Shown in pieces: positions 1 to 64,000 of a stretch of 64,000 nucleotides of DNA. Below the pieces are notes generated by a model, which saw nothing but the letters and a program-made list of their open reading frames with translations, did no database searches and was not told the DNA's origin. Positions within the stretch are counted from its first letter, which is position 1, and each line of letters begins with the position of its first letter. The position numbers and the translations under genes are program-made. Origin of the DNA: Methylosarcina fibrata AML-C10 (GTDB lineage: Bacteria; Pseudomonadota; Gammaproteobacteria; Methylococcales; Methylomonadaceae); contig NZ_KB889965.1 of the NCBI RefSeq assembly GCF_000372865.1, forward strand, positions 1,385,902 through 1,449,901. Direction: 5' to 3'.

Positions 1-2074
1 CCAGTAAAATTTTCAAATTCACCTCATGATCCGAGGTATCGACTCCGGCAGAGTTGTCGACGGCGTCGGTATTGATCCTGCCGCCCGACAAAGCGTATTC
101 GATGCGCCCTTTTTGGGTAAATCCGAGGTTGGCCCCCTCGCCTACGATCCGGGCTTTCAAATCGACGGCGTCCACCCGCACATTGTCGTTGGCCCTGTCT
201 CCGACTTCTTCGTGCTTTTCGGTGCCGGCCTTGACATAGGTGCCGATGCCGCCCAGCCACAGCAGTTCCACGGGCGCGGTCAACAGATAACGGATCAGCG
301 ATTCGCCATCCAGCGATTTATAGCGTATGCCGAGCCATTTTCTTAATTCGGGCGACACCGGGATGTCCATCGACGAGCGCAAATACACTCCGCCTCCCGG
401 AGAAATCAGAGACCGGTCGTAATCGTTCCAGGTGGAACCCGGCAATTCGAACAGACGTTTGCGCTCGTTCAAAGGGCCGTCATTGTCGGCAGGATTCGGA
501 TCGATAAAAATATGCTGGCCGCTGAAAGCGGCCAGCAGCCGAATGTAAGGAGAGAGCAGCATGCTGTTGCCGAATACGTCGCCGTCCATGCTTCCGATGC
601 CGACCACGGTGAAGGCCTCGTTCTGAATGTCCTTGCCGGCTTCGCGAAAATGCCTCTTTACGCATTCCCAGGCGCCCCGCGCCGTGATGCCCAATGCTTT
701 GTGGTTGTAACCGCGCGACCCGCCGCTGGCGAACGCATCGCCCAGCCAGTAATGGTAATCGGCGGAAATCGAATTGGCCGTATCGGAAAATTGGGCGGTG
801 CCTTTATCCGCCGCCACCACCAGATAAGGATCCGAATCGTCGTAAGCGATGATCCGGGGCGATCGAACAATTTCCTCGCCACTGTAATTGTCCGTCAAAT
901 CCAGCATGCCCTTGATCAGCCGGATGTAGGCATTTTTTCCGGCCGCAGCCCATGCCGGCTTCGAACCGTTTTTCTTGACGACAAACCCGCCCTTGGCGCC
1001 GGTGGGAATGATCAAGGCGTTTTTACTGATCTGGGTCTGCATCAGATCCAGGATTTCGGTCCGAAAATCATCGGCGCGATCGGACCAGCGTATGCCGCCC
1101 CTGGACACCTTGCCGGCCCGAAGATGGATGCCTTCCATATCGACCGCATGCACGTAAATTTCGTATTGGGGCTTCGGCACGGGCATGTCGATCACGCCCA
1201 GGCTATTGATCTTGAAGGCTATGAAATAGTCTTCGTGATTGAGGCGCAGGTGGAAGTTACAGCGCATCGTGGCATCGATCAGATTGAACAGGGTCCGCAA
1301 GACCCGGTCGTCGTTGATGTCGGCTACCGATTTCATGCTGCCCAGCAGTTGCAAGCGCAGCGGAAACAGAACCTGCTCCTCCCGGAGCGCCTGATCGTTC
1401 CACTCGGGCTTCGGCCGGAAGCGGGCCTCGAAATACCGGAAAAGGCAGAGCGTGACTTCCGGATTCCGGATCAGGGCGTGATGAATACTGGTGGGAGAAG
1501 TCCTGAGCTCCAGTTGCAAATAGTAATTCCGGTAAGCCCTCAAGGCATCCACTTCCTGCCAGCTCATGCCGGTCAGGACGATCAGTTTATTGAGCGGATC
1601 GTTTTCAACCCGCTCGTCCATGATCGCCTGGATCGCCTCCAGCATACGCTTCCTCAAGCGGAGAAAAATGTTTTCCCGGATGTTTTCCGCTTTAATAGTA
1701 AAGCTTTTTATGAACAGCGTTTCACCTTCGACCTCGACGGAAAACTGCACCTGATCCATCACTCTCAAATTCATGTTTTCCAGGACCGGAATGTATTCGT
1801 CCAGAAACTTTTCCTTTCGGCTGTAAAAATGCAAGCGGTAATGTTCGATGCCCTGGCATGGCTTCAACAGACTCACCGGTTGATAATGGCTCGTCGAAAT
1901 CCGTTCGAGTTGCAGCATGTCCTTCAAGGCGTACCGGGGCGAAACCAGGTGTTGATAAAACGCGGAAAACAGGGATCGGTACTTTTCCTGCAGGCGGTGT
2001 CCTTCCTCTTCACCCAACGTCCTCGCGGACAATCGGAACAGAGACTGCTCCCAATGGTTGATCGATCTGTGCAA
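1..2074 (-). CDS. NAD-specific glutamate dehydrogenase, short form (3' part lies outside the window)
   Basis: Oxidatively deaminates glutamate to 2-oxoglutarate with NAD+ in the cytoplasm. About 691 codons are visible and the frame is open at the left edge. Family signatures of the large bacterial NAD-GDHs are present: GGIRWSDRADDFRTE and PTGAKGGFVVKK near residues 255-290, VVGIGSMDGDVFGNSM near residue 435, and NSAGVDTSDHEVN at the edge. I chose a TTG start at 2074 because GGAGTGAG sits just upstream and the preceding gene stops only 51 bases away. This places the catalytic core about 250 residues in, against roughly 780 in the 180-kDa class. The long ACT-rich N-terminal region is therefore missing, as in the 115-kDa class. 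Same strand as the STAS and HATPase genes upstream, so probably co-transcribed. Confidence 0.9.
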   Translation of the reverse strand, partial: MHRSINHWEQSLFRLSARTLGEEEGHRLQEKYRSLFSAFYQHLVSPRYALKDMLQLERISTSHYQPVSLLKPCQGIEHYRLHFYSRKEKFLDEYIPVLENMNLRVMDQVQFSVEVEGETLFIKSFTIKAENIRENIFLRLRKRMLEAIQAIMDERVENDPLNKLIVLTGMSWQEVDALRAYRNYYLQLELRTSPTSIHHALIRNPEVTLCLFRYFEARFRPKPEWNDQALREEQVLFPLRLQLLGSMKSVADINDDRVLRTLFNLIDATMRCNFHLRLNHEDYFIAFKINSLGVIDMPVPKPQYEIYVHAVDMEGIHLRAGKVSRGGIRWSDRADDFRTEILDLMQTQISKNALIIPTGAKGGFVVKKNGSKPAWAAAGKNAYIRLIKGMLDLTDNYSGEEIVRSPRIIAYDDSDPYLVVAADKGTAQFSDTANSISADYHYWLGDAFASGGSRGYNHKALGITARGAWECVKRHFREAGKDIQNEAFTVVGIGSMDGDVFGNSMLLSPYIRLLAAFSGQHIFIDPNPADNDGPLNERKRLFELPGSTWNDYDRSLISPGGGVYLRSSMDIPVSPELRKWLGIRYKSLDGESLIRYLLTAPVELLWLGGIGTYVKAGTEKHEEVGDRANDNVRVDAVDLKARIVGEGANLGFTQKGRIEYALSGGRINTDAVDNSAGVDTSDHEVNLKILL

Positions 2075-2125
2075 TGTCTCACTCCGCCGATAAAAAAATG
2101 AATGCAATGCCGCCGAACGCCGGCG

Positions 2126-2551
2126 TTATTTTAGAAATTTTATGATTTCCAGAACGTTGCAATCGTTCTCTCTGAAATAACGAACCGAATCCATCAGCGT
2201 ACGGATGAGAAAAATCCCCATGCCGCCTTCTTTCGGATGGTCAAAATCCGGGGTGGGAACCGATTCCAGATTGAAACCCTGGCCGTGATCGTAGACCCGG
2301 ATGTTCAATTCATTCTCCTTGATGTGAATGGTAATCCTGACCTGGTCCTTGGGATTGTTGTAATTGGCATGTCGGATGGCGTTCGAAGTCGCTTCGGTCA
2401 AAACCAGGTTCAAATGATAAGCCAGAGCTTCACGGTCACCGCAAAAATTCTCCAGTTCCCTGGCGATATGCTCACCAATACTTCCGATTAAATTCAGGTA
2501 TTTGGTTTGGGTCGGAATGATTACATCGACCTGAAAAACCGAATCGCACAT
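2126..2551 (-). CDS. HATPase-type anti-sigma / switch kinase protein (RsbW-like)
   Basis: 141-residue GHKL ATPase of the RsbW/SpoIIAB type, which binds a sigma factor or other partner and phosphorylates a STAS antagonist. The N box is EATSNAIRHA (residues 53-62), the G1 box is DHGQGF (88-93) and the G2-like loop is GGMGIFLI (109-116), so the ATP site looks intact. The length is normal for a single-domain family member. AAAGGTGG stands before the ATG. It lies 9 bases after the STAS gene and 51 bases before the glutamate dehydrogenase gene on the same strand. No sigma factor or PP2C phosphatase gene is visible nearby, so the regulatory target is unknown. Confidence 0.87.
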   Translation of the reverse strand: MCDSVFQVDVIIPTQTKYLNLIGSIGEHIARELENFCGDREALAYHLNLVLTEATSNAIRHANYNNPKDQVRITIHIKENELNIRVYDHGQGFNLESVPTPDFDHPKEGGMGIFLIRTLMDSVRYFRENDCNVLEIIKFLK

Positions 2552-2560
2552 ACACCACCT

Positions 2561-2905
2561 TTAACTTTCATTATCAAAGATCTCGCTTAAATCGGCGTAA
2601 ATATCAAAAATTCTGTTTAAACGAGTCAATTCGAACATCGATAAAACTTGCGGCTTGCAGCAAGCCAGGGCGAATTTTCCCGATTTGGCCACAGCGTTTT
2701 TATATCCGGACAACAAAGCGCCCAGCCCGGAACTGTCGATGAAGCGCACCGGCTCGAGCTGAACGACGATTTTCACCTCGCCCTGTTCGATCAGATGCAG
2801 GATAAACTCCTTCAAGGCCCCGGAATTGTGGGCATCTATTCTTTCTTCCTGAACAAAAAGAACACTGTAACCGTTGATTTTTTCCAAATTTAAATTTATC
2901 GACAT
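2561..2905 (-). CDS. STAS-domain anti-sigma factor antagonist
   Basis: 114-residue single STAS domain. The loop FIDSSGLGALL at residues 56-66 contains the Asp-Ser-Ser motif whose serine is phosphorylated by an RsbW-type kinase in SpoIIAA/RsbV proteins. It directly precedes the HATPase gene, so the two form the usual antagonist/kinase pair of a partner-switching module. Phosphorylation state would decide whether the HATPase is sequestered. No signal peptide or membrane segment is seen, so it is cytoplasmic. The missing phosphatase must be encoded elsewhere if the module is complete. Confidence 0.87.
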   Translation of the reverse strand: MSINLNLEKINGYSVLFVQEERIDAHNSGALKEFILHLIEQGEVKIVVQLEPVRFIDSSGLGALLSGYKNAVAKSGKFALACCKPQVLSMFELTRLNRIFDIYADLSEIFDNES

Positions 2906-3004
2906 TTTTTATTCTTTTCAGTATCTTGAACACAACGTTAACGATATGAACCTTGGCCGGCCACTGCATTATATAGCCAGGCCGGGCTGCTCGCGCATTT
3001 TTCT

Positions 3005-3128
3005 TTAATTTATTCTCAAACCCTTTTTCTTTTTCAAAGCCGGGAGATCGGCAACGACATTTTTTCCGGTTATTACTCCAGGCGCCTTAGTCACCGCGGG
3101 CTCCGGAACACTCGGTTGGTTTAGTCAC
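3005..3128 (-). other. Two overlapping tiny GTG reading frames with a strong ribosome-binding site
   Basis: In the 408-base gap between the STAS gene and the peroxiredoxin gene, AAAGGAG stands well spaced before a GTG at 3128 that opens only 13 codons (stop at 3087). A second GTG at 3094 overlaps that stop in the next frame and encodes 29 residues with a basic tail (LKKKKGLRIN), stopping at 3005. The frame of the second also stays open upstream to 3123. It could be a real small protein broken by a one-base indel, a leader peptide, or chance. No family is recognised. The rest of the gap (2906-3004 and 3129-3313) shows only AT-rich sequence suited to divergent promoters. Confidence 0.3.
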
Positions 3129-3313
3129 GGGAATCTCCTTTCTTTTGGAATTTTATAATATATTGAAAATTCGAATTTTATTTGCAGGCTTTTGACTTTT
3201 TCCTCCGGACAGCCTGGCACTGGACATTCGAAGACCGGCTGATTATCATGCATTAGACACGGTTTTAACGACGGTGTTATCCCGACAATAATAATATTTA
3301 TGAGGAGTGTTTC

Positions 3314-3814
3314 ATGTTAGAAAATAATCAACCAGCCCCGATGTTCCGATCGCGAAACCAGGATAACCAGTTGGTCAGCCTGTCCGATTATGCGGGAGAA
3401 AAAAATATCGTATTGTATTTTTACCCGAAGGACGACACCCCCGGCTGCACCATTGAAGCCAATGACTTTACCCGACTGGCCGATGAATTCGCCGAACTGG
3501 ATACGGCCGTAGTCGGCGTCAGCAAGGATACTTGCGAATGCCACGTGGAATTCATCAAGAAATACGACTTGAAAGTCGAATTACTGGCGGATACCAAAGG
3601 CGAAATGTGCGAAAACTACGACGTCTGGCGCGAAAAAGAAAAAAACGGCGTAAAAAGCATGGGCATCCTGAGATCCACTTTCATCATCGATAAAGAAGGC
3701 ACGATCAAAGAAGCCATGTACGGGGTATCCCCGGAAGGACATGCCGAGGAAGTGCTGGAAAAAGTAAAAAACCTGGGCCGGGTAGAAGAAACAGAAGAAG
3801 AGCCTTCCGAATAG
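3314..3814 (+). CDS. bcp: Peroxiredoxin, PrxQ/BCP type
   Basis: 166-residue thiol peroxidase of the AhpC/TSA fold that reduces hydrogen peroxide and organic peroxides in the cytoplasm using thioredoxin. PKDDTPGCTIEAN places the peroxidatic cysteine at Cys45. The second cysteine five residues later, found in E. coli Bcp, is replaced by Asn50. Cys74 and Cys76 (DTCECHVEF) could supply the resolving thiol, as in PrxQ proteins that use the following helix. The C-terminus is a glutamate-rich tail. GAGGAG lies 7 bases before the ATG. It stands alone and is divergent from the STAS operon. Confidence 0.9.
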   Translation: MLENNQPAPMFRSRNQDNQLVSLSDYAGEKNIVLYFYPKDDTPGCTIEANDFTRLADEFAELDTAVVGVSKDTCECHVEFIKKYDLKVELLADTKGEMCENYDVWREKEKNGVKSMGILRSTFIIDKEGTIKEAMYGVSPEGHAEEVLEKVKNLGRVEETEEEPSE

Positions 3815-4150
3815 ACGGCCGAGCTTAAATCCGGGTGGTCGCTGTCGGATGGGCTGTTCACATACGATCAGCGACTTCGAACGCGGGACACAAACCGAAA
3901 AATGCCCCATGAAGCCCTGCCGGTACCGACCGTTCCGGCAGGATGGGCGGAAAATAGACAACAGCGCCAGGGCCGGCGGTTTAATAAGGCAAACTTCGGG
4001 ATGAAACATACCGATACGGATGATTCCCGGCAGCCATCCTTTCGGCAACGGCGAGGAACACTTCCTCGCCGTCTCCGGCATCCTGATGCATCCAAGTCTT
4101 TCCCGAAACTTGTTTTTTAACGCTAACCCCGAATTTCCGGCTGCTTCCGG
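3815..4150. other. Intergenic region with one short perfect hairpin
   Basis: No convincing gene. The converging peroxiredoxin and LamG-like genes end here. The only structure seen is GGCGAGGAA / TTCCTCGCC at 4050-4058 and 4062-4070, a 9-bp stem with a 3-base loop. No U-tract follows on either strand, so it is at best a Rho-type or processing signal. Confidence 0.4.
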
Positions 4151-4825
4151 TTATGGGGTTTCAACGCTCATATTGTCGAAAAGAACGGTACCGCCCCAGT
4201 TCTGGTTGGAGGCATCCATTACGTTCACGCTATTAAACGGCGGCTGAATGCCGGCGGTTATACTGGTGCATGACGTCGGCGCACCGTTGATCGATACGTC
4301 GAACGTACCTGAAACGGTATCGATCGTCAGCGTTACGGTCGACCAGGCATTGGCAGGCAACGATCCGCAGGTGGTATCGCCGCTCGGTACAGTATTGGCT
4401 ACAAGCGCCGTGCTTCCGGGAGCCTGCTGCAAACGGATGCGCCGTCTGCCGATGGAAGAACCCGCGCCATTGATCGTCCAGATAAAGGAAGAGGCAGTGC
4501 TCGGCTTGATGTCGACCTGCGTAGTGAGATCGGTCGACGACGAGGAAACGGCACGGATGGCAATCAGAAACTCGCCGGTAGTCTTGCTCCCCTGAAGCTG
4601 CAGGACGTGACCGTGATCCGTCGTGTTGACGATGCTCACTTTACCGCGTCCGGCCGAAGAAATAGTCCAGTCGGCATTGAGCGCACCCAGAGCATCGTCT
4701 TCGAAATCTTCATCCAGCACCGTAGCCGCCCATCCATAGGAACCCAAACAGAGAAATAGGGCCAATGCCGATACGGTAGCACGAACCGCAGAGCGGTAAT
4801 CGGGATTGAATGATCTTGCTTTCAT
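4151..4825 (-). CDS. Secreted protein with a LamG-like (concanavalin) fold
   Basis: 224-residue exported protein of unknown role. The start at 4825 is preferred over an in-frame codon 13 residues upstream because GAGGG precedes it at good distance. It begins with a basic n-region (MKARSFNPDYRSAVR), a hydrophobic core and a WAA cleavage site near residue 34. The mature part opens with VLDEDFEDDALG and closes with GGTVLFDNMSVETP. This begin/end pattern is common to jelly-roll LamG-like or family 16-like carbohydrate-binding domains: an edge strand with acidic residues and a closing FDN strand. There is one Cys pair (TTCGS and PTSCTS). No catalytic motif is seen. It may bind a glycan, but this is inference. 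Confidence 0.6.
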   Translation of the reverse strand: MKARSFNPDYRSAVRATVSALALFLCLGSYGWAATVLDEDFEDDALGALNADWTISSAGRGKVSIVNTTDHGHVLQLQGSKTTGEFLIAIRAVSSSSTDLTTQVDIKPSTASSFIWTINGAGSSIGRRRIRLQQAPGSTALVANTVPSGDTTCGSLPANAWSTVTLTIDTVSGTFDVSINGAPTSCTSITAGIQPPFNSVNVMDASNQNWGGTVLFDNMSVETP

Positions 4826-5603
4826 AATGTGACCCTCGATGAAATTAAAAAAATCCCGTGGCAATGTGCGAACTTGAAGCAGGCTTGATTTCCGGTATTC
4901 GTCCCTTATTTTTTACAAATAAATTTTCTCAAACCGCAACGGATACGGCCGCCTGTGTCAATACGGCAAGTCCCTGTTCATCCAGGCAGAAAGGCCGAAC
5001 TTAACACGCCAGAGTAGCGCCACTTTTTTCGTCCGCACGATTCCTATAAAAACTATCGTTTACTCCGTCTTAACTCAGGCGCCTGCCCTATTCCGTCGGT
5101 TTCGGATTCATCCCGGCGCACTTCTCCAAGACACGGTTAAGCTTGAGTAACAAGATTTACTCATCCGTTTCGGAAGATCAGAAAAGACGAGCGAAAATCT
5201 TTTCTCTCTGGAAACGAAACTCCGCCCATTTCCAATACGATTAATTCCATTGCCGACGTCAAAGGTTCATCTCGAAGTGAATTATTTTGGCTTTCCGGAA
5301 TGACGGAATTGAACCAGGCCGCATCGAATTCAATTTGCCGTGACCGATTCGCGTCTGGAAACCGGGCTGCGTGACGTAAGGCCACTGAAATCATTCCCAT
5401 AAGCAAACCGACGCCGGAACCTCAGCGCGTTGACATAAAATATCCCGTCAACCCGGCCGCGTGCAGGCGCAAACTTCTTCGGCGGTTTCCCCCTGTAGTA
5501 ATCCTTCCCAGACTGAAACCCGAAATTTTCCTTTCAAGTATAAAAATTCGAAGACACGGTCCATAATAGCGTGGTTTATTTTCACTCTGACCCATCCGAA
5601 CTC
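4826..5603. other. Long intergenic region without a recognised gene
   Basis: About 780 bases. The 4826-4920 part must hold the promoter of the LamG-like gene. An 81-codon open frame on the minus strand (5161-5406) matches no family I know, lacks a clear ribosome-binding site and is probably chance. No repeat, RNA gene or insertion-sequence end was seen. Confidence 0.4.
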
Positions 5604-6617
5604 ATGGCTTATCCGATAGAAAAAAAGCTCGTCATTGCCGTCTCGTCGAGCGCCCTGTTCGATTTGGGGGAATCGGACAAAATCTTTCGGGAGCAAGGGC
5701 CGAAAGCCTATAAAGAATATCAGGAAGACCAACTCGACGCCGTGCTGGAACGAGGCGTGGCGTTTCCGTTTATCCGCCGCTTTCTGAAAATCAATGAATG
5801 CTTCGCCGAGCAGCAGCCGGTGGAAGTGGTGCTGTTGTCCAGAAACTCGGCGGCAACCGGTCGGCGGGTATTTCGTTCGATCCATCATTACGGCCTAGCC
5901 ATATCGAGAGCCGCTTTCACCGAAGGCAAATCGCCCTATGCCTATATTCCGGCTTTTAATGCTTCGTTGTTTCTTTCCGCCAATGAAAACGACGTGCAAA
6001 AAGCCATCGCGGCCGGATTCCCCGCCGGCACCGTTCTGCCTTCGCCGGTCGTCGATGACCTGGAAGACCTGGAATTAAGGGTCGCGTTCGATTTTGACGG
6101 CGTCATTGCCGACGACGAAGCCGAAACCGTCTACCGCAACGATCAACTGGAAGGCTTTCATCGGCATGAGCACGCCAATTCCCATATTCCGCACAATCCC
6201 GGCCCGCTGGCGAATCTGTTCACCCGGCTGTCCATTTTACAAAAACTCGAGGACAAAGCCGTCGAACAGGACCGTCATTACCGAAGAATACTGCGCACCG
6301 CCATCATCACCGCGCGGAATGCGCCGGCTCACGAACGGGTGGTGACCACGCTGGAAAGCTGGGGCGTCAGCGCCAACGAAACTTTTTTTCTGGGCGGCAT
6401 GAAAAAGGGCCGGATTCTGACCATCCTGAAGCCGCATATGTTTTTCGACGACCAGAAAAGCCACCTGGGATATGAAAGCCTGGACGTGCCGATGGTGCAC
6501 ATCCCGTTCGGGGTGGCCAATCGATCGCCGATCGATCACAACGCTCCCGTTTTTTTAGCCGAAGCGGAGAGCCCCGATGAAAAAACAACAGGCAAAGTAA
6601 AGCCGAACGCCGGTTAA
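5604..6617 (+). CDS. 5'-nucleotidase of the cytosolic cN-I-like family
   Basis: 337-residue protein similar to the bacterial members of the 5'-nucleotidase family related to eukaryotic NT5C1 (Pfam 5_nucleotid family). These hydrolyse nucleoside monophosphates in the cytoplasm. Seen: an N-terminal KLVIAVSSSALFDLGES segment, the HAD-like nucleophile motif AFDFDGVIADDEAE near residue 165, RTAIITARNAP near residue 235 and FFDDQKSHL near residue 290. These correspond to the usual order of HAD motifs in this family. An in-frame GTG 33 bases upstream is a possible alternative start; neither has a strong ribosome-binding site. It stands alone, and about 200 bases separate it from the next gene. Confidence 0.8.
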   Translation: MAYPIEKKLVIAVSSSALFDLGESDKIFREQGPKAYKEYQEDQLDAVLERGVAFPFIRRFLKINECFAEQQPVEVVLLSRNSAATGRRVFRSIHHYGLAISRAAFTEGKSPYAYIPAFNASLFLSANENDVQKAIAAGFPAGTVLPSPVVDDLEDLELRVAFDFDGVIADDEAETVYRNDQLEGFHRHEHANSHIPHNPGPLANLFTRLSILQKLEDKAVEQDRHYRRILRTAIITARNAPAHERVVTTLESWGVSANETFFLGGMKKGRILTILKPHMFFDDQKSHLGYESLDVPMVHIPFGVANRSPIDHNAPVFLAEAESPDEKTTGKVKPNAG

Positions 6618-6813
6618 ACAAACAAGAATGCAGAACCGAAGGAAGCCTGCCGCCGGCATCCCGAAGGCCTGGCTGCTCGCCAAGCGTCCGAACGTTCCGG
6701 TAGAATGAATGGTAGACTGCCGGAACGACCCGTTCTTGCCGTTGCAACGATTGTTGCCGCACCGCGGTTCTAGCCGCTGAGCAATACTATTTTATTTTCG
6801 AATCAAGATACTC

Positions 6814-9498
6814 ATGGGCCCTCACTACCTCAGTCGTTTTTTCACGCCGAAATCGGTGGCCATCGTCGGCGCCTCGGAGCGCCAGGACAGCGTGGGTTAC
6901 CGTTTGCTGCTCAACATGAAGGAAGCCGGATTCACCGGCGGTCTGTATCCGGTCAATCCTAAGCACGAGCAGCTGCTGGGTTTAAAAGCCTATCCCGACC
7001 TGAACGCCATTCCGGAAGATCTGGATCTGGCGGTCATTGCCACGCCGGCGGCCACCGTTCCCGGCATCGTCCGGCAATGCGGCGAAAAAAACGTGACTTC
7101 GGTCATCATCATCAGCGCCGGCTTTGTCGAACGGGATGCCGAAGGCAAACGGCTGCAACAGGAGCTGCTCGACATTGCCCATCGCTACGGCATCCGGATC
7201 ATCGGCCCGAACTGTCTCGGGGTGATTTGCCCGGGCGGCCGACTGAACGCCAGTTTCGCCGACGGCTCCGTCAAGGACGGCAATCTGGCCCTGCTTTCGC
7301 AGTCGGGAGCCGTGTGCACGGCCATTCTCGATTGGGCCAAGTCGCAGGATATCGGCTTTTCCACGGTGGTCTCGATGGGCGGCGCGGCCGATATCGATTT
7401 CGGCGAAGTGCTGGACTATCTGGCGACCGACAGCCAAACCACCGGCATCCTGATGTATGTCGAAGGCATACGCGACGCCCGGCGCTTTTTGAGCGGACTC
7501 AAGGCGGCGGCGCGATTAAAGCCGGTAATCCTGATCAAAGCCGGCCGCCATGAAACCGGCGGCAAGGCGGTGATGTCCCATACCGGCGCACTGGTCGGAG
7601 GCGACAATGTTTTCGATGCCGCCATCGAACGGGCCGGCGTCGTGCGGGTGTACAGCATCTCGTCGCTGTTTTCCGCGGCGCGCGTGCTGTCTCACAATTA
7701 CGAGGTCCGCGACGCCCGGCTGGCGATCATCACCAATGCCGGCGGCCCCGGCGTCATGAGCACCGACCGGGCCGAGGACGTCGGCGTCAAAATGGCCGTG
7801 CTGTCGGCCGAAAGCATCGATGCGCTGAATCTTGTCCTGCCGCCTCACTGGTCTCACGCCAATCCGGTCGACATCCTCGGCGACGCCACTTCCGAGCGCT
7901 ACCGGGAAGCGCTCGACGTTTGCCTCAAGGATGCCAACGTCGACGGGGTTCTGGTCATTCTGACGCCTCAAGCGATGACCGATCCTGCGCAAGTGGCCGA
8001 ATACATTATCGCCGGCGCCAAGGCCGGCAAAAAGCCGGTACTGGCGGCCTGGACCGGAGGCGCCCGGGTTCAGCAGGGCAGAAACCTGTTTGCCAACAGT
8101 CAAGTGGCTCACTTCAATACGCCGGAAACGGCGGTCGACGCCTTTTCGTTCCTGGCCAGCCATTCCCGCAATCAGATTCTGCTGAAACAAATCCCTTTAC
8201 CTGCCGATCAACCGGCGGCTCCGGACATCGCCGGCGCGCGCCTGATCATCGAACGGGTGTTGGCGGAAGGCCGTCAGGTTCTGACCGCCCAGCAAGCCAA
8301 GGCCATCCTGGCGGCCTTCCGTATCCCCGTCAATCCGACGATCAAGGCGGCCAGTGCCAAAGACGCCATGATCGTCGGCGAAACCCTGGGCTTTCCGGTG
8401 GTATTGAAAATCGACATGGCCGAATTCACCCACAAGTCCGACATCGGCGGCGTCAGGGTCAACATCGACAGCGTGCAGGAAATCTCGCGCAACTTTATCG
8501 AAATGGAGGCCGCGGTCCGGCAGAAACACCCGGACGTCAAGGAAATCGGCATTACCGTCGAACCGATGTTCCGCTCACGCAGCGGCCGCGAACTGATGAT
8601 CGGCGTGGTCCGGGATCCGGTGTTCGGGCCGGCGATCAGTTTCGGCCTGGGCGGCACAATGGTGGAAATTCTGCAGGATCGGGCCGTCGCCCTGCCCCCG
8701 CTGAATGCTTACATGGTGGAACAAATGATCGCCAAGACCAGAGCGGCCAAGTACATCGGTGCTTTCCGGCAATTACCGCCCGCCAACAGGCAAGCGCTGA
8801 TCGATGTGCTCTTGAAAGTTTCGATGCTGGTCAGCGAACTGCCGGAAATACTGGAACTGGACATCAATCCGTTGATCGTCGACGAACGCGGAGCCATCGC
8901 CGTAGACGCGCGCATCCGGGCGCAGTTGTCCAGCCAGTTGACGCCGTATTCGCATATGGCGATTCATCCTTATCCCCATGAACTCACCCGGCATTATCAG
9001 TTGCCCAACGGCACCAACATTGTCATCCGTCCGATTCGGCCGGAAGATGCGGTCATGGAAAAAGATTTCGTACACCGCTTGTCCGATCGCAGCAAATATT
9101 TCCGGTTCATGCGGGCATTGCAGGAATTGACTCCGGAAATGGTGGTGCGCTTTACCCAAATCGATTACGACAGGGAAATGGCCTTCGTCGCCGTCACCGC
9201 CGACGAACAACTCCCTGTCGAGCTCGGCGTCGGCCGTTATCTGATGAATCCGGACGGCCGTTCCGTGGAATTCGCGGTCGTCGTCGCCGACGACTGCCAG
9301 TGCCAGGGCATCGGCACGCGCCTGATGAAAACCCTGATGCAGACGGCCAAGGACAAAGGCATGCTGTTTTTCGAAGGCGAAGTCCTGGCGGTCAACAAAC
9401 CGATGTTGTCGATGATCAGGAAACTGGGCTTCAGCATCGAGACCATCCCCGGCGACAGTGAAGTCGTTCACGTCGTCAAGGATTTAAGGAATCTCTAA
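6814..9498 (+). CDS. Acyl-CoA synthetase (NDP-forming)-like protein with C-terminal GNAT acetyltransferase (Pat/PatZ type)
   Basis: 894 residues, the length of Salmonella Pat / E. coli PatZ (YfiQ), which acetylate lysines of acetyl-CoA synthetase and other enzymes. Order of domains: CoA-binding Rossmann fold (about 8-130, KSVAIVGASERQDSVG), succinyl-CoA-ligase-like part with SHTGALVGG near residue 256, ATP-grasp half (about 480-700, VLKIDMAEFTHKSDIGG), and a GNAT domain (about 735-890, with QCQGIGTRLMKTLM as the acetyl-CoA loop). The SHTGA histidine is present, so ligase activity cannot be excluded from sequence alone. The gene is monocistronic, and an insertion-sequence graveyard begins immediately after its stop codon. 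Confidence 0.88.
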   Translation: MGPHYLSRFFTPKSVAIVGASERQDSVGYRLLLNMKEAGFTGGLYPVNPKHEQLLGLKAYPDLNAIPEDLDLAVIATPAATVPGIVRQCGEKNVTSVIIISAGFVERDAEGKRLQQELLDIAHRYGIRIIGPNCLGVICPGGRLNASFADGSVKDGNLALLSQSGAVCTAILDWAKSQDIGFSTVVSMGGAADIDFGEVLDYLATDSQTTGILMYVEGIRDARRFLSGLKAAARLKPVILIKAGRHETGGKAVMSHTGALVGGDNVFDAAIERAGVVRVYSISSLFSAARVLSHNYEVRDARLAIITNAGGPGVMSTDRAEDVGVKMAVLSAESIDALNLVLPPHWSHANPVDILGDATSERYREALDVCLKDANVDGVLVILTPQAMTDPAQVAEYIIAGAKAGKKPVLAAWTGGARVQQGRNLFANSQVAHFNTPETAVDAFSFLASHSRNQILLKQIPLPADQPAAPDIAGARLIIERVLAEGRQVLTAQQAKAILAAFRIPVNPTIKAASAKDAMIVGETLGFPVVLKIDMAEFTHKSDIGGVRVNIDSVQEISRNFIEMEAAVRQKHPDVKEIGITVEPMFRSRSGRELMIGVVRDPVFGPAISFGLGGTMVEILQDRAVALPPLNAYMVEQMIAKTRAAKYIGAFRQLPPANRQALIDVLLKVSMLVSELPEILELDINPLIVDERGAIAVDARIRAQLSSQLTPYSHMAIHPYPHELTRHYQLPNGTNIVIRPIRPEDAVMEKDFVHRLSDRSKYFRFMRALQELTPEMVVRFTQIDYDREMAFVAVTADEQLPVELGVGRYLMNPDGRSVEFAVVVADDCQCQGIGTRLMKTLMQTAKDKGMLFFEGEVLAVNKPMLSMIRKLGFSIETIPGDSEVVHVVKDLRNL

Positions 9499-9525
9499 CA
9501 ACATGCTGCCAAATTTCCGGTTAAA

Positions 9526-9690
9526 CACTTGTGTTGCTTGGTGAATGTTTCTCGAAGCGCCTATTATGACTGGTTAGATCGACCTCCGACGACGACCGAA
9601 AAAGAGGATCGAGCGTTGACGGGTGATTGTTAAGGCTTTCAAAAAGAGTCGGGCAAGTTATGGAACCCGACGGCTGAAAAGTTGGTTTGC
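9526..9690 (+). pseudogene. Relic of an IS3-family transposase (OrfB N-terminal part)
   Basis: The frame around 9530-9620 reads VNVSRSAYYDWLDRPP followed by TEKEDRALT, typical of the start of IS3-family OrfB. A frameshift near 9620 then moves to IVKAFKKSRASYGTRRLKSW, the HTH_21-like RYGxRR segment of the same family. The similarity ends at about 9690 where an unrelated transposase fragment begins. No DDE residues or terminal repeats remain, so it is dead. Confidence 0.7.
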
Positions 9691-9930
9691 ACGGATGAAT
9701 ACGCCATTTATAACACGCTGCCCTCCTGGGGTTATGAATATAAAACGGTCAATTATGGACAAGGCGGATATGCCCGCGGCGAAGATGACGACGGATTTCA
9801 TGAAGTTCATGTCAATACGATGGAGGTTTTTGGTCTTTATTTGTGGTCTCGGTTACGCCCGCATCGGGGAATTTCGCAAGAAAAACCGCTCTTTAACCGG
9901 GCTTTTTCGAATTCATATACAACATGAAGA
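9682..9930 (+). pseudogene. Relic of an IS1595/ISXO2-like transposase (C-terminal part)
   Basis: The 81-codon frame carries TDEYAIYNTLPSWGYEYKT, then DGFHEVHVNTMEVFG and LRPHRGISQEK. These are the conserved end of ISXO2-like DDE domains, in which HVNTMEGFW contains the final glutamate region. The N-terminal helix-turn-helix and first catalytic Asp are missing. It is fused directly to the IS3 relic, which suggests two successive insertions followed by deletion. Confidence 0.72.
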
Positions 9931-9969
9931 AAAGAGGGAAATCCGTGCTCCAATCGCTACTGCAAACAC

Positions 9970-11712
9970 TTATTGCTTAAGACCTTGGAATACATATTGA
10001 GCCAATGTCTTTAGGTACAAGAGCTCCGATTCAAAAGACTCCAATTCAATCGACCAGCCATAAGCATATTCGTACCAGCAAGCCCATATGGAAAACACAG
10101 CACAAATCATGAATGCATAGATCAAACGATTTATACTTTCTAATGGTTTATTTTCCATGGCGTTGGTCGCCTTAACCGTTAACTCTAAGTCATTGCATTC
10201 ATTAGAAGAGCCGGGAGATGCAAGACGGAACCACATAAGCACCCGCAGCACAGAACGTGGAATCCGGTCTAGGGAGACCAGATTAAGCAGAACTTGAATC
10301 GAGTAAACGCCGCTCAGCAGAACAGCCAATGAACCAACCCCAATAGCTGCTATGGATGGCAGTGTATAGAAACTGCAGAAGACGACTATAATCAGCGTAA
10401 GAAAGAGGAAGCTTGTTTTTAAATTCGTGTTGGACCACCGAAAACCGCTAAGTCGCCGAACTACTAAATAGATCATCAGCACATGAAACACATAGGATCC
10501 AAAAAACGCGATACCTGCACCCTTCAAACTAAAATGACTCACGCATAACCATGCAAGCCCCAGATAGACCAAAGTCCAGGCCAACTCGGAAATAATCAGT
10601 AGATTTTGCATACCCTTAGCAACAATGATGAAACCCATTGGCCAGGAAATCACGCGAAGCGTCATGCCCAGACATAACCAGCGCAAAATTTCCACCGCAC
10701 CTTCGAATTTAGGAGTATAGAAAAGTGTTATGACGAGCGACGCAAATGTTAGAGTTGCTATCACACCGGGACCGGCCAATAACAAACTGACATATGCCTG
10801 TTCATTGACTACCCGGTTGCATTCGGCATTGTCTTTTGCGATGGCTGTTAACCGCGGGTAGAAATCCGCGCCCATGGCCTGCAGAATGAACCCGATATAT
10901 AACCCGCCCAGCGTCCAGGCAGATTGATACAATCCAGCGGCGTCGAAACCGACTTTGCGAACGATGATAAGACGCACCACATAGGCTGCCCCGGTCATCA
11001 GCAAACCACTGACCATGAAAGCAAAGCCAAGCTTCAACAAAGCAGCCGCTTCCTGACCCATCTGGGCAGTCGAAATTGAAGTGGTTTCTATTGGTATCTT
11101 CCGGCTATACCACCAAGATGTCAGAAGAGACAGTGCGGCAATCAGCATGAGTGAAGGAACCACACCTTTTTCGCGAAGAAAATATACCAAAGGGATAGTG
11201 ATCAGAGTACCCAGAAGTGTACCCAATATGCCCATCTTGGCCAAATCAGATATTTGCCGCATACCCTGAATCAGAGCTCCCTGACCTGCGGATAACAGAT
11301 TGAAGAATACGACGACTGACAGCAACGCAATAGCGGTTACGTGTTGATCGTTACCAAAGGTCAAAGTTGACACCGGCCTGGAAAAGCCGATCAGAAAAAC
11401 AGCACCAAGCAACCCCAGAAAGATCGATATTCGTCGCAGCACTGTCGCAGTTCGAGCAATCTTCTCTGTATCGTCCGATCCAACCGCCTCGGCAATCTGA
11501 CGAACACCACTGTTGTTAATACCCATGCCAGCTATGCTTATCGTAAAATCGGTTATCGATCCATACAAACCCATCAATCCGACACCGGATGGCCCCAGCA
11601 ATATTGCCATAGCTTTTGTACGAACGACGCCAATGGCGATATTGATTATCGAGGATCCGCCGATTAACGCCGAGGACTTTAAAATTTGTCCGTAGGTGTG
11701 TTTTTCAGCCAT
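9970..11712 (-). CDS. Wzx-like polysaccharide flippase (MATE/MOP superfamily)
   Basis: 580-residue inner-membrane protein with about 12-14 hydrophobic segments. The start (SSALIGGSSIINIAIGVVRTK) and the stretch LLGPSGVGLMGLYGSITDF are typical of O-antigen and enterobacterial-common-antigen translocases (WzxE-like), which flip lipid-linked oligosaccharides to the periplasm. It is about 150 residues longer than WzxE: a poorly conserved C-terminal cytoplasmic stretch is followed by one more hydrophobic segment near residue 540. Codon use is more AT-rich than in neighbouring genes, and the gene is hemmed in by IS relics on both sides. That fits a transferred surface-polysaccharide gene. No glycosyltransferase partner is visible in the window. 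Confidence 0.85.
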   Translation of the reverse strand: MAEKHTYGQILKSSALIGGSSIINIAIGVVRTKAMAILLGPSGVGLMGLYGSITDFTISIAGMGINNSGVRQIAEAVGSDDTEKIARTATVLRRISIFLGLLGAVFLIGFSRPVSTLTFGNDQHVTAIALLSVVVFFNLLSAGQGALIQGMRQISDLAKMGILGTLLGTLITIPLVYFLREKGVVPSLMLIAALSLLTSWWYSRKIPIETTSISTAQMGQEAAALLKLGFAFMVSGLLMTGAAYVVRLIIVRKVGFDAAGLYQSAWTLGGLYIGFILQAMGADFYPRLTAIAKDNAECNRVVNEQAYVSLLLAGPGVIATLTFASLVITLFYTPKFEGAVEILRWLCLGMTLRVISWPMGFIIVAKGMQNLLIISELAWTLVYLGLAWLCVSHFSLKGAGIAFFGSYVFHVLMIYLVVRRLSGFRWSNTNLKTSFLFLTLIIVVFCSFYTLPSIAAIGVGSLAVLLSGVYSIQVLLNLVSLDRIPRSVLRVLMWFRLASPGSSNECNDLELTVKATNAMENKPLESINRLIYAFMICAVFSIWACWYEYAYGWSIELESFESELLYLKTLAQYVFQGLKQ

Positions 11713-11880
11713 TACAATTCCTGAATAGAAATATCTTCAACATAAGAACAAACTTCAAGTCGAAAACTTGTAATTATAGCTCAGACAAAAAACCGCTCTT
11801 AAAGTGATTTGTAATCGAAGCGTCGGCTAAAAAATTTAGAGAAGGATAAAGCGTCATATCCAAAGGAGAATGGATATTTA

Positions 11881-12815
11881 GAGCATTTTCAGATTGAATT
11901 AATGGCAACTTCTATCGGTAAGAAGCATCGAAGATTTATTTGAAGGAGAGAACCTCGTGCCTCAAGCTCATTCGATGGATTTGCGCCAGCGGATGATCGA
12001 AGCCCGCGAGGAAGGACAGACTGTAGCCCAGGTGGCGAAACGCTTCGCGGTCGGCCCGTTCTTTATTGAAAAGTTGCCGCAGCGGTGGCGGGAGTGCGGT
12101 ACGCTGGAAGCCAAACCCCACGGCGGCGGAGACTAGCCCAAGCTATCCCCCGAACAGGACGAGAGGCGGCATACCCTGTTGAGAAAGAAGTCCGATACGA
12201 CGCCGGTCGAGTTGCGGCAGAAGTTGGGGATCCAGGTTCACCTCTCGACGCTCTGGTATCGTCTTCGGCGTCTGGGCCCGACGTCTAAAAAAACACTGAC
12301 AGCGGCCGAGCAAGAGTGTGAGGGCAGGCGCCTTCAGCGCGATGCCTGGCAAGCCGCGCAGCCGATGCTGGATCCGGCCCGACTGGTCTTCGTTGATGAG
12401 ACCGGTCTCGATACGGCCATGGTGCGCCGCACCGGCTGGGGCGACTGCGGACAGCGGGTTCGCGGTTCGTCTTCACAGAAGCATTGGCATACGAGCACGT
12501 TCGTGGCCGTCTTAGGCCAGCGGGGATTGACCGCCCCGATGGTGAGCCGGGGACCGATGGACGGGTCCCTGTTCAAGCCGTAGGTGCAGGCGTTCCTCTG
12601 TCCGACGCTCGCACCGGGCGACATCGTGATCTGGGATAACTTGTCATCCCATCCGGTGGCGGCGGTTCGCGAGGCCATTGAAGCGGTCGGAGCGGTTCTC
12701 AAACCCTTGCCGCCTTACAGTCCGGATTTCAATCCCATCGAACAGTTCTCCTTCAAGTAAACCTTCGCTGCCTCTTACCGGCAGAAGTTGCCATTAATTC
12801 AATTTGAAAATACTC
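11881..12815 (+). mobile_element. IS630-family insertion sequence, inactive, with complete ends
   Basis: 935-bp element bounded by 33-bp imperfect inverted repeats (11881-11913 and 12783-12815). Reading inward, the two ends differ at only two positions. A TA dinucleotide flanks each side (11879-11880 and 12816-12817), the target duplication expected of IS630/Tc1-type elements. The single transposase frame inside has internal amber codons, so the element cannot move on its own. Confidence 0.88.
11957..12760 (+). pseudogene. IS630-family transposase with two internal stop codons
   Basis: A single frame from GTG at 11957 runs without frameshift to TAA at 12758-12760. It is interrupted by TAG at 12134 and TAG at 12581. 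The N-terminal helix-turn-helix (MDLRQRMIEAREEGQTVAQV), the first Asp motif VFVDETGLDTAMVRR, the second Asp motif IVIWDNLSSHP and the PPYSPDFNPIEQ glutamate motif are all recognisable. The TAA itself may be premature, because coding-like residues continue for about 15 codons. The catalytic triad is intact, so decay is recent. Confidence 0.88.
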
Positions 12816-12890
12816 TAGAAGGGACCCATGAAGGATATGGTCTTTCTGCTTTCGCGTTAATGAGCAATAGCTATGAGTAAGACAGACGGG

Positions 12891-13292
12891 CTATTCCACC
12901 ACCTTCGTCTGCTTGCCGCAACGCCAATGAGCGGTATTAAAATCGATTTTATTCATGGCCTGTTTTTCCATGCATTGCCAGTACGCTGCCGGTTTCAGCT
13001 TCTCCTCGCAGGCCGTGGACAGAGACGTTACCTCGGTTTTGGTATTGCCCTGAGCCTTTTCCTGTTGATCGAAAAGTTTGGTGGCGCGCAGGCAGAGTTG
13101 GTAAGCTTCGCTCTGCGATTCGCCGGAACCGGTATCTCCCGGTGAAGTTTTCACGGGCTCGGCGCTGGGCGGCAACGCCCCGGCGAAACGAATCGGCGCG
13201 GATTCCGGCGGTTGAACTTCGGTAGGTGCCTCGGTCTTGCCAACGATCGGTAAAACCATCATCAAAATAAATCCCGCAATTAATTTGTGCAT
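12891..13292 (-). CDS. Small secreted protein of unknown function
   Basis: 133 residues. AAAGGAG stands 7 bases before the ATG. A signal peptide (MHKLIAGFILMMVLPIVG) precedes a proline-rich linker and a C-terminal part with four cysteines in CLRAT, ACEEKL, QCMEKQ and RCGKQ. These could form two disulfides in the periplasm. No family is recognised. It lies just beyond the IS630 element and is transcribed towards it. Confidence 0.6.
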   Translation of the reverse strand: MHKLIAGFILMMVLPIVGKTEAPTEVQPPESAPIRFAGALPPSAEPVKTSPGDTGSGESQSEAYQLCLRATKLFDQQEKAQGNTKTEVTSLSTACEEKLKPAAYWQCMEKQAMNKIDFNTAHWRCGKQTKVVE

Positions 13293-13649
13293 GGGAAAAC
13301 TCCTTTAAAAAACGGGTTTCAAGAATAAAACGATGCACTGTTGGAATTCGACATCGTTTCTATACCTCCTATATAAACCCTTCCTCTCAGGCAGTCCGTA
13401 CGTTTCCGCACACAGTCTTCCGGCACGTCCTCTCCCGAACATGGTCGAAGAACTCCAGACCGTCGGCTTCCGATAATCAAGGCCGGAGCCGGAACAGAAA
13501 ACCCGGCGGGTCTTTCATTTTTACGGCCAATTTCACGACTACAAATCAGTTTTGCCGCTTTCAAGGGCCAGCAAAGGCGAACGAATCTGCCTCCATTCGC
13601 GATAAGCCCACCTTCCATCTCCGCTCGGCAATCGATCAATGATACCGGA
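13293..13649. other. Intergenic region, no gene recognised
   Basis: About 357 bases between the sulfotransferase-like gene and the small secreted protein, both on the minus strand. A minus-strand open frame extends into it from inside the sulfotransferase gene but has no start signal of its own and resembles nothing. The sequence near 13300-13340 must contain the promoter or leader of the small secreted protein. Confidence 0.4.
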
Positions 13650-14921
13650 TCATGGCTTGAATTCACCGGATTCGGATATTGTCCCGGTTTTGACATCGGG
13701 CGCCGAGTCGGACGCGCAATCTTCCGGAGTGGGAATGGGCTCGAAATGGTAGTTGTAAGCCCTTTTTTCATTCCTGCCGTAATTGAGATAGTGTTGAATG
13801 GGATCGACGCCGGCGTGCAGCACATCTCGGTTGATTAACAGATAAGACAGCACGTCGAAATCGGCCGGAAGATCGGGGTGATCTTTGGCCTCGCTCCGAG
13901 CGGCAACGCGAATGGCATGGGCAATGAGGGATTCCGTTTCGTCTCTGAAAGTTTTCAGTTTTTCAATCGCCCAGTTCAAAACTTGTTTTTCCACCGTGTT
14001 TTTTTGTTTCTCTTCCTCGTTCAATCGAACGATCGGTTCATTCTTGCCGGAAGAATACGGCAGCACCGACACGACGGGTTGATCCTCGAAAAAATAAGTA
14101 TTTACCCAATGGACCTCGGGATTGAATCGTTCCTGCAATAAGTCGACGGTGGCCTGGCTGTACGAAGCCGGTTCCCCTCTGGCATCAGGATTGGCATAGA
14201 TCAACAGGTCGGACAGTTCCATCGAGTAGGCCGCTCCCAGCGCTTTATTGACGGCAATCAAAATCTTGCGTTCTTCCTGGGTCAAACTGCGGTTGACTTG
14301 CCGGCTCTGGTCTCTGGGATCAATCCTGAAGGACGGATCGACGCCGAGAATGTCCAGAAATCCCCTGATCAAGTGAGCGCGTGCCTGGTCATAATGGACT
14401 ACCTGAAGGTTCGACCGGGGCATTTCGGTCGCTATTCTCAAGAGAGATCGTCCATGTTGCCAGAATGCCTTGGTCACCCAGTCATCGAATAATTGATGCG
14501 CTCCATGACGTTTAATGATTTGGTCGTAGGCGGACTGAAAGAAGGGAATCACATTGCGCACGTAGAAAATGACCTTCAATTGCACGCCGATTCTTAGCGA
14601 CGATTCATAGAGACGTTTCCAGCCGCCGGCGTTCAGTTCCGCCAAAAATTCGCTCGAACAAATGGCGTTGTCGCACCGTCCGAAGTAGCTTAGCAGCAGA
14701 TTGTCGACGTCATCGTCCGCAAAAGTCGACGACGACATCAGATCGTACAACAGCCGGCCATTGGCATTGGCGATCTCATGCTCATGTTCGACAGGATACC
14801 GGTTCTCATAAGCAAATCCGAGATGTTCGAGTCGGGATACGTTGAAATAAAAAAAATTCTGTAAAGCGCTGGAACCTGTTTTTGAGCCTCCCGCATGAAC
14901 GAATAAAGTTTTGTCAGCCAT
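13650..14921 (-). CDS. Sulfotransferase-like protein with a C-terminal glycan-associated repeat
   Basis: 423 residues. The N-terminus FVHAGGSKTGSSALQNFF matches the 5'-phosphosulfate-binding loop of PAPS-dependent sulfotransferases. The 3'-phosphate-binding region may be VIFYVRNVIPFFQSAYDQ (about residues 130-147). The C-terminal FDVLSYLLINRDVL then HYLNYGRNEKRAY is the short repeat often found at the ends of bacterial surface glycosyltransferases and autotransporter-like proteins. It may sulfate a surface glycan, which fits the Wzx-like gene 2 kb away, but that is inference. I start at the ATG at 14921 (MADKTLF); a TTG 14 codons upstream is the alternative. Confidence 0.65.
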   Translation of the reverse strand: MADKTLFVHAGGSKTGSSALQNFFYFNVSRLEHLGFAYENRYPVEHEHEIANANGRLLYDLMSSSTFADDDVDNLLLSYFGRCDNAICSSEFLAELNAGGWKRLYESSLRIGVQLKVIFYVRNVIPFFQSAYDQIIKRHGAHQLFDDWVTKAFWQHGRSLLRIATEMPRSNLQVVHYDQARAHLIRGFLDILGVDPSFRIDPRDQSRQVNRSLTQEERKILIAVNKALGAAYSMELSDLLIYANPDARGEPASYSQATVDLLQERFNPEVHWVNTYFFEDQPVVSVLPYSSGKNEPIVRLNEEEKQKNTVEKQVLNWAIEKLKTFRDETESLIAHAIRVAARSEAKDHPDLPADFDVLSYLLINRDVLHAGVDPIQHYLNYGRNEKRAYNYHFEPIPTPEDCASDSAPDVKTGTISESGEFKP

Positions 14922-15342
14922 TATGAAATTTTTCAGTAACCGTGAATGAGAATGGAACCGCAAGAGCGACTAATCCTGGGCATTCGGCCTCCGCCATTTG
15001 TTAAACGACGCCGAATAGTCGGACAATATCAAAGATGTGTCAACTTCCGCTCCGGCATAAATACAGCCGTTAAAATACCCGCCTGAATTCATGCCCGTGC
15101 AGTATACCCTAACCTGAAGGCCCGAAAAACCGAACGCCATCGTTCGAATGAAGCGAGCCTCCGGGGAGCGGCTTCCCTTTCAATGAGCGTCTGTTCCGAC
15201 GGAATTTATTGGGCGGCAAAAGAGTCGGATAAATAAAAGGAGCCTTCTTCCTGCAAACCCTCAACGGCAGCGAAGTCGTCGGTTAGCGCTACGGCATGGC
15301 CCCGGCCGGATCGTAGCCTGTATCTTTTCTGAAAATGGAGGC
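14922..15342. other. Divergent intergenic region, no gene recognised
   Basis: 421 bases between the minus-strand sulfotransferase-like gene and the plus-strand OmpA-family gene. It must contain both promoters. I see no open frame with family similarity, no long hairpin and no repeat. The region just before 15343 carries GGAGG as the ribosome-binding site of the OmpA-family gene. Confidence 0.4.
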
Positions 15343-15936
15343 ATGAGCATGATGAATTCATCTCCCTTTCGTCCTACCGGCTTATCCTTGTTTCTATTGC
15401 TGGCCTGGACCGGTTTGACTACGGCGCCGGCGCAGGAAAAACAGCCCCCGCCGGACACTGAAAAGAAACAGATCGAGCTCGAGAGAAAACAGCTCGAACT
15501 GGAAAAAAAACAGTTGGATCTGCAACGCCGGCAGTTGCAGCTCGAGGAAGCGGCCCGCAAGGAACTTCAGTTACAGGAAACCGAAAAGGCCGTGACCATG
15601 AAGCTGGAAAGCGACGTGCTGTTCGATTTCGGTAAAGCCGAGATCAAGCCCGAGGCGGAGCAGACGCTCGATAAGGTCGGGACGGTGATTGCCCAGTTCC
15701 CGGAAGGCCGGGTGCGCATCGAAGGTCACACCGACTCCAAAGGTTCCCGGAAAGTAAACCGCGAGCTTTCCAAACGCCGCGCCGAAGCGGTAAAAGACTG
15801 GCTGGTCAAGAAAAAGGACATCCCCGAATCGATCATTACAACCGTCGGCTTCGGAGAGATGAAGCCCGCCGCGCCGAACGCCAGCCCGGATGGCCGACAG
15901 CAGAACCGACGCGTCGAGATCACGGTGGAAAAATAA
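15343..15936 (+). CDS. OmpA-family peptidoglycan-binding protein with coiled coil
   Basis: 197 residues. A signal peptide ends near TTAPAQE (about residue 30). A highly charged heptad-like region follows (about 36-80, repeats of ERKQLELEKKQLDLQRRQ), then an OmpA C-terminal domain (about 85-197). The domain has FDFGKAEIKPEAEQTL, RIEGHTDSKGS and LSKRRAEAV, the residues that grip diaminopimelate in peptidoglycan. It probably sits in the periplasm, with the coiled coil acting as spacer or partner-binding arm. No beta-barrel is present. It may start at the second methionine (MMNSS). Confidence 0.85.
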   Translation: MSMMNSSPFRPTGLSLFLLLAWTGLTTAPAQEKQPPPDTEKKQIELERKQLELEKKQLDLQRRQLQLEEAARKELQLQETEKAVTMKLESDVLFDFGKAEIKPEAEQTLDKVGTVIAQFPEGRVRIEGHTDSKGSRKVNRELSKRRAEAVKDWLVKKKDIPESIITTVGFGEMKPAAPNASPDGRQQNRRVEITVEK

Positions 15937-16038
15937 GGATTGACCGCTGTCGAAAGACGCCTCTTTTCGCCCGGCGGCTCAAAATATCTTTCTCGCCGAT
16001 TTTATACGACGGTTTACTCAGCCCCGGAGAGTCCTCGA

Positions 16039-18273
16039 TCAACGATTTTTACGACACTTCTTTCCCAAATTCTGATCGATGATTTCAAGGTCTGCGCCGT
16101 CGGTGAATCCGTCAAAGTTGAAATCGTACCAGCTCGACTCGCTCAGGCCGGCCCCATCGAGAAGCGCATAGATTTCCCAGTTGTAGAGATCGGTCGAGTT
16201 GACGAGCATATCCAGATTGCCGTCGCCGGGACAGCCCGCGTAGTTGAGGTTCGTGGCCAAATGAGGCTCGGAAGCCAGCAGCTTGTGCAAACGCGAATTC
16301 AGACGGTTATAGTTTTTCCGCTCCACAGGCGTCAGTCCGCCGGGGCGTTTCAGCAAATCCTTGTCCTCGTTGTCGAGCTTCGGATCGGGAGCGTTCTCGT
16401 CGACTTCGTAAAATTGATACTCGGCCACGTCCTTCGGAGGATTAAGACTTTCGTTGGCGGTGGAGCAGTCCGGAATCTGGGATACCACGAGTTTATAGCG
16501 ATTGTTGCGAACCGCGGCCGAGAAATCCGGCACAATGCTGAAAGCCGGATCGGTCGCGTAATCGGTGCGGTTTTTGACTTCGCAGCAGGTGCTGAACTGA
16601 TCGCCGTACCAGACGCCGTTTTCGTCATTGCACAACTTCTCCGACGAGAATTGCTGAAGGCATTTCTGTAAGGGTCCCGTAGGCGAGGCCAGAGGAATCA
16701 CGCAAGGTCCGGGCAACTGGAATCCGGCCGTGATGTTGTTGCCGGTCTGAGTGAAATTGAACTTGCGAACGTTCCCGGTTTTGGGTCGGGTCAGATAGTT
16801 GAGCAGCGGTTTGGAGTCGAGCTTGTGAGATTTGGGTACGGCCTTATGCACGTCGATTCCGGCGATTTCGCCGAACAGTTCGAACAGATCGGCGATGTTG
16901 ACCATCGCCGAAACCTCTCTATTGGGCGACTTGACCAGGGGGCCGGCAATGATCAGAGGCACCCAGGCTCCCGTTTGATAGGTAAACCCTTTGGAGCGCG
17001 CCGGGTTGAAGGGTGTTTTGACGACCGGCGCGAAAGAGCCGTTATCGCCCAGAATCACCAGCATTGTGTTGGTGTTCTCGGGATGGAAATCGAGGCTCCC
17101 GTCGGGCAGCCGACTGGCCAGGCCCGTTTCGACGAGCAACCGCCCGAGCTCGGAGTCCAGCGCTTCGATCATTTGGTTGCTGAGCGTCATCTGATCGGGA
17201 GAGGTGGACCCGCACTGGAGGCCGGCGTTGTTTTCGGTGCCGGACGGCAGCAGCTTCGGCGGCGGCTGTTGATAAGGCGAATGATCCGAAGAATAACTGA
17301 CCGTCGCCATCCAGGGCCCGGAATGAGGCCGCTTGGCAATCCATTCGATCGCGCCGTCGGTTTCGACCTGAGTCCGGTATTTTCTGGACGTCACCGCTTC
17401 CGTCTTCTTGTCGCCGTCGATCACGACGAGCGGAGAGACATAATACCCGTTCAAGTGAGCACAGGTCTGAAAACTCGAAAAATCCACGTCCGGCCCGCCC
17501 GGTTCGCAGAAATTGGCCTTGTCGAACGGAGGTTCGGCCTCGCAGCTTGCGCTCGGGACGAAAATCCCCCCTTGTTCAAGGCATGAAAAACCGGGCGCGG
17601 GAGCTTCCGTCGTCGCGGCAATCGATTGGCATGAGTTATCGGCAAAATAGCAGGCGCCGGCAGCCGACCCGGTCACGAAACCGCAGGAATAGCTGCCGTC
17701 CGGGCCGACGCCTCCCGCCGTGGTGTCGATCGGGTTCGGCGCGCCGAGCAGGAACCCGTAAAAATAATCCCAGCCCAGAGCCCGCGGCGTGCGCTCGCCG
17801 AACGGATTGTTGTCGGGCCCGGCCAGATGGAATTTGCCGAACAAAGCGTTTTCGTAACCCACGCCGGCGAGCACCCGCGGCGTCGTGACCTCGTACAGGG
17901 ACACCTGGGAATTGGCCAGGTCCAGCGACGTCAGAGCGGTAAAAATGTTGGTTCGGAACGGGAGGCGGCCTTCAAAGACGAGCGCGCGGCTCGGCGAACA
18001 CTCCGGCATCGCCCAGGTATTCCGGAACTTGACGCCCGCTTTCGCCAGCGTATCGATGTTGGGGGTTTGCGGAATGCCTTCGGCCGGCGTGCCGCCGTAG
18101 CCGAAGATTTGCATCTGATCGATGCCCACGTCGTCCATGATGACAAACAGGATGTTCGGCGGCTGCGGCTTGCCCGGCCGGTTTTGCTGTGCGGAAACAA
18201 ATCCGGAGGACAGGAACAAAGCCAAAATGATTGTACTGTTCAAGGCACACAAAACAAACCGACGTGCTTTCAT
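16039..18273 (-). CDS. Secreted sulfatase with dockerin-like calcium-binding tail
   Basis: 744-residue exported hydrolase of the alkaline-phosphatase/sulfatase superfamily. The signal peptide is about 1-28. The metal site opens with ILFVIMDDVGIDQM (Asp47, Asp48). CSPSR at Cys92 fits the C-x-P-x-R signature whose cysteine becomes formylglycine. VSYSSDHSPYQQP and LVILGDNGSF carry later metal ligands. Many extra cysteines in the middle suggest disulfides. The end contains GDGNLDMLVNSTDLYNW and DFNFDGFTDGADLEIID, two EF-hand-like loops spaced as in dockerin type I modules. The substrate is unknown. No formylglycine-generating enzyme gene is in the window. Confidence 0.85.
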   Translation of the reverse strand: MKARRFVLCALNSTIILALFLSSGFVSAQQNRPGKPQPPNILFVIMDDVGIDQMQIFGYGGTPAEGIPQTPNIDTLAKAGVKFRNTWAMPECSPSRALVFEGRLPFRTNIFTALTSLDLANSQVSLYEVTTPRVLAGVGYENALFGKFHLAGPDNNPFGERTPRALGWDYFYGFLLGAPNPIDTTAGGVGPDGSYSCGFVTGSAAGACYFADNSCQSIAATTEAPAPGFSCLEQGGIFVPSASCEAEPPFDKANFCEPGGPDVDFSSFQTCAHLNGYYVSPLVVIDGDKKTEAVTSRKYRTQVETDGAIEWIAKRPHSGPWMATVSYSSDHSPYQQPPPKLLPSGTENNAGLQCGSTSPDQMTLSNQMIEALDSELGRLLVETGLASRLPDGSLDFHPENTNTMLVILGDNGSFAPVVKTPFNPARSKGFTYQTGAWVPLIIAGPLVKSPNREVSAMVNIADLFELFGEIAGIDVHKAVPKSHKLDSKPLLNYLTRPKTGNVRKFNFTQTGNNITAGFQLPGPCVIPLASPTGPLQKCLQQFSSEKLCNDENGVWYGDQFSTCCEVKNRTDYATDPAFSIVPDFSAAVRNNRYKLVVSQIPDCSTANESLNPPKDVAEYQFYEVDENAPDPKLDNEDKDLLKRPGGLTPVERKNYNRLNSRLHKLLASEPHLATNLNYAGCPGDGNLDMLVNSTDLYNWEIYALLDGAGLSESSWYDFNFDGFTDGADLEIIDQNLGKKCRKNR

Positions 18274-18552
18274 AGCCTGCCCCAACCTGCCGAGTTAATG
18301 AAAAAATTATTATTATCATTTATTTAGATCAACAGCGATGGAGAATAAGCTTGTGAATGGCCATTGTCAATAAAAATTGACCGTAAAAGCCGTTGTTGGA
18401 ATGCCTTAAAAATCAGCCAGGACCGTTCACTCGTCAATGACCGTTGCCGCAAGTCAACTTGTCCGGATGCAGACTTGCCGGAAGTCGATCAACCAATCAT
18501 CCCGGCTGACGCTCTACCCATCAGGCGATATTCCTTTGCTGGAAAAACACGG
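18274..18552. other. Intergenic region between norB and the sulfatase gene
   Basis: 279 bases, AT-rich near 18300-18400. It holds the 3' end of the nor transcript and the sulfatase promoter. No terminator-like hairpin followed by a U-tract was seen on the minus strand. Confidence 0.35.
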
Positions 18553-20049
18553 CTATGCCGGCTGGTGAATAACGGCGGCCGGCCGCGTCTCTTTCTTTCC
18601 GATCGTCAACAGATCCCAGAACAGCAGCCCTCCCCCGGCAATTGTCATGACTCCGAATACGACCCGCCATGCCATCGCCTGCACGAACCAGGGATGGTTT
18701 TGCGCGGCGAAATAGCCCAGCCAGGTCGAGCCTTCGACGGCGCGTTCGATGAAGGATTGCTCGTAGCCGGCGATCAGCATCGCCACGGTCATGCCGACCA
18801 CGCCCAGATTGAGCAGGGTCAAAGCCCATTTCCAGCGCCAGCCGTGCGGCAGGCCGCCGCCCATCCAGACGTTGCCGCGCGCCTGCTGCGCGGCAAGATA
18901 GAAAAAGGCGATGTTGATCGTCGCGTAGGCGCCGAAAAACGACAGGTGGCCGTGCGAAGCGGACCATTGGGTGCCGTGCGTATACAGATTGATCTGCGGC
19001 AGCGTGTGCATGAAGCCCCAGACGCCGGCTCCGAAAAAGTTGCCGAAGGCGTGGGCGATGACCCAGGCCAGCGCCGGATGATTGCTGTTTTTGAAGTTAT
19101 GCACGCCGGAATCGTAAATCGAATGCACCACCATCGCCACCAGCGGAATCGGCTCCAGCGCTGAGAAGAAACCGCCGATCGAAAACCAGTATTCCGGCGT
19201 GCCGATCCAGAAATAATGATGGCCCAGACCCAATATGCCCGAACCGAACATCAGGGCGACTTCGATGTAGAGCCAGGTCTGCACCACCCGTCGGCGCACG
19301 CCGAGCAGATGCATCAGGCTCCAGGCCATGATGCAGCCGACCAGCACTTCCCAGGTCGCCTCCACCCAGAGATGAATCACCCACCACCACCAATACTGAT
19401 CGACGCTGATGTTGGTGGCGTAAAACATGCCGGCCATGTACAAACCGGCCAGGGCGATCAGATCCAGCGTCAGCACGCCGGCGATGCCGGACCATTTGCC
19501 CTGGGCGAAGGTCGCCGCGACATTGTAGAAAAACACCAGCATCACCGCGACGATGCCGATGTCGGCCCAGCGCGGCGCTTCGATGTATTCGCGGCCTTCG
19601 TTGATGAACCAGAGCGTGGCGTCGTTGCCGCTGCCGACCTGCACCAGGAGGTAAACCAGCACCACCAGCACGACGGCGCCGGTCAATACCCAGAACGCCA
19701 GATGGCCCCATTTCAGGCCGACCACCGGCACGCCGCTTTCGTCCTCGAGAAACCAGTACACCGAGCCGATGAAGCCGTACAACATCCAGACCACCATCGC
19801 ATTGATGTGAACCATGCGGTTGACGTTGAAATCGAGAATTTCATAAAGAAATCCCGGCCAGACGAACTGTAAGCCGGCCAGCAGCCCGAACAACAACTGC
19901 GCCATGAACAGGATCATGGCCACGGTAAAATAATGCACCGCCAGTTTTTGCCCGCCGGTGAGATGGGCATTGGCCATGAAATCTTCGTAGCGGGAACGCA
20001 GGCCGGCGTAGAATGCCGCCGCTCTTTGTCGATAAGTTGGTACGGTCAT
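18553..20049 (-). CDS. norB: Nitric oxide reductase large subunit (cNOR catalytic subunit)
   Basis: 498-residue membrane protein with about 12 helices of the haem-copper oxidase superfamily. Reduces two NO to N2O at a haem b3/non-haem iron centre, with electrons from NorC. Seen: VNRMVHINAMVVWML with a haem-ligand His, HLWVEATWEVLVG containing the Glu and His region of the binuclear site, GLGHHYFWIGTPEYW with the HH pair, and FMHTLPQINLYTHGTQ then SASHGHLSFFGAY. The quinol-oxidising N-terminal extension of qNOR is absent, consistent with the separate norC upstream. GAGGAGG inside the end of norC is the ribosome-binding site. Confidence 0.92.
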   Translation of the reverse strand: MTVPTYRQRAAAFYAGLRSRYEDFMANAHLTGGQKLAVHYFTVAMILFMAQLLFGLLAGLQFVWPGFLYEILDFNVNRMVHINAMVVWMLYGFIGSVYWFLEDESGVPVVGLKWGHLAFWVLTGAVVLVVLVYLLVQVGSGNDATLWFINEGREYIEAPRWADIGIVAVMLVFFYNVAATFAQGKWSGIAGVLTLDLIALAGLYMAGMFYATNISVDQYWWWWVIHLWVEATWEVLVGCIMAWSLMHLLGVRRRVVQTWLYIEVALMFGSGILGLGHHYFWIGTPEYWFSIGGFFSALEPIPLVAMVVHSIYDSGVHNFKNSNHPALAWVIAHAFGNFFGAGVWGFMHTLPQINLYTHGTQWSASHGHLSFFGAYATINIAFFYLAAQQARGNVWMGGGLPHGWRWKWALTLLNLGVVGMTVAMLIAGYEQSFIERAVEGSTWLGYFAAQNHPWFVQAMAWRVVFGVMTIAGGGLLFWDLLTIGKKETRPAAVIHQPA

Positions 20050-20051
20050 GA

Positions 20052-20651
20052 TTATTCCTCCTCAGAGCCGATGGCTTTAAAGTTGTGCGGAAAACCGTTG
20101 GTATCGATGGCCGACATCCACTTCAAAAACGCCACGACGCCGCGGGCTTCTTCTTCAGTGATTCCCAGATTCGGCATTTTCCGGTTGGAGCCGTAAGTGC
20201 GCGCGTACTTTTCCGGATCCAGCAGGAACTGCACCATAGCCTCTTCATGGCCGGCTCCGCCCCACGCCTGATCCAGCCAGGCCTTGGTCAAGTCCGGCGC
20301 ATAGTAAGCACCGTTGCCGAGCAAGGTATGGCAATTCATGCAGTTTTTCGCCTGGGTGGTTTTTTTACCCAGCGTCACCAGTTGCTCCGCTTCGGCTTCG
20401 CTCAAGGTTTTGCCGAACAGCGGCGCTTCGCCCCGGATAACCGGCTGGTAGCGCTGCTTCCGTTTGTCGAAAAGGTAGGTAATATCCTTGTTGATGACGC
20501 TGTACGCCGGAACCCTGGCGCCGCCGGGAGCAATTTTCGCCAGCGAGTCGAAAGTCAGAATGATCAATATGACGAAAGAACCCGCCGTGACCCAGATCGC
20601 GGTTTTTTTCCAGAAGGGTTCCGAAGCCCAGAAGGGAATGTGTTCAGTCAT
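20052..20651 (-). CDS. norC: Nitric oxide reductase cytochrome c subunit
   Basis: 199 residues. One N-terminal membrane anchor (about 18-34) is followed by a periplasmic cytochrome c domain with CMNCH at residues 104-108 and a probable axial Met159 (RKMPNLG). It passes electrons from soluble cytochromes to NorB. The start overlaps the stop of the small membrane protein gene by ATGA, and only 2 bases separate its own stop from norB. The last codons (Glu-Glu-Glu) double as the norB ribosome-binding site. Translation of the three genes is therefore likely coupled. Confidence 0.92.
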   Translation of the reverse strand: MTEHIPFWASEPFWKKTAIWVTAGSFVILIILTFDSLAKIAPGGARVPAYSVINKDITYLFDKRKQRYQPVIRGEAPLFGKTLSEAEAEQLVTLGKKTTQAKNCMNCHTLLGNGAYYAPDLTKAWLDQAWGGAGHEEAMVQFLLDPEKYARTYGSNRKMPNLGITEEEARGVVAFLKWMSAIDTNGFPHNFKAIGSEEE

Positions 20652-20980
20652 AAATCCTCCATCTTGGTTGATGAGTGTTCCGCTTCATGCGCGTGTGTTG
20701 CCGTGCACAAGCGCCATATCAAACGCGGCATCCACCAATAGCCGACTACCATCAAAACGACCAGAATCCGCCACTGGCCGTCCAGATGAAGCGCTTTCGC
20801 AAACACCGCCACACACGCCAGCAGCAGTCCGTAAGCCAGCCAGGAGCCGAAACGCAACAGGATGCCCCCGCGCAGTTTTTCCCATGCGAACAACGCCGCA
20901 TAAACCGCCGCCGTCAAAATGATCAGCGCGCCGCTAAAGAAACCGATAAAAAAATCCGACAAGGCGATGGGTTCAATCAT
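20648..20980 (-). CDS. Small membrane protein of the nor operon
   Basis: 110 residues with three hydrophobic segments (about 7-27, 43-62 and 68-86) and a short histidine-bearing cytoplasmic tail (HAHEAEH). I chose ATG at 20980 because AGGAGGGGG precedes it; in-frame codons upstream lack such a signal. It is the first gene of the nor operon and overlaps norC by four bases. It does not look like NorD, NorQ, NorE or NorF as I know them. A role in assembly or haem/iron insertion of the reductase is possible, but that rests on position only. Confidence 0.7.
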   Translation of the reverse strand: MIEPIALSDFFIGFFSGALIILTAAVYAALFAWEKLRGGILLRFGSWLAYGLLLACVAVFAKALHLDGQWRILVVLMVVGYWWMPRLIWRLCTATHAHEAEHSSTKMEDL

Positions 20981-21306
20981 ATCCCCCTCCTGGCCCAATA
21001 ATACCCTTTCATCGGCAATCGGCACAATTGCTTTTGATCTCTTCCGTTGGCACCGATCCGTTTCACCTTTTGACAAAGCTGCAAACCAATTCGTTGAAAT
21101 GTTGAGATAAAATTTGCCAATGCCGTCTCGAGCAGAATAACTAAGCCATAACTAACCAACCAGATTTTTGAAACTCTGCCGGTCTTCCAAGCCATATCAA
21201 ACGACAACTTCAGCACGGTTTCGCCCGTGCCGAACCGTGAGCCCGCCGAGCAATCGAACCTCTTTCGGCAAGCGCAAGCTGCATGGTTTCAAGCCGTCAG
21301 GCCACT
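20981..21306. other. Promoter region of the nor operon and 3' flank of the helicase gene
   Basis: 326 bases. I searched for FNR/NNR half-sites (TTGAT and ATCAA at the proper spacing) and found only isolated TTGA-like words, so no operator is claimed. No gene is seen. The helicase gene upstream ends at 21307 on the same strand, so some read-through into nor is possible. Confidence 0.4.
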
Positions 21307-26487
<5,181 letters not shown>

Positions 26488-26582
26488 TAAGGATTCAAGG
26501 AGATTTCCTTCAAGATGTTGGAGCCGTTTTTTATCTCAGTATAATCGATAACGTCCGGGTTAACTCCTGAACTTGAAGATCC

Positions 26583-26617
26583 GGCGCCTTCCAGGCCGTT
26601 AGACCCTGGACGGCGCC
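26583..26617. terminator. Strong hairpin between the debranching-enzyme and helicase genes
   Basis: Arms 26583-26595 and 26605-26617 pair over 12 of 13 positions (GGCGCC-TTCCAGG outer and inner blocks) around a 9-base loop. The hairpin lies upstream of the helicase gene and just past the start side of the debranching gene's 3' end. No U-tract follows on either strand, so it may be a Rho-dependent or processing structure at the end of the region. Confidence 0.45.
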
Positions 26618-26627
26618 GCGGCTTTAT

Positions 26628-28694
26628 TCACTCGCTCTTTTTGTCTCCAGTCTCGGCCGTCTTCGCCCAGACGCGAAGAATTTCCGCCACGCTCCAGGCC
26701 TGAGCGATGCATCCCCTCGGCGTAAACGCTCCCTCGGCATCGGCAATTTCGCTGACCGAGCCGATGCAGGCTTCGTACAGATGCCGCTCCAGCAATTGGT
26801 CGAGAAATTCCCGTATTTCCTGGCGTTGAGCCGGATAAATGCGCAGCCAGGCGTCGACGTAGGGGCCTATCAGCCAGGGCCAGACGGTACCCTGATGGTA
26901 GGCGGCATCGCGGGTCCGAAGATCGCCGTGGTAATTGGCTTTGTAGTCCGGATGGTCCGGCGACAGGGTTCTAAGGCCCACGGGCGTCAACAGCCGGGAT
27001 TTGGCGTTATGGAACACCGATTCCCAATAATCCTGGGCCAGAACCGGATTATCCAGCGATAGCGCAAACAATTGGTTGGGCCGACAGGCCGGATCGTTCT
27101 GACCGTTTTCACCGTCGACCACGTCGTACAGACAGCCCGTCTCCGGATTCCAGAAGCGCCGGTTGAAGCTGTCGCGAGCAAGATCGGCCACGTGGACGAT
27201 TTCATTCAACGGCGCATTCAGATTTTCTTCCTTTGCCCACTTTTCCATAAGACGAAGCGCGTTATACCACAAGGCATTGATTTCCACTGCCTTGCCCCGG
27301 CGCGGAGTAACGATCCAGTCGGGCAGTTTGGCATCCATCCAGGTCAGCGCGTAGCGCGGATCGCCCTGGATCAGCAGGCCGTCCTCAGCATCGCAGTGAA
27401 TGCCGAAGCGCGTACCGTGAAGATGGTGCTCGATGATGTCCAGCAGCTTGTGCAGCAAATCCCTGAGCAGGCCGCGGTCTCCGGTAATCCGGACATAACG
27501 TTCGATCGCATGGAAATACCAGAGGGTCGCATCGGCGGTATTGTACTGGCCTTCGCTTTCACCTTCCGGAAACATGTTGGGAATGAGGCCTTCCCGAAGA
27601 TGGTAGGCAAACGTGCGCAGGATATGGCCGGCCTCGACGTGACGCCCGGTCAGCAAAGTCAATCCTTCCAGGCTGATCATGGTGTCCCGTCCCCAATCGG
27701 TGAACCAGTGGTAGCCGGCGATAATGGTTCTGACGTCGCCGCCGGTGGCGCGGATACGTGCCGTCTCGGCGACGCGGTCGAGCGGAGCGATGACGAACTG
27801 ATCGGCCGCCAGCACCAATTGTCTGGCAGAGCCTTTGTCCAGTGCCGGGCTGGCCGTCGCCAGCAAGCGCCGGCGCCGTTCCAGTTCCGCCTGAAGCGCT
27901 TCTGCGGGAGACAGCGCCATGATGCTTTCCCAATTTTCCGAGGAAGCTACCAGCGTAACGTTTCTATTCGGAACGAGATCCACGCGAAAATAGCCGGGAC
28001 TCCATAGATTGCCCTGAGCTTCGTAGCCTCTCTGCTCTTCGATCCGGTACAGAATATTGCTAAAGCGCCGGGCTTCAATGGTAAAGGCCGGATTTTCGCC
28101 GTCAATGTAAAGGCACAGGGGAGGAATGGACGTTCCGTGCACCTCGAGGTGCCCGGCGGAGACTTTAAGGTCGTACAGATGCAGCGGCAGTCCTTCGGCC
28201 AAAGACGTGTCGTGCCGCCGGAAATGGACGGCCACCCGGATTTTAAGGCGCACCGGCCCGTTTCCAGAGACCAGGCGGTAGCCGACGTGAACTGTGTTGC
28301 TCATGTAGGGCATCAACACCCATTTCTCAATCACGTGGTCGCCCAGGTCGTAGCGCCAGACCGGCATGCCGGAGTCCAGGCGAAATTCGCGCAGCGTGGA
28401 CATGCCGTAAACGTCCAGGGCGCCTCCGGCCAGTTCGATGCCGCCGATCTTCTGAGTGCTGCCATCGGGCAGCCGAACCATCTCGCTCAGTTGATTGAGC
28501 ATCACGTAGCGCCCGTGCGGTTCGGACAGCGCCGCCGTCAACAGGCTATGGTAGCGGCGGGTCGGCACCCCCGAGATCGTCCCGGAGGCGTAACTGCCGA
28601 GACCGTTCGTCACCAGCCATTCGTGCTTGAGCAGAGATTCCAGTTCCGCCGGATCTCCGGTCCAGTTCGTGCGAATAACAATGTCACTGTTCAT
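26628..28694 (-). CDS. Amylo-alpha-1,6-glucosidase (glycogen-debranching enzyme)
   Basis: 688 residues in two parts: a beta-sandwich N-terminal debranching domain (about 1-270, opening with LKHEWLVTNGLGSYASGT) and a catalytic (alpha/alpha)6 barrel. Barrel motifs include YHWFTDWGRDTMISLEG, GLIPNMFPEGESEGQYNTAD and GTVWPWLIGPYVDAWLR. It removes alpha-1,6 branches from glycogen in the cytoplasm. The ATG at 28694 overlaps the 3' end of treZ by 11 bases, so translation is coupled to treZ. Upstream in-frame codons inside treZ are less likely starts. Confidence 0.9.
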   Translation of the reverse strand: MNSDIVIRTNWTGDPAELESLLKHEWLVTNGLGSYASGTISGVPTRRYHSLLTAALSEPHGRYVMLNQLSEMVRLPDGSTQKIGGIELAGGALDVYGMSTLREFRLDSGMPVWRYDLGDHVIEKWVLMPYMSNTVHVGYRLVSGNGPVRLKIRVAVHFRRHDTSLAEGLPLHLYDLKVSAGHLEVHGTSIPPLCLYIDGENPAFTIEARRFSNILYRIEEQRGYEAQGNLWSPGYFRVDLVPNRNVTLVASSENWESIMALSPAEALQAELERRRRLLATASPALDKGSARQLVLAADQFVIAPLDRVAETARIRATGGDVRTIIAGYHWFTDWGRDTMISLEGLTLLTGRHVEAGHILRTFAYHLREGLIPNMFPEGESEGQYNTADATLWYFHAIERYVRITGDRGLLRDLLHKLLDIIEHHLHGTRFGIHCDAEDGLLIQGDPRYALTWMDAKLPDWIVTPRRGKAVEINALWYNALRLMEKWAKEENLNAPLNEIVHVADLARDSFNRRFWNPETGCLYDVVDGENGQNDPACRPNQLFALSLDNPVLAQDYWESVFHNAKSRLLTPVGLRTLSPDHPDYKANYHGDLRTRDAAYHQGTVWPWLIGPYVDAWLRIYPAQRQEIREFLDQLLERHLYEACIGSVSEIADAEGAFTPRGCIAQAWSVAEILRVWAKTAETGDKKSE

Positions 28695-30633
28695 GGTTAT
28701 CGGTATCCTTTGTCGGTTTAACAGGATGGAGCGCCACGGCGGATTCGCCCTGAAGATACCAGTTGCCTTGTCTCGGCCAGGGAGGCATGCCGAGACCGCC
28801 GTAGCGGGGATTCTCGCTGGACCACAGGATGTCCCAGACATGCTCCAGAGGCGGAGCCAGCAGCGGTTCCGGAGAAGGAACCAAATGAATGTCCCGGCTC
28901 AGATTCACCAGTAAAAGACGATCGTCTTCCCGATTTTCGCCGAAAAAACGTATCACCAACGCATCCGGGCCCAGAACGGCGCCGTCGACGCGCTGGTTCT
29001 TCTGGGCGGCCAGAAACACGGGGTCGGTGCGCCGAAGATGCAATAAATCGGCGTGCAGCGCGTAGCTCTCTTTATGCTGATAACGTTCGTTCAAGTTCAG
29101 CTTGGAATGACTGAAAGTCATGGGATCGCCGGGATCCGGCAGCCGGGCCTGCATTTCGGGCGTGGCCAGCGAACGGAATTGAGCCAGAAAATCGGAACGC
29201 CCCTGAGCCACCAGATGAGCGATTTCGTCCTTATGATCGGCAAAATAGAAAAACGGACTGAGGGCCGCAAACTCCTGGCCCTGAAACAGCATGGGCGTTT
29301 GCGGGGCCAGAAGAAACAAGGCCGTCAAGGCCCGATATCGGCTGGGACTGGTCAACAGATGAAGCCGTTTGCCGCTGCCCGAATTGGCCACCTGATCGTG
29401 ATTCTGGATGAAGTTGACGAACTTGCAGGGAGCGATGTGCAGCGCCTCGGTGCCCCGTGCTTTCTTCTGCCAGGAATACCATTGGCCCTGATACAAAAAC
29501 CCCCGCTTCAACGCCGAGACGAATTCCTGAGGAGCGCCCCGGTGATCGCTGTAATAGGCGTCGGCGCGGCCGGTCGCGGCCACCATCGCGGTATGGTGAA
29601 AATCGTCGTTCCACAAGGCGTCGATGCCGAAACCGCCTTGTGCTTCCGGCAAAAACAACCGGACGTTTTGCGGCTCGTTCTCGGCCACGAGGAAGGTTTT
29701 GCGGGGAGCCCCCGCCCTACGCACCGTTTCCGCGATGGCGGCGATAATGTGCCGAGGCGAACTGTCGAAAATCTGCTGGGTCGCATCGAGGCGCAGCCCG
29801 TCGAGATGGAACTCTTCGATCCAGTAGGCCGCATTCGCGAGCACGTAATCGCGTACCGGCCCCGAGTTCGGTCCGTCGAAATTCAGGGCCGCTCCCCAGT
29901 CGCACTGGTAACGATCGGTAAAATAATCGTTCGAAAACTTCTCGAGATAATTGCCGTCCGGACCGAAATGATTGAATACGACGTCCAGAATGACGCCGAG
30001 ACCGGCCGCATGAGCCTGATTGACGAAACGGCGAAAGTCGTCCGGCGTTCCGTAAAGTCGCGTCGGGGCAAACCAGTTGACGCCGTCGTAGCCCCAGCCG
30101 AACCGGCCGGGAAAATCGGCCACCGGCATGATCTCCAGAATCGTCATTCCCACCGCCGCCAGTTCGGGCAGTTCTTTGGCTGCGGCCAGCCAGGTGCCTT
30201 CCTGAGTGAAGGTGCCGACGTGCATTTCGTAGATGACCTGGCCATGGGCTTCAATTCCCTGCCAGGCGGAATCCGTCCATTCGAACGCCGGTGCGTCGAC
30301 GACCTGCGAAGGTCCGTGCGGGCCTTGAGGCTGAAAACGCGAGGCCGGATCGGGATAAAGCTGCGGATCGTCGTCCAGTTGATAACGGTACAAGGTTTCT
30401 GCACGGGCTTCTTTCACCAGAGTCGAAAAATAACCGCCGCCTTCCTTTTGCATGTCGATTCTGATTGGCGAATGAAGAGCTTCGCTGTTTTCTCCGTTTG
30501 CATTCAGAACCAGTTTTACCGTCTTTCGCTCAGGCGCCCAGACACGAAAATGCACGCCTTGATCCTGTACGAGCTCTGCTCCGACGGGAAATCTCCGGTT
30601 GTTCACTGATTCCATAGCTCGCCGTACGCTCAT
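28684..30633 (-). CDS. treZ: Malto-oligosyltrehalose trehalohydrolase
   Basis: 649 residues. Releases trehalose from maltooligosyltrehalose, the second step of the TreY-TreZ route from glycogen. An N-terminal E-set domain (about 10-100) carries VHFRVWAPERKTV. The GH13 barrel follows with GYDGVNWFAPTRLYGTP, VILDVVFNHFGPDGNY, DGLRLDATQQIFD (nucleophile Asp) and FLVAENEPQN (acid/base Glu). The start at 30633 is chosen from several close methionines, and a weak ribosome-binding site leaves this open. treY is not in the window. Overlap with the debranching gene ties trehalose formation to glycogen breakdown. Confidence 0.9.
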   Translation of the reverse strand: MSVRRAMESVNNRRFPVGAELVQDQGVHFRVWAPERKTVKLVLNANGENSEALHSPIRIDMQKEGGGYFSTLVKEARAETLYRYQLDDDPQLYPDPASRFQPQGPHGPSQVVDAPAFEWTDSAWQGIEAHGQVIYEMHVGTFTQEGTWLAAAKELPELAAVGMTILEIMPVADFPGRFGWGYDGVNWFAPTRLYGTPDDFRRFVNQAHAAGLGVILDVVFNHFGPDGNYLEKFSNDYFTDRYQCDWGAALNFDGPNSGPVRDYVLANAAYWIEEFHLDGLRLDATQQIFDSSPRHIIAAIAETVRRAGAPRKTFLVAENEPQNVRLFLPEAQGGFGIDALWNDDFHHTAMVAATGRADAYYSDHRGAPQEFVSALKRGFLYQGQWYSWQKKARGTEALHIAPCKFVNFIQNHDQVANSGSGKRLHLLTSPSRYRALTALFLLAPQTPMLFQGQEFAALSPFFYFADHKDEIAHLVAQGRSDFLAQFRSLATPEMQARLPDPGDPMTFSHSKLNLNERYQHKESYALHADLLHLRRTDPVFLAAQKNQRVDGAVLGPDALVIRFFGENREDDRLLLVNLSRDIHLVPSPEPLLAPPLEHVWDILWSSENPRYGGLGMPPWPRQGNWYLQGESAVALHPVKPTKDTDNHEQ

Positions 30634-30956
30634 AGTCTTAGCCCAACCCAATCAGAAAAACTCAGTCGTTACTGTTCCGAGGCTTTTACTGCACAACCTC
30701 GGAAATTAGGCAATCCGGAAGCCGGATAGTTCTTTCCAGCCGGGCAAATTATGCGGCGGCCGCAAACAGCGCGACGATTCATTTGGGCGAGCAGTACGAC
30801 TCAGCGGCATTCGGCCGTTTCCCTAATGACCGATACCTATTGCTCGTTTTCTCCGATCCGAAGAATTCGCCGAGAGCCCTTCAAACCGGAGAAAACAGAG
30901 GCCGCCGTCACTTGAAGCCGGCCGCAAGATTTAAAACAACGCCCTTTCAGATCCCG
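30634..30956. other. Intergenic region, no gene recognised
   Basis: About 320 bases between the PRC-barrel gene's stop and treZ, both read leftwards. It should contain the treZ promoter. Nothing else was recognised: no hairpin with a U-tract and no family-like open frame. Confidence 0.35.
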
Positions 30957-31466
30957 TCAAGGCTTGACGCGATAGAACTGATTGAGTTGCTTGCGCTGCT
31001 CGTCCCATTGCGTCGTACTGACAGGCCAATGGTCTTCATCGAAACCGGGCGCATTTTTTAAAGCCTCCTTGTCCATATTCAGCACGTAATAATCCTGATC
31101 GGCACTCCAGCGCAGCGCCGACCATGGAATTGCAAAAAGCTTGTCGCCCATGCCCAGAAGTCCGCCGTACGAAACGACGACGTAAACGACGTTACCGCGC
31201 ATGGGATTCAGCACCAGATCCTTGATGTCGCCCAGATCCTCCCCTTTCATGTTTTTGACGTCGGTGCCGATGATTTTGGTGGCGCGGCTGACGTCCTGCA
31301 TCTGTTCATTGGCTTCTTTCCTCATTTCCTTCTGTTTCTCCCTGACGTCCCGTTGTTCTTCCCGCATTTCCTCTCTTTTTTCCTGGACGTCGGTCGCCGC
31401 GTAGGCGGTAGCTCCCAGAATCGCACTCAAAACGGATACGGTTACGATAGCTCTTGATGATTTCAT
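30957..31466 (-). CDS. Exported PRC-barrel domain protein
   Basis: 169 residues. A signal peptide ends at TAYAAT (about residue 24). A very charged coiled-coil stretch follows (about 26-58, EKREEMREEQRDVREKQKE), then a PRC-barrel domain (about 62-130) with IIGTDVKNMKGEDLGDIKDL and FAIPWSALRWSAD. PRC barrels bind partners or ligands and occur in stress-related envelope proteins. The coiled coil probably oligomerises or spans periplasmic space. It is monocistronic. The exact function is unknown. Confidence 0.8.
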   Translation of the reverse strand: MKSSRAIVTVSVLSAILGATAYAATDVQEKREEMREEQRDVREKQKEMRKEANEQMQDVSRATKIIGTDVKNMKGEDLGDIKDLVLNPMRGNVVYVVVSYGGLLGMGDKLFAIPWSALRWSADQDYYVLNMDKEALKNAPGFDEDHWPVSTTQWDEQRKQLNQFYRVKP

Positions 31467-31759
31467 GGTCTTGCTCCAGCTTTATTAAATGAAGGGGGTC
31501 TCGATAAGTTTCGAGAGCGGCTGAATACACTGTCACGTTTCAGACGTACGACGTAAAAATTAATCCAAGCTTCAATCGGCGTCTGTACGTTAACAAACAC
31601 AATCAGGATTCTCCCTGCCTGTTCGTTGCACGAACCGCATGCTTGTTCTTTCAGTCAATCCAATCAGGAAAATCATGGAAATATTGACCGCCCGATAGAA
31701 AAGGATGTACGTTAACCGGATCCGGACTTGCCGGACGGCGGAGTAGAAAGGGAGGTTCC

Positions 31760-32140
31760 ATGTCATCTTTTAATGAAGTAGCTGAAAACGTCAGCTTGGT
31801 GATTGACGGTGCCGGAGTTCTCGTCATCGTTCTGGGCCTGTTGGCGGCTTTAGCCAGATTTACAATATTCAGAAAATCGGCCGATCCCTACCGGCAACTT
31901 CGACAGGATATCGGACGAGGCATTCTTCTCGGGCTGGAACTTTTGGTGGCCGCCGACATTATTCGCACAGTAGCCGTTACGCCCACCCTGCAAGGCGTGC
32001 TGGTCCTGGGGCTTATCGTCTTGATCCGGACGTTCCTGAGCATGGCCTTACAGGTCGAGCTGGAAGGCCGATGGCCATGGCAACAGCAGTCTCCTCAACA
32101 TGTCGTTCACTCGGACAGGCAACAGCGTCCCCCGGTTTAA
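31760..32140 (+). CDS. DUF1622 membrane protein
   Basis: 126 residues with three hydrophobic segments (about 16-36, 51-70 and 77-97) and the conserved FRKSADPYRQLRQDIGRGILLGLE stretch seen in DUF1622 proteins (split here by the first and second helices). GGGAGG lies before the ATG. The C-terminus is hydrophilic and rich in Gln. Located in the inner membrane. No biochemical role is known for the family. Confidence 0.8.
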   Translation: MSSFNEVAENVSLVIDGAGVLVIVLGLLAALARFTIFRKSADPYRQLRQDIGRGILLGLELLVAADIIRTVAVTPTLQGVLVLGLIVLIRTFLSMALQVELEGRWPWQQQSPQHVVHSDRQQRPPV

Positions 32141-32250
32141 GCGACTCGTTGAACAGGAGCTTTTATAAGCCATTCGCTGCTTCGGATCGATTTTTACCGG
32201 CTTTCCGCGGTCGAATGCGCTATCGGTAAACCAATTTTCGAGAAGTCAGC

Positions 32251-33063
32251 ATGAAATTCGACACCGCATCTCAACTCGGCCATATTCTGTTCATTCCTCA
32301 CGGAGGCGGTCCCTTGCCTTTGTTCGGCGACCCAGGGCATCGGCATTTGTTCGGATTTCTTCAGGAAATAACGCCCTCCTTGGGGCAGCCCTCGGCCATT
32401 CTGGTGATTAGCGCCCATTGGGAAGAGGCTCTCGCCACGGTTACCCACGGCGAACATCCTTCGCTGATTTACGATTATTACGGTTTTCCCGAAGCGGCTT
32501 ATCAAATTCGGTATCCGGCTCCGGGTTCGCCCGCGCTGGCCGATAAAATTTTTCAACTGTTGAATCTTAATGGCATCGAAGCACGGCTCGACAGCGAACG
32601 CGGCTTCGACCACGGCCTGTTCGTACCGTTAAAAATCATGTATCCGGAGGCGGATATTCCTTGTGTCCAATTGTCTCTGCTCCGGAGCCTGGATCCTGCG
32701 GTTCATCTTCATATCGGCAAGGCTCTATCGCCATTACGGCGGGAGAACGTGCTTGTCCTCGGTTCCGGCTTTTCGTTTCACAACCTCGAAGCTTTTTTTG
32801 CGCCGACGAGCGGTGCGCCTGATTTGAAGAACGAGGCATTCGAAGAATGGCTGATAGACAGTTGCACCAATCCAAATCTGTCGGCCGAAGAAAGGGAAAC
32901 AAGACTCGTCCGCTGGCGGGAGGCGCCCTTTGCTTCTTACTGCCATCCCCGAGAAGAACATTTACTGCCGTTACACGTTTGCCTGGGCTTGTCGGACGCT
33001 CCGGCCAGACTGGCGTTCAGCGGCGACGTATCGGGCAAAAGAGCCAGTGCTTTTCTGTGGTGA
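32251..33063 (+). CDS. LigB/DODA-type extradiol ring-cleavage dioxygenase
   Basis: 270 residues, the length of class III extradiol dioxygenases such as YgiD/4,5-DOPA dioxygenase. Candidate metal ligands are in FIPHGGGPLPLFGD (near residue 15) and VISAHWEEALATV (near residue 55). YDYYGFPEAAYQIRYPAPG and RGFDHGLFVPLKIMYPEADI are family hallmarks. The second holds the catalytic His of the HGL motif. It would open an aromatic diol ring using Fe(II) or Zn(II) in the cytoplasm. The physiological substrate is unknown. It is followed by decayed redox genes and a LysR regulator. Confidence 0.85.
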   Translation: MKFDTASQLGHILFIPHGGGPLPLFGDPGHRHLFGFLQEITPSLGQPSAILVISAHWEEALATVTHGEHPSLIYDYYGFPEAAYQIRYPAPGSPALADKIFQLLNLNGIEARLDSERGFDHGLFVPLKIMYPEADIPCVQLSLLRSLDPAVHLHIGKALSPLRRENVLVLGSGFSFHNLEAFFAPTSGAPDLKNEAFEEWLIDSCTNPNLSAEERETRLVRWREAPFASYCHPREEHLLPLHVCLGLSDAPARLAFSGDVSGKRASAFLW

Positions 33064-33201
33064 CTCTGTCCGAATTTTACAGAGTCAATTTTGCAGGATC
33101 AGCCCCTCTTTAAACGTTGACACGTATCAGCAATACGTAGCAGAAATTAACCCAGCCGTTCATCCCTGCCTGTACGATAGCCAAACAGAACCGGTTGCGG
33201 C

Positions 33202-33613
33202 TTATGTCAGTTGTCCGTTCCGATAATCGGCAAGCGCCTGCTCGATTTCATCCCGTGTGTTCATCACGAGCGGACCATACTGTGGACGACCGGCTCGCGC
33301 ATCGGAATGAATGATGACTCTGCCGGCGGTCATCCATTGCACCGTTCCGCTTTTTAAATTTCCCCGGTTTCCCGGATGGTCCCTGTACAGCATGCGGCCT
33401 TTGCATGTACGTCACCGTTTCGAATCCACGATGCGGATGATCCGGAAAACCGGCGATAGAGTCCTCGGCATTCATCGAAAATAAACTCGTCCAGCATCAG
33501 GAAAGGATCGAGGTGCAATCCCGGGATGGACCGAGACTGCGCAGCAGTTTCACGCCTCCGCCGTCGGTAGTCGGTAAGGCATGAATCGTTTGTTTCAACG
33601 TTCGCACGGACAT
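33202..33613 (-). pseudogene. Decayed pirin-family gene
   Basis: The start MSVRTLKQTIHAL and GGGVKLLRSLGP is followed by a frameshift to LDPFLMLDEFIF, another to [18 protein letters not shown], and a third to [13 protein letters not shown]. These are successive blocks of a pirin cupin. The middle and most of the C-terminal cupin are deleted: the text jumps from VIIHS straight to [19 protein letters not shown], the normal end of pirins. At least three frame changes and one large deletion make it non-functional. It sits 10 bases after the azoreductase relic, so they were once an operon. Confidence 0.8.
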
Positions 33614-33623
33614 ATCGTCCTAC

Positions 33624-33827
33624 TCAAAAGATGCGATGGCCAATTTTCCAAGCCGCCAACAGAGCGAGCTTCCGCCAGGCTTCGGCCAAAGCCGACGCTT
33701 TGCCGGCTTCGCCCATATTAAAACCTTCGGCACAAACAAATTCGACGTCGGCAATGCCTCAAAAGCAGGAAAAGTCCCGCACGTAGCGGGTCTGGCCGTC
33801 GAGCCGCGTTGTTGACGGAGGCCTCAT
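33624..33827 (-). pseudogene. C-terminal relic of an FMN-dependent NADH-azoreductase gene
   Basis: The frame reads TRYVRDFSCF, a TGA, then GIADVEFVCAEGFNMGE and LAEAWRKLALL. This matches the end of AzoR-type flavoproteins (YLRDFLGFIG, VEFVxAEGL). The N-terminal flavodoxin-like part is absent, and the TGA interrupts the remainder. It lies directly before the pirin relic and divergent from the intact LysR gene, an arrangement common for LysR-regulated azoreductase/pirin loci. Confidence 0.75.
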
Positions 33828-33897
33828 TAAACTCCCTATTTCATAGATAAAAAATTATAATATTTCGTCTTAAAAGTTCTAATAATTCGATAGATTA

Positions 33898-34815
33898 ATG
33901 ACACCCCATATCACTCTCGAACAATGGCGCTCTCTCATCGCGGTGGTGGACGCCGGCGGTTACGCCCAGGCCGCCGGGATCCTGCACAAAAGCCAGTCGG
34001 CCGTTACCTATGCGGTGCAAAAAATCGAATCGTCCTTGTCGGTGAAAGTCTTCGCCATCGAAGGGCGCAAAGCCATGCTCACGCCGATCGGACAGATGCT
34101 TTACCGGCGCGCGCTGGCGCTGGTGGAAGAAGCCGGCGATCTGGAACGGGCCGCGCACAGGCTGTCGGCAGGCTGGGAAGCGGAGATTCGTCTGGCGGCC
34201 GAAATTCTCTTTCCCTCCCGACTCCTGCTGTCCTGCCTGGATCGTTTCGGGCAGGACAGCCCGGGAACGAGAATCGAATTGATCGAGTCCGTGCTGGGCG
34301 GCACGGACGATGCGTTACTCAAGGGAGAAGCCGATCTGGTGATTTCCCCGCGGCAGCCGGCCGGTTTTCCGGGCGAACTGCTGATGCGGATGCGTTTGAT
34401 CCCGGTCGCGCACGCCGAGCATCCGCTGCATCGACTGGGCCGAGCGCTGACCTCTCGGGATCTGCGCGCCCATCGGCATGTGGTGGTGCGAGATACCGGC
34501 AGCCGGCGCGATCGCCGTGCGGTATCGGTCGAAGTCGACCGGCGCTGGACGGTGAGCCAGATCGCGACGTCGATTAAGGCCGTCTCTCTCGGCTTCGGTT
34601 TCGCCTGGCTGCCGGAAGAGCATATCCGAGAAGAATTAAGCAACGGTTCACTCAAGCCTTTACCGTTAAGAGCGGGCGGAATCCTTGAAATTCCTCTCTA
34701 CATGATTCTGGCCAATCCGGACTTTGCCGGCCCCGGCGTCAAACGCCTGGCCGAGATCATCAGGGAATCGGCGGAATCCGGCGGCCCGGCCGGTAGAATC
34801 GACGCCGTCCAGTAA
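33898..34815 (+). CDS. LysR-family transcriptional regulator
   Basis: 305 residues, normal for LysR proteins. The winged helix-turn-helix (about 5-65) reads TLEQWRSLIAVVDAGGYAQA and SQSAVTYAVQKIESSL. The effector domain (about 90-300) has a type 2 periplasmic-binding fold with RIELIESVLGGTDDALLKGEADL. The start at 33898 follows an AT-rich region of about 60 bases shared with the divergent azoreductase relic, which should hold its operator. With its likely targets decayed, the regulator may now control other genes, perhaps the LigB-type dioxygenase. Confidence 0.88.
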   Translation: MTPHITLEQWRSLIAVVDAGGYAQAAGILHKSQSAVTYAVQKIESSLSVKVFAIEGRKAMLTPIGQMLYRRALALVEEAGDLERAAHRLSAGWEAEIRLAAEILFPSRLLLSCLDRFGQDSPGTRIELIESVLGGTDDALLKGEADLVISPRQPAGFPGELLMRMRLIPVAHAEHPLHRLGRALTSRDLRAHRHVVVRDTGSRRDRRAVSVEVDRRWTVSQIATSIKAVSLGFGFAWLPEEHIREELSNGSLKPLPLRAGGILEIPLYMILANPDFAGPGVKRLAEIIRESAESGGPAGRIDAVQ

Positions 34816-35054
34816 AGCCGGAGCCGAATTTTTTTATCGGAGTGACAAAGCTCGCTTTGTCATTGGCAAAATCGGCTTTGCAACTCCCGTTAGCCGACAG
34901 CTTAACGTAACGAGGTTGTGTCGATAAATCCGGAGACTCCCTGAATGAAGTATTTCCGCTTCAACGAGCCGATTTTCTTCAGGTCGGGCGCGGGCTCGCT
35001 ATCTTTCTTCTCGTAAGCGTCCAGTCATCTCGCAGCAAGTTTAATGCTCACTTG
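34816..35054. other. Intergenic region with a perfect short hairpin
   Basis: TGACAAAGC / GCTTTGTCA at 34843-34851 and 34854-34862 forms a 9-bp stem with a 2-base loop just after the LysR gene. No U-tract follows. The rest, up to the IS3 end, has no recognised gene and does not encode the missing front of the helicase found beyond the element. Confidence 0.45.
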
Positions 35055-35115
35055 AGAGGTGGCCCCAAAGCTTTGAACAGATATCTCCGAAATTAAGGTG
35101 GAATCCTGCTGTTGA

Positions 35116-36015
35116 TTAGGCTGCCATTTTGACCGGTGGCAACATGCCGGTATAAGCTTGATAGGGCGTTTTCCGACCCAGGCTGGAATGTGGCCTGGCT
35201 CGATTGTACCATTCCACATAGTTCATGACCGAGGTTCTTGCCTGAGCGACCGACTCGTCAGCATGGAGATAAACGCACTCGTATTTCACTGAGCGCCACA
35301 CGCGTTCGACGAAGACATTATCTCGCCAAGCTCCCCGGCCGTCCATGCGCAGCTTGCAACCGTTTTCCAGCACCGTATCGACAAACACCTGGGCAGTCAA
35401 TTGACTCCCCTGGTCCGTGTTGACGATCTCGGGTGTGCCGTACCGCCTGAATGCTTCCTGAAGCACATCCACCGCATGGCAGGCTTCCAGGGTAATCGCC
35501 AGTTTGGCCGCCAATACTTTGCGGCTGGCCCAGTCCACCACGGCCGTCAGGTAAGCAAAGCCTTTGGCCAGTCGAATATAAGTCGTATCCAGTGCCCACA
35601 CCTGATTAGAACGATGAATCGCCATGCCACGCAACAAGTAAGGATAGATTTTATGTCCAGGTTGCTGCTTACTGGTGTTGGGCTTGCAATACAGCGCCGC
35701 CATACCCATCCGCTGCATCAGGGTTTTGACATGCTTGCGACCGACCGCGATGCCTTGGTCATGCAATTGATCGCGCAACATTCTCGCCCCCATGAACGGG
35801 TGTTTCAAATGCAGTTCATCCAGCCGCCGCATCAGCTCCAAATCACGCTCCGAGACCGATTTGGGCAAATAATAGACGCTACCCCGGCTCATATTGAGCA
35901 AGTCGGCCTGACGGCTGATCGACAGTTTCGAGTCACGGTCTATCATCGCTTTGCGCTCAGCAATCCCGCCTTGCTGAGCGCGCCTTCTACCCAAAGGGCA
36001 CAAGTAAAAAATCAT
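35116..36015 (-). CDS. IS3-family transposase OrfB (DDE integrase)
   Basis: 299-residue frame. It has the HTH_21 region (KHPFMGARMLRDQLHDQGI) and an rve integrase core with DTTYIRL, NTDQGSQL and VERVWRSVKYE, supplying the D, D and E residues, then YNRARPHSSLGRKTPYQAY at the end. The frame overlaps OrfA by 29 bases in the -1 position at a run of Ts. That is the usual arrangement for a programmed frameshift giving an OrfAB fusion, though initiation at MIDRDSK (about 24 residues in) is also possible. It appears intact. Confidence 0.9.
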   Translation of the reverse strand: MIFYLCPLGRRRAQQGGIAERKAMIDRDSKLSISRQADLLNMSRGSVYYLPKSVSERDLELMRRLDELHLKHPFMGARMLRDQLHDQGIAVGRKHVKTLMQRMGMAALYCKPNTSKQQPGHKIYPYLLRGMAIHRSNQVWALDTTYIRLAKGFAYLTAVVDWASRKVLAAKLAITLEACHAVDVLQEAFRRYGTPEIVNTDQGSQLTAQVFVDTVLENGCKLRMDGRGAWRDNVFVERVWRSVKYECVYLHADESVAQARTSVMNYVEWYNRARPHSSLGRKTPYQAYTGMLPPVKMAA

Positions 36016-36265
36016 TCTCCAACGTCAATTGCCCGATCTTGGCATGCAACGCCTGCAGATCGACAGCGGGCGACGCCGTTTCAGGCGATTTGCCAAAGAC
36101 CTCGGCCGCCCGCTCCGTCAGTTGTCGCTTCCAGTCGGTAATCTGGTTTGGGTGAACTTCGAATTCCTGAGCCAGCTGCGCCAGGGTTTTATCACCCGCC
36201 AGCGCCGCCATGGCAACTTTGGCCTTGAAAGCCGGTGAGTGTTTTCTTCTCGTTTTGAGTGACAT
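35987..36265 (-). CDS. IS3-family transposase OrfA
   Basis: 92 residues with a helix-turn-helix (KAKVAMAALAGDKTLAQLAQ) and a leucine-zipper-like tail (LHAKIGQLTLENDFL), the standard OrfA layout. It stops inside OrfB. The sequence GATTTTTTACTT in the overlap is a plausible slippery site. Confidence 0.88.
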   Translation of the reverse strand: MSLKTRRKHSPAFKAKVAMAALAGDKTLAQLAQEFEVHPNQITDWKRQLTERAAEVFGKSPETASPAVDLQALHAKIGQLTLENDFLLVPFG

Positions 36266-36355
36266 CTTCTGCTCCGTTTTAACGTCCTTCTGGACATTCT
36301 ACAGTAGCAGGTCTTCCACTTAACAGGCTGTTCAATTTTTCGGCTCCACCTCTTT

Positions 36356-37636
36356 GAGCAATGCGATGCCTGGTTAACACACAAAAATAAACTGCGCTAC
36401 TGGTGTGCTTGGCGAAAAGTGAGACAGGACGCTATTTCCTCTGGTTTGGTGCCATTAATTGAGGGTATCGAACAAGGGTATACGGATGGTTTATCCGCAA
36501 AAGAGTTGTTATTGGTTAATTATTCACGTTGGTGGGTAAATTCGGTTATTGATCATGACGAGGTATTGAGAAATTTTATTCCGGCTGAGCATCGTCAAAA
36601 AATCCGAATATATCATCAGTTAGATACAGACTTTATGCAACTTACTCAGGAATATGTCAAAGCGCTGTTAGCTACCGGTATTCCTAAAGCACAAGACATT
36701 CAGAAAGGATCTGAATGGGGCGTGTTAGCGCGTGAGATTCAAAAGAAAACACGTCATATGCCGCTCCGCCAATTGATGAGTCAAATGCCCGAGGTGATTA
36801 CCAAATTGACCCCTTGCGTGATGATGAGTCCTATGAGTATAGCGCAATACCTTCCGGCTAATAGTAAGGCATTTGATGTGGTGATCTTTGATGAGGCAAG
36901 TCAAATTACTGTACCTGATGCCATTGGCGCAGTCGCCAGAGCTAAACAGGCGATTGTAGTCGGCGATCCAAAGCAGCTTTCGCCTAGCTCCTTCTTTGCT
37001 AAGAAATCAGGCAATGATGAGTACTCCGATGATTTTGAAGAGGATATGGAGTCCATTTTAGATGAATGTTTAGCCGCAAACATTCCTTGTATGCATCTAA
37101 ATTGGCATTACCGCTCGCGCTGTGAATCGTTAATTACTTTCTCTAATCATAAATACTATGGTGGCAAGCTGGTTACCTTTCCGAATAATGATACTCGTGG
37201 CATGTCAGTGCATTATCATGCGGTCGATTCAATCTATAAGGAAGGTCAGAATCGCATCAATCGAGGTGAAGCGGAAGCGATTGTCGAGAATATCGTTACC
37301 AAATTACGCCAGCCTGGCTTTAATAAATCCATTGGCATTGTGACATTTAATATGGAGCAACAGAAATTAATTAGTGATTTATTTGAAGCCGCGCGCAGCC
37401 GGTACCCAGAAATAGAACCGCATTTTGCTGAAGATAAGTTTGATTCCGTGTTTGTTAAAAATTTGGAAAGTGTTCAGGGAGATGAGCGTGATTTGATTTA
37501 TTTCTCTATCACCTTCGGTAAAGATGCCGCCGGCAAGTTGAGTATGAATTTCGGCCCGATGAATCAAGCCGGTGGTATGCGCAGATTAAATGTTGCGGTG
37601 ACTAGGGCCAAAGAAGAAATGCATGTGTTTACTTCA
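36356..37636 (+). pseudogene. HheA-like DUF4011-type helicase, helicase part (5' end lost, 3' end split by IS)
   Basis: Open frame entering directly from the IS3 end (FEQCDAWLTHKN), without its normal start; the GTG at 36419 is internal. It holds the second half of a superfamily 1 helicase: VVIFDEASQITVPDA (Walker B), VVGDPKQLSPSSFF, SIGIVTFNMEQQ, SVQGDERDLIYFSI and MRRLNVAVTRAKEEM. These match large DUF4011/DUF3320 helicases, including HheA described as an antiphage protein. The N-terminal DUF4011 part and Walker A are absent. Base composition is clearly more AT-rich than the surroundings. Translation would end shortly inside the IS5-family element. Confidence 0.8.
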
Positions 37637-38893
37637 GGGCACCTCGAAAAACCCAAGGCTATGAGAAAATAGCATTTTCAAATGGATAGCCGGTAAAGCG
37701 ATGATTAAAGAGAGCCTGTTTGCAGCCGAAGAACGAGAAGCCAAGCTGGATAAGCTGGGCGACATTCTGCAGGTGTTGGAGAAACACGTGGACTTCAAAG
37801 CCTTGTCGCAAGCGATTGATCAATCGGCGCCACGGCCCGACCGAACCCAAGGCGGTCGCCCGCCGTTTCCGACGGAAGTCATAGTTAGAGTGGTCGTGTT
37901 ACAGCAACTCTACAATCTGAGCGACGAACAAATGGAGTTTCAACTGCTGGACAGGCTAAGCTTCCAGCGGTTTGTCGGTTTGCGTCAGAGCAGCCAAATT
38001 CCCGACCGGACGACCCTGTGGACCTTCAAGGAACGGTTGGTTGAGGCCAATGCCAGCGAAACCTTATTCGACGCCGTCAACCGGGAATTGAACAAACACG
38101 GCTACCTCGCACGTTGCGGGCAAATCGTTGATGCCACCCTCGTCCCCGCGCCACGGCAGCGGCTCAACAAAGACGAGAAAGTGTTGGTCAAACAGGATGC
38201 CATGCCGATCGATTGGACGCCTGCGCAACGTCGGCAGAAAGACATCGACGCCACCTGGACCAAGAAACACGGCAAATCGTACTATGGCTACAAGTTATCC
38301 ACGAGCGCCGACAAACGCTATAAGCTGATCCGCAAACTCAAAGTCAGCACCGCCAGCGAACACGACACGCATCATCTGGAAGCCGTGCTGGATACGGGCA
38401 ACACGAGCCGTGATGTTTATGCCGACAAAGGTTACGTGGACAGCGAGCGTGAAGCCCGACTGCAAGAGGACGGTTGGCGCACGCATATCCAGCGCAAAGC
38501 GCCCAAGGGCAAACCATTATCGGACTGTCAACAGCGACGCAATCAGCGGATTGCCAAAAGTCGTGCCCGGGTCGAACACGTCTATGCCAGCCTGCAACAG
38601 ATGGGCGGCAAGGGCTTGCGCTGTATTGGCCTGGATCGGGCTGTGTTGCAGCTCAATCTGAAGGCGGCCACTTATAACTTACGCCGTTTATGTAGCCTGA
38701 AAACCAGCGGCGTGGCCTCGGCTTTTGCCTGTTAGCAGGCAAAGTGCGCCTGAAGGGCGGATAGAGATCGCCTTCAGGCTGAAAAAAAACCGCTCCAGGC
38801 GGGTGAAAAATAGCCTGTTTCCAGCTGGCATTGGTTGATTGGCTATATCAACTGTGACTTGATGGCTAATTTGGGTGGTTTTTCGAGGTACCC
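37637..38893 (+). mobile_element. IS5-family insertion sequence with TTCA target duplication
   Basis: 1257 bp. The inverted repeats begin GGGCACCTCGAAAAACC at 37637 and, read from the other end, GGGTACCTCGAAAAACC at 38893. TTCA is duplicated at 37633-37636 and 38894-38897. Removing the element and one TTCA joins the helicase frame perfectly to the downstream endonuclease frame (HVFTS-LKPEQIDL), so this insertion is recent and unambiguous. Confidence 0.93.
37701..38735 (+). CDS. IS5-family transposase
   Basis: 344 residues, apparently intact. It has an N-terminal domain with GGRPPFPTEVIVRVVVLQ, and a DDE core with IVDATLVPAPRQR, then VYADKGYVDSEREARL, and RARVEHVYASLQQM holding the terminal E region. 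The order and spacing (D..., ADKGY, RxxVE) are typical of IS5-family enzymes. Confidence 0.9.
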   Translation: MIKESLFAAEEREAKLDKLGDILQVLEKHVDFKALSQAIDQSAPRPDRTQGGRPPFPTEVIVRVVVLQQLYNLSDEQMEFQLLDRLSFQRFVGLRQSSQIPDRTTLWTFKERLVEANASETLFDAVNRELNKHGYLARCGQIVDATLVPAPRQRLNKDEKVLVKQDAMPIDWTPAQRRQKDIDATWTKKHGKSYYGYKLSTSADKRYKLIRKLKVSTASEHDTHHLEAVLDTGNTSRDVYADKGYVDSEREARLQEDGWRTHIQRKAPKGKPLSDCQQRRNQRIAKSRARVEHVYASLQQMGGKGLRCIGLDRAVLQLNLKAATYNLRRLCSLKTSGVASAFAC

Positions 38894-39395
38894 TTCATTA
38901 AAACCGGAACAAATTGATTTATCACGTACCGGTGCTGAAGGTATCAGAGATTTAAAGCATTTTCTTGAATATGCGCAACGAGGCATTTCCGCTCTGACTG
39001 AAGCAGTAGGCGCGCCCGGCGGCTTTTTTGATTCGCCATTTGAACAAGCCGTTGCTGAAAAGCTGCATGCGAAAGGTTGGGTAACCCATTCTCAAGTGGG
39101 TGTATCTGGATTCCGGATTGATCTTGGCGTGATTAATCCTGATGCTCCTGGTCAGTATCTGTGTGCTGTCGAGTGTGATGGTGCCAGTTACCATAGCTCT
39201 GCTACCGCAAGAGATCGTGATTTTTTAAGAGAGCAGGTGTTAAGAGGTTTGGGTTGGGAGGTAATCCGTATCTGGTCGACAGATTGGTGGATTGATTCCG
39301 AATCGGCTTTAAAACATGTTGATGAGCAATTACATAAGCTGCTGGTAGAGTATCGGGCGGAAAATGTTGGCCCAATTTTATTTGCTGATGCGTAA
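38894..39395 (+). pseudogene. HheA-like protein, C-terminal endonuclease part
   Basis: Continues the interrupted helicase frame from LKPEQIDLSRTGAEG to the natural stop. DLKHFLEYAQRGI is followed by a PD-(D/E)XK endonuclease domain of the Vsr/MTES_1575 type: SPFEQAVAEKL, FRIDLGVINPDAP and CAVECDGASYH carry the expected E, D and E-x-D-like residues, then WEVIRIWSTDWW. The active site looks intact. The protein ends without a DUF3320 tail. An upstream start inside the IS at 38835 could give an orphan 186-residue protein. Confidence 0.8.
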
Positions 39396-39752
39396 GAAAT
39401 CTCGGGGTTATCTATCGGAATGCGCGAAAAGCCCTGTCGTTCAGGACGGGGATGAATAGCATGAACGGCAGCGCCGTCCTCTAAATTTAATGTGGTATAA
39501 GCAGTAACGCGATAACCTTTCTAAGCGGCGTAAGCGGTAATTGTCAAAACTGTCGCCTCAAAAATTTCCCGAAAGAGAATTTTAGAAGACAACCATGAAA
39601 GAAACTTACAGTGACGGCTACAAAGAACAAGTTTTGGTCAAAGTGTATAATCGCAGAATTAACCCGGATATTTCATCAAAAAAGAGTCGGCACTGTCTTG
39701 AAACTCGCATAAAATCTACTTGCGAATTAAATTTTGTGAAGGGGCTCTGCCG
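39396..39752. other. Insertion-sequence debris: IS605-like 3' hairpin and a transposase start fragment
   Basis: At 39432-39451, CCCTGTC-GTTCAG-GACGGGG forms a stem-loop within AAGCCCTGTCGTTC, followed by GGATGAATAGC. This resembles the conserved 3' end (omega RNA scaffold and right end) of IS200/IS605 tnpB elements. No tnpB frame remains. At 39595, MKETYSDGYKEQVLVKVYNR looks like the first 20 residues of an IS3-type OrfA-like transposase and then stops matching. Confidence 0.45.
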
Positions 39753-40282
39753 ATGGCAAATTGTACCGCAGACTCAATGAATTTTGGACGCCTGGGGCGA
39801 CGAATCATCGAGGTTAATTTTCAGGGTGACGCCATCAGTTCCGATGGCGGTCTGATGCTATTACGTCAAGTCGACCAGCGCATCGGCTTGTCCAAAGCCG
39901 TCGCTGACTGGGAGTCCGAATTGGAAGCAGCGTACCCCCAAAGCCACGGCAAACAGCGGATGATTCGTGAGTTCCGGCCGCCGTCCTGGAAGACGGAACC
40001 GCGCCTGGTGACGCGGCTCGAATTCGGCAGTCAAGGGCGTATCCGCGCTTCGTGGTCACCAACCTCGAACGACCGGCGGCGCTTTACGACGAATTATATT
40101 GCCGGTGCGGCAAAGCCGAAAACCGGATCAAGGAAGCCCTACCGGATTTGTTCGGCACCCGAGCCAGTTGTCATACGTTCCTGGCCAACTGGCTGCGGCT
40201 GTTGCTCAATGACGAGGCATCGCTGCCGAACTGCCCTTGTTTTCCAGCCAGTAGCGAAAACCCGGTAAATCGGAGTGAATGA
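39753..40282 (+). pseudogene. IS1380-family transposase relic with internal deletion
   Basis: It opens with MNFGRLGRRIIEVNFQGDAI and SSDGGLMLLRQVDQRIGL, the conserved start of IS1380 transposases. After about 60 codons the text jumps (near 39965) to a frame-shifted remnant. From about 40050 another frame carries FVVTNLERP-like VTNLERPAALYDELYC and KEALPDLFGTRASCHTFLAN, the family's C-terminal block. The central catalytic region is deleted, so it is inactive. Confidence 0.75.
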
Positions 40283-40641
40283 CTTCGAGGCTCCCGTTCA
40301 CCGTAACGGCAGACTAGGTCTGGCAGTCTTCCGCGGTAAAAACTGCCTGGACGGAGTCCAGAGACGCAATTCCGGGGATGCTGAACCCACCGGCGTTCGA
40401 GGTCAGGGATGAACATTTCATTGGCTTGTTCTCGGATGGGTGAGCCGATCGGAATGATAGGGTCCTTATAAAATCGAAAGCGAAATTGCGGCAAATTCGT
40501 TCAATCGCCTGACGTCCGGCCTTTTTCCTGAGAATCAGAATAAAACATCAACTGCAAATTTTTATTCCGCATCAATCTGGATAGATTCTGAATAGAATTT
40601 CTGTCACTCTATCTGAAAGCTCCGATTTTCCAGACAGAGTC
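40283..40641. other. Intergenic region without recognised gene
   Basis: About 360 bases between the IS1380 relic and the next gene. Open frames on either strand resemble nothing I know. It may be more IS debris. No terminal repeat, hairpin with U-tract or RNA gene was identified. Confidence 0.35.
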
Positions 40642-41118
40642 TCAGGCTTCCCCGAATAGTTCGTCCGTCGACAGATTGGCGGCGATGAATTTGCCCAGGC
40701 GTTCCTTGGCGCCGGTAAAGGCGCCGAATTCTTCTTCCGGCCGCCGGTCCACGCTGGACTCCATGTTGACCAGCTCCCTGAGCAGCCTGATCTGAGACTT
40801 TATCCGTTCCCGCGGGCGGCTCATGTCGGCGATCCGGTCCTTGCTCCGGACATAATTCTCCAAACGCCCGGTCAGCTCCGCATCGAAGATAGTCAACACA
40901 GGATTCAGATTTTTGATCGTCGAAATCATCCCGTCGATGGCAAAGGCAAAATTGGCAAAGTTCTCTTCATTGGGATCGTTTTCGAAAGACTGAAAAGCGA
41001 GATGGCAATTATGCATGGATCCGTACAGAGTATTGATGGCCTTCGCCAGACTCTGCTTCTTCGGTGATACGGTTTCGTTCCATCTTTTTTCGACGATGTC
41101 GATCAGTTGGGTCCACAT
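40642..41118 (-). CDS. Helical protein of unknown function
   Basis: 158 residues, cytoplasmic, predicted mostly helical from composition (MWTQLIDIVEKRWNETVSPK at the start, long stretches rich in Leu, Ile, Lys and Glu). GAGGAGG precedes the ATG at 41118 at 5 bases, a strong signal. No enzyme motif, signal peptide or membrane segment is seen. It follows the TetR gene on the same strand after 190 bases. No family recognised. Confidence 0.65.
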   Translation of the reverse strand: MWTQLIDIVEKRWNETVSPKKQSLAKAINTLYGSMHNCHLAFQSFENDPNEENFANFAFAIDGMISTIKNLNPVLTIFDAELTGRLENYVRSKDRIADMSRPRERIKSQIRLLRELVNMESSVDRRPEEEFGAFTGAKERLGKFIAANLSTDELFGEA

Positions 41119-41310
41119 GGCCACCTCCTCGATGCGGCAAACAATCGGCGGGCGGGAGTTCTTCTCGCGAAGGATCTCCGCTTTCAGACAGCTGCAAATA
41201 AGACCGGCATCGTTCGCAAGAATTCCATTGCCTTAACAGCGGACGGTTAAGCAGCCTTCCGGCGGCTTCTTTTCGGTTGAGTTTTTCGATAGGTCCGCGC
41301 GCTGTCGGCC

Positions 41311-41931
41311 TCATCCTTTCAATCGGGCGCAACCGTAAAGAAACAGGCGGGTGGCCCGCTTCGCCCAAACCTCGATCTCTTCTTCGGTCGGAGTGATTTC
41401 CAGTCCGAGTTGCAGTTTCTGAAAGCGCTCGCTGCGCAATCCGCTTAAAAACTGGTCCGCCAGAAAATAGGGCTCGATCGCGGCAAAAAATCCAGCTTCT
41501 TGCTGCCGGGCAAAAAACTGGGCCAGATGATCCAGAGTGCGTTGCGGGCCTTGTTCGTAAAACTGGATGGCCAGGTCCGGAAAACGCGGCGACTCCCCGA
41601 TCAGGATCGAACGCATGCGCACGACGTCGGGCCGGGTAATGCGAAACAGAAACGCCCTGGCGAAAGCGACCAGAGCCGCTTCCGGCTCCCCTTGAAGAGA
41701 CAGCGTTTCGACGAACTGATCGCTACAGCGCCTGATCAGAGCGCCGAACAGGCCGGCCTTGCTGCCGAACTGGCTGTAAATCGTCCTCAACGACACCCTC
41801 GCCTCCCTGGCGATGGCTTCCATGCCGAGGTTGCCGTAGCCGTGCTCGAGAAAATGCGTCAAGGCCGTATCGAGCACGCGGTCTCGGCTTAACAATTCGC
41901 TGCCCTTGGCGGGGCGTCCACATTTGATCAT
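41311..41931 (-). CDS. TetR-family repressor of the adjacent RND pump
   Basis: 206 residues (start at 41931, MIKCGRPAKG; an ATG 51 bases further upstream is possible). The helix-turn-helix lies at about residues 30-60: LGMEAIAREARVSLRTIYSQFGSKAGLF, split here as MEAIAREARVSLRT and IYSQFGSKAGLF. The C-terminal ligand-binding part is generic TetR and includes RTLDHLAQFFARQQEAGFF. It is divergent from the RND operon across a short gap containing a perfect palindrome, the usual layout for a local repressor of MexEF/AcrAB-type pumps. Confidence 0.88.
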   Translation of the reverse strand: MIKCGRPAKGSELLSRDRVLDTALTHFLEHGYGNLGMEAIAREARVSLRTIYSQFGSKAGLFGALIRRCSDQFVETLSLQGEPEAALVAFARAFLFRITRPDVVRMRSILIGESPRFPDLAIQFYEQGPQRTLDHLAQFFARQQEAGFFAAIEPYFLADQFLSGLRSERFQKLQLGLEITPTEEEIEVWAKRATRLFLYGCARLKG

Positions 41932-41993
41932 TGCAGGGTGCTCATAATAATTGTTTGTCTCTGATGAAATAATCTTAATCATAACCTAGAATA

Positions 41994-42015
41994 AATGGTA
42001 ATATATATTACCGTT
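41994..42015. promoter_or_regulatory. Palindromic operator between the TetR gene and the RND operon
   Basis: GGTAATATATATTACC at 41997-42012 is a perfect 16-bp palindrome. The three flanking bases on each side continue the symmetry except for one pair. It lies in the 116-base divergent region, about 65 bases from the TetR start and 35 bases from the RND start. Size and position fit a TetR-dimer site that represses both directions. Confidence 0.75.
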
Positions 42016-42047
42016 ATTAATTCAATGACACTCAGGCAATCATCAGG

Positions 42048-43307
42048 ATGAACATTTACAGAGGCGGTTCCGAGTTTGTTGATTCCGAAAATTCCTGCAT
42101 GGAATCCTTCGTTTCGACTATCCCCCATCAGGTCATCTTCCGAAAACGGCCGCTGCCCAGGGCACGGCTGGCAGGTCTGGCCGCGATTGCTCTGGCCGCC
42201 GTCAGCGGCTGCCGAAGCGGCGATGCTCCCGGCAATCAACCGCCGCAAGGACCGCCGCCCACGGTAAAAACAGCCCAGCCGATAAGCCGTGACGTGACCG
42301 AGTGGGATGAATACACCGGCCGCATCGAAGCGGTGGAATCGGTCGATATCCGCGCCCGGGTCGGCGGCTATCTGGACAAAGTCAACTTCAAGGACGGAGA
42401 GACCGTCAAAAAAGGCGACCTGCTGTTCGTGATCGATCCCCGCCCGTTCAAGGCGCAACTGGACTATGCGGCGGCGGAACTGGAGCGGGTCCGGTCCCGG
42501 AAGGAACTGGCCGCCAACGACATGGCGCGGGCCGAACGATTGTTCCGGGTCAAGGCGATTTCCAAAGAAGAGTACGATGCCCGGCAGAAAGGGCTGCGCG
42601 AAGCTTCCTCGGTGGTCGAATCGGCTTCGGCCAACGTCGTAACCGCCCGGCTGAATCTGGAATTCACCCAGGTGCGGGCCCCGATTGACGGACGCATCGG
42701 CAGGGAATTGATTACGCCCGGCAACCTGGTCAAAAGCGACGAGACGCTGCTGACCACGATCGTCTCCACCGATCCGGTCTATGTCTACGTCGATGCGGAC
42801 GAACGCGCGGTGTTGAAATACCGTCGGTTAAGACAGCAGCAAGGCCGGCCCGATGCCGGCGTCGAAGGCACCCCGGTCGAGCTGGCGCTGGCCGATGAAA
42901 GCGACTTCCCGCATCGGGGCGTGCTCGATTACATCGCGCCGCGCGAGGATACTTCCACCGGTACGGTGACCCTGCGCGGCGTCTTCCCCAACGACAACGA
43001 ATTGTTGAGTCCCGGTTTTTTTGCCCGCCTGAGAGTCCGCGCCGGCGCGCCTTATCCTGCGCTGCTGCTTCCGGACCGGGCGATCGGGACCGATCAGGCG
43101 CAGCGCTTCATCTGGGTAATGAATCAAAAAAACCAGGTGGAATACCGCAAAATCGAACTGGGCGCCCATATCGGTCAGACCCGCGTAATCAAAAAAGGCC
43201 TCGACGCCGGGGAATGGGTGGTCGTCGAAGGCTTGCAGAAACTCAGACCCGGCATTCAGGTCAATCCCGAGCGGATTTCGCTTGCCGAATCTCAACAGGA
43301 ACCGTAG
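42048..43307 (+). CDS. RND efflux pump periplasmic adaptor lipoprotein
   Basis: Up to 419 residues; the true start may be the ATG at 42099, 17 codons in, since neither has a clear ribosome-binding site. The lipobox LAAVSGC gives a lipidated cysteine. A biotinyl-lipoyl-like half-motif (VSVDIRARVGGYLDKVNFKDG region), a coiled-coil hairpin (ERVRSRKELAANDMARAERL) and a beta-barrel domain (PIDGRIGRELITPGNLV) follow, as in MexE/AcrA adaptors. It links the inner-membrane permease to the outer-membrane channel. Its stop is 3 bases before the permease start. Confidence 0.92.
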   Translation: MNIYRGGSEFVDSENSCMESFVSTIPHQVIFRKRPLPRARLAGLAAIALAAVSGCRSGDAPGNQPPQGPPPTVKTAQPISRDVTEWDEYTGRIEAVESVDIRARVGGYLDKVNFKDGETVKKGDLLFVIDPRPFKAQLDYAAAELERVRSRKELAANDMARAERLFRVKAISKEEYDARQKGLREASSVVESASANVVTARLNLEFTQVRAPIDGRIGRELITPGNLVKSDETLLTTIVSTDPVYVYVDADERAVLKYRRLRQQQGRPDAGVEGTPVELALADESDFPHRGVLDYIAPREDTSTGTVTLRGVFPNDNELLSPGFFARLRVRAGAPYPALLLPDRAIGTDQAQRFIWVMNQKNQVEYRKIELGAHIGQTRVIKKGLDAGEWVVVEGLQKLRPGIQVNPERISLAESQQEP

Positions 43308-43310
43308 CCC

Positions 43311-46300
43311 ATGGATCGATTCACTCATTTCTTCATCGATCGGCCGATCTTCGCATCGGTCCTGTCCATCCTGATCCTGTTGGTCGGAGGACTGGCGCTG
43401 CTCGCGCTGCCTATCGCCCAGTATCCGGAAATCGCACCGCCCACCGTGGTCATCAGCACCACTTATCCCGGCGCCAACGCCCAGGTGGTCGCGGAAACGG
43501 TGGCCACGCCGATCGAACAGGAAGTCAACGGCGTCGAAGACATGCTGTATCTGTCTTCGCAATCCACCAACAGCGGCAGCATGTCGCTGACGGTCACCTT
43601 CAAGCCGGGCACGAATCTCGATAAAGCCCAGGTGCTGGTGCAGAACCGCGTGGCTCTGGCCGAGCCCAAACTGCCGGAAGAAGTCCGCCGGCAGGGCATC
43701 AGCGTCAAAAAGCGCAGCCCGGACCTGAGTCTGGTGGTCAACCTGATCTCGCCCGACAAGCGCTACGACAGCGTTTATCTCAGCAATTACGCCTTGCTGC
43801 AGATCAAGGATATTCTGGCGCGACTGCCCGGCGTCGGCGAAATTCTGGTGTTCGGCGCCCGGGATTACAGCATGCGCCTGTGGCTTAATCCCGAGCAAGT
43901 GGCGGCGCGCAACCTGACCGCGAGCGACGTGGTCAACGCGATTCGGGAGCAGAACATTCAGGTCGCGGCCGGTATCGTAGGGCAGCAACCGGCGAAAAAG
44001 AGCCCGGACTTTCAATATACGGTCAGTACGCTGGGGCGGCTGATGGAAGCCGATCAGTTCGCCGACATCGTGATCAAAAAAGGCGAGGACGGCCGGATCA
44101 CCCGCCTTAAGGACGTGGCGCGCATCGAACTCGGCGCCAAGGATTACAACTCCGGACTGGTGCTGGACGGCGAACCGACCGTCGGGCTCGCCCTTTTCCA
44201 GTTGCCAGGCTCCAACGCGCTGGACACCAAAAAGGCCGTCGTCGAAGCAATGGAAAAACTGAAAACCCGGTTTCCGGAAGGGCTCGAATACAACCTGGTC
44301 TACGATACCGTAGTGTTCGTGCAAGAATCCATCGATGCGGTGGTCAAAACGCTGTTCGAAGCCCTGTTGCTGGTCGTGATCGTGGTCGTGGTGTTTCTGC
44401 AGAACTGGCGCGCGACGATCATTCCCCTGCTGGCCGTACCGGTTTCCCTGATCGGCACCTTCGCGGTGATGGCCGCGCTGGGCCTGTCCTTGAATACCTT
44501 GTCCCTGTTCGGTCTGGTGCTGGCGATCGGCATTGTCGTCGACGACGCCATCGTCGTCGTCGAAAACGTCGAGCGCCATATCGCATCGGGCCTGAAAGCC
44601 AGGGAAGCCACGCGCAAGGCGATGTCCGAAGTCGTCGGCCCGATTATCGCGACGGCGCTGGTCCTGGTGGCCGTGTTCGTGCCCACCGCCTTCATCACCG
44701 GCGTCTCCGGTGCATTCTACAAGCAGTTTGCGCTCACGATCGCGGTTTCGACGATCATTTCGGCGTTCAACTCGCTGACGCTGAGCCCGGCCTTGTGCGC
44801 CTTGCTGCTGGATCGGGCGCACGGCGACAAGGACCGGCTGACGCGCGTCATCGACGGTTTGTTCGGCTGGTTCTTCAAGAGCTTCAACCGGTTTTTCGAC
44901 TGGTTCGGCGCCGGCTACGCGCGCCTGGTCGGCCGATTGATCCGCATCACCGCCGTCGTGCTGGTTCTTTATCTCGGACTCAACGCTCTCAACTTCGTGG
45001 CCTTCGAAAAAGTCCCCACCGGCTTCATTCCGCAACAAGACCAGGGCTATCTGATCCTGTACGCTCAGTTGCCGGACGCCGCTTCCCTGGCCCGCACTCA
45101 GGACGTCGTACAGAAGGCGACGCGCATCGTGCTGGACACCGAAGGCGTCAAGCACCTGAATGCCTACGCCGGCTTTTCGATCCTGAGCGGATCCAGCCAA
45201 TCCAACGTCGCCACGATGTTTGCGAGGCTCGACGATTTCGATGAGCGCGCCGGGCATCCCGAGCTTCATGCCGATGCGGTGGTCAAAAATCTTCAGCAGC
45301 GCCTGGCTTCCGTCGAGGACGCCTACATCGCCGTGTTCGCACCGCCGCCGATCCGGGGCATGAGTTCGGTCGGAGGCTTCAAGCTGCAAATCCAGGATCG
45401 GACCAACGCCGGCATCGAAGCCCTTCAGCAAGTGAACAACGAGATGATCGCCGAAGGCAACCGGCAGCCCGGACTGGCGGGCTTGTTCACGACCTTCAGG
45501 GCCGGCGTGCCCCAGTTGTTTCTGGACGTAGACCGCACGCGCGCCAAATCGATGGACGTTCCCCTGAAAGAAATTTTCGACACCCTGCAGATTTATCTGG
45601 GCTCGCTGTACGTCAACGATTTCAACGCTTTCGGACGCATCTACCAGGTCGTCGCCCAGGCCGACTCCGAGTTCCGGATGAAGCCTTCGGACATCGTGGA
45701 ACTGAAGACGCGCAATCTTCAGGGCGGCATGGTGCCGCTCGGATCGCTGGTCGACGTGAAACCGATCGTCGGGCCGGACAAAATTACCCGCTACAACATG
45801 TACCCGGCGGCCGAAATCAACGGCAGCACGCTGCCCGGCGTCAGTTCCGGCCAGGCCATCGAGATCATGGACAAAGTGCTGAACGACAAGCTTCCGCCGG
45901 GATTCGGCTTCGAATGGACCGAACTCAGCCTGCAGCAGGTACTGGCCGGCAACGTCGCGATGCTGGTTTTTCCGCTCAGCGTGATCTTCGTCTTTCTGGC
46001 ACTCGCCGCCCAGTACGAGAGTTGGTCGCTGCCGTTCGCGGTGATCCTGATCGTGCCGATGTGTATCCTGTCCTCGATGGCCGGAGTCTGGCTGCGCGAC
46101 ATGGACAACAACATTTTCACCCAGGTGGGCTTTATTGTTCTGGTGGGCCTGGCCAGCAAGAACGCGATTTTAATCGTCGAATTCGCGAAACGCCGACAGG
46201 AAGAGGGACTTGACCGGTTCGACGCCGCGGTCGAGGCGGCTGGCATTCGGCTGCGTCCGATTCTGATGACTTCGTTCGCCTTCATCATGGGCGTATTTCC

Positions 46301-46511
46301 GCTGGTGGTCGCCGAAGGCGCGGGCTCCGAAGCGCGCCGAATCCTGGGTACCGCAGTATTCAGCGGCATGGCCGGAGTCACCTTGTTCGGGCTGTTGCTG
46401 ACGCCGGTTTTCTACGTCACCGTGCAGGGCCTGGCGCACCGGATCGCATCGTCCAGGCTGAAAACCGGCCAGGCGCCGGCCGCTCCCACTTCTTCGAGCT
46501 CAGAATCATGA
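43311..46511 (+). CDS. RND efflux transporter (HAE1 family, MexF/AcrB type)
   Basis: 1066 residues with 12 transmembrane helices in two homologous halves and two large periplasmic loops. It expels hydrophobic compounds using the proton gradient. The proton-relay aspartates lie in LAIGIVVDDAIVVVENVERH (near residue 410). The start MDRFTHFFIDRPIFASVLSI and the segment GFEWTELSLQQ in the second porter loop are typical of the MexF-like branch. The length is normal. The stop overlaps the next start by ATGA. Confidence 0.94.
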   Translation: MDRFTHFFIDRPIFASVLSILILLVGGLALLALPIAQYPEIAPPTVVISTTYPGANAQVVAETVATPIEQEVNGVEDMLYLSSQSTNSGSMSLTVTFKPGTNLDKAQVLVQNRVALAEPKLPEEVRRQGISVKKRSPDLSLVVNLISPDKRYDSVYLSNYALLQIKDILARLPGVGEILVFGARDYSMRLWLNPEQVAARNLTASDVVNAIREQNIQVAAGIVGQQPAKKSPDFQYTVSTLGRLMEADQFADIVIKKGEDGRITRLKDVARIELGAKDYNSGLVLDGEPTVGLALFQLPGSNALDTKKAVVEAMEKLKTRFPEGLEYNLVYDTVVFVQESIDAVVKTLFEALLLVVIVVVVFLQNWRATIIPLLAVPVSLIGTFAVMAALGLSLNTLSLFGLVLAIGIVVDDAIVVVENVERHIASGLKAREATRKAMSEVVGPIIATALVLVAVFVPTAFITGVSGAFYKQFALTIAVSTIISAFNSLTLSPALCALLLDRAHGDKDRLTRVIDGLFGWFFKSFNRFFDWFGAGYARLVGRLIRITAVVLVLYLGLNALNFVAFEKVPTGFIPQQDQGYLILYAQLPDAASLARTQDVVQKATRIVLDTEGVKHLNAYAGFSILSGSSQSNVATMFARLDDFDERAGHPELHADAVVKNLQQRLASVEDAYIAVFAPPPIRGMSSVGGFKLQIQDRTNAGIEALQQVNNEMIAEGNRQPGLAGLFTTFRAGVPQLFLDVDRTRAKSMDVPLKEIFDTLQIYLGSLYVNDFNAFGRIYQVVAQADSEFRMKPSDIVELKTRNLQGGMVPLGSLVDVKPIVGPDKITRYNMYPAAEINGSTLPGVSSGQAIEIMDKVLNDKLPPGFGFEWTELSLQQVLAGNVAMLVFPLSVIFVFLALAAQYESWSLPFAVILIVPMCILSSMAGVWLRDMDNNIFTQVGFIVLVGLASKNAILIVEFAKRRQEEGLDRFDAAVEAAGIRLRPILMTSFAFIMGVFPLVVAEGAGSEARRILGTAVFSGMAGVTLFGLLLTPVFYVTVQGLAHRIASSRLKTGQAPAAPTSSSSES

Positions 46512-47977
46512 TTCGATTGGCAATAACTTCCCGTATCCGGATGGCTTTCGGGCGGAGTCTTTTCATCCTTTCCTGGTCGAGCGCGATCGGGTTGGCCGGC
46601 TGCGCCGTCGGCCCCGATTATAAAACGCCGGCAGCGGCCCCTCCGCCCGTTTTCACCAATGCCCGCCATGCCGAATATTCAGGGCAGGCCGCGCAAAAAG
46701 AATGGTGGAAAATCTTTAACGATGCCGAGCTGAATGCGCTGGTCGACCAGGCCCTCAGGCATAACTACGACCTTAAAAGCGCCCTTGCCAATCTGCGCGA
46801 GGCCCGGGCGCTGTATCTGGAATCCGGCTTGAACCTGGCGCCGATCGTTACGTCGCACGCCAACTATACCGACCAGAAACGCAGCGTCGGCGCGCTGAAC
46901 AACCGGAATTTCGTGCCGAGAGGGCTGAAATTGTACAACGTCGGCTTCGACGCCTTCTGGGAAGTCGATTTTTTCGGCCGCGTACGCCGCGACATCGAAG
47001 CCAGCCGGGATGAAGTCGAGGCGCAGGAAGCCAGCCTGCGCGATCTCGGCGTCAGCGTGATCGCCGAAGTGGCCCGGAATTATTTCGAATTGCGAGGACT
47101 TCAAAACCAGCTCGCCGTTGCGCAAAAAAACGCCGAAAACCAGGCGCAGACGCTGGAAATTACCCAGGCCAGGCTCGACATCGGCCGCGGCACCGAACTG
47201 GACACGTCGAGAGCTTCAGCTCAGCTCAATACGACCCGGGCCAGAATTCCGCTGCAGGAAGCGGCGATTAAACGGGCGATCCACCGGCTCGGCGTACTCA
47301 CCGGCCAGCCGCCCGGCACCCTGACCGTAAAACTGTCGCAGCCACAGCCCATGCCGAAGCTGCCGGAAACGATCGCCGTCGGCAACCCGGCCGAACTGTT
47401 GCGCCGCCGTCCCGACATCCGCATCGCCGAGCGCACGCTGGCGGCGGCGACCGCCCGCATCGGGGTGGCGACCGCCGACCTGTTTCCGCGCGTGACCTTC
47501 GTCGGCACCTTGTCGCTGGAAGCGAATACGCTTTCGGGCCTGGGCGCGGCCGGCGCCGACGCCTACTCCCTGGGCCCCAGAATCAGTTGGGCGGCGCTGG
47601 ATCTCGGCCGGGTCTATGCCCGCATCAAAGCCGCCGATGCCAGTGCCGAAGCCGATCTGGCGCAATACGAACAAACCGTGCTGAATGCGCTGGAGGAAAC
47701 CGAAAACACCCTGGTCGCCTATAACCGGGAGCGCAACCGGCGGGCGCTGCTCGCCACGGCGGCCCGGGACAGCGAAAAGGCCCACCATCTGGCCCATCTC
47801 CGGTTCGAGGAAGGCATTGCCGACTTTCTGACCGTGCTGGACAGCGAAACTCGGCTGCTGGAAGATCAGAGCCAGCTCGCTTTGAGCGAAACCGAAACGG
47901 CAACCGCGCTGATTGCCGTTTACAAGGCTCTGGGCGGAGGCTGGGAAACGATGCTTTCGGAGAAGAGCCCGGAATGA
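46508..47977 (+). CDS. RND outer-membrane channel lipoprotein (NodT/OprM family)
   Basis: 489 residues. The lipobox is AIGLAGCAVGPDY at about residues 27-39, followed by DYKTPAA as in OprM proteins. Two repeated TolC-like blocks follow (AELNALVDQALRHNYDLKSA and LRRRPDIRIAERTLAAAT), forming the trimeric beta-barrel and periplasmic alpha-tunnel. It completes the tripartite pump. It is translationally coupled to the permease through a 4-base overlap. Confidence 0.92.
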   Translation: MIRLAITSRIRMAFGRSLFILSWSSAIGLAGCAVGPDYKTPAAAPPPVFTNARHAEYSGQAAQKEWWKIFNDAELNALVDQALRHNYDLKSALANLREARALYLESGLNLAPIVTSHANYTDQKRSVGALNNRNFVPRGLKLYNVGFDAFWEVDFFGRVRRDIEASRDEVEAQEASLRDLGVSVIAEVARNYFELRGLQNQLAVAQKNAENQAQTLEITQARLDIGRGTELDTSRASAQLNTTRARIPLQEAAIKRAIHRLGVLTGQPPGTLTVKLSQPQPMPKLPETIAVGNPAELLRRRPDIRIAERTLAAATARIGVATADLFPRVTFVGTLSLEANTLSGLGAAGADAYSLGPRISWAALDLGRVYARIKAADASAEADLAQYEQTVLNALEETENTLVAYNRERNRRALLATAARDSEKAHHLAHLRFEEGIADFLTVLDSETRLLEDQSQLALSETETATALIAVYKALGGGWETMLSEKSPE

Positions 47978-48163
47978 GCCCCGGCTGTTCTCGGGATTTC
48001 CGGATTTCGCGTCTTCGCATGTCCCGAACGGCATGACGATTTTCCGGCAACCGCCGAGGGCGAAACGATATTTATCGGAAAGGATCGCCTCGCTCGGGAA
48101 TCATTTACCGCGAGGGCTTTCTAACTCATTGCCGACGTTATCCATCACTCAAAGGAAAATCAG

Positions 48164-48730
48164 ATGAACAATAAAATTTCAGTCGCCATCATCGGCTGCT
48201 CGCTCAGCTTTTCCGCTGTGGCCGCAGAGCAATACACGGTCGATCCCCGCCATACCTTTCCCAGTTTCGAGGTCAGCCATCTGGGCTTTTCCATTCAGCG
48301 CGGCCGCTTCAACGAAACCGCCGGCAAAGTGACGCTCGATCCCGAAAACAATGCCGGCCGCATCGACGTCGAGATCGCTACCGATTCGATCAGCACCGGA
48401 CTCGCCGAACTGGAAAAACATCTGCGCAGTCCGGATTTTCTCGACGCGGCCCGCTATCCGAAAATCACATTCCGTTCGGACAAGCTGACTTATAAGGACG
48501 GGCAACTGGCCGCGGCCGACGGCAATCTGACAATGCACGGAGTCACCCGACCGGTCCGGCTGACGGTCGACCACTTCCATTGCGGATTGAACCTGATCAA
48601 CCTGAAGAATACCTGCGGCGCCAACGCCGTGACGGTCATCAAGCGCTCGGAATTCGGCGTCGACAAATACGTGCCGGCCGTGTCCGACGAAGTCAAAATC
48701 GAAATTCAGATCGAAGCCATCAAAGACTGA
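48164..48730 (+). CDS. YceI-family periplasmic lipid-binding protein
   Basis: 188 residues. A signal peptide (cleavage near VAAEQ, residue 20) is followed by a lipocalin-like domain. YTVDPRHTFPSFEVSHLGFS and GRFNETAGKVTLD open it, and LTMHGVTRPVRLTVDHF is the family's central motif. YceI proteins bind polyisoprenoids. AAAGGAAA precedes the ATG. It is separated by 186 bases from the RND operon, so it probably has its own promoter. Two cysteines (HCGLN, NTCGAN) may pair. Confidence 0.9.
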   Translation: MNNKISVAIIGCSLSFSAVAAEQYTVDPRHTFPSFEVSHLGFSIQRGRFNETAGKVTLDPENNAGRIDVEIATDSISTGLAELEKHLRSPDFLDAARYPKITFRSDKLTYKDGQLAAADGNLTMHGVTRPVRLTVDHFHCGLNLINLKNTCGANAVTVIKRSEFGVDKYVPAVSDEVKIEIQIEAIKD

Positions 48731-48766
48731 TACGTTCCTTAACCCGACCTACCGGAGGAGAATACC

Positions 48767-49372
48767 ATGAAGCTTTACTACAGTCCGGGCACGTGCGCCC
48801 TCTCGCCTCACATTGTAGCGAATGAGTTGTCCCTGCCGCTCAAACTGATAAAAGTCGATTTGAAAAGCAAGCGGACCGAAGACGGCGAGGATTTCACCCA
48901 AATCAACCCCAACGGCTACGTGCCGGTGCTGGTGCTCGAAGACGGCAAGCAACTGACCGAAGGGCCCGCCATCGTCCAGTATCTGGCCGACCTCAAGCCG
49001 GAGCATCGTCTGGCCCCGCCGGCCGGATCGTTCGAGCGTTACCGGCTCCAGCAGTGGCTGAATTTTATTACCTCGGAAATTCACAAAGGCTTCTCGCCGC
49101 TGTTCAATCCCGCCTTTCCGAACGATGCCAAACAGGTGGTGAAAAACCAGCTCACCGCGAGGATCGGCACGGCAGCCGACCATCTGGCCAAGCAGCCTTA
49201 TCTGCTGGGCGAACAGTTCACCGTGGCCGATGCCTATCTGTTCGTCACGCTGAGTTGGTGTCCTCATGTCGGCATCGATTTATCGCAGTGGCCGGTACTG
49301 AAGAGCTATTACGAAAAAATAGCCGGGCGGCCGGCCGTCCGGAAGGCGATGCAGGAACAGGGCCTCGTTTGA
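48767..49372 (+). CDS. Glutathione S-transferase (bacterial beta-like)
   Basis: 201 residues. The N-terminal thioredoxin fold has YYSPGTCALSPHIVANELSL, with Ser/Cys near the glutathione thiol, NGYVPVLVLEDGKQL with the cis-Pro, and LTEGPAIVQYLADL with the conserved SNAIL-like region. The C-terminal helical domain carries YLLGEQFTVADAYLFVTLSW. It conjugates glutathione or scavenges peroxides in the cytoplasm. GGAGGAG lies before the ATG, 36 bases after yceI, so the two may be co-transcribed. Confidence 0.9.
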   Translation: MKLYYSPGTCALSPHIVANELSLPLKLIKVDLKSKRTEDGEDFTQINPNGYVPVLVLEDGKQLTEGPAIVQYLADLKPEHRLAPPAGSFERYRLQQWLNFITSEIHKGFSPLFNPAFPNDAKQVVKNQLTARIGTAADHLAKQPYLLGEQFTVADAYLFVTLSWCPHVGIDLSQWPVLKSYYEKIAGRPAVRKAMQEQGLV

Positions 49373-49377
49373 CGGCA

Positions 49378-49409
49378 CACCGGAGGATTGCGGATGCAAT
49401 CCTCCGGTG
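49378..49409 (+). terminator. Perfect 14-bp hairpin after the glutathione transferase gene
   Basis: Arms 49378-49391 and 49396-49409 (CACCGGAGGATTGC and its exact complement) around a GGAT loop, 5 bases past the stop codon. Only a weak TTT follows 13 bases on, so it may act with Rho or protect the 3' end of the yceI-gst message. Confidence 0.65.
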
Positions 49410-49465
49410 GACGGAGCCTTTAACAGGCTCAATTCTTTCAAGTCAATCATTGTCGGGTAACAGCC

Positions 49466-49825
49466 ATGAACGATAAACCGCTCACTCATCAGGATACGGA
49501 AAAACTCGAATCATTAAAGAAACTGACGGCGCTGGTCTATCTTTGCCAGGTATTGACCTTCGGTTTCGCCGGCCTGCCGCTGCTGATCGGGCTGGCCATC
49601 AATTTTGCCAAGCGGAAGGAAGTGGCCGGGACCTGGCTGGAATCTCATTTCGACTGGCAGGTCAATTCGGTATGGATCACCCTGGCCGGGCTGGCCTTGT
49701 CCGGCCTCACGCTCGGCACGGGCATCGGCATCTTCATTCTGTTACCGACGCTGATACTGCTGATTTATCGAATCGTCGTCGGCTGGATGGCGTTGAATTC
49801 GGACAAGCCGGTCAAGGCCGAGTAA
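49466..49825 (+). CDS. Small membrane protein, DUF4870-like
   Basis: 119 residues with three hydrophobic segments (about 20-45, 66-85 and 86-108). WLESHFDWQVNSVWITLAG resembles the SHFRWQIRTFW-like motif of small DUF4870/TM-related proteins. It probably lies in the inner membrane. It follows the hairpin after the glutathione transferase gene. Function unknown; family assignment tentative. Confidence 0.65.
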   Translation: MNDKPLTHQDTEKLESLKKLTALVYLCQVLTFGFAGLPLLIGLAINFAKRKEVAGTWLESHFDWQVNSVWITLAGLALSGLTLGTGIGIFILLPTLILLIYRIVVGWMALNSDKPVKAE

Positions 49826-49851
49826 TAATCGGAGCCGAAGCGTCGCATGCT

Positions 49852-50871
49852 TCAGCTCCTCACGCCTTTGGCCCTGCTGTAATTGTCCAGCAGGGCAAGA
49901 TAGTTCGAGCGGTCGAAGATGCCCGGATCGGCGCAACGCTCCCGGCTCAAATAGCCTTTGACGTCGGCAATCGACCGGTATTCGTTCCGGTCCAGCCAGG
50001 CGATCATGTTCTGTTGGATCGTCGCCAGATGGCCGGGGCCTTTTTCCAGCAACACCGAGCACAACTGCGTGACGTCGGCGCCGGCCAGAATCAGTTTCAG
50101 CGCATCGTCCGCGGTATGAACGCCGCTCGTGGTCGCCAGCGACAGCCCGACTTTGCCGTAGAGCAAAGCCACCCAGCGCAACGGCAACTGGACGTCGACG
50201 GAACGGGACCAGGTCAGTTGCGAGGTGACCTGTAAATTGTCGAGATCGATGTCGGGTTGATAGAAGCGGTTGAACAAGACCACGCCGTCGGCTCCGGCCT
50301 GTTCGAGACAGGCAACGAAATGCGCAAGTCCCGAGAAATAAGGGGACAGTTTCATCGAGATCGGCACCGAGACCTGTTTGCGCAGCGCCCGCAGCAATTC
50401 CAGATAACGCTCTTCCACCTCGGCGCCGGACTCGTTCGGATCGGCGCAAAGATAGTAGATGTTCAGTTCCAAAGCGTCGGCGCCGGCTTCCTCCAGCCAT
50501 CGGCCGTGATCGACCCAGCCGTCCAGCGAAGTACCGTTCAGGCTGGCGATCACGGGAATGTCCAAGGTCCGCTTCAATGCCGCCAGTTGTTCCAGATATT
50601 GATCCAGACCGTGCCGGTAGCCGCTGTCGAACGGCAGGAAACTGTCGGCCTCGCCGTGTCCGATACCGGCATTGATCAAGAATCGGGAAGCCGCCTCTTC
50701 CTGATGATGCAGTTCTTCCTCGAACAAGGAATACATGACGACCGCCCCGGCGCCGGCGTCTTCAAGCCGCTTCGCCGTATCGAGGCTGCGGGACAAGGGC
50801 GAGGCCGAGGCGACCAAGGGGCTGAATAACCGGAGGCCCAGATAGTCGGTGCTCAAATCGATTCGGTTCAT
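49852..50871 (-). CDS. Dihydroorotate-dehydrogenase-like flavoprotein
   Basis: 339-residue TIM barrel of the DHOD-like family that commonly accompanies nifJ. SPLVASASPLSRSLDTAKRL at the start, IPVIASLNGTSLDGWVDHG, ALELNIYYLCADPNESG and VPISMKLSPYFSGL correspond to FMN-phosphate and active-site strands of class 1 dihydroorotate dehydrogenases. The true substrate is not known. These proteins lie outside pyrimidine operons. The ATG overlaps the nifJ stop by ATGA, so translation is coupled to the pyruvate:ferredoxin oxidoreductase. Confidence 0.87.
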   Translation of the reverse strand: MNRIDLSTDYLGLRLFSPLVASASPLSRSLDTAKRLEDAGAGAVVMYSLFEEELHHQEEAASRFLINAGIGHGEADSFLPFDSGYRHGLDQYLEQLAALKRTLDIPVIASLNGTSLDGWVDHGRWLEEAGADALELNIYYLCADPNESGAEVEERYLELLRALRKQVSVPISMKLSPYFSGLAHFVACLEQAGADGVVLFNRFYQPDIDLDNLQVTSQLTWSRSVDVQLPLRWVALLYGKVGLSLATTSGVHTADDALKLILAGADVTQLCSVLLEKGPGHLATIQQNMIAWLDRNEYRSIADVKGYLSRERCADPGIFDRSNYLALLDNYSRAKGVRS

Positions 50872-53800
50872 GCGTTGTCTCCTTCTTTTGCGGGGGCGGC
50901 TTCGGTCCCGGCCTTGCCTTCGGCCGGTTTATCGAAAACCTTGTCCGCCAGTTCCCGGTAACGGCGGTAGCGTTCGGCGGCGTCCTGCTGGGACTGGCGT
51001 AGGAAACGCTCCGACGCCTCGGGATGGGTCCGGCTCAACAGACTGAAACGGGCCTCGGTCATCGCGAAGTCGCGATACGGCAGCGACGGTTTCTGGCTGT
51101 CGAGCTGCATCGGATTGTTGCCTTCCGCCAGCCGGCGCGGATCGTAGCGGAGCAAGGGCCAGTGCCCGCTCTGCACCGCCATCGTCTGCTGCCGGAGATT
51201 GTTGGACAGATCGACGCCGTGGGCGATGCACGGGCTGTAGGCGATGATCAGCGAGGGGCCGGGGTAGGATTCGGCTTCCAGAAAGGCGCGCAGCGTTTGA
51301 GTGTCCTTGGCGCCGTAAGCGACCTGGGCGACGTACACCTGCTCGTAATCCATCGCCAGCCGCGCCAGATCCTTTTTCGGCGTGTTCTTGCCGCCGGCCG
51401 CAAACTTCGCGACCGCGCCGCGCGGCGTCGCCTTGGAGGTCTGGCCGCCGGTATTGGAATACACTTCGGTATCGAGCAGCAGAATGTTGACGTCGCGTCC
51501 CGACGCCAGCACATGATCGAGGCCGCCGTAGCCGATATCGTAGCCCCAGCCATCGCCGCCGATGATCCAGACGCTGCGCTTGATCAAGGTGTCGGCCACC
51601 GCCAGCAGCCGTTTCGCCGGCTCGTTCGCCAGCTCCGCCAGGCGCTGCTTCAGGACCGCCACCCGTTCGCGCTGTTCGTAAATGCCGGCCTCGCCGCTCT
51701 GGTCGGCGCCGGTCAGCGCATCGGCCAGCTCCGGCCCGATTTCAGCACGTAACAAGCCCAACAGTTCCTCGGCATATTCTTTCTGCTTGTCGATGGCGAT
51801 GCGCATGCCGAGGCCGAATTCGGCGTTGTCCTCGAACAGCGAATTGGCCCACGCAGGCCCTCTCCCCTCGGCGTTTTTGCTCCAGGGCGTGGTCGGCAGA
51901 TTGCCGCCGTAAATCGACGAACAGCCGGTGGCGTTGGCGACCACCATCCGGTCCCCGAACAACTGCGTGGCGAGCCGGATGTAGGGCGTTTCGCCGCAGC
52001 CGGCGCAGGCGCTCGGAAACTCGAACAAAGGCCGAAGGTGCATCGCTTCCGGAAGCTTGTTGTGGTGCAGCGCGCCCCGATCGGTTTCCCTGATCCGTTC
52101 GAAAAATCGCCAGTTGATTTTCTCCTGTTCTCTCAGAGGCGGCTGCGGCCTCATATTGACCGCCTTGCGCTCTGGCAGTTTCGGATCGCGAATCGGGCAA
52201 ACGTCGACGCACAGGCTGCAGCCGGTGCAGTCTTCCGGCGACACCTGATAACTGATCAGAAGATTTTCGAACGCCTTGCTTTTGGCTTCCACGTATTTGA
52301 ACGCCGGCGGCGCATTCTTGACCTGATCCTGTGTGAACAGCTTGCTGCGGATCACGCTGTGCGGGCAGACGAATACGCACTTGCCGCACTGGGTGCAGAG
52401 ATCGCTTTCCCAGACCGGAATTTCGAGCGCCAGATTGCGTTTGTCCCAGACCGACGTGGCGGTCGGAAAAGTGCCGTCGTCGGCCAGCAAACTGACCGGC
52501 ACCGCATCGCCCCGCCCTGCAATGATTTCGGCGGTGACCTTGCGGATGAACTCGGGCGCTTCGTCCGGAACCGGCGGAGGAATTTCGAACGCGCTGTCGG
52601 CTTCCGCCGGCACCGTCACCCGGTGCAGATTGGCCAGGGCTTCGTCGATGGCCTTGAGATTGGCCTCGAGAATGCGCCGGCCCGCTTTGATATAGGTTTT
52701 ATGCACCGCCTGCTTGATCGCCGCAATCGCCTCCTCTTTCGGTAGGATGTCGATCAGCGCGAAAAAACAGCTCTGCATCACCGTATTGATCAGCCGGCCG
52801 AGGCCGCAGGACTGCGCGATCGCATAGGCGTCCACGGCATAAACAGCGATGTTTTTGTCGATCACAGCCTCCTGCAGGCTGCGCGGAAACGTCGCCCAGA
52901 CTTGCTCGGACGGCACTGAGGAATTGATCAGAAAGACGCTGCCGGGCGCCGCTTTATCGAGCATCCGGTAGCGCTCCAGAAACACCGACTGGTGGCAGGC
53001 GACAAAATCGGCCTCGTCGCTGCCGATCAGATAGCTGGAGCGGATTTTCTCGCGTCCGAAGCGCAGATGGGAAACGGTGACCGCGCCCGATTTTCTCGAA
53101 TCGTAAACGAAATACCCCTGGGCATAACCCTGAGTCCGGTCGCCGATGATCTTGATCGAATTCTTGTTGGCGCTGACGGTGCCGTCGCTGCCCAAACCAT
53201 AAAACAGCGCATTGAACGTTTTTGTCGAGGCGTCGGTGCGAAAAGCAGGATCCCAGGCCAGGCTCGAATGGCTGACGTCGTCGTCGATGCCGATCGTAAA
53301 CTGGTTTTTCGGTTTGGCTTTGTCCAGTTCGTCGAAAACCGCCTTGACCATGCCCGGCGTGAATTCTTTCGAGGACAGCCCGTAGCGGCCGCCGATCACT
53401 TTCGGCAATTGCGCGAATCTCGGTTGATCGCCCAACAGGTTCTGCGCCAGCGCCGCCAGCACGTCCTTGTACAAAGGCTCGCCGCCGGCACCGGCCTCTT
53501 TGGTCCGGTCCAAGACCGCAATCGCGCGCACGGTCGCCGGCAACGCCGCCAGCAAGGCTTCTTCGGCAAACGGCCGGAACAAACGCACCTTGACCAGTCC
53601 GATTTTTTCGCCTCGGGCCGTGCCGTGTTCGACCGTTTCCTCGACCGTCTCGGCGCCCGAGCCCATCAGAATGATGATTTTTTCGGCGTCTTCGGCGCCG
53701 ACATAATCGAACAGCCGATAGGAACGGCCGCTGATTTCGGCAAACCGGTCCATTGCCTGCTGCACGATGGCCGGCATCGCCTGATAATACGGATTGACCG

Positions 53801-54491
53801 TTTCCCGCGCCTGAAAATAAATATCGGGGTTTTGCGCCGAGCCGCGCAGGACCGGCTGTTCGGGCGACAGAGCCCGTCCGCGGTGCGCCGCAATCCATTC
53901 GTCGTCGATCATCGTCCGCGCCGCCGCCTCGTCGACCGGTTCAATGCCGGCGATTTCGTGCGAGGTGCGGAAACCGTCGAAAAAATGTACGATCGGTATG
54001 CGTCCCGCCAGGGTCGCCGCTTGCGCGATCAGGGCGAAATCCTGCGCTTCCTGAACCGAGTTGGACGCCAGCAAGGCAAATCCGGTTGTTCTCGCCGCCA
54101 TTACGTCGCTGTGGTCGCCGAAAATCGACAAGGCCTGGCTGGCCAGCGATCTGGCCGCGACGTGGAAAACCGTGGGCGTCAGTTCGCCGGCGATTTTATA
54201 CATGTTGGGTATCATCAACAGCAGGCCTTGCGAAGCGGTAAACGTGGTCGTCAAGGCCCCGTTCTGAAGCGCGCCGTGGATGGCTCCGGCCGCGCCGCCC
54301 TCGCTCTGCATCTCGACGATGCTCGGCGTGGTGCCCCACAAATTCCTGCGGCCTTCCGAAGCCCATTTGTCCGCCAGCTCGCCCATCGGCGAAGCCGGCG
54401 TGATCGGATAAATCGCGATCACTTCATTGGTTAAATAAGCCATCCGGGCGGCTGCCTCGTTGCCGTCGATGGTCATTTTGACTGTCTGCAT
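50868..54491 (-). CDS. nifJ: Pyruvate:ferredoxin (flavodoxin) oxidoreductase
   Basis: 1207 residues, the full length of single-chain PFOR. It converts pyruvate and CoA to acetyl-CoA, CO2 and reduced ferredoxin or flavodoxin. Domains: TPP-pyrimidine domain (about 1-250, MTIDGNEAAARMAYLTNEVI), C-terminal transketolase-like domain, gamma domain (about 420-620), a two-cluster ferredoxin domain (CTQCGKCVFVCPH near 700 and CTGCSLCVDVCP near 760), and the TPP-binding half (CAGCGETPYIRLATQ near 840, then ATGCSSIYGGNLPTTPW). All iron-sulfur cysteines look present. The charged C-terminal tail is variable. Confidence 0.95.
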   Translation of the reverse strand: MQTVKMTIDGNEAAARMAYLTNEVIAIYPITPASPMGELADKWASEGRRNLWGTTPSIVEMQSEGGAAGAIHGALQNGALTTTFTASQGLLLMIPNMYKIAGELTPTVFHVAARSLASQALSIFGDHSDVMAARTTGFALLASNSVQEAQDFALIAQAATLAGRIPIVHFFDGFRTSHEIAGIEPVDEAAARTMIDDEWIAAHRGRALSPEQPVLRGSAQNPDIYFQARETVNPYYQAMPAIVQQAMDRFAEISGRSYRLFDYVGAEDAEKIIILMGSGAETVEETVEHGTARGEKIGLVKVRLFRPFAEEALLAALPATVRAIAVLDRTKEAGAGGEPLYKDVLAALAQNLLGDQPRFAQLPKVIGGRYGLSSKEFTPGMVKAVFDELDKAKPKNQFTIGIDDDVSHSSLAWDPAFRTDASTKTFNALFYGLGSDGTVSANKNSIKIIGDRTQGYAQGYFVYDSRKSGAVTVSHLRFGREKIRSSYLIGSDEADFVACHQSVFLERYRMLDKAAPGSVFLINSSVPSEQVWATFPRSLQEAVIDKNIAVYAVDAYAIAQSCGLGRLINTVMQSCFFALIDILPKEEAIAAIKQAVHKTYIKAGRRILEANLKAIDEALANLHRVTVPAEADSAFEIPPPVPDEAPEFIRKVTAEIIAGRGDAVPVSLLADDGTFPTATSVWDKRNLALEIPVWESDLCTQCGKCVFVCPHSVIRSKLFTQDQVKNAPPAFKYVEAKSKAFENLLISYQVSPEDCTGCSLCVDVCPIRDPKLPERKAVNMRPQPPLREQEKINWRFFERIRETDRGALHHNKLPEAMHLRPLFEFPSACAGCGETPYIRLATQLFGDRMVVANATGCSSIYGGNLPTTPWSKNAEGRGPAWANSLFEDNAEFGLGMRIAIDKQKEYAEELLGLLRAEIGPELADALTGADQSGEAGIYEQRERVAVLKQRLAELANEPAKRLLAVADTLIKRSVWIIGGDGWGYDIGYGGLDHVLASGRDVNILLLDTEVYSNTGGQTSKATPRGAVAKFAAGGKNTPKKDLARLAMDYEQVYVAQVAYGAKDTQTLRAFLEAESYPGPSLIIAYSPCIAHGVDLSNNLRQQTMAVQSGHWPLLRYDPRRLAEGNNPMQLDSQKPSLPYRDFAMTEARFSLLSRTHPEASERFLRQSQQDAAERYRRYRELADKVFDKPAEGKAGTEAAPAKEGDNA

Positions 54492-54758
54492 ATTCTGTAA
54501 CCTGTGGAACTGAAAGGAAGGCCCCGGCCGGAATCGTGAGCCTCATCGTCATGCCTGGCGTTTTTCAAGTGCATGCCGGGCAAAAGGATTGGCCCTTGTC
54601 GAACAAGCCGAGCGCTAGCCGGAAAGGCTTGGAATGAAATAAGACTATCCATCAGCCAAACGGGTTCTTCGGAAAATAATAAAACGTTTCCGGCCGGCAA
54701 GAAAAGCCGAAGTTCATTTATTATTCACGAAAAATTGTGGATAGGCGGATTCGTCCGA
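54492..54758. other. nifJ upstream region, no gene recognised
   Basis: About 270 bases. It should contain the nifJ promoter. No FNR-like dyad or small gene was recognised. Confidence 0.35.
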
Positions 54759-54797
54759 ACAAAAAAAATCCCATGTATCAAATTGAGCGATGGGATT
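54759..54797 (-). terminator. Intrinsic terminator of the small secreted-protein gene
   Basis: Read on the minus strand, AATCCCAT (54797-54790) pairs with ATGGGATT (54774-54767) around a 15-base loop and is followed by a run of six further Ts (54766-54761). It lies about 195 bases after the stop of the gene at 54992-55282, leaving a long 3' untranslated stretch that includes the hairpin at 54908-54951. Confidence 0.7.
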
Positions 54798-54907
54798 AGA
54801 GGAGGATTATTATGGCGTCCCCAAGGAAACGGGTTTAGTAATAGCTATCGGCGAACGGAGGATGATTTCGCTTTCTACCCGGCGGCGCGCTGCCCTCTTT
54901 TAGAGGC

Positions 54908-54951
54908 CTCGTCACGCCCGCAAGGCGTAGTGCCTGAACGGGCCTGACGAG
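54908..54951. other. Long hairpin in an untranslated region
   Basis: Arms 54908-54920 and 54939-54951 (CTCGTCACGCCCG and its complement) pair at 12 of 13 positions; a further GGC/GCC pair closes the loop. No U-tract is adjacent. It lies in the 3' region of the minus-strand small secreted-protein gene, before its terminator, and may be a stabilising element or part of an RNA. Confidence 0.5.
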
Positions 54952-54991
54952 ATGGGTGCAACACAGTTGAAAAGATCGCTTATTGAATACG

Positions 54992-55282
54992 TCAGGACAC
55001 TTTCAGCCAATACAACGAATAAACCATGATGATCAGGATGTATACATAAAATTCGATCAACAGTTTATTCTGTTTGTCCGCCGTTTCCTGGGTCAATGAC
55101 GACGTCTTGTCGGTCGCTCTCTGCATAGAGCCCGATTGCAGATTTTGTGAATAAAAGGCGACGTCCATGATCGGAGCCATAGGCGACTGGTTATGGGTTT
55201 CCGTCTTTGCGCCGTTCCCGAACGCAAAGGCATCCAGCGACAACGCCAACGCTGCCATGAAAATTATAATTGTTTTTATCAT
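54992..55282 (-). CDS. Small secreted or membrane-anchored protein of unknown function
   Basis: 96 residues. A signal peptide (MIKTIIIFMAALALSLDAFA) is followed by a short polar region (about 21-72, QNLQSGSMQRATDKTS) and a C-terminal hydrophobic segment (about 75-93, YVYILIIMVYSLYWL) that could anchor it. GAGGAGG lies before the ATG. A 26-base dyad stands upstream and an intrinsic terminator downstream, so it is a self-contained unit. No family recognised. Confidence 0.6.
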   Translation of the reverse strand: MIKTIIIFMAALALSLDAFAFGNGAKTETHNQSPMAPIMDVAFYSQNLQSGSMQRATDKTSSLTQETADKQNKLLIEFYVYILIIMVYSLYWLKVS

Positions 55283-55311
55283 CTTCTATCCTCCTCGCGG
55301 TATCAGAAAAG

Positions 55312-55337
55312 GTATCGATCATATATAATATCGATAC
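55312..55337. promoter_or_regulatory. Dyad-symmetric operator-like site upstream of the small secreted-protein gene
   Basis: GTATCGAT (55312-55319) and ATCGATAC (55330-55337) are perfect inverted arms around a 10-base AT-rich spacer that contains TATAAT (55324-55329, plus strand). It sits 30 bases upstream of the minus-strand start at 55282. It could be a repressor site overlapping promoters in either direction. Confidence 0.5.
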
Positions 55338-55442
55338 GATATTATTTTGCCGATTTTATGATATGAAAACAACACATTTTTTCGAATTTGTTTCCGGCAG
55401 GATAAAAAGAGGAATGGCCGCTCAATTACGCTCGGCCGGGAA

Positions 55443-55474
55443 AGCCTGAAATTAGTGAGATCAGGCTCTTTTTT
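55443..55474 (+). terminator. Intrinsic terminator on the plus strand with no obvious upstream gene
   Basis: AGCCTGA (55443-55449) pairs with TCAGGCT (55461-55467), loop 11, followed by CTTTTTT (55468-55474). No plus-strand protein gene ends here. Together with TATAAT at 55324 it could bound an RNA of about 135 bases, or a 28-codon frame that starts near 55363 and ends beside the stem. Confidence 0.6.
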
Positions 55475-55584
55475 CCGCTGTAAAATCGCCTTTTATTTGA
55501 TAAACAGGAATTGGTAGAGCGGTAAAAAAAGTGCCGACGGCCGTTCGTCAGTGCGGCAATGGATGCTTTGCCCCGGCTTACCGG

Positions 55585-56980
55585 CACTGCCATTAAGTTA
55601 AGCAACCTTTGGGAGCGGTAAAGGTCGTAGAAGGATTTGGAGGCCGTCATGGACAAAAAAGCAGGCGTTGAACCGGAGCCGAGAGAAAATCAGCGATGAG
55701 GTTTTCAAGCGGCGGCACTCGGCGACGGACCGAGCCTTCACCCGGTTGCGCAGCTTGCCTTTCAGTTTAGTGCTGGTAATGGTGCTCCGGAACAGTGTGA
55801 AGGCCCTCCAGAACGTGGTGAACGAGGTCATGGCGTGGTTGGAGCAGTGCCCGGTGACTGCCAGCGCGTACTCACAAGCCCGCTACAAATTCAAACATAC
55901 GGCTTTCATCGAACTGAACGAGGAAGCCGTGGTGCGGGCGATGTATGGAAGCAACTATCTGACGTTCTGGGGGATGCGCATTCTGGCTGTGGACGGTTCC
56001 CGCCTGATCCTGCCGAACACCGAAGAGGTCAGGCAAGCGTTCGGAACACTCCCCCACACGAATGGCCGGGACGCGGGACGGCTTGGGGAACATCCCTACG
56101 CCACGGCGTCGGTGCTGTTTGATGTTCTGAATCGCGTGGCGTTGGACGCGACGCTGGGATGCGCTAAGGCCTACGAAGTAGATCTCGCCGTGGCGCACCT
56201 GCCCCATACCCGCCCAGGCGACCTTCTGATCATGGACCGGAATTATGCATCCTACCGGATTCTCGCGGAGTTCGTCCATCACGGACGTGATTTCGTGATC
56301 CGCTGTTCTGCGGCCTCATTCGGGCCTGCGCAAAGGATGATGAGAGGAGAAGGGCCTGACAGCCAGATCGTCACGCTGGTTCCGTGCGCTGCGCAAGCGG
56401 GTCCGGTTCGCCAGCTTGGCCTGCCCGCATCCATCAAGGCGAGGTTTGTGCGCGTCCTGCTGAATACGGGTGAGTGGGAGGTGCTGGTCACCTCCTTGCT
56501 CGACGAAATCCGATATTCCACGACAGAATTTCGGTCGCTCTATGCCTGGCGTTGGGGGATTGAAACATTTTACGGCTTGCTTAAAACCCGGCTGGAATTG
56601 GAGAACTTCACGGGTAACGGCGCCGAGGCCGTGCGTCAGGACTTCCACGCCACCATTTACCTGTCCGGCTTGGAATCCATCCTGACCGAACCGGCCCAAG
56701 CCCGCTTGGACGCGAGGACAACCCGTTATCCACAAGCCGTGAACCGCTCGGTCTCCTTCAATGCCATCAAGATGGCCGCTCTGGAATTGCTCTCCAGTGA
56801 TCTCAACTTGGAGCCGCTGCTGGAACGGTTGACTCAGTTATTCCAGACCAGCCCCGTAACGGTCCGGCCAGACCGTTCCCCTCCGCGCCGGAAGCCTTCC
56901 GACCGCGTTTCGCTGAATTTCCATAAGCGCAAGAAAAAGCACGGTTTATAGGACTGGCAAACCTTAACTTAATGACAGTG
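55585..56980 (+). mobile_element. IS4-family insertion sequence with 11-bp target duplication
   Basis: 1396 bp. Inverted repeats start CACTGCCATTAAGTTAAG at 55585 and, from the other end, CACTGTCATTAAGTTAAG at 56980. The 11-bp CGGCTTACCGG is duplicated exactly at 55574-55584 and 56981-56991. Complete ends, an intact transposase and a perfect duplication indicate a recent, probably active insertion. Confidence 0.93.
55668..56951 (+). CDS. IS4-family transposase
   Basis: 427 residues, intact. DDE core: ILAVDGSRLILPN (first Asp), GDLLIMDRNYASYRIL (second Asp), and YAWRWGIETFYGLLKTRLEL, the Y-(2)-R-(3)-E-(6)-K-like signature of IS4 transposases with the final Glu. The N-terminal region (RLRSLPFSLVLVMVLRNSVK) also fits. 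The start may lie a few codons downstream. Confidence 0.92.
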   Translation: MNRSREKISDEVFKRRHSATDRAFTRLRSLPFSLVLVMVLRNSVKALQNVVNEVMAWLEQCPVTASAYSQARYKFKHTAFIELNEEAVVRAMYGSNYLTFWGMRILAVDGSRLILPNTEEVRQAFGTLPHTNGRDAGRLGEHPYATASVLFDVLNRVALDATLGCAKAYEVDLAVAHLPHTRPGDLLIMDRNYASYRILAEFVHHGRDFVIRCSAASFGPAQRMMRGEGPDSQIVTLVPCAAQAGPVRQLGLPASIKARFVRVLLNTGEWEVLVTSLLDEIRYSTTEFRSLYAWRWGIETFYGLLKTRLELENFTGNGAEAVRQDFHATIYLSGLESILTEPAQARLDARTTRYPQAVNRSVSFNAIKMAALELLSSDLNLEPLLERLTQLFQTSPVTVRPDRSPPRRKPSDRVSLNFHKRKKKHGL

Positions 56981-57237
56981 CGGCTTACCGGGAGTCAAAT
57001 CCTGAAAAAAGCGGCTGAGCGGATTAAGAGGATGGAATAAAGAGAGAAAAGCCTGCCTACAATAACGGGCTGGCGCATAAGGAAATATTAATGGGAATTT
57101 CCAAGTCAATCAATAAAGGCGGCCGTCAAATTGTTTTCGGTTTACCTATGGGATCCCCGAGTGGGGCGAAATATCTCGTCCGGATGGATAAAACCGAAGA
57201 TAAAACAATTCGGCTCGGCGACCGATATGGAAACGCT

Positions 57238-57558
57238 CTAATCCCAGCGATCGTCCCTGACCTGCACTCTGCCGTTTTCGATGCGCACCGGAAAACAGGC
57301 GATGTCTTCGTAGGCGGGCGGCGCTTTGACCTCGCCGGTTTTAACGCAAAAACGCGCGCCATGGCGGGGACAAATGATTTCGTCGCCGTCCAGTTCGCCG
57401 CTGGCGATTTCGGCGCCGTCGTGCGTGCAGACGTCCTCGATCGCGTAAAACCGGCCGTCGATTTTAAATACCGCGACGTCGACGCCGTCGACGTCGACCA
57501 CCACATGTTCTCCATCGGCCAAAGCGTTTTCGCCGACTGCGTCTACCCATTCGGACAT
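57238..57558 (-). CDS. Rieske-type [2Fe-2S] ferredoxin
   Basis: 106 residues, a soluble Rieske ferredoxin of the kind that often ends suf operons. The cluster ligands are in CTHDGAEI (Cys, His) and CPRHGARFCV (Cys, His). It transfers electrons to or from oxygenases or helps iron-sulfur assembly; the partner is unknown. GAAGGAAA precedes the ATG at 57558. It follows rsmJ by 12 bases on the same strand. The IS4 element lies about 250 bases beyond its stop. Confidence 0.9.
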   Translation of the reverse strand: MSEWVDAVGENALADGEHVVVDVDGVDVAVFKIDGRFYAIEDVCTHDGAEIASGELDGDEIICPRHGARFCVKTGEVKAPPAYEDIACFPVRIENGRVQVRDDRWD

Positions 57559-57570
57559 GGTCAATTTCCT

Positions 57571-58380
57571 TCAATTCGAGTCTTTCAAATACACATCGTA
57601 ACGCAATAATTTTCCGCGAAAGCTTTCGCTCGGCTTACCGCCTAGGGGTTCGGCGTAATCCGGGCTTTTCACCACCACGCGCTTGCCGGCCGCCTTGAAC
57701 GCCGCGGCAAACAGGGCCTCCTTGTCCGGATCGTCGCCCACCAGATCGTGCAAAAGAGCCATCGATTTTCGGGTAAGCGCCGACTTTTTTCTTTTCGGAG
57801 GAAACATCGGATCGAGATAAATGCAGTCGGGCCGAAGGGTCAACTCCGCCAGAAAAGCGATCGCATCGCCGACTACCAATTCGGGCGGTTCCAGATTCAG
57901 TCTCCGCATCCAGTCCAGGCCGGCCAGACGCCGAAAGCCGTCGGCCAGCAATTCTCCCATGACCGGCGATCGTTCGAGGCACCGCACTTCGTAGCCCATG
58001 CGGAAGATGGCCAGGCTGTCCTGGCCCCAGCCGGCGGTCGCATCGATCACGGTCCGGGTTTTACGCCCGATGGCCTGCGCCAGAATGTTCTGTTTGGGCG
58101 CCGGCCAGGAACGCTGCTCGCCCTGGCGGGGGTCGACCTCGACGAACAAACCGCCTTTTTTCAATAGCTCTTGATCGAGCAGTTTCAAACAGCCCTCGCG
58201 CCAGCTTAAAAACAAGCGTTCATCGTCGGAGCCGACGTCGGCGGATGAAACCAGAGGCACGGCCAGCCGTTCCGCCAGTTGCCGAAACGGCAGGACATCG
58301 CCCTGGCCTTCGTAGAGCACGGCCAGTTTTTCAAAAGGCCCTCGATCATTCCGGCAATCCGGAGCAATGACGGGGATCAC
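57571..58380 (-). CDS. rsmJ: 16S rRNA (guanine-1516-N2)-methyltransferase
   Basis: 269 residues. A Rossmann-fold SAM-dependent methyltransferase modifying helix 44 region guanine of 16S rRNA. VIDATAGWGQDSLAIFRMG is motif I, and CIYLDPMFPPKRKKSAL is the DPMFP target-base motif of the RsmJ family. The frame is open far upstream, but only as overlap with sufU in another frame. I place the start at GTG 58380, which overlaps the sufU stop as GTGA and gives the family's normal length. Its place inside a suf operon is likely a transcriptional convenience. Confidence 0.85.
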   Translation of the reverse strand: MIPVIAPDCRNDRGPFEKLAVLYEGQGDVLPFRQLAERLAVPLVSSADVGSDDERLFLSWREGCLKLLDQELLKKGGLFVEVDPRQGEQRSWPAPKQNILAQAIGRKTRTVIDATAGWGQDSLAIFRMGYEVRCLERSPVMGELLADGFRRLAGLDWMRRLNLEPPELVVGDAIAFLAELTLRPDCIYLDPMFPPKRKKSALTRKSMALLHDLVGDDPDKEALFAAAFKAAGKRVVVKSPDYAEPLGGKPSESFRGKLLRYDVYLKDSN

Positions 58381-58829
58381 TCGGTGGAAACGGCGGCGGC
58401 TTGATTCTTCAATGCGGCGTCGAGCGTATGCCAGGCCAAGGTGGCGCATTTCACCCGGGCCGGATAATCGCGCACGCCGGCCAGGACGGCCAGTTTTCCG
58501 ACCGCTTCGAGACGGACATTTTCCTCCTTGCCGGTCGTCATCTCGTGGAATTTTTTGAACAATTCTTCGGCTTCGCGCTCGGTCTTGCCTTTGATGATTT
58601 CGGTCATCAGCGACACCGAGGCCGTGGAAATGGCGCAGCCCGATCCTTGAAAACTGGCGTCGGCAATGACATTGCCGTCCATTTTCAAATACAGGGTCAG
58701 ACGGTCGCCGCACAGCGGATTGAAGCCTTCCACCTTCCGGTCCGCATCGTCGATGATGCGAAAATTCCTGGGATTCCGGTTGTGGTCAAAAATGACCTCC
58801 TGGTAGAGGTCGCGCAACTCGTCAAACAT
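58377..58829 (-). CDS. sufU: SufU-type iron-sulfur scaffold / sulfurtransferase
   Basis: 150 residues. NPLCGDRLTLYL, GSGCAISTASVSLMTE and ARVKCATLAWHTL carry the three cysteines. The extra GKTEREAEELFKKFHEM segment and the ARxKCATLAW ending are features of SufU rather than IscU, in which the third block is shorter. SufU proteins bind zinc and relay sulfur from SufS to SufBCD. The start at 58829 (MFDELRDLYQEV) overlaps the sufS stop. The stop overlaps rsmJ by GTGA. Confidence 0.9.
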   Translation of the reverse strand: MFDELRDLYQEVIFDHNRNPRNFRIIDDADRKVEGFNPLCGDRLTLYLKMDGNVIADASFQGSGCAISTASVSLMTEIIKGKTEREAEELFKKFHEMTTGKEENVRLEAVGKLAVLAGVRDYPARVKCATLAWHTLDAALKNQAAAVSTE

Positions 58830-60052
58830 CAGCCAAATACCTTTATTATCGAATCCAACCCTTGTATCAACACGTCGATCTCTTCTTTCGTGTTGTACAT
58901 TGCAAAGGACGCTCTTGCCGTCGCCGGAACCTTGAAAAAATCCATCAGCGGCATCGTGCAATGGTGCCCCGCCCTGATGGCGATGCCCAAACTGTCGAGC
59001 ATGGTGCCGATGTCGTGCGGATGAATCCTGTCCAGCACGAAAGAGAGAATCGCGCCTTTGTGTTCGGCTTCGCCGATGATTCTGAGTCCCTTGACCAATT
59101 TGGCCTGCTCGGTGGCGTAGGCCAATAGCTCGGCCTCATAGGCAGCGATGTTTGCCATGCCGATTGCATTCAAATAGTCGATGGCGGCGCCCAGGCCGAT
59201 CACGTCGGCAATGCTCGGCGTGCCCGCTTCGAACTTGTAAGGCAGCGTATTGTATTCGGTTTCTTCGAAGGTCACCTTGCGGATCATGTCGCCGCCGCCC
59301 TGGTACGGCGGCATCGCTTCGAGCAGGCCCTGTTTCCCGTAGAGCACGCCGACGCCGGACGGCCCGTACAGCTTGTGGCCGGAAAACGCATAGAATTCGC
59401 AGTCCAGCTCCCGGACGTCGACCGGCATGTGCGGAATCGCCTGGGCGCCGTCGAGCAAGACCGGTATGGCCCTGGCATGCGCCGCGGCAATGAGCCTTTT
59501 GACCGGGTTGATCGTGCCCAGCGCGTTGGACATGTGCACGACCGAAACCAGGCGCGTTCTGTCGCTCAAAAGTTGCTCGAACTGTTCGACAAGCAATTCT
59601 CCTTGCAGCGAAATGGGCGCGACTTTCAGCACCGCGCCGGTCTGTTGGCACAGGATCTGCCACGGCACGATGTTGGAATGATGCTCCATCGCGGTAATCA
59701 GGATCTCGTCGCCGGCTTTGAGCTGGCTTCTGCCGTAGCTTTGCGCGACCAGATTGATCGCTTCGGTGGCGCCCCTGACAAAGATGATCTCTTTTTCGCT
59801 GGCGGCGTTGATGAAGGTTTTGACCTTGCTTCGGGCGCCTTCGAAAAGATCGGTCGAGCGCACGCTCAGCGTATGGACGCCGCGATGCACGTTGGCGTAA
59901 TCGTGGCTGTAAAGATGCACGAGGCTGTCGATGACGGCTTTCGGCTTCTGGCAGGTGGCGGCGTTGTCCAGATAAACCAGCGGCTTGGTGCGGAGGACTT
60001 CCTGCAGGATCGGGAAATCCGAACGAATTTTCTCTATGGGAAACTGTGTCAT
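58829..60052 (-). CDS. sufS: Cysteine desulfurase, SufS type
   Basis: 407 residues. Removes sulfur from cysteine with pyridoxal phosphate. The PLP lysine is in FSGHKLYGPSGVGVLYG (near 226). The catalytic Cys is in RAGHHCTMPLMDFF (near 364), in the short loop typical of group II desulfurases. YLDNAATCQKPKAVID is at the N-terminus. It lies after sufD, 132 bases away, with a hairpin between them (60075-60101). Its stop overlaps the sufU start, so desulfurase and sulfur acceptor are translated together. Confidence 0.93.
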   Translation of the reverse strand: MTQFPIEKIRSDFPILQEVLRTKPLVYLDNAATCQKPKAVIDSLVHLYSHDYANVHRGVHTLSVRSTDLFEGARSKVKTFINAASEKEIIFVRGATEAINLVAQSYGRSQLKAGDEILITAMEHHSNIVPWQILCQQTGAVLKVAPISLQGELLVEQFEQLLSDRTRLVSVVHMSNALGTINPVKRLIAAAHARAIPVLLDGAQAIPHMPVDVRELDCEFYAFSGHKLYGPSGVGVLYGKQGLLEAMPPYQGGGDMIRKVTFEETEYNTLPYKFEAGTPSIADVIGLGAAIDYLNAIGMANIAAYEAELLAYATEQAKLVKGLRIIGEAEHKGAILSFVLDRIHPHDIGTMLDSLGIAIRAGHHCTMPLMDFFKVPATARASFAMYNTKEEIDVLIQGLDSIIKVFG

Positions 60053-60074
60053 AAGTAGTGTCTATCGATTCCGA

Positions 60075-60101
60075 TAGGCGGATTTCTTCAGAATCCGCCT
60101 A
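60075..60101. promoter_or_regulatory. Hairpin in the sufD-sufS gap
   Basis: TAGGCGGATT (60075-60084) and its exact complement (60092-60101) form a 10-bp stem with a 7-base loop inside the 132-base gap, 23 bases upstream of the sufS start. No U-tract follows. It could tune sufS expression relative to sufBCD by processing or pausing. Confidence 0.5.
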
Positions 60102-60184
60102 ACCATTTACTCTTAATTCCGGGCGGATGGATCGGCCGGGGTCCGAGAGGCGGCTTGCCATCGGACAAAACCTCTCCGCCAGGG

Positions 60185-61507
60185 CTACAACCAATCCTTA
60201 TCGACGCCTTCCTGCGGGAAGCGCGCCAATACCTGGGCGAGCACCTGATCGTGCAGGCTGCCGATCCCGATCTTTCCGACCATTTCATTGGCAAAGGCGA
60301 AGGTCAGCATGTTCCGGGCCGTTTCTTCGTCGACGCAGCGCGATTGCAGGTAAAAAACCGATTTTTCGTCGAGCTGGCCCACGGTGACGCCGTGGCCGCA
60401 TTTGACGTCGTCCGCGTAAATTTCCAGTTGCGGCTTGGTATCCGCTTCGGCGTCTTCGGACAACAACAGGTTGCGGTTATTCATTTGCGCATCGGTTTTT
60501 TGCGCATCTTCCGCAACGACGATCCGTCCCTGAAACACCCCGCGCGCCCGGTCGTCGAGCACGCCCTTGTAGATTTCCCGGCTGCTGGCGTAGGGCTTCC
60601 GGTGATTGATCCGGGTATGGTTGTCGAGATGCTGGCGCTTGACGCCCAGATACAAACCGTTCAGTTCGCAGTCGGCGGCCTGATCCAGATCGGTATGAAC
60701 GTCGCTCCGGGCCAGCAAGCCGCCGAAGGCGAAGTTGTGATGAACCAGGCGCGCGTCGCGTTCCTGCTTCACGTAAAGCCCGCCGAAATGATAAGCTTTG
60801 GCCGATTCGCACTGCATTTTATAGAAAGTCAGGCCGGCATTGGCTCCGACGAACGCTTCGGTCACGGCCGCGACCAGATAGGCGTTGTCCGGACCGACAA
60901 AGGTCTCGATCACCCGGGCTTCGCCGCCCTGTTCCACCACGACCAGATTGCGCGCGGCCGCCAGGCCGTCGGCTCCGGTCACGACGTGCAGCAACTGAAT
61001 CGGCTTGGCCGGCGTTGCTCCGGCAGGGATTCTGATCAATAGACCGTCGCTGAACCAGGCCGTATTGAAAGCGACAAACCCGTTCTCCTCCGGGCCGACG
61101 ACCCGCCCCAAATACGGCTCGACCCAGTCCGGACGGGCTTGCAGAGCTTTGGCCATGCTCATCACGGTCACGGACTCGGGCAATCCTTCCAGGCGGGAAA
61201 GCTCGGCGGAGAAATGGCCGTTCACCAGCACCGCCGACCAGGCATCGGGCAGGCGGTAGCCGTCCAGCCAGGCTGTATCGACCGCGCCAATATTAGGCCG
61301 ACCCTGCGGCACGAACCGTTTTTTTTCGATGGCGGAGACATTGGTATAGCGCCATTCCTCCTCCCTGGGCGAGGGAAAGCCGTGCGCGGAAAAATGGGCC
61401 AGGGCCTCGCTCCTAAGCTGCGTCAGCCAGGACAGACCGCCGCCCGGCAACGCCGGCGCCAGCGTTTGGTAATCCTCTCGATAGGAACTCACGATCGCCG
61501 AACTCAT
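60185..61507 (-). CDS. sufD: SUF complex subunit SufD
   Basis: 440 residues, beta-helix protein of the SufBC2D scaffold. The C-terminal half carries the family motif DVKCGHGVTVGQLDEKSVFY and LQSRCVDEETARNML (near 370-410). The N-terminal half is variable, as usual. ATG at 61507 shares one base with the sufC stop (TGATG), so the two are coupled. Confidence 0.92.
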   Translation of the reverse strand: MSSAIVSSYREDYQTLAPALPGGGLSWLTQLRSEALAHFSAHGFPSPREEEWRYTNVSAIEKKRFVPQGRPNIGAVDTAWLDGYRLPDAWSAVLVNGHFSAELSRLEGLPESVTVMSMAKALQARPDWVEPYLGRVVGPEENGFVAFNTAWFSDGLLIRIPAGATPAKPIQLLHVVTGADGLAAARNLVVVEQGGEARVIETFVGPDNAYLVAAVTEAFVGANAGLTFYKMQCESAKAYHFGGLYVKQERDARLVHHNFAFGGLLARSDVHTDLDQAADCELNGLYLGVKRQHLDNHTRINHRKPYASSREIYKGVLDDRARGVFQGRIVVAEDAQKTDAQMNNRNLLLSEDAEADTKPQLEIYADDVKCGHGVTVGQLDEKSVFYLQSRCVDEETARNMLTFAFANEMVGKIGIGSLHDQVLAQVLARFPQEGVDKDWL

Positions 61508-62250
61508 CACGCCGCCTCGACCCAGCCGTAACCTTTCTCTTCCAGTTCCAGCGCGAGCTCGGGACCACCGGATTTGACGATCCGCCCGTGGGCCAGCACA
61601 TGGACAACGTCCGGCTTGATGTAATCGAGCAGACGCTGGTAATGGGTGACCATGATGAAGGAACGCTCCTTAGAACGCAGCGAATTGACCCCGTCGGCGA
61701 CGATTTTCAAGGCATCGATGTCGAGACCCGAATCGGTTTCGTCGAGAATGCAGAGCCTGGGTTCCAGGATCGCCATCTGCAGGATTTCGTTGCGCTTTTT
61801 TTCGCCGCCGGAAAAGCCTTCGTTGACCGCGCGGTACAGGAACTTTTCATCCATGTCCAGCAAGCGGACCTTGTCTTTCACCAGCGTCAGAAAATCCATC
61901 GCGTCGACCTCGGGTTTGCCCTGGTGCTTGCGAATCGCATTCAGCGCCGCCTTCAGCAGATAGATGTTGCTGACGCCGGGAATTTCCACCGGATACTGAA
62001 ACGCCAGAAAAACGCCTTCGCGCGCGCGGACTTCGGGCGCCATGTCGATCAGATCCCGGCCATCGTAGCTGACCGAACCCTTCGTCACGGTATAACCGCT
62101 CTTGCCCGACAGGATATGCGCCAGCGTACTCTTGCCGGAACCGTTGGGGCCCATGATGGCATGGATTTCGCCGGGGTTCACCCCAAGATCGATGCCTTTG
62201 AGGATGGGCTTGTCGTTCACGCTGACGTGAAGGTTTTCTATGTGGAGCAT
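61507..62250 (-). CDS. sufC: SUF complex ATPase SufC
   Basis: 247 residues, ABC-type ATPase that drives SufB-SufD rearrangement. Walker A is MGPNGSGKSTL (near 35), the Q-loop lies near LAFQYPVEIPG, the signature is GFSGGEKKRNE and Walker B is LCILDETDSGLD. All are intact. It is separated from sufB by 928 bases occupied by two toxin-antitoxin modules, so co-transcription with sufB may be altered. Confidence 0.95.
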   Translation of the reverse strand: MLHIENLHVSVNDKPILKGIDLGVNPGEIHAIMGPNGSGKSTLAHILSGKSGYTVTKGSVSYDGRDLIDMAPEVRAREGVFLAFQYPVEIPGVSNIYLLKAALNAIRKHQGKPEVDAMDFLTLVKDKVRLLDMDEKFLYRAVNEGFSGGEKKRNEILQMAILEPRLCILDETDSGLDIDALKIVADGVNSLRSKERSFIMVTHYQRLLDYIKPDVVHVLAHGRIVKSGGPELALELEEKGYGWVEAA

Positions 62251-62267
62251 GTTGATTTTTACCTGTG

Positions 62268-62458
62268 TTATTTAACGGGTTTTACACCCAAATCTTTACA
62301 AATCTTATTCGCCAAAATATCTTGAATTTCAGTATGCCTCGGAATCGCTGAACGTTTATTCTGTGCCGGATTATGCCGCCATAAATGCCGCCCGCCTTCT
62401 CTTAAAAATTCGCAGCCTTGTGCACCGTCAGGTATTTGATCAGTTCGGCCCGCTTCAC
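62268..62458 (-). pseudogene. HicA-like toxin gene with a frameshift
   Basis: The 5' part reads VKRAELIKYLT in one frame from GTG 62458. After a one-base change near 62415 the frame shifts to GCEFLREGGRHLWRHNPA, then SAIPRHTEIQDILANK and KDLGVKPVK. This is the double-stranded-RNA-binding-like fold of HicA, with its key His in GGRH. The shift breaks the protein. It overlaps the stop of the upstream broken hicB by GTGA. Confidence 0.75.
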
Positions 62459-62667
62459 AGCGCAATCAGTTCTTCGTGATACCGGGTTTCTGCATTGGCT
62501 AAAGCTTCTTCACGATTAAAAACCAAGGCTTCCTGCAAAGTGATTTTCAGGCTTTCGATCAATTCGTCATGCGTTGCGTTCTGACAATTGATGCCCGGAA
62601 TCTATTCGATCCAGCCCAGCCACCAGTCGCCGTCCTGTTTGATTACTGCGGTGTAATGGTTATTCAT
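62455..62667 (-). pseudogene. HicB-like antitoxin gene with an internal stop codon
   Basis: From ATG 62667: NHYTAVIKQDGDWWLGWIE, then TAG at 62604-62602 where a Glu or similar is expected, then IPGINCQNATHDELIESL. This is the HicB partial RNase H-like fold (W-x-x-x-x-E-x-P-G-x motif). One substitution would restore it. In this module hicB precedes hicA, the opposite of the intact module next to it. Confidence 0.75.
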
Positions 62668-62719
62668 AAATCATCATTAAAAAATTGATGTGCCGTTTTA
62701 TTCACTTAAACAGGATGGT

Positions 62720-62932
62720 TCAGGCATACAATAAACGCCCTTTGGGTTCCGGAATTGGCCGGCCCAGTTCCACCGCAGTCTCTATCCACTCGGCAATGAC
62801 TTGTTCGGCATTCCTGACGGCTTCCTGATAACTGTTCCCGTCCGCCATGCAACCGGCCAGTTCCGGCACTTCGGCGATATAAGCCTGATCTTCCTCGCTC
62901 CAATAAATAATCATTTCATATTTGGTCATCAT
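62720..62932 (-). CDS. hicB: HicB-family antitoxin
   Basis: 70 residues. YWSEEDQAYIAEVPELAGCM and YQEAVRNAEQVIAEWIETA show the compact HicB fold without a C-terminal DNA-binding domain. It would neutralise the HicA just upstream. The ATG follows GAGG and overlaps the hicA stop by 17 bases. It appears intact. Confidence 0.87.
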   Translation of the reverse strand: MMTKYEMIIYWSEEDQAYIAEVPELAGCMADGNSYQEAVRNAEQVIAEWIETAVELGRPIPEPKGRLLYA

Positions 62933-63179
62933 CTAACCTCAAACGATAACGGACAATAATGTGCCGGATTTGCTTGACTTGATACGCTTTCGCCATTGAA
63001 CCGGTTGGCTGTATATTCAAAATTTCGGCAATTCCATCTTTAGTGAAAATATGATGGTCGCCCCGAATTCGTTCCTGAAAATCCAAACGCAACAACAATT
63101 GCCTCAATTCGAAAAACGGAATATTGGCATCGGAACGTCCATGAAGAATCCTCTGCAGGATCTTGTCGTATTTACCCAC
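62916..63179 (-). CDS. hicA: HicA-family toxin
   Basis: 87 residues. HicA toxins are mRNA interferases. The conserved His lies in RGDHHIFTKDGIAEIL, and ELRQLLLRLDFQERI and YQVKQIRHIIVRY complete the family pattern. The GTG start at 63179 overlaps the last base of sufB's stop (TAGTG), so it has no independent ribosome-binding site and probably depends on sufB translation. hicB follows with a 17-base overlap. Confidence 0.82.
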   Translation of the reverse strand: MGKYDKILQRILHGRSDANIPFFELRQLLLRLDFQERIRGDHHIFTKDGIAEILNIQPTGSMAKAYQVKQIRHIIVRYRLRLDDDQI

Positions 63180-64000
63180 TAACCAACCGAACCTTCCAGA
63201 CTCAATCCCAACAACGCCTGCGCTTCCACGGCGAACTCCATCGGCAGTTCCTTGAATACCGCCTTGCAGAAGCCGTTGACGATCATCGACACCGCATCTT
63301 CGGCCGACAGGCCGCGCTGCTGGCAGAAGAACAACTGGTCCTCGCTGATTTTCGAGGTCGTCGCTTCGTGTTCGACCTGAGCCGACGGCTGCCGGACTTC
63401 GACGTACGGAAAGGTATGCGCGCCGCAGCGGTCGCCGATCAGCAGCGAATCGCACTGGGTATAGTTACGGGCGTTTTCCGCGCTTTTCAACACCTTGACC
63501 AGACCGCGGTAAGTGTTCTGCGCCTTGCCCGCCGAGATGCCTTTCGATACGATCGTGCTGCGGGTATTTTTGCCGATATGGATCATTTTGGTGCCGGTAT
63601 CGGCCTGCTGAAAATTGTTGGTCAGCGCCACCGAATAAAACTCGCCGACCGAATTGTCGCCGGTCAGAATGCAGCTTGGATACTTCCAGGTGATCGCCGA
63701 ACCGGTTTCGACCTGGGTCCAGGACACCTTGGAATTTTCGCCCAGGCAATGAGCGCGTTTGGTTACAAAGTTGTAAATGCCGCCCTTGCCTTCCTTGTCG
63801 CCCGGATACCAGTTTTGCACGGTCGAATACTTGATCGTGGCGTCCTTCAGCGCGACCAGCTCGACCACCGCCGCATGCAGTTGGTTCTCGTCGCGCATCG
63901 GCGCGGTGCAGCCTTCCAGATAGGAGACGTGGCTGCCTTCGTCGGCGATGATCAGCGTCCGTTCGAACTGGCCGGTATTGGCGGCGTTGATCCGGAAATA
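63179..64000 (-). CDS. sufB: SUF complex subunit SufB (5' part outside the window)
   Basis: C-terminal 273 residues of the SufB beta-helix core, where clusters are built. [40 protein letters not shown] and [20 protein letters not shown] hold the conserved Cys, Glu and His residues that ligate the nascent cluster. [17 protein letters not shown] closes the family domain. The frame is open to the right edge. It is followed without gap by hicA. Confidence 0.95.

Follow-up and report, generated by a model that had tools for sequence, protein, structure and literature searches.

Two gene pieces separated by an IS5-family element

The locus lies in a 64,000 nt stretch of the Methylosarcina fibrata AML-C10 genome (GCF_000372865.1, contig NZ_KB889965.1, positions 1,385,902 to 1,449,901 of the forward strand), which we call the window and whose coordinates are used throughout. 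The gene remnant under study occupies 36354-39395. As a reference intact orthologue we used L003, the ProA-type gene locus of genome G023, which belongs to another genus of the same family. The first piece, remnant A (36354-37636, forward strand), is the C-terminal part of a Upf1-like SF1 helicase and contains the end of AAA_11 followed by AAA_12, as identified with Pfam. It retains the motifs DEASQ, GDPKQL and RLNVAVTRAK, has neither Walker A nor DUF4011, and is 94.5% identical at the DNA level to L003:7978-9260. Remnant B (38898-39395, forward strand) comprises a PD-(D/E)XK nuclease domain of the MTES_1575 type (Pfam, E 1.5e-35) together with the stop codon. On the ProA model remnant A covers positions 1140-1559 with about 652-660 bits, and remnant B covers the consecutive positions 1560-1713 with 222 bits. 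Neither piece has gained a stop or a frameshift and all 155 near-invariant residues (109 and 46 in the two pieces) are unchanged, in line with the intact PD-(D/E)XK domain reported in a preliminary description of this DNA.

The two pieces are divided by an insertion sequence of 1,257 bp (37637-38893, forward strand) that encodes a transposase at 37701-38735 and is bounded by terminal inverted repeats (GGGCACCTCGAAAAACC / GGGTACCTCGAAAAACC) and by a TTCA target duplication (37633-37636 / 38894-38897). The transposase scores 282 bits on the IS5 profile NF033581 (cut-off 140); together with the inverted ends and the short duplicated target, this gives the element all three features of the IS5 family. 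Elsewhere in the genome lies another copy (G000:C1:3574755-3576011), which is 99.9% identical, differing by a single base, and is flanked by a 4-bp ACGG duplication. When the element and one TTCA are skipped, HVFTS reads in frame into LKPEQIDL, as the preliminary description had pointed out. That this join is not a mere coincidence of reading frame follows from the relatives, since more than 30 of those covering the joint (among them L003-L010, L012, L014-L030 and L037) carry it without a gap in one ORF, with no residue gained or lost. The same comparison bears on the idea that the two pieces were separate genes all along in this lineage with the insertion sequence lying in between. We found no point in its favor; relatives inspected for two separate genes free of the element had one uninterrupted ORF instead, and the TTCA duplication flanking the element also speaks against it, so that this explanation can be given practically no weight. 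The helicase remnant and the nuclease domain are divided by a clean IS5-family insertion.

The N-terminal part is lost from the genome

On its left the remnant adjoins an IS3-family insertion sequence of 1,299 bp (35055-36353, reverse strand) with two overlapping ORFs, orfA (35987-36265) and orfB (35116-36015), and imperfect inverted ends (AGAGGTGG...CCACCTCT). It scores 231 bits on the IS3 transposase profile NF033516 (cut-off 160) and is present in three copies in the genome, which align over exactly 35055-36353. DNA homology to the intact gene begins at base 36354, within 2 bp of the start at 36356 originally proposed. The intact gene of L003 extends about 1,150 codons further upstream, including DUF4011 and Walker A. 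When the whole 4.98 Mb genome was searched for the first 1,195 residues of the L003 frame, the sole match was a stretch of 72 residues, 40% identical, in a distant paralogue. In particular the missing part was absent from elsewhere in the genome, where an inversion between IS3 copies would have placed it, and the sequences directly beside the other two IS3 copies showed no trace of it. Neither the left nor the right flank of the remnant showed homology to the intact loci. Because the N-terminal part of about 1,150 amino acids is absent from the whole genome, the left-hand event is a loss and not a simple interruption. The earlier picture of a gene broken twice by insertion sequences consequently holds for the IS5-family insertion on the right, while on the left some 1,150 codons have been deleted up to the IS3 copy. 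The surviving portion had been called a C-terminal half; it amounts to one third, some 585 codons out of roughly 1,740. Nor is it itself of DUF4011 type, since DUF4011 lies in the N-terminal part of L003 and gave no Pfam match in what survives.

How the loss came about may be approached from the ends of the IS3 copy. It is the presumed cause of the N-terminal loss, either through a deletion next to it or because IS copies recombined with one another. The copy at the remnant is flanked by TTG on both sides, resembling a 3-bp duplication, although such a match would arise by chance once in 64 cases, and the other two copies have no 3-bp duplication. If the TTG duplication were real, the gene would already have been truncated at this point before the IS3 element landed.

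Other transposon-derived sequences lie in the window. Just downstream of the remnant, at 39720-40265 (forward strand), a partial transposase matches the first ~60 of 435 positions of DDE_Tnp_1_4 and constitutes a third transposable-element trace beside it; a further DDE_Tnp_1 transposase gene is found at 55668-56948 (forward strand).

The pieces derive from a ProA gene

Intact orthologues are encoded as single ORFs of ~1,630-1,890 amino acids in many Methylococcales, and in L003 the domain order is DUF4011, AAA_11, AAA_12, MTES_1575. To assign the family we relied on two NCBIfam models. With ProA (NF058533, cut-off 1,500 bits) L003 scores 2,073 bits and the Burkholderia orthologue L014 2,312 bits, whereas with Hhe (NF042953, cut-off 2,000 bits) the same proteins reach 825 and 858 bits. 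The two window pieces give about 880 bits on ProA (660 + 222), a value under the cut-off because two thirds of the protein are missing. The nuclease follows the helicase as in ProA; the DUF4011 domain and Walker A motif of the N-terminal part are present in L003 but found neither in the window pieces nor in the genome. What the window holds is the remnant of a ProA gene and not a working ProA. The PADLOC models agree with this ranking: PDC-S37, a PADLOC candidate system, scores 527 bits on remnant A, 188 on remnant B and 1,220 on L003, and Hhe comes second with 244 and 127 bits for the pieces and 545 for L003.

The preliminary description had placed the gene close to HheA, in a sister family, and a broken Hhe gene has some appeal as it is the better-known name for this architecture and both pieces do score well on the Hhe models (244 and 127 bits with PADLOC; 358 and 166 bits with NCBIfam). 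However, ProA / PDC-S37 is clearly higher on each piece and the intact orthologues pass the ProA cut-off and stay below the equivalog cut-off of Hhe, which makes an Hhe origin very improbable. Among the profiles suggested at the outset, MTES_1575 matched remnant B and Hhe matched both pieces, but DUF4011 matched neither and Hhe was outscored. The broader proposal, a fusion of a helicase with a PD-(D/E)XK (MTES_1575) nuclease related to antiphage proteins, is upheld.

Two further large proteins deserve mention. Elsewhere in the same genome, L049:2573-7309 (G000:C1:3772072-3776808) encodes an intact 1,579-aa protein that shares with the remnant the combination of AAA_11, AAA_12 and MTES_1575 in one chain. 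It differs in having no DUF4011 match, is 26-30% identical to the remnant, and with 184 bits to ProA falls below both the ProA and the Hhe cut-offs. Within the window, 21307-26487 (reverse strand) encodes a 1,726-aa protein with a RecQ-type helicase (residues ~295-645) and a UvrD-type helicase (~1080-1570), whose matches to DpdF, PsyrT and GajB models are confined to the helicase regions.

Lateral acquisition and recent loss

From an evolutionary point of view the remnant is far closer to the G023 gene than the two genomes are to each other. Comparing the window genome with G023, gyrB is 73.5% identical in DNA (42.5% at third codon positions) and rpoB 78.7% (48.1%), as against 94.1% (86.9%) for the ProA remnant and L003. 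The GC content at third positions is 0.39 in the remnant compared with 0.70 and 0.65 in the gyrB and rpoB of its own genome, and 0.375 in the gyrB of G023. Third-position identity and composition together show that the gene entered from a branch of the family with lower GC, long after the two genomes had parted, and strongly support the lateral acquisition that had been put forward. Its distribution is patchy: of 201 genomes sampled from the family, 11 exceed the ProA cut-off, and in L003 the gene stands alone between genes whose translations are predicted to be housekeeping. A search for plasmid copies of the region returned matches of the IS3 transposase type only; relatives of remnant A at <60% identity occur on 447 plasmid records, 218 of which are predicted to be conjugative.

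The gene was kept until recently. The dN/dS ratio between remnant and L003 is 0.077, and replacement and silent changes number 6:18 on the window branch and 5:11 on the L003 branch, so that the window branch is no worse. This low ratio, the lack of stops and frameshifts and the unchanged near-invariant residues show that purifying selection acted until recently, and support the recent silencing proposed initially.

Could the nuclease domain be made alone?

An in-frame ORF of 186 aa (38835-39395, forward strand) starts at a TTG within the IS5 end, takes in remnant B and makes up a candidate nuclease-only product. It had been suggested that the nuclease domain could still be made alone from such a start codon; it might then act as a small nuclease. 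The frame is indeed open from TTG 38835 or ATG 38862, both in the IS5 end, through the stop, and the near-invariant nuclease residues are all present. We found no sigma-70-like promoter in the IS5 right end, a region with fewer matches than shuffled sequences, and no purine-rich ribosome site upstream of either codon. Moreover an intact domain is expected anyway after a recent break in a gene that was under purifying selection as a whole, and intact catalytic residues are therefore not evidence of continued use. Of this suggestion the open frame stands, and expression is very unlikely; a shade less likely still is a reading in which the IS5-family insertion released the nuclease as a small, expressed protein of its own with a cellular role.

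Taken as a whole, the data favor a laterally acquired ProA-type antiphage gene that is now a pseudogene, to which we assign a probability of roughly 93%. The intact gene encodes a single protein with DUF4011, a Upf1-like SF1 helicase and an MTES_1575 nuclease, in which, judging from knowledge of the family, ATP-driven translocation on nucleic acid may deliver the nuclease to invading DNA. An SF1 helicase that has no Walker A motif does not hydrolyze ATP. As the ATP-binding motif is gone, the remnant is incapable of such ATP-driven delivery. As a pseudogene it is ordinary, the defence family it belongs to is known, and it reveals no new mechanism. Its value is that of a well-documented case in which a single-gene antiphage system was gained and rapidly lost within a family of methane-oxidising bacteria, where a donor-like lineage is visible and the order of events, that of IS3 insertion and truncation aside, can be read from the sequence.

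Comparison with known systems

Our literature search found no paper on the mechanism of ProA, PDC-S37 or HheA and no measurement of antiphage activity for any Methylococcales copy. The solved relatives found by sequence are Upf1, Sen1, SMUBP-2 and Dna2, and Hhe falls in SF1_Upf1 in a published helicase phylogeny (PMC10925250). The C-terminal module appears to be variable: most Methylococcales ProA proteins stop directly after the nuclease, and L003, L004, L005, L008, L032 and L037 all end there, L014 from Burkholderia has a DUF3320 tail, and L007 has a different tail of ~150 aa without a Pfam match.

With ProA (NF058533) and PDC-S37 the gene shares its domain order, and its intact orthologues match close to full length. 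The window copy differs from ProA in lacking model positions 1 to ~1130 and in being split by an insertion sequence, and the Methylococcales orthologues end near position 1712 of the 1903 in the model and lack the DUF3320 tail of the Burkholderia protein. With Hhe (NF042953; also listed as Gao Hhe) it has in common the architecture of DUF4011, Upf1-like SF1 helicase and nuclease, but the intact orthologue of the window gene, at 825 bits, remains far under the 2,000-bit cut-off. DUF4011 helicase-nucleases described as 'Hhe-like' should thus be compared with ProA / PDC-S37.
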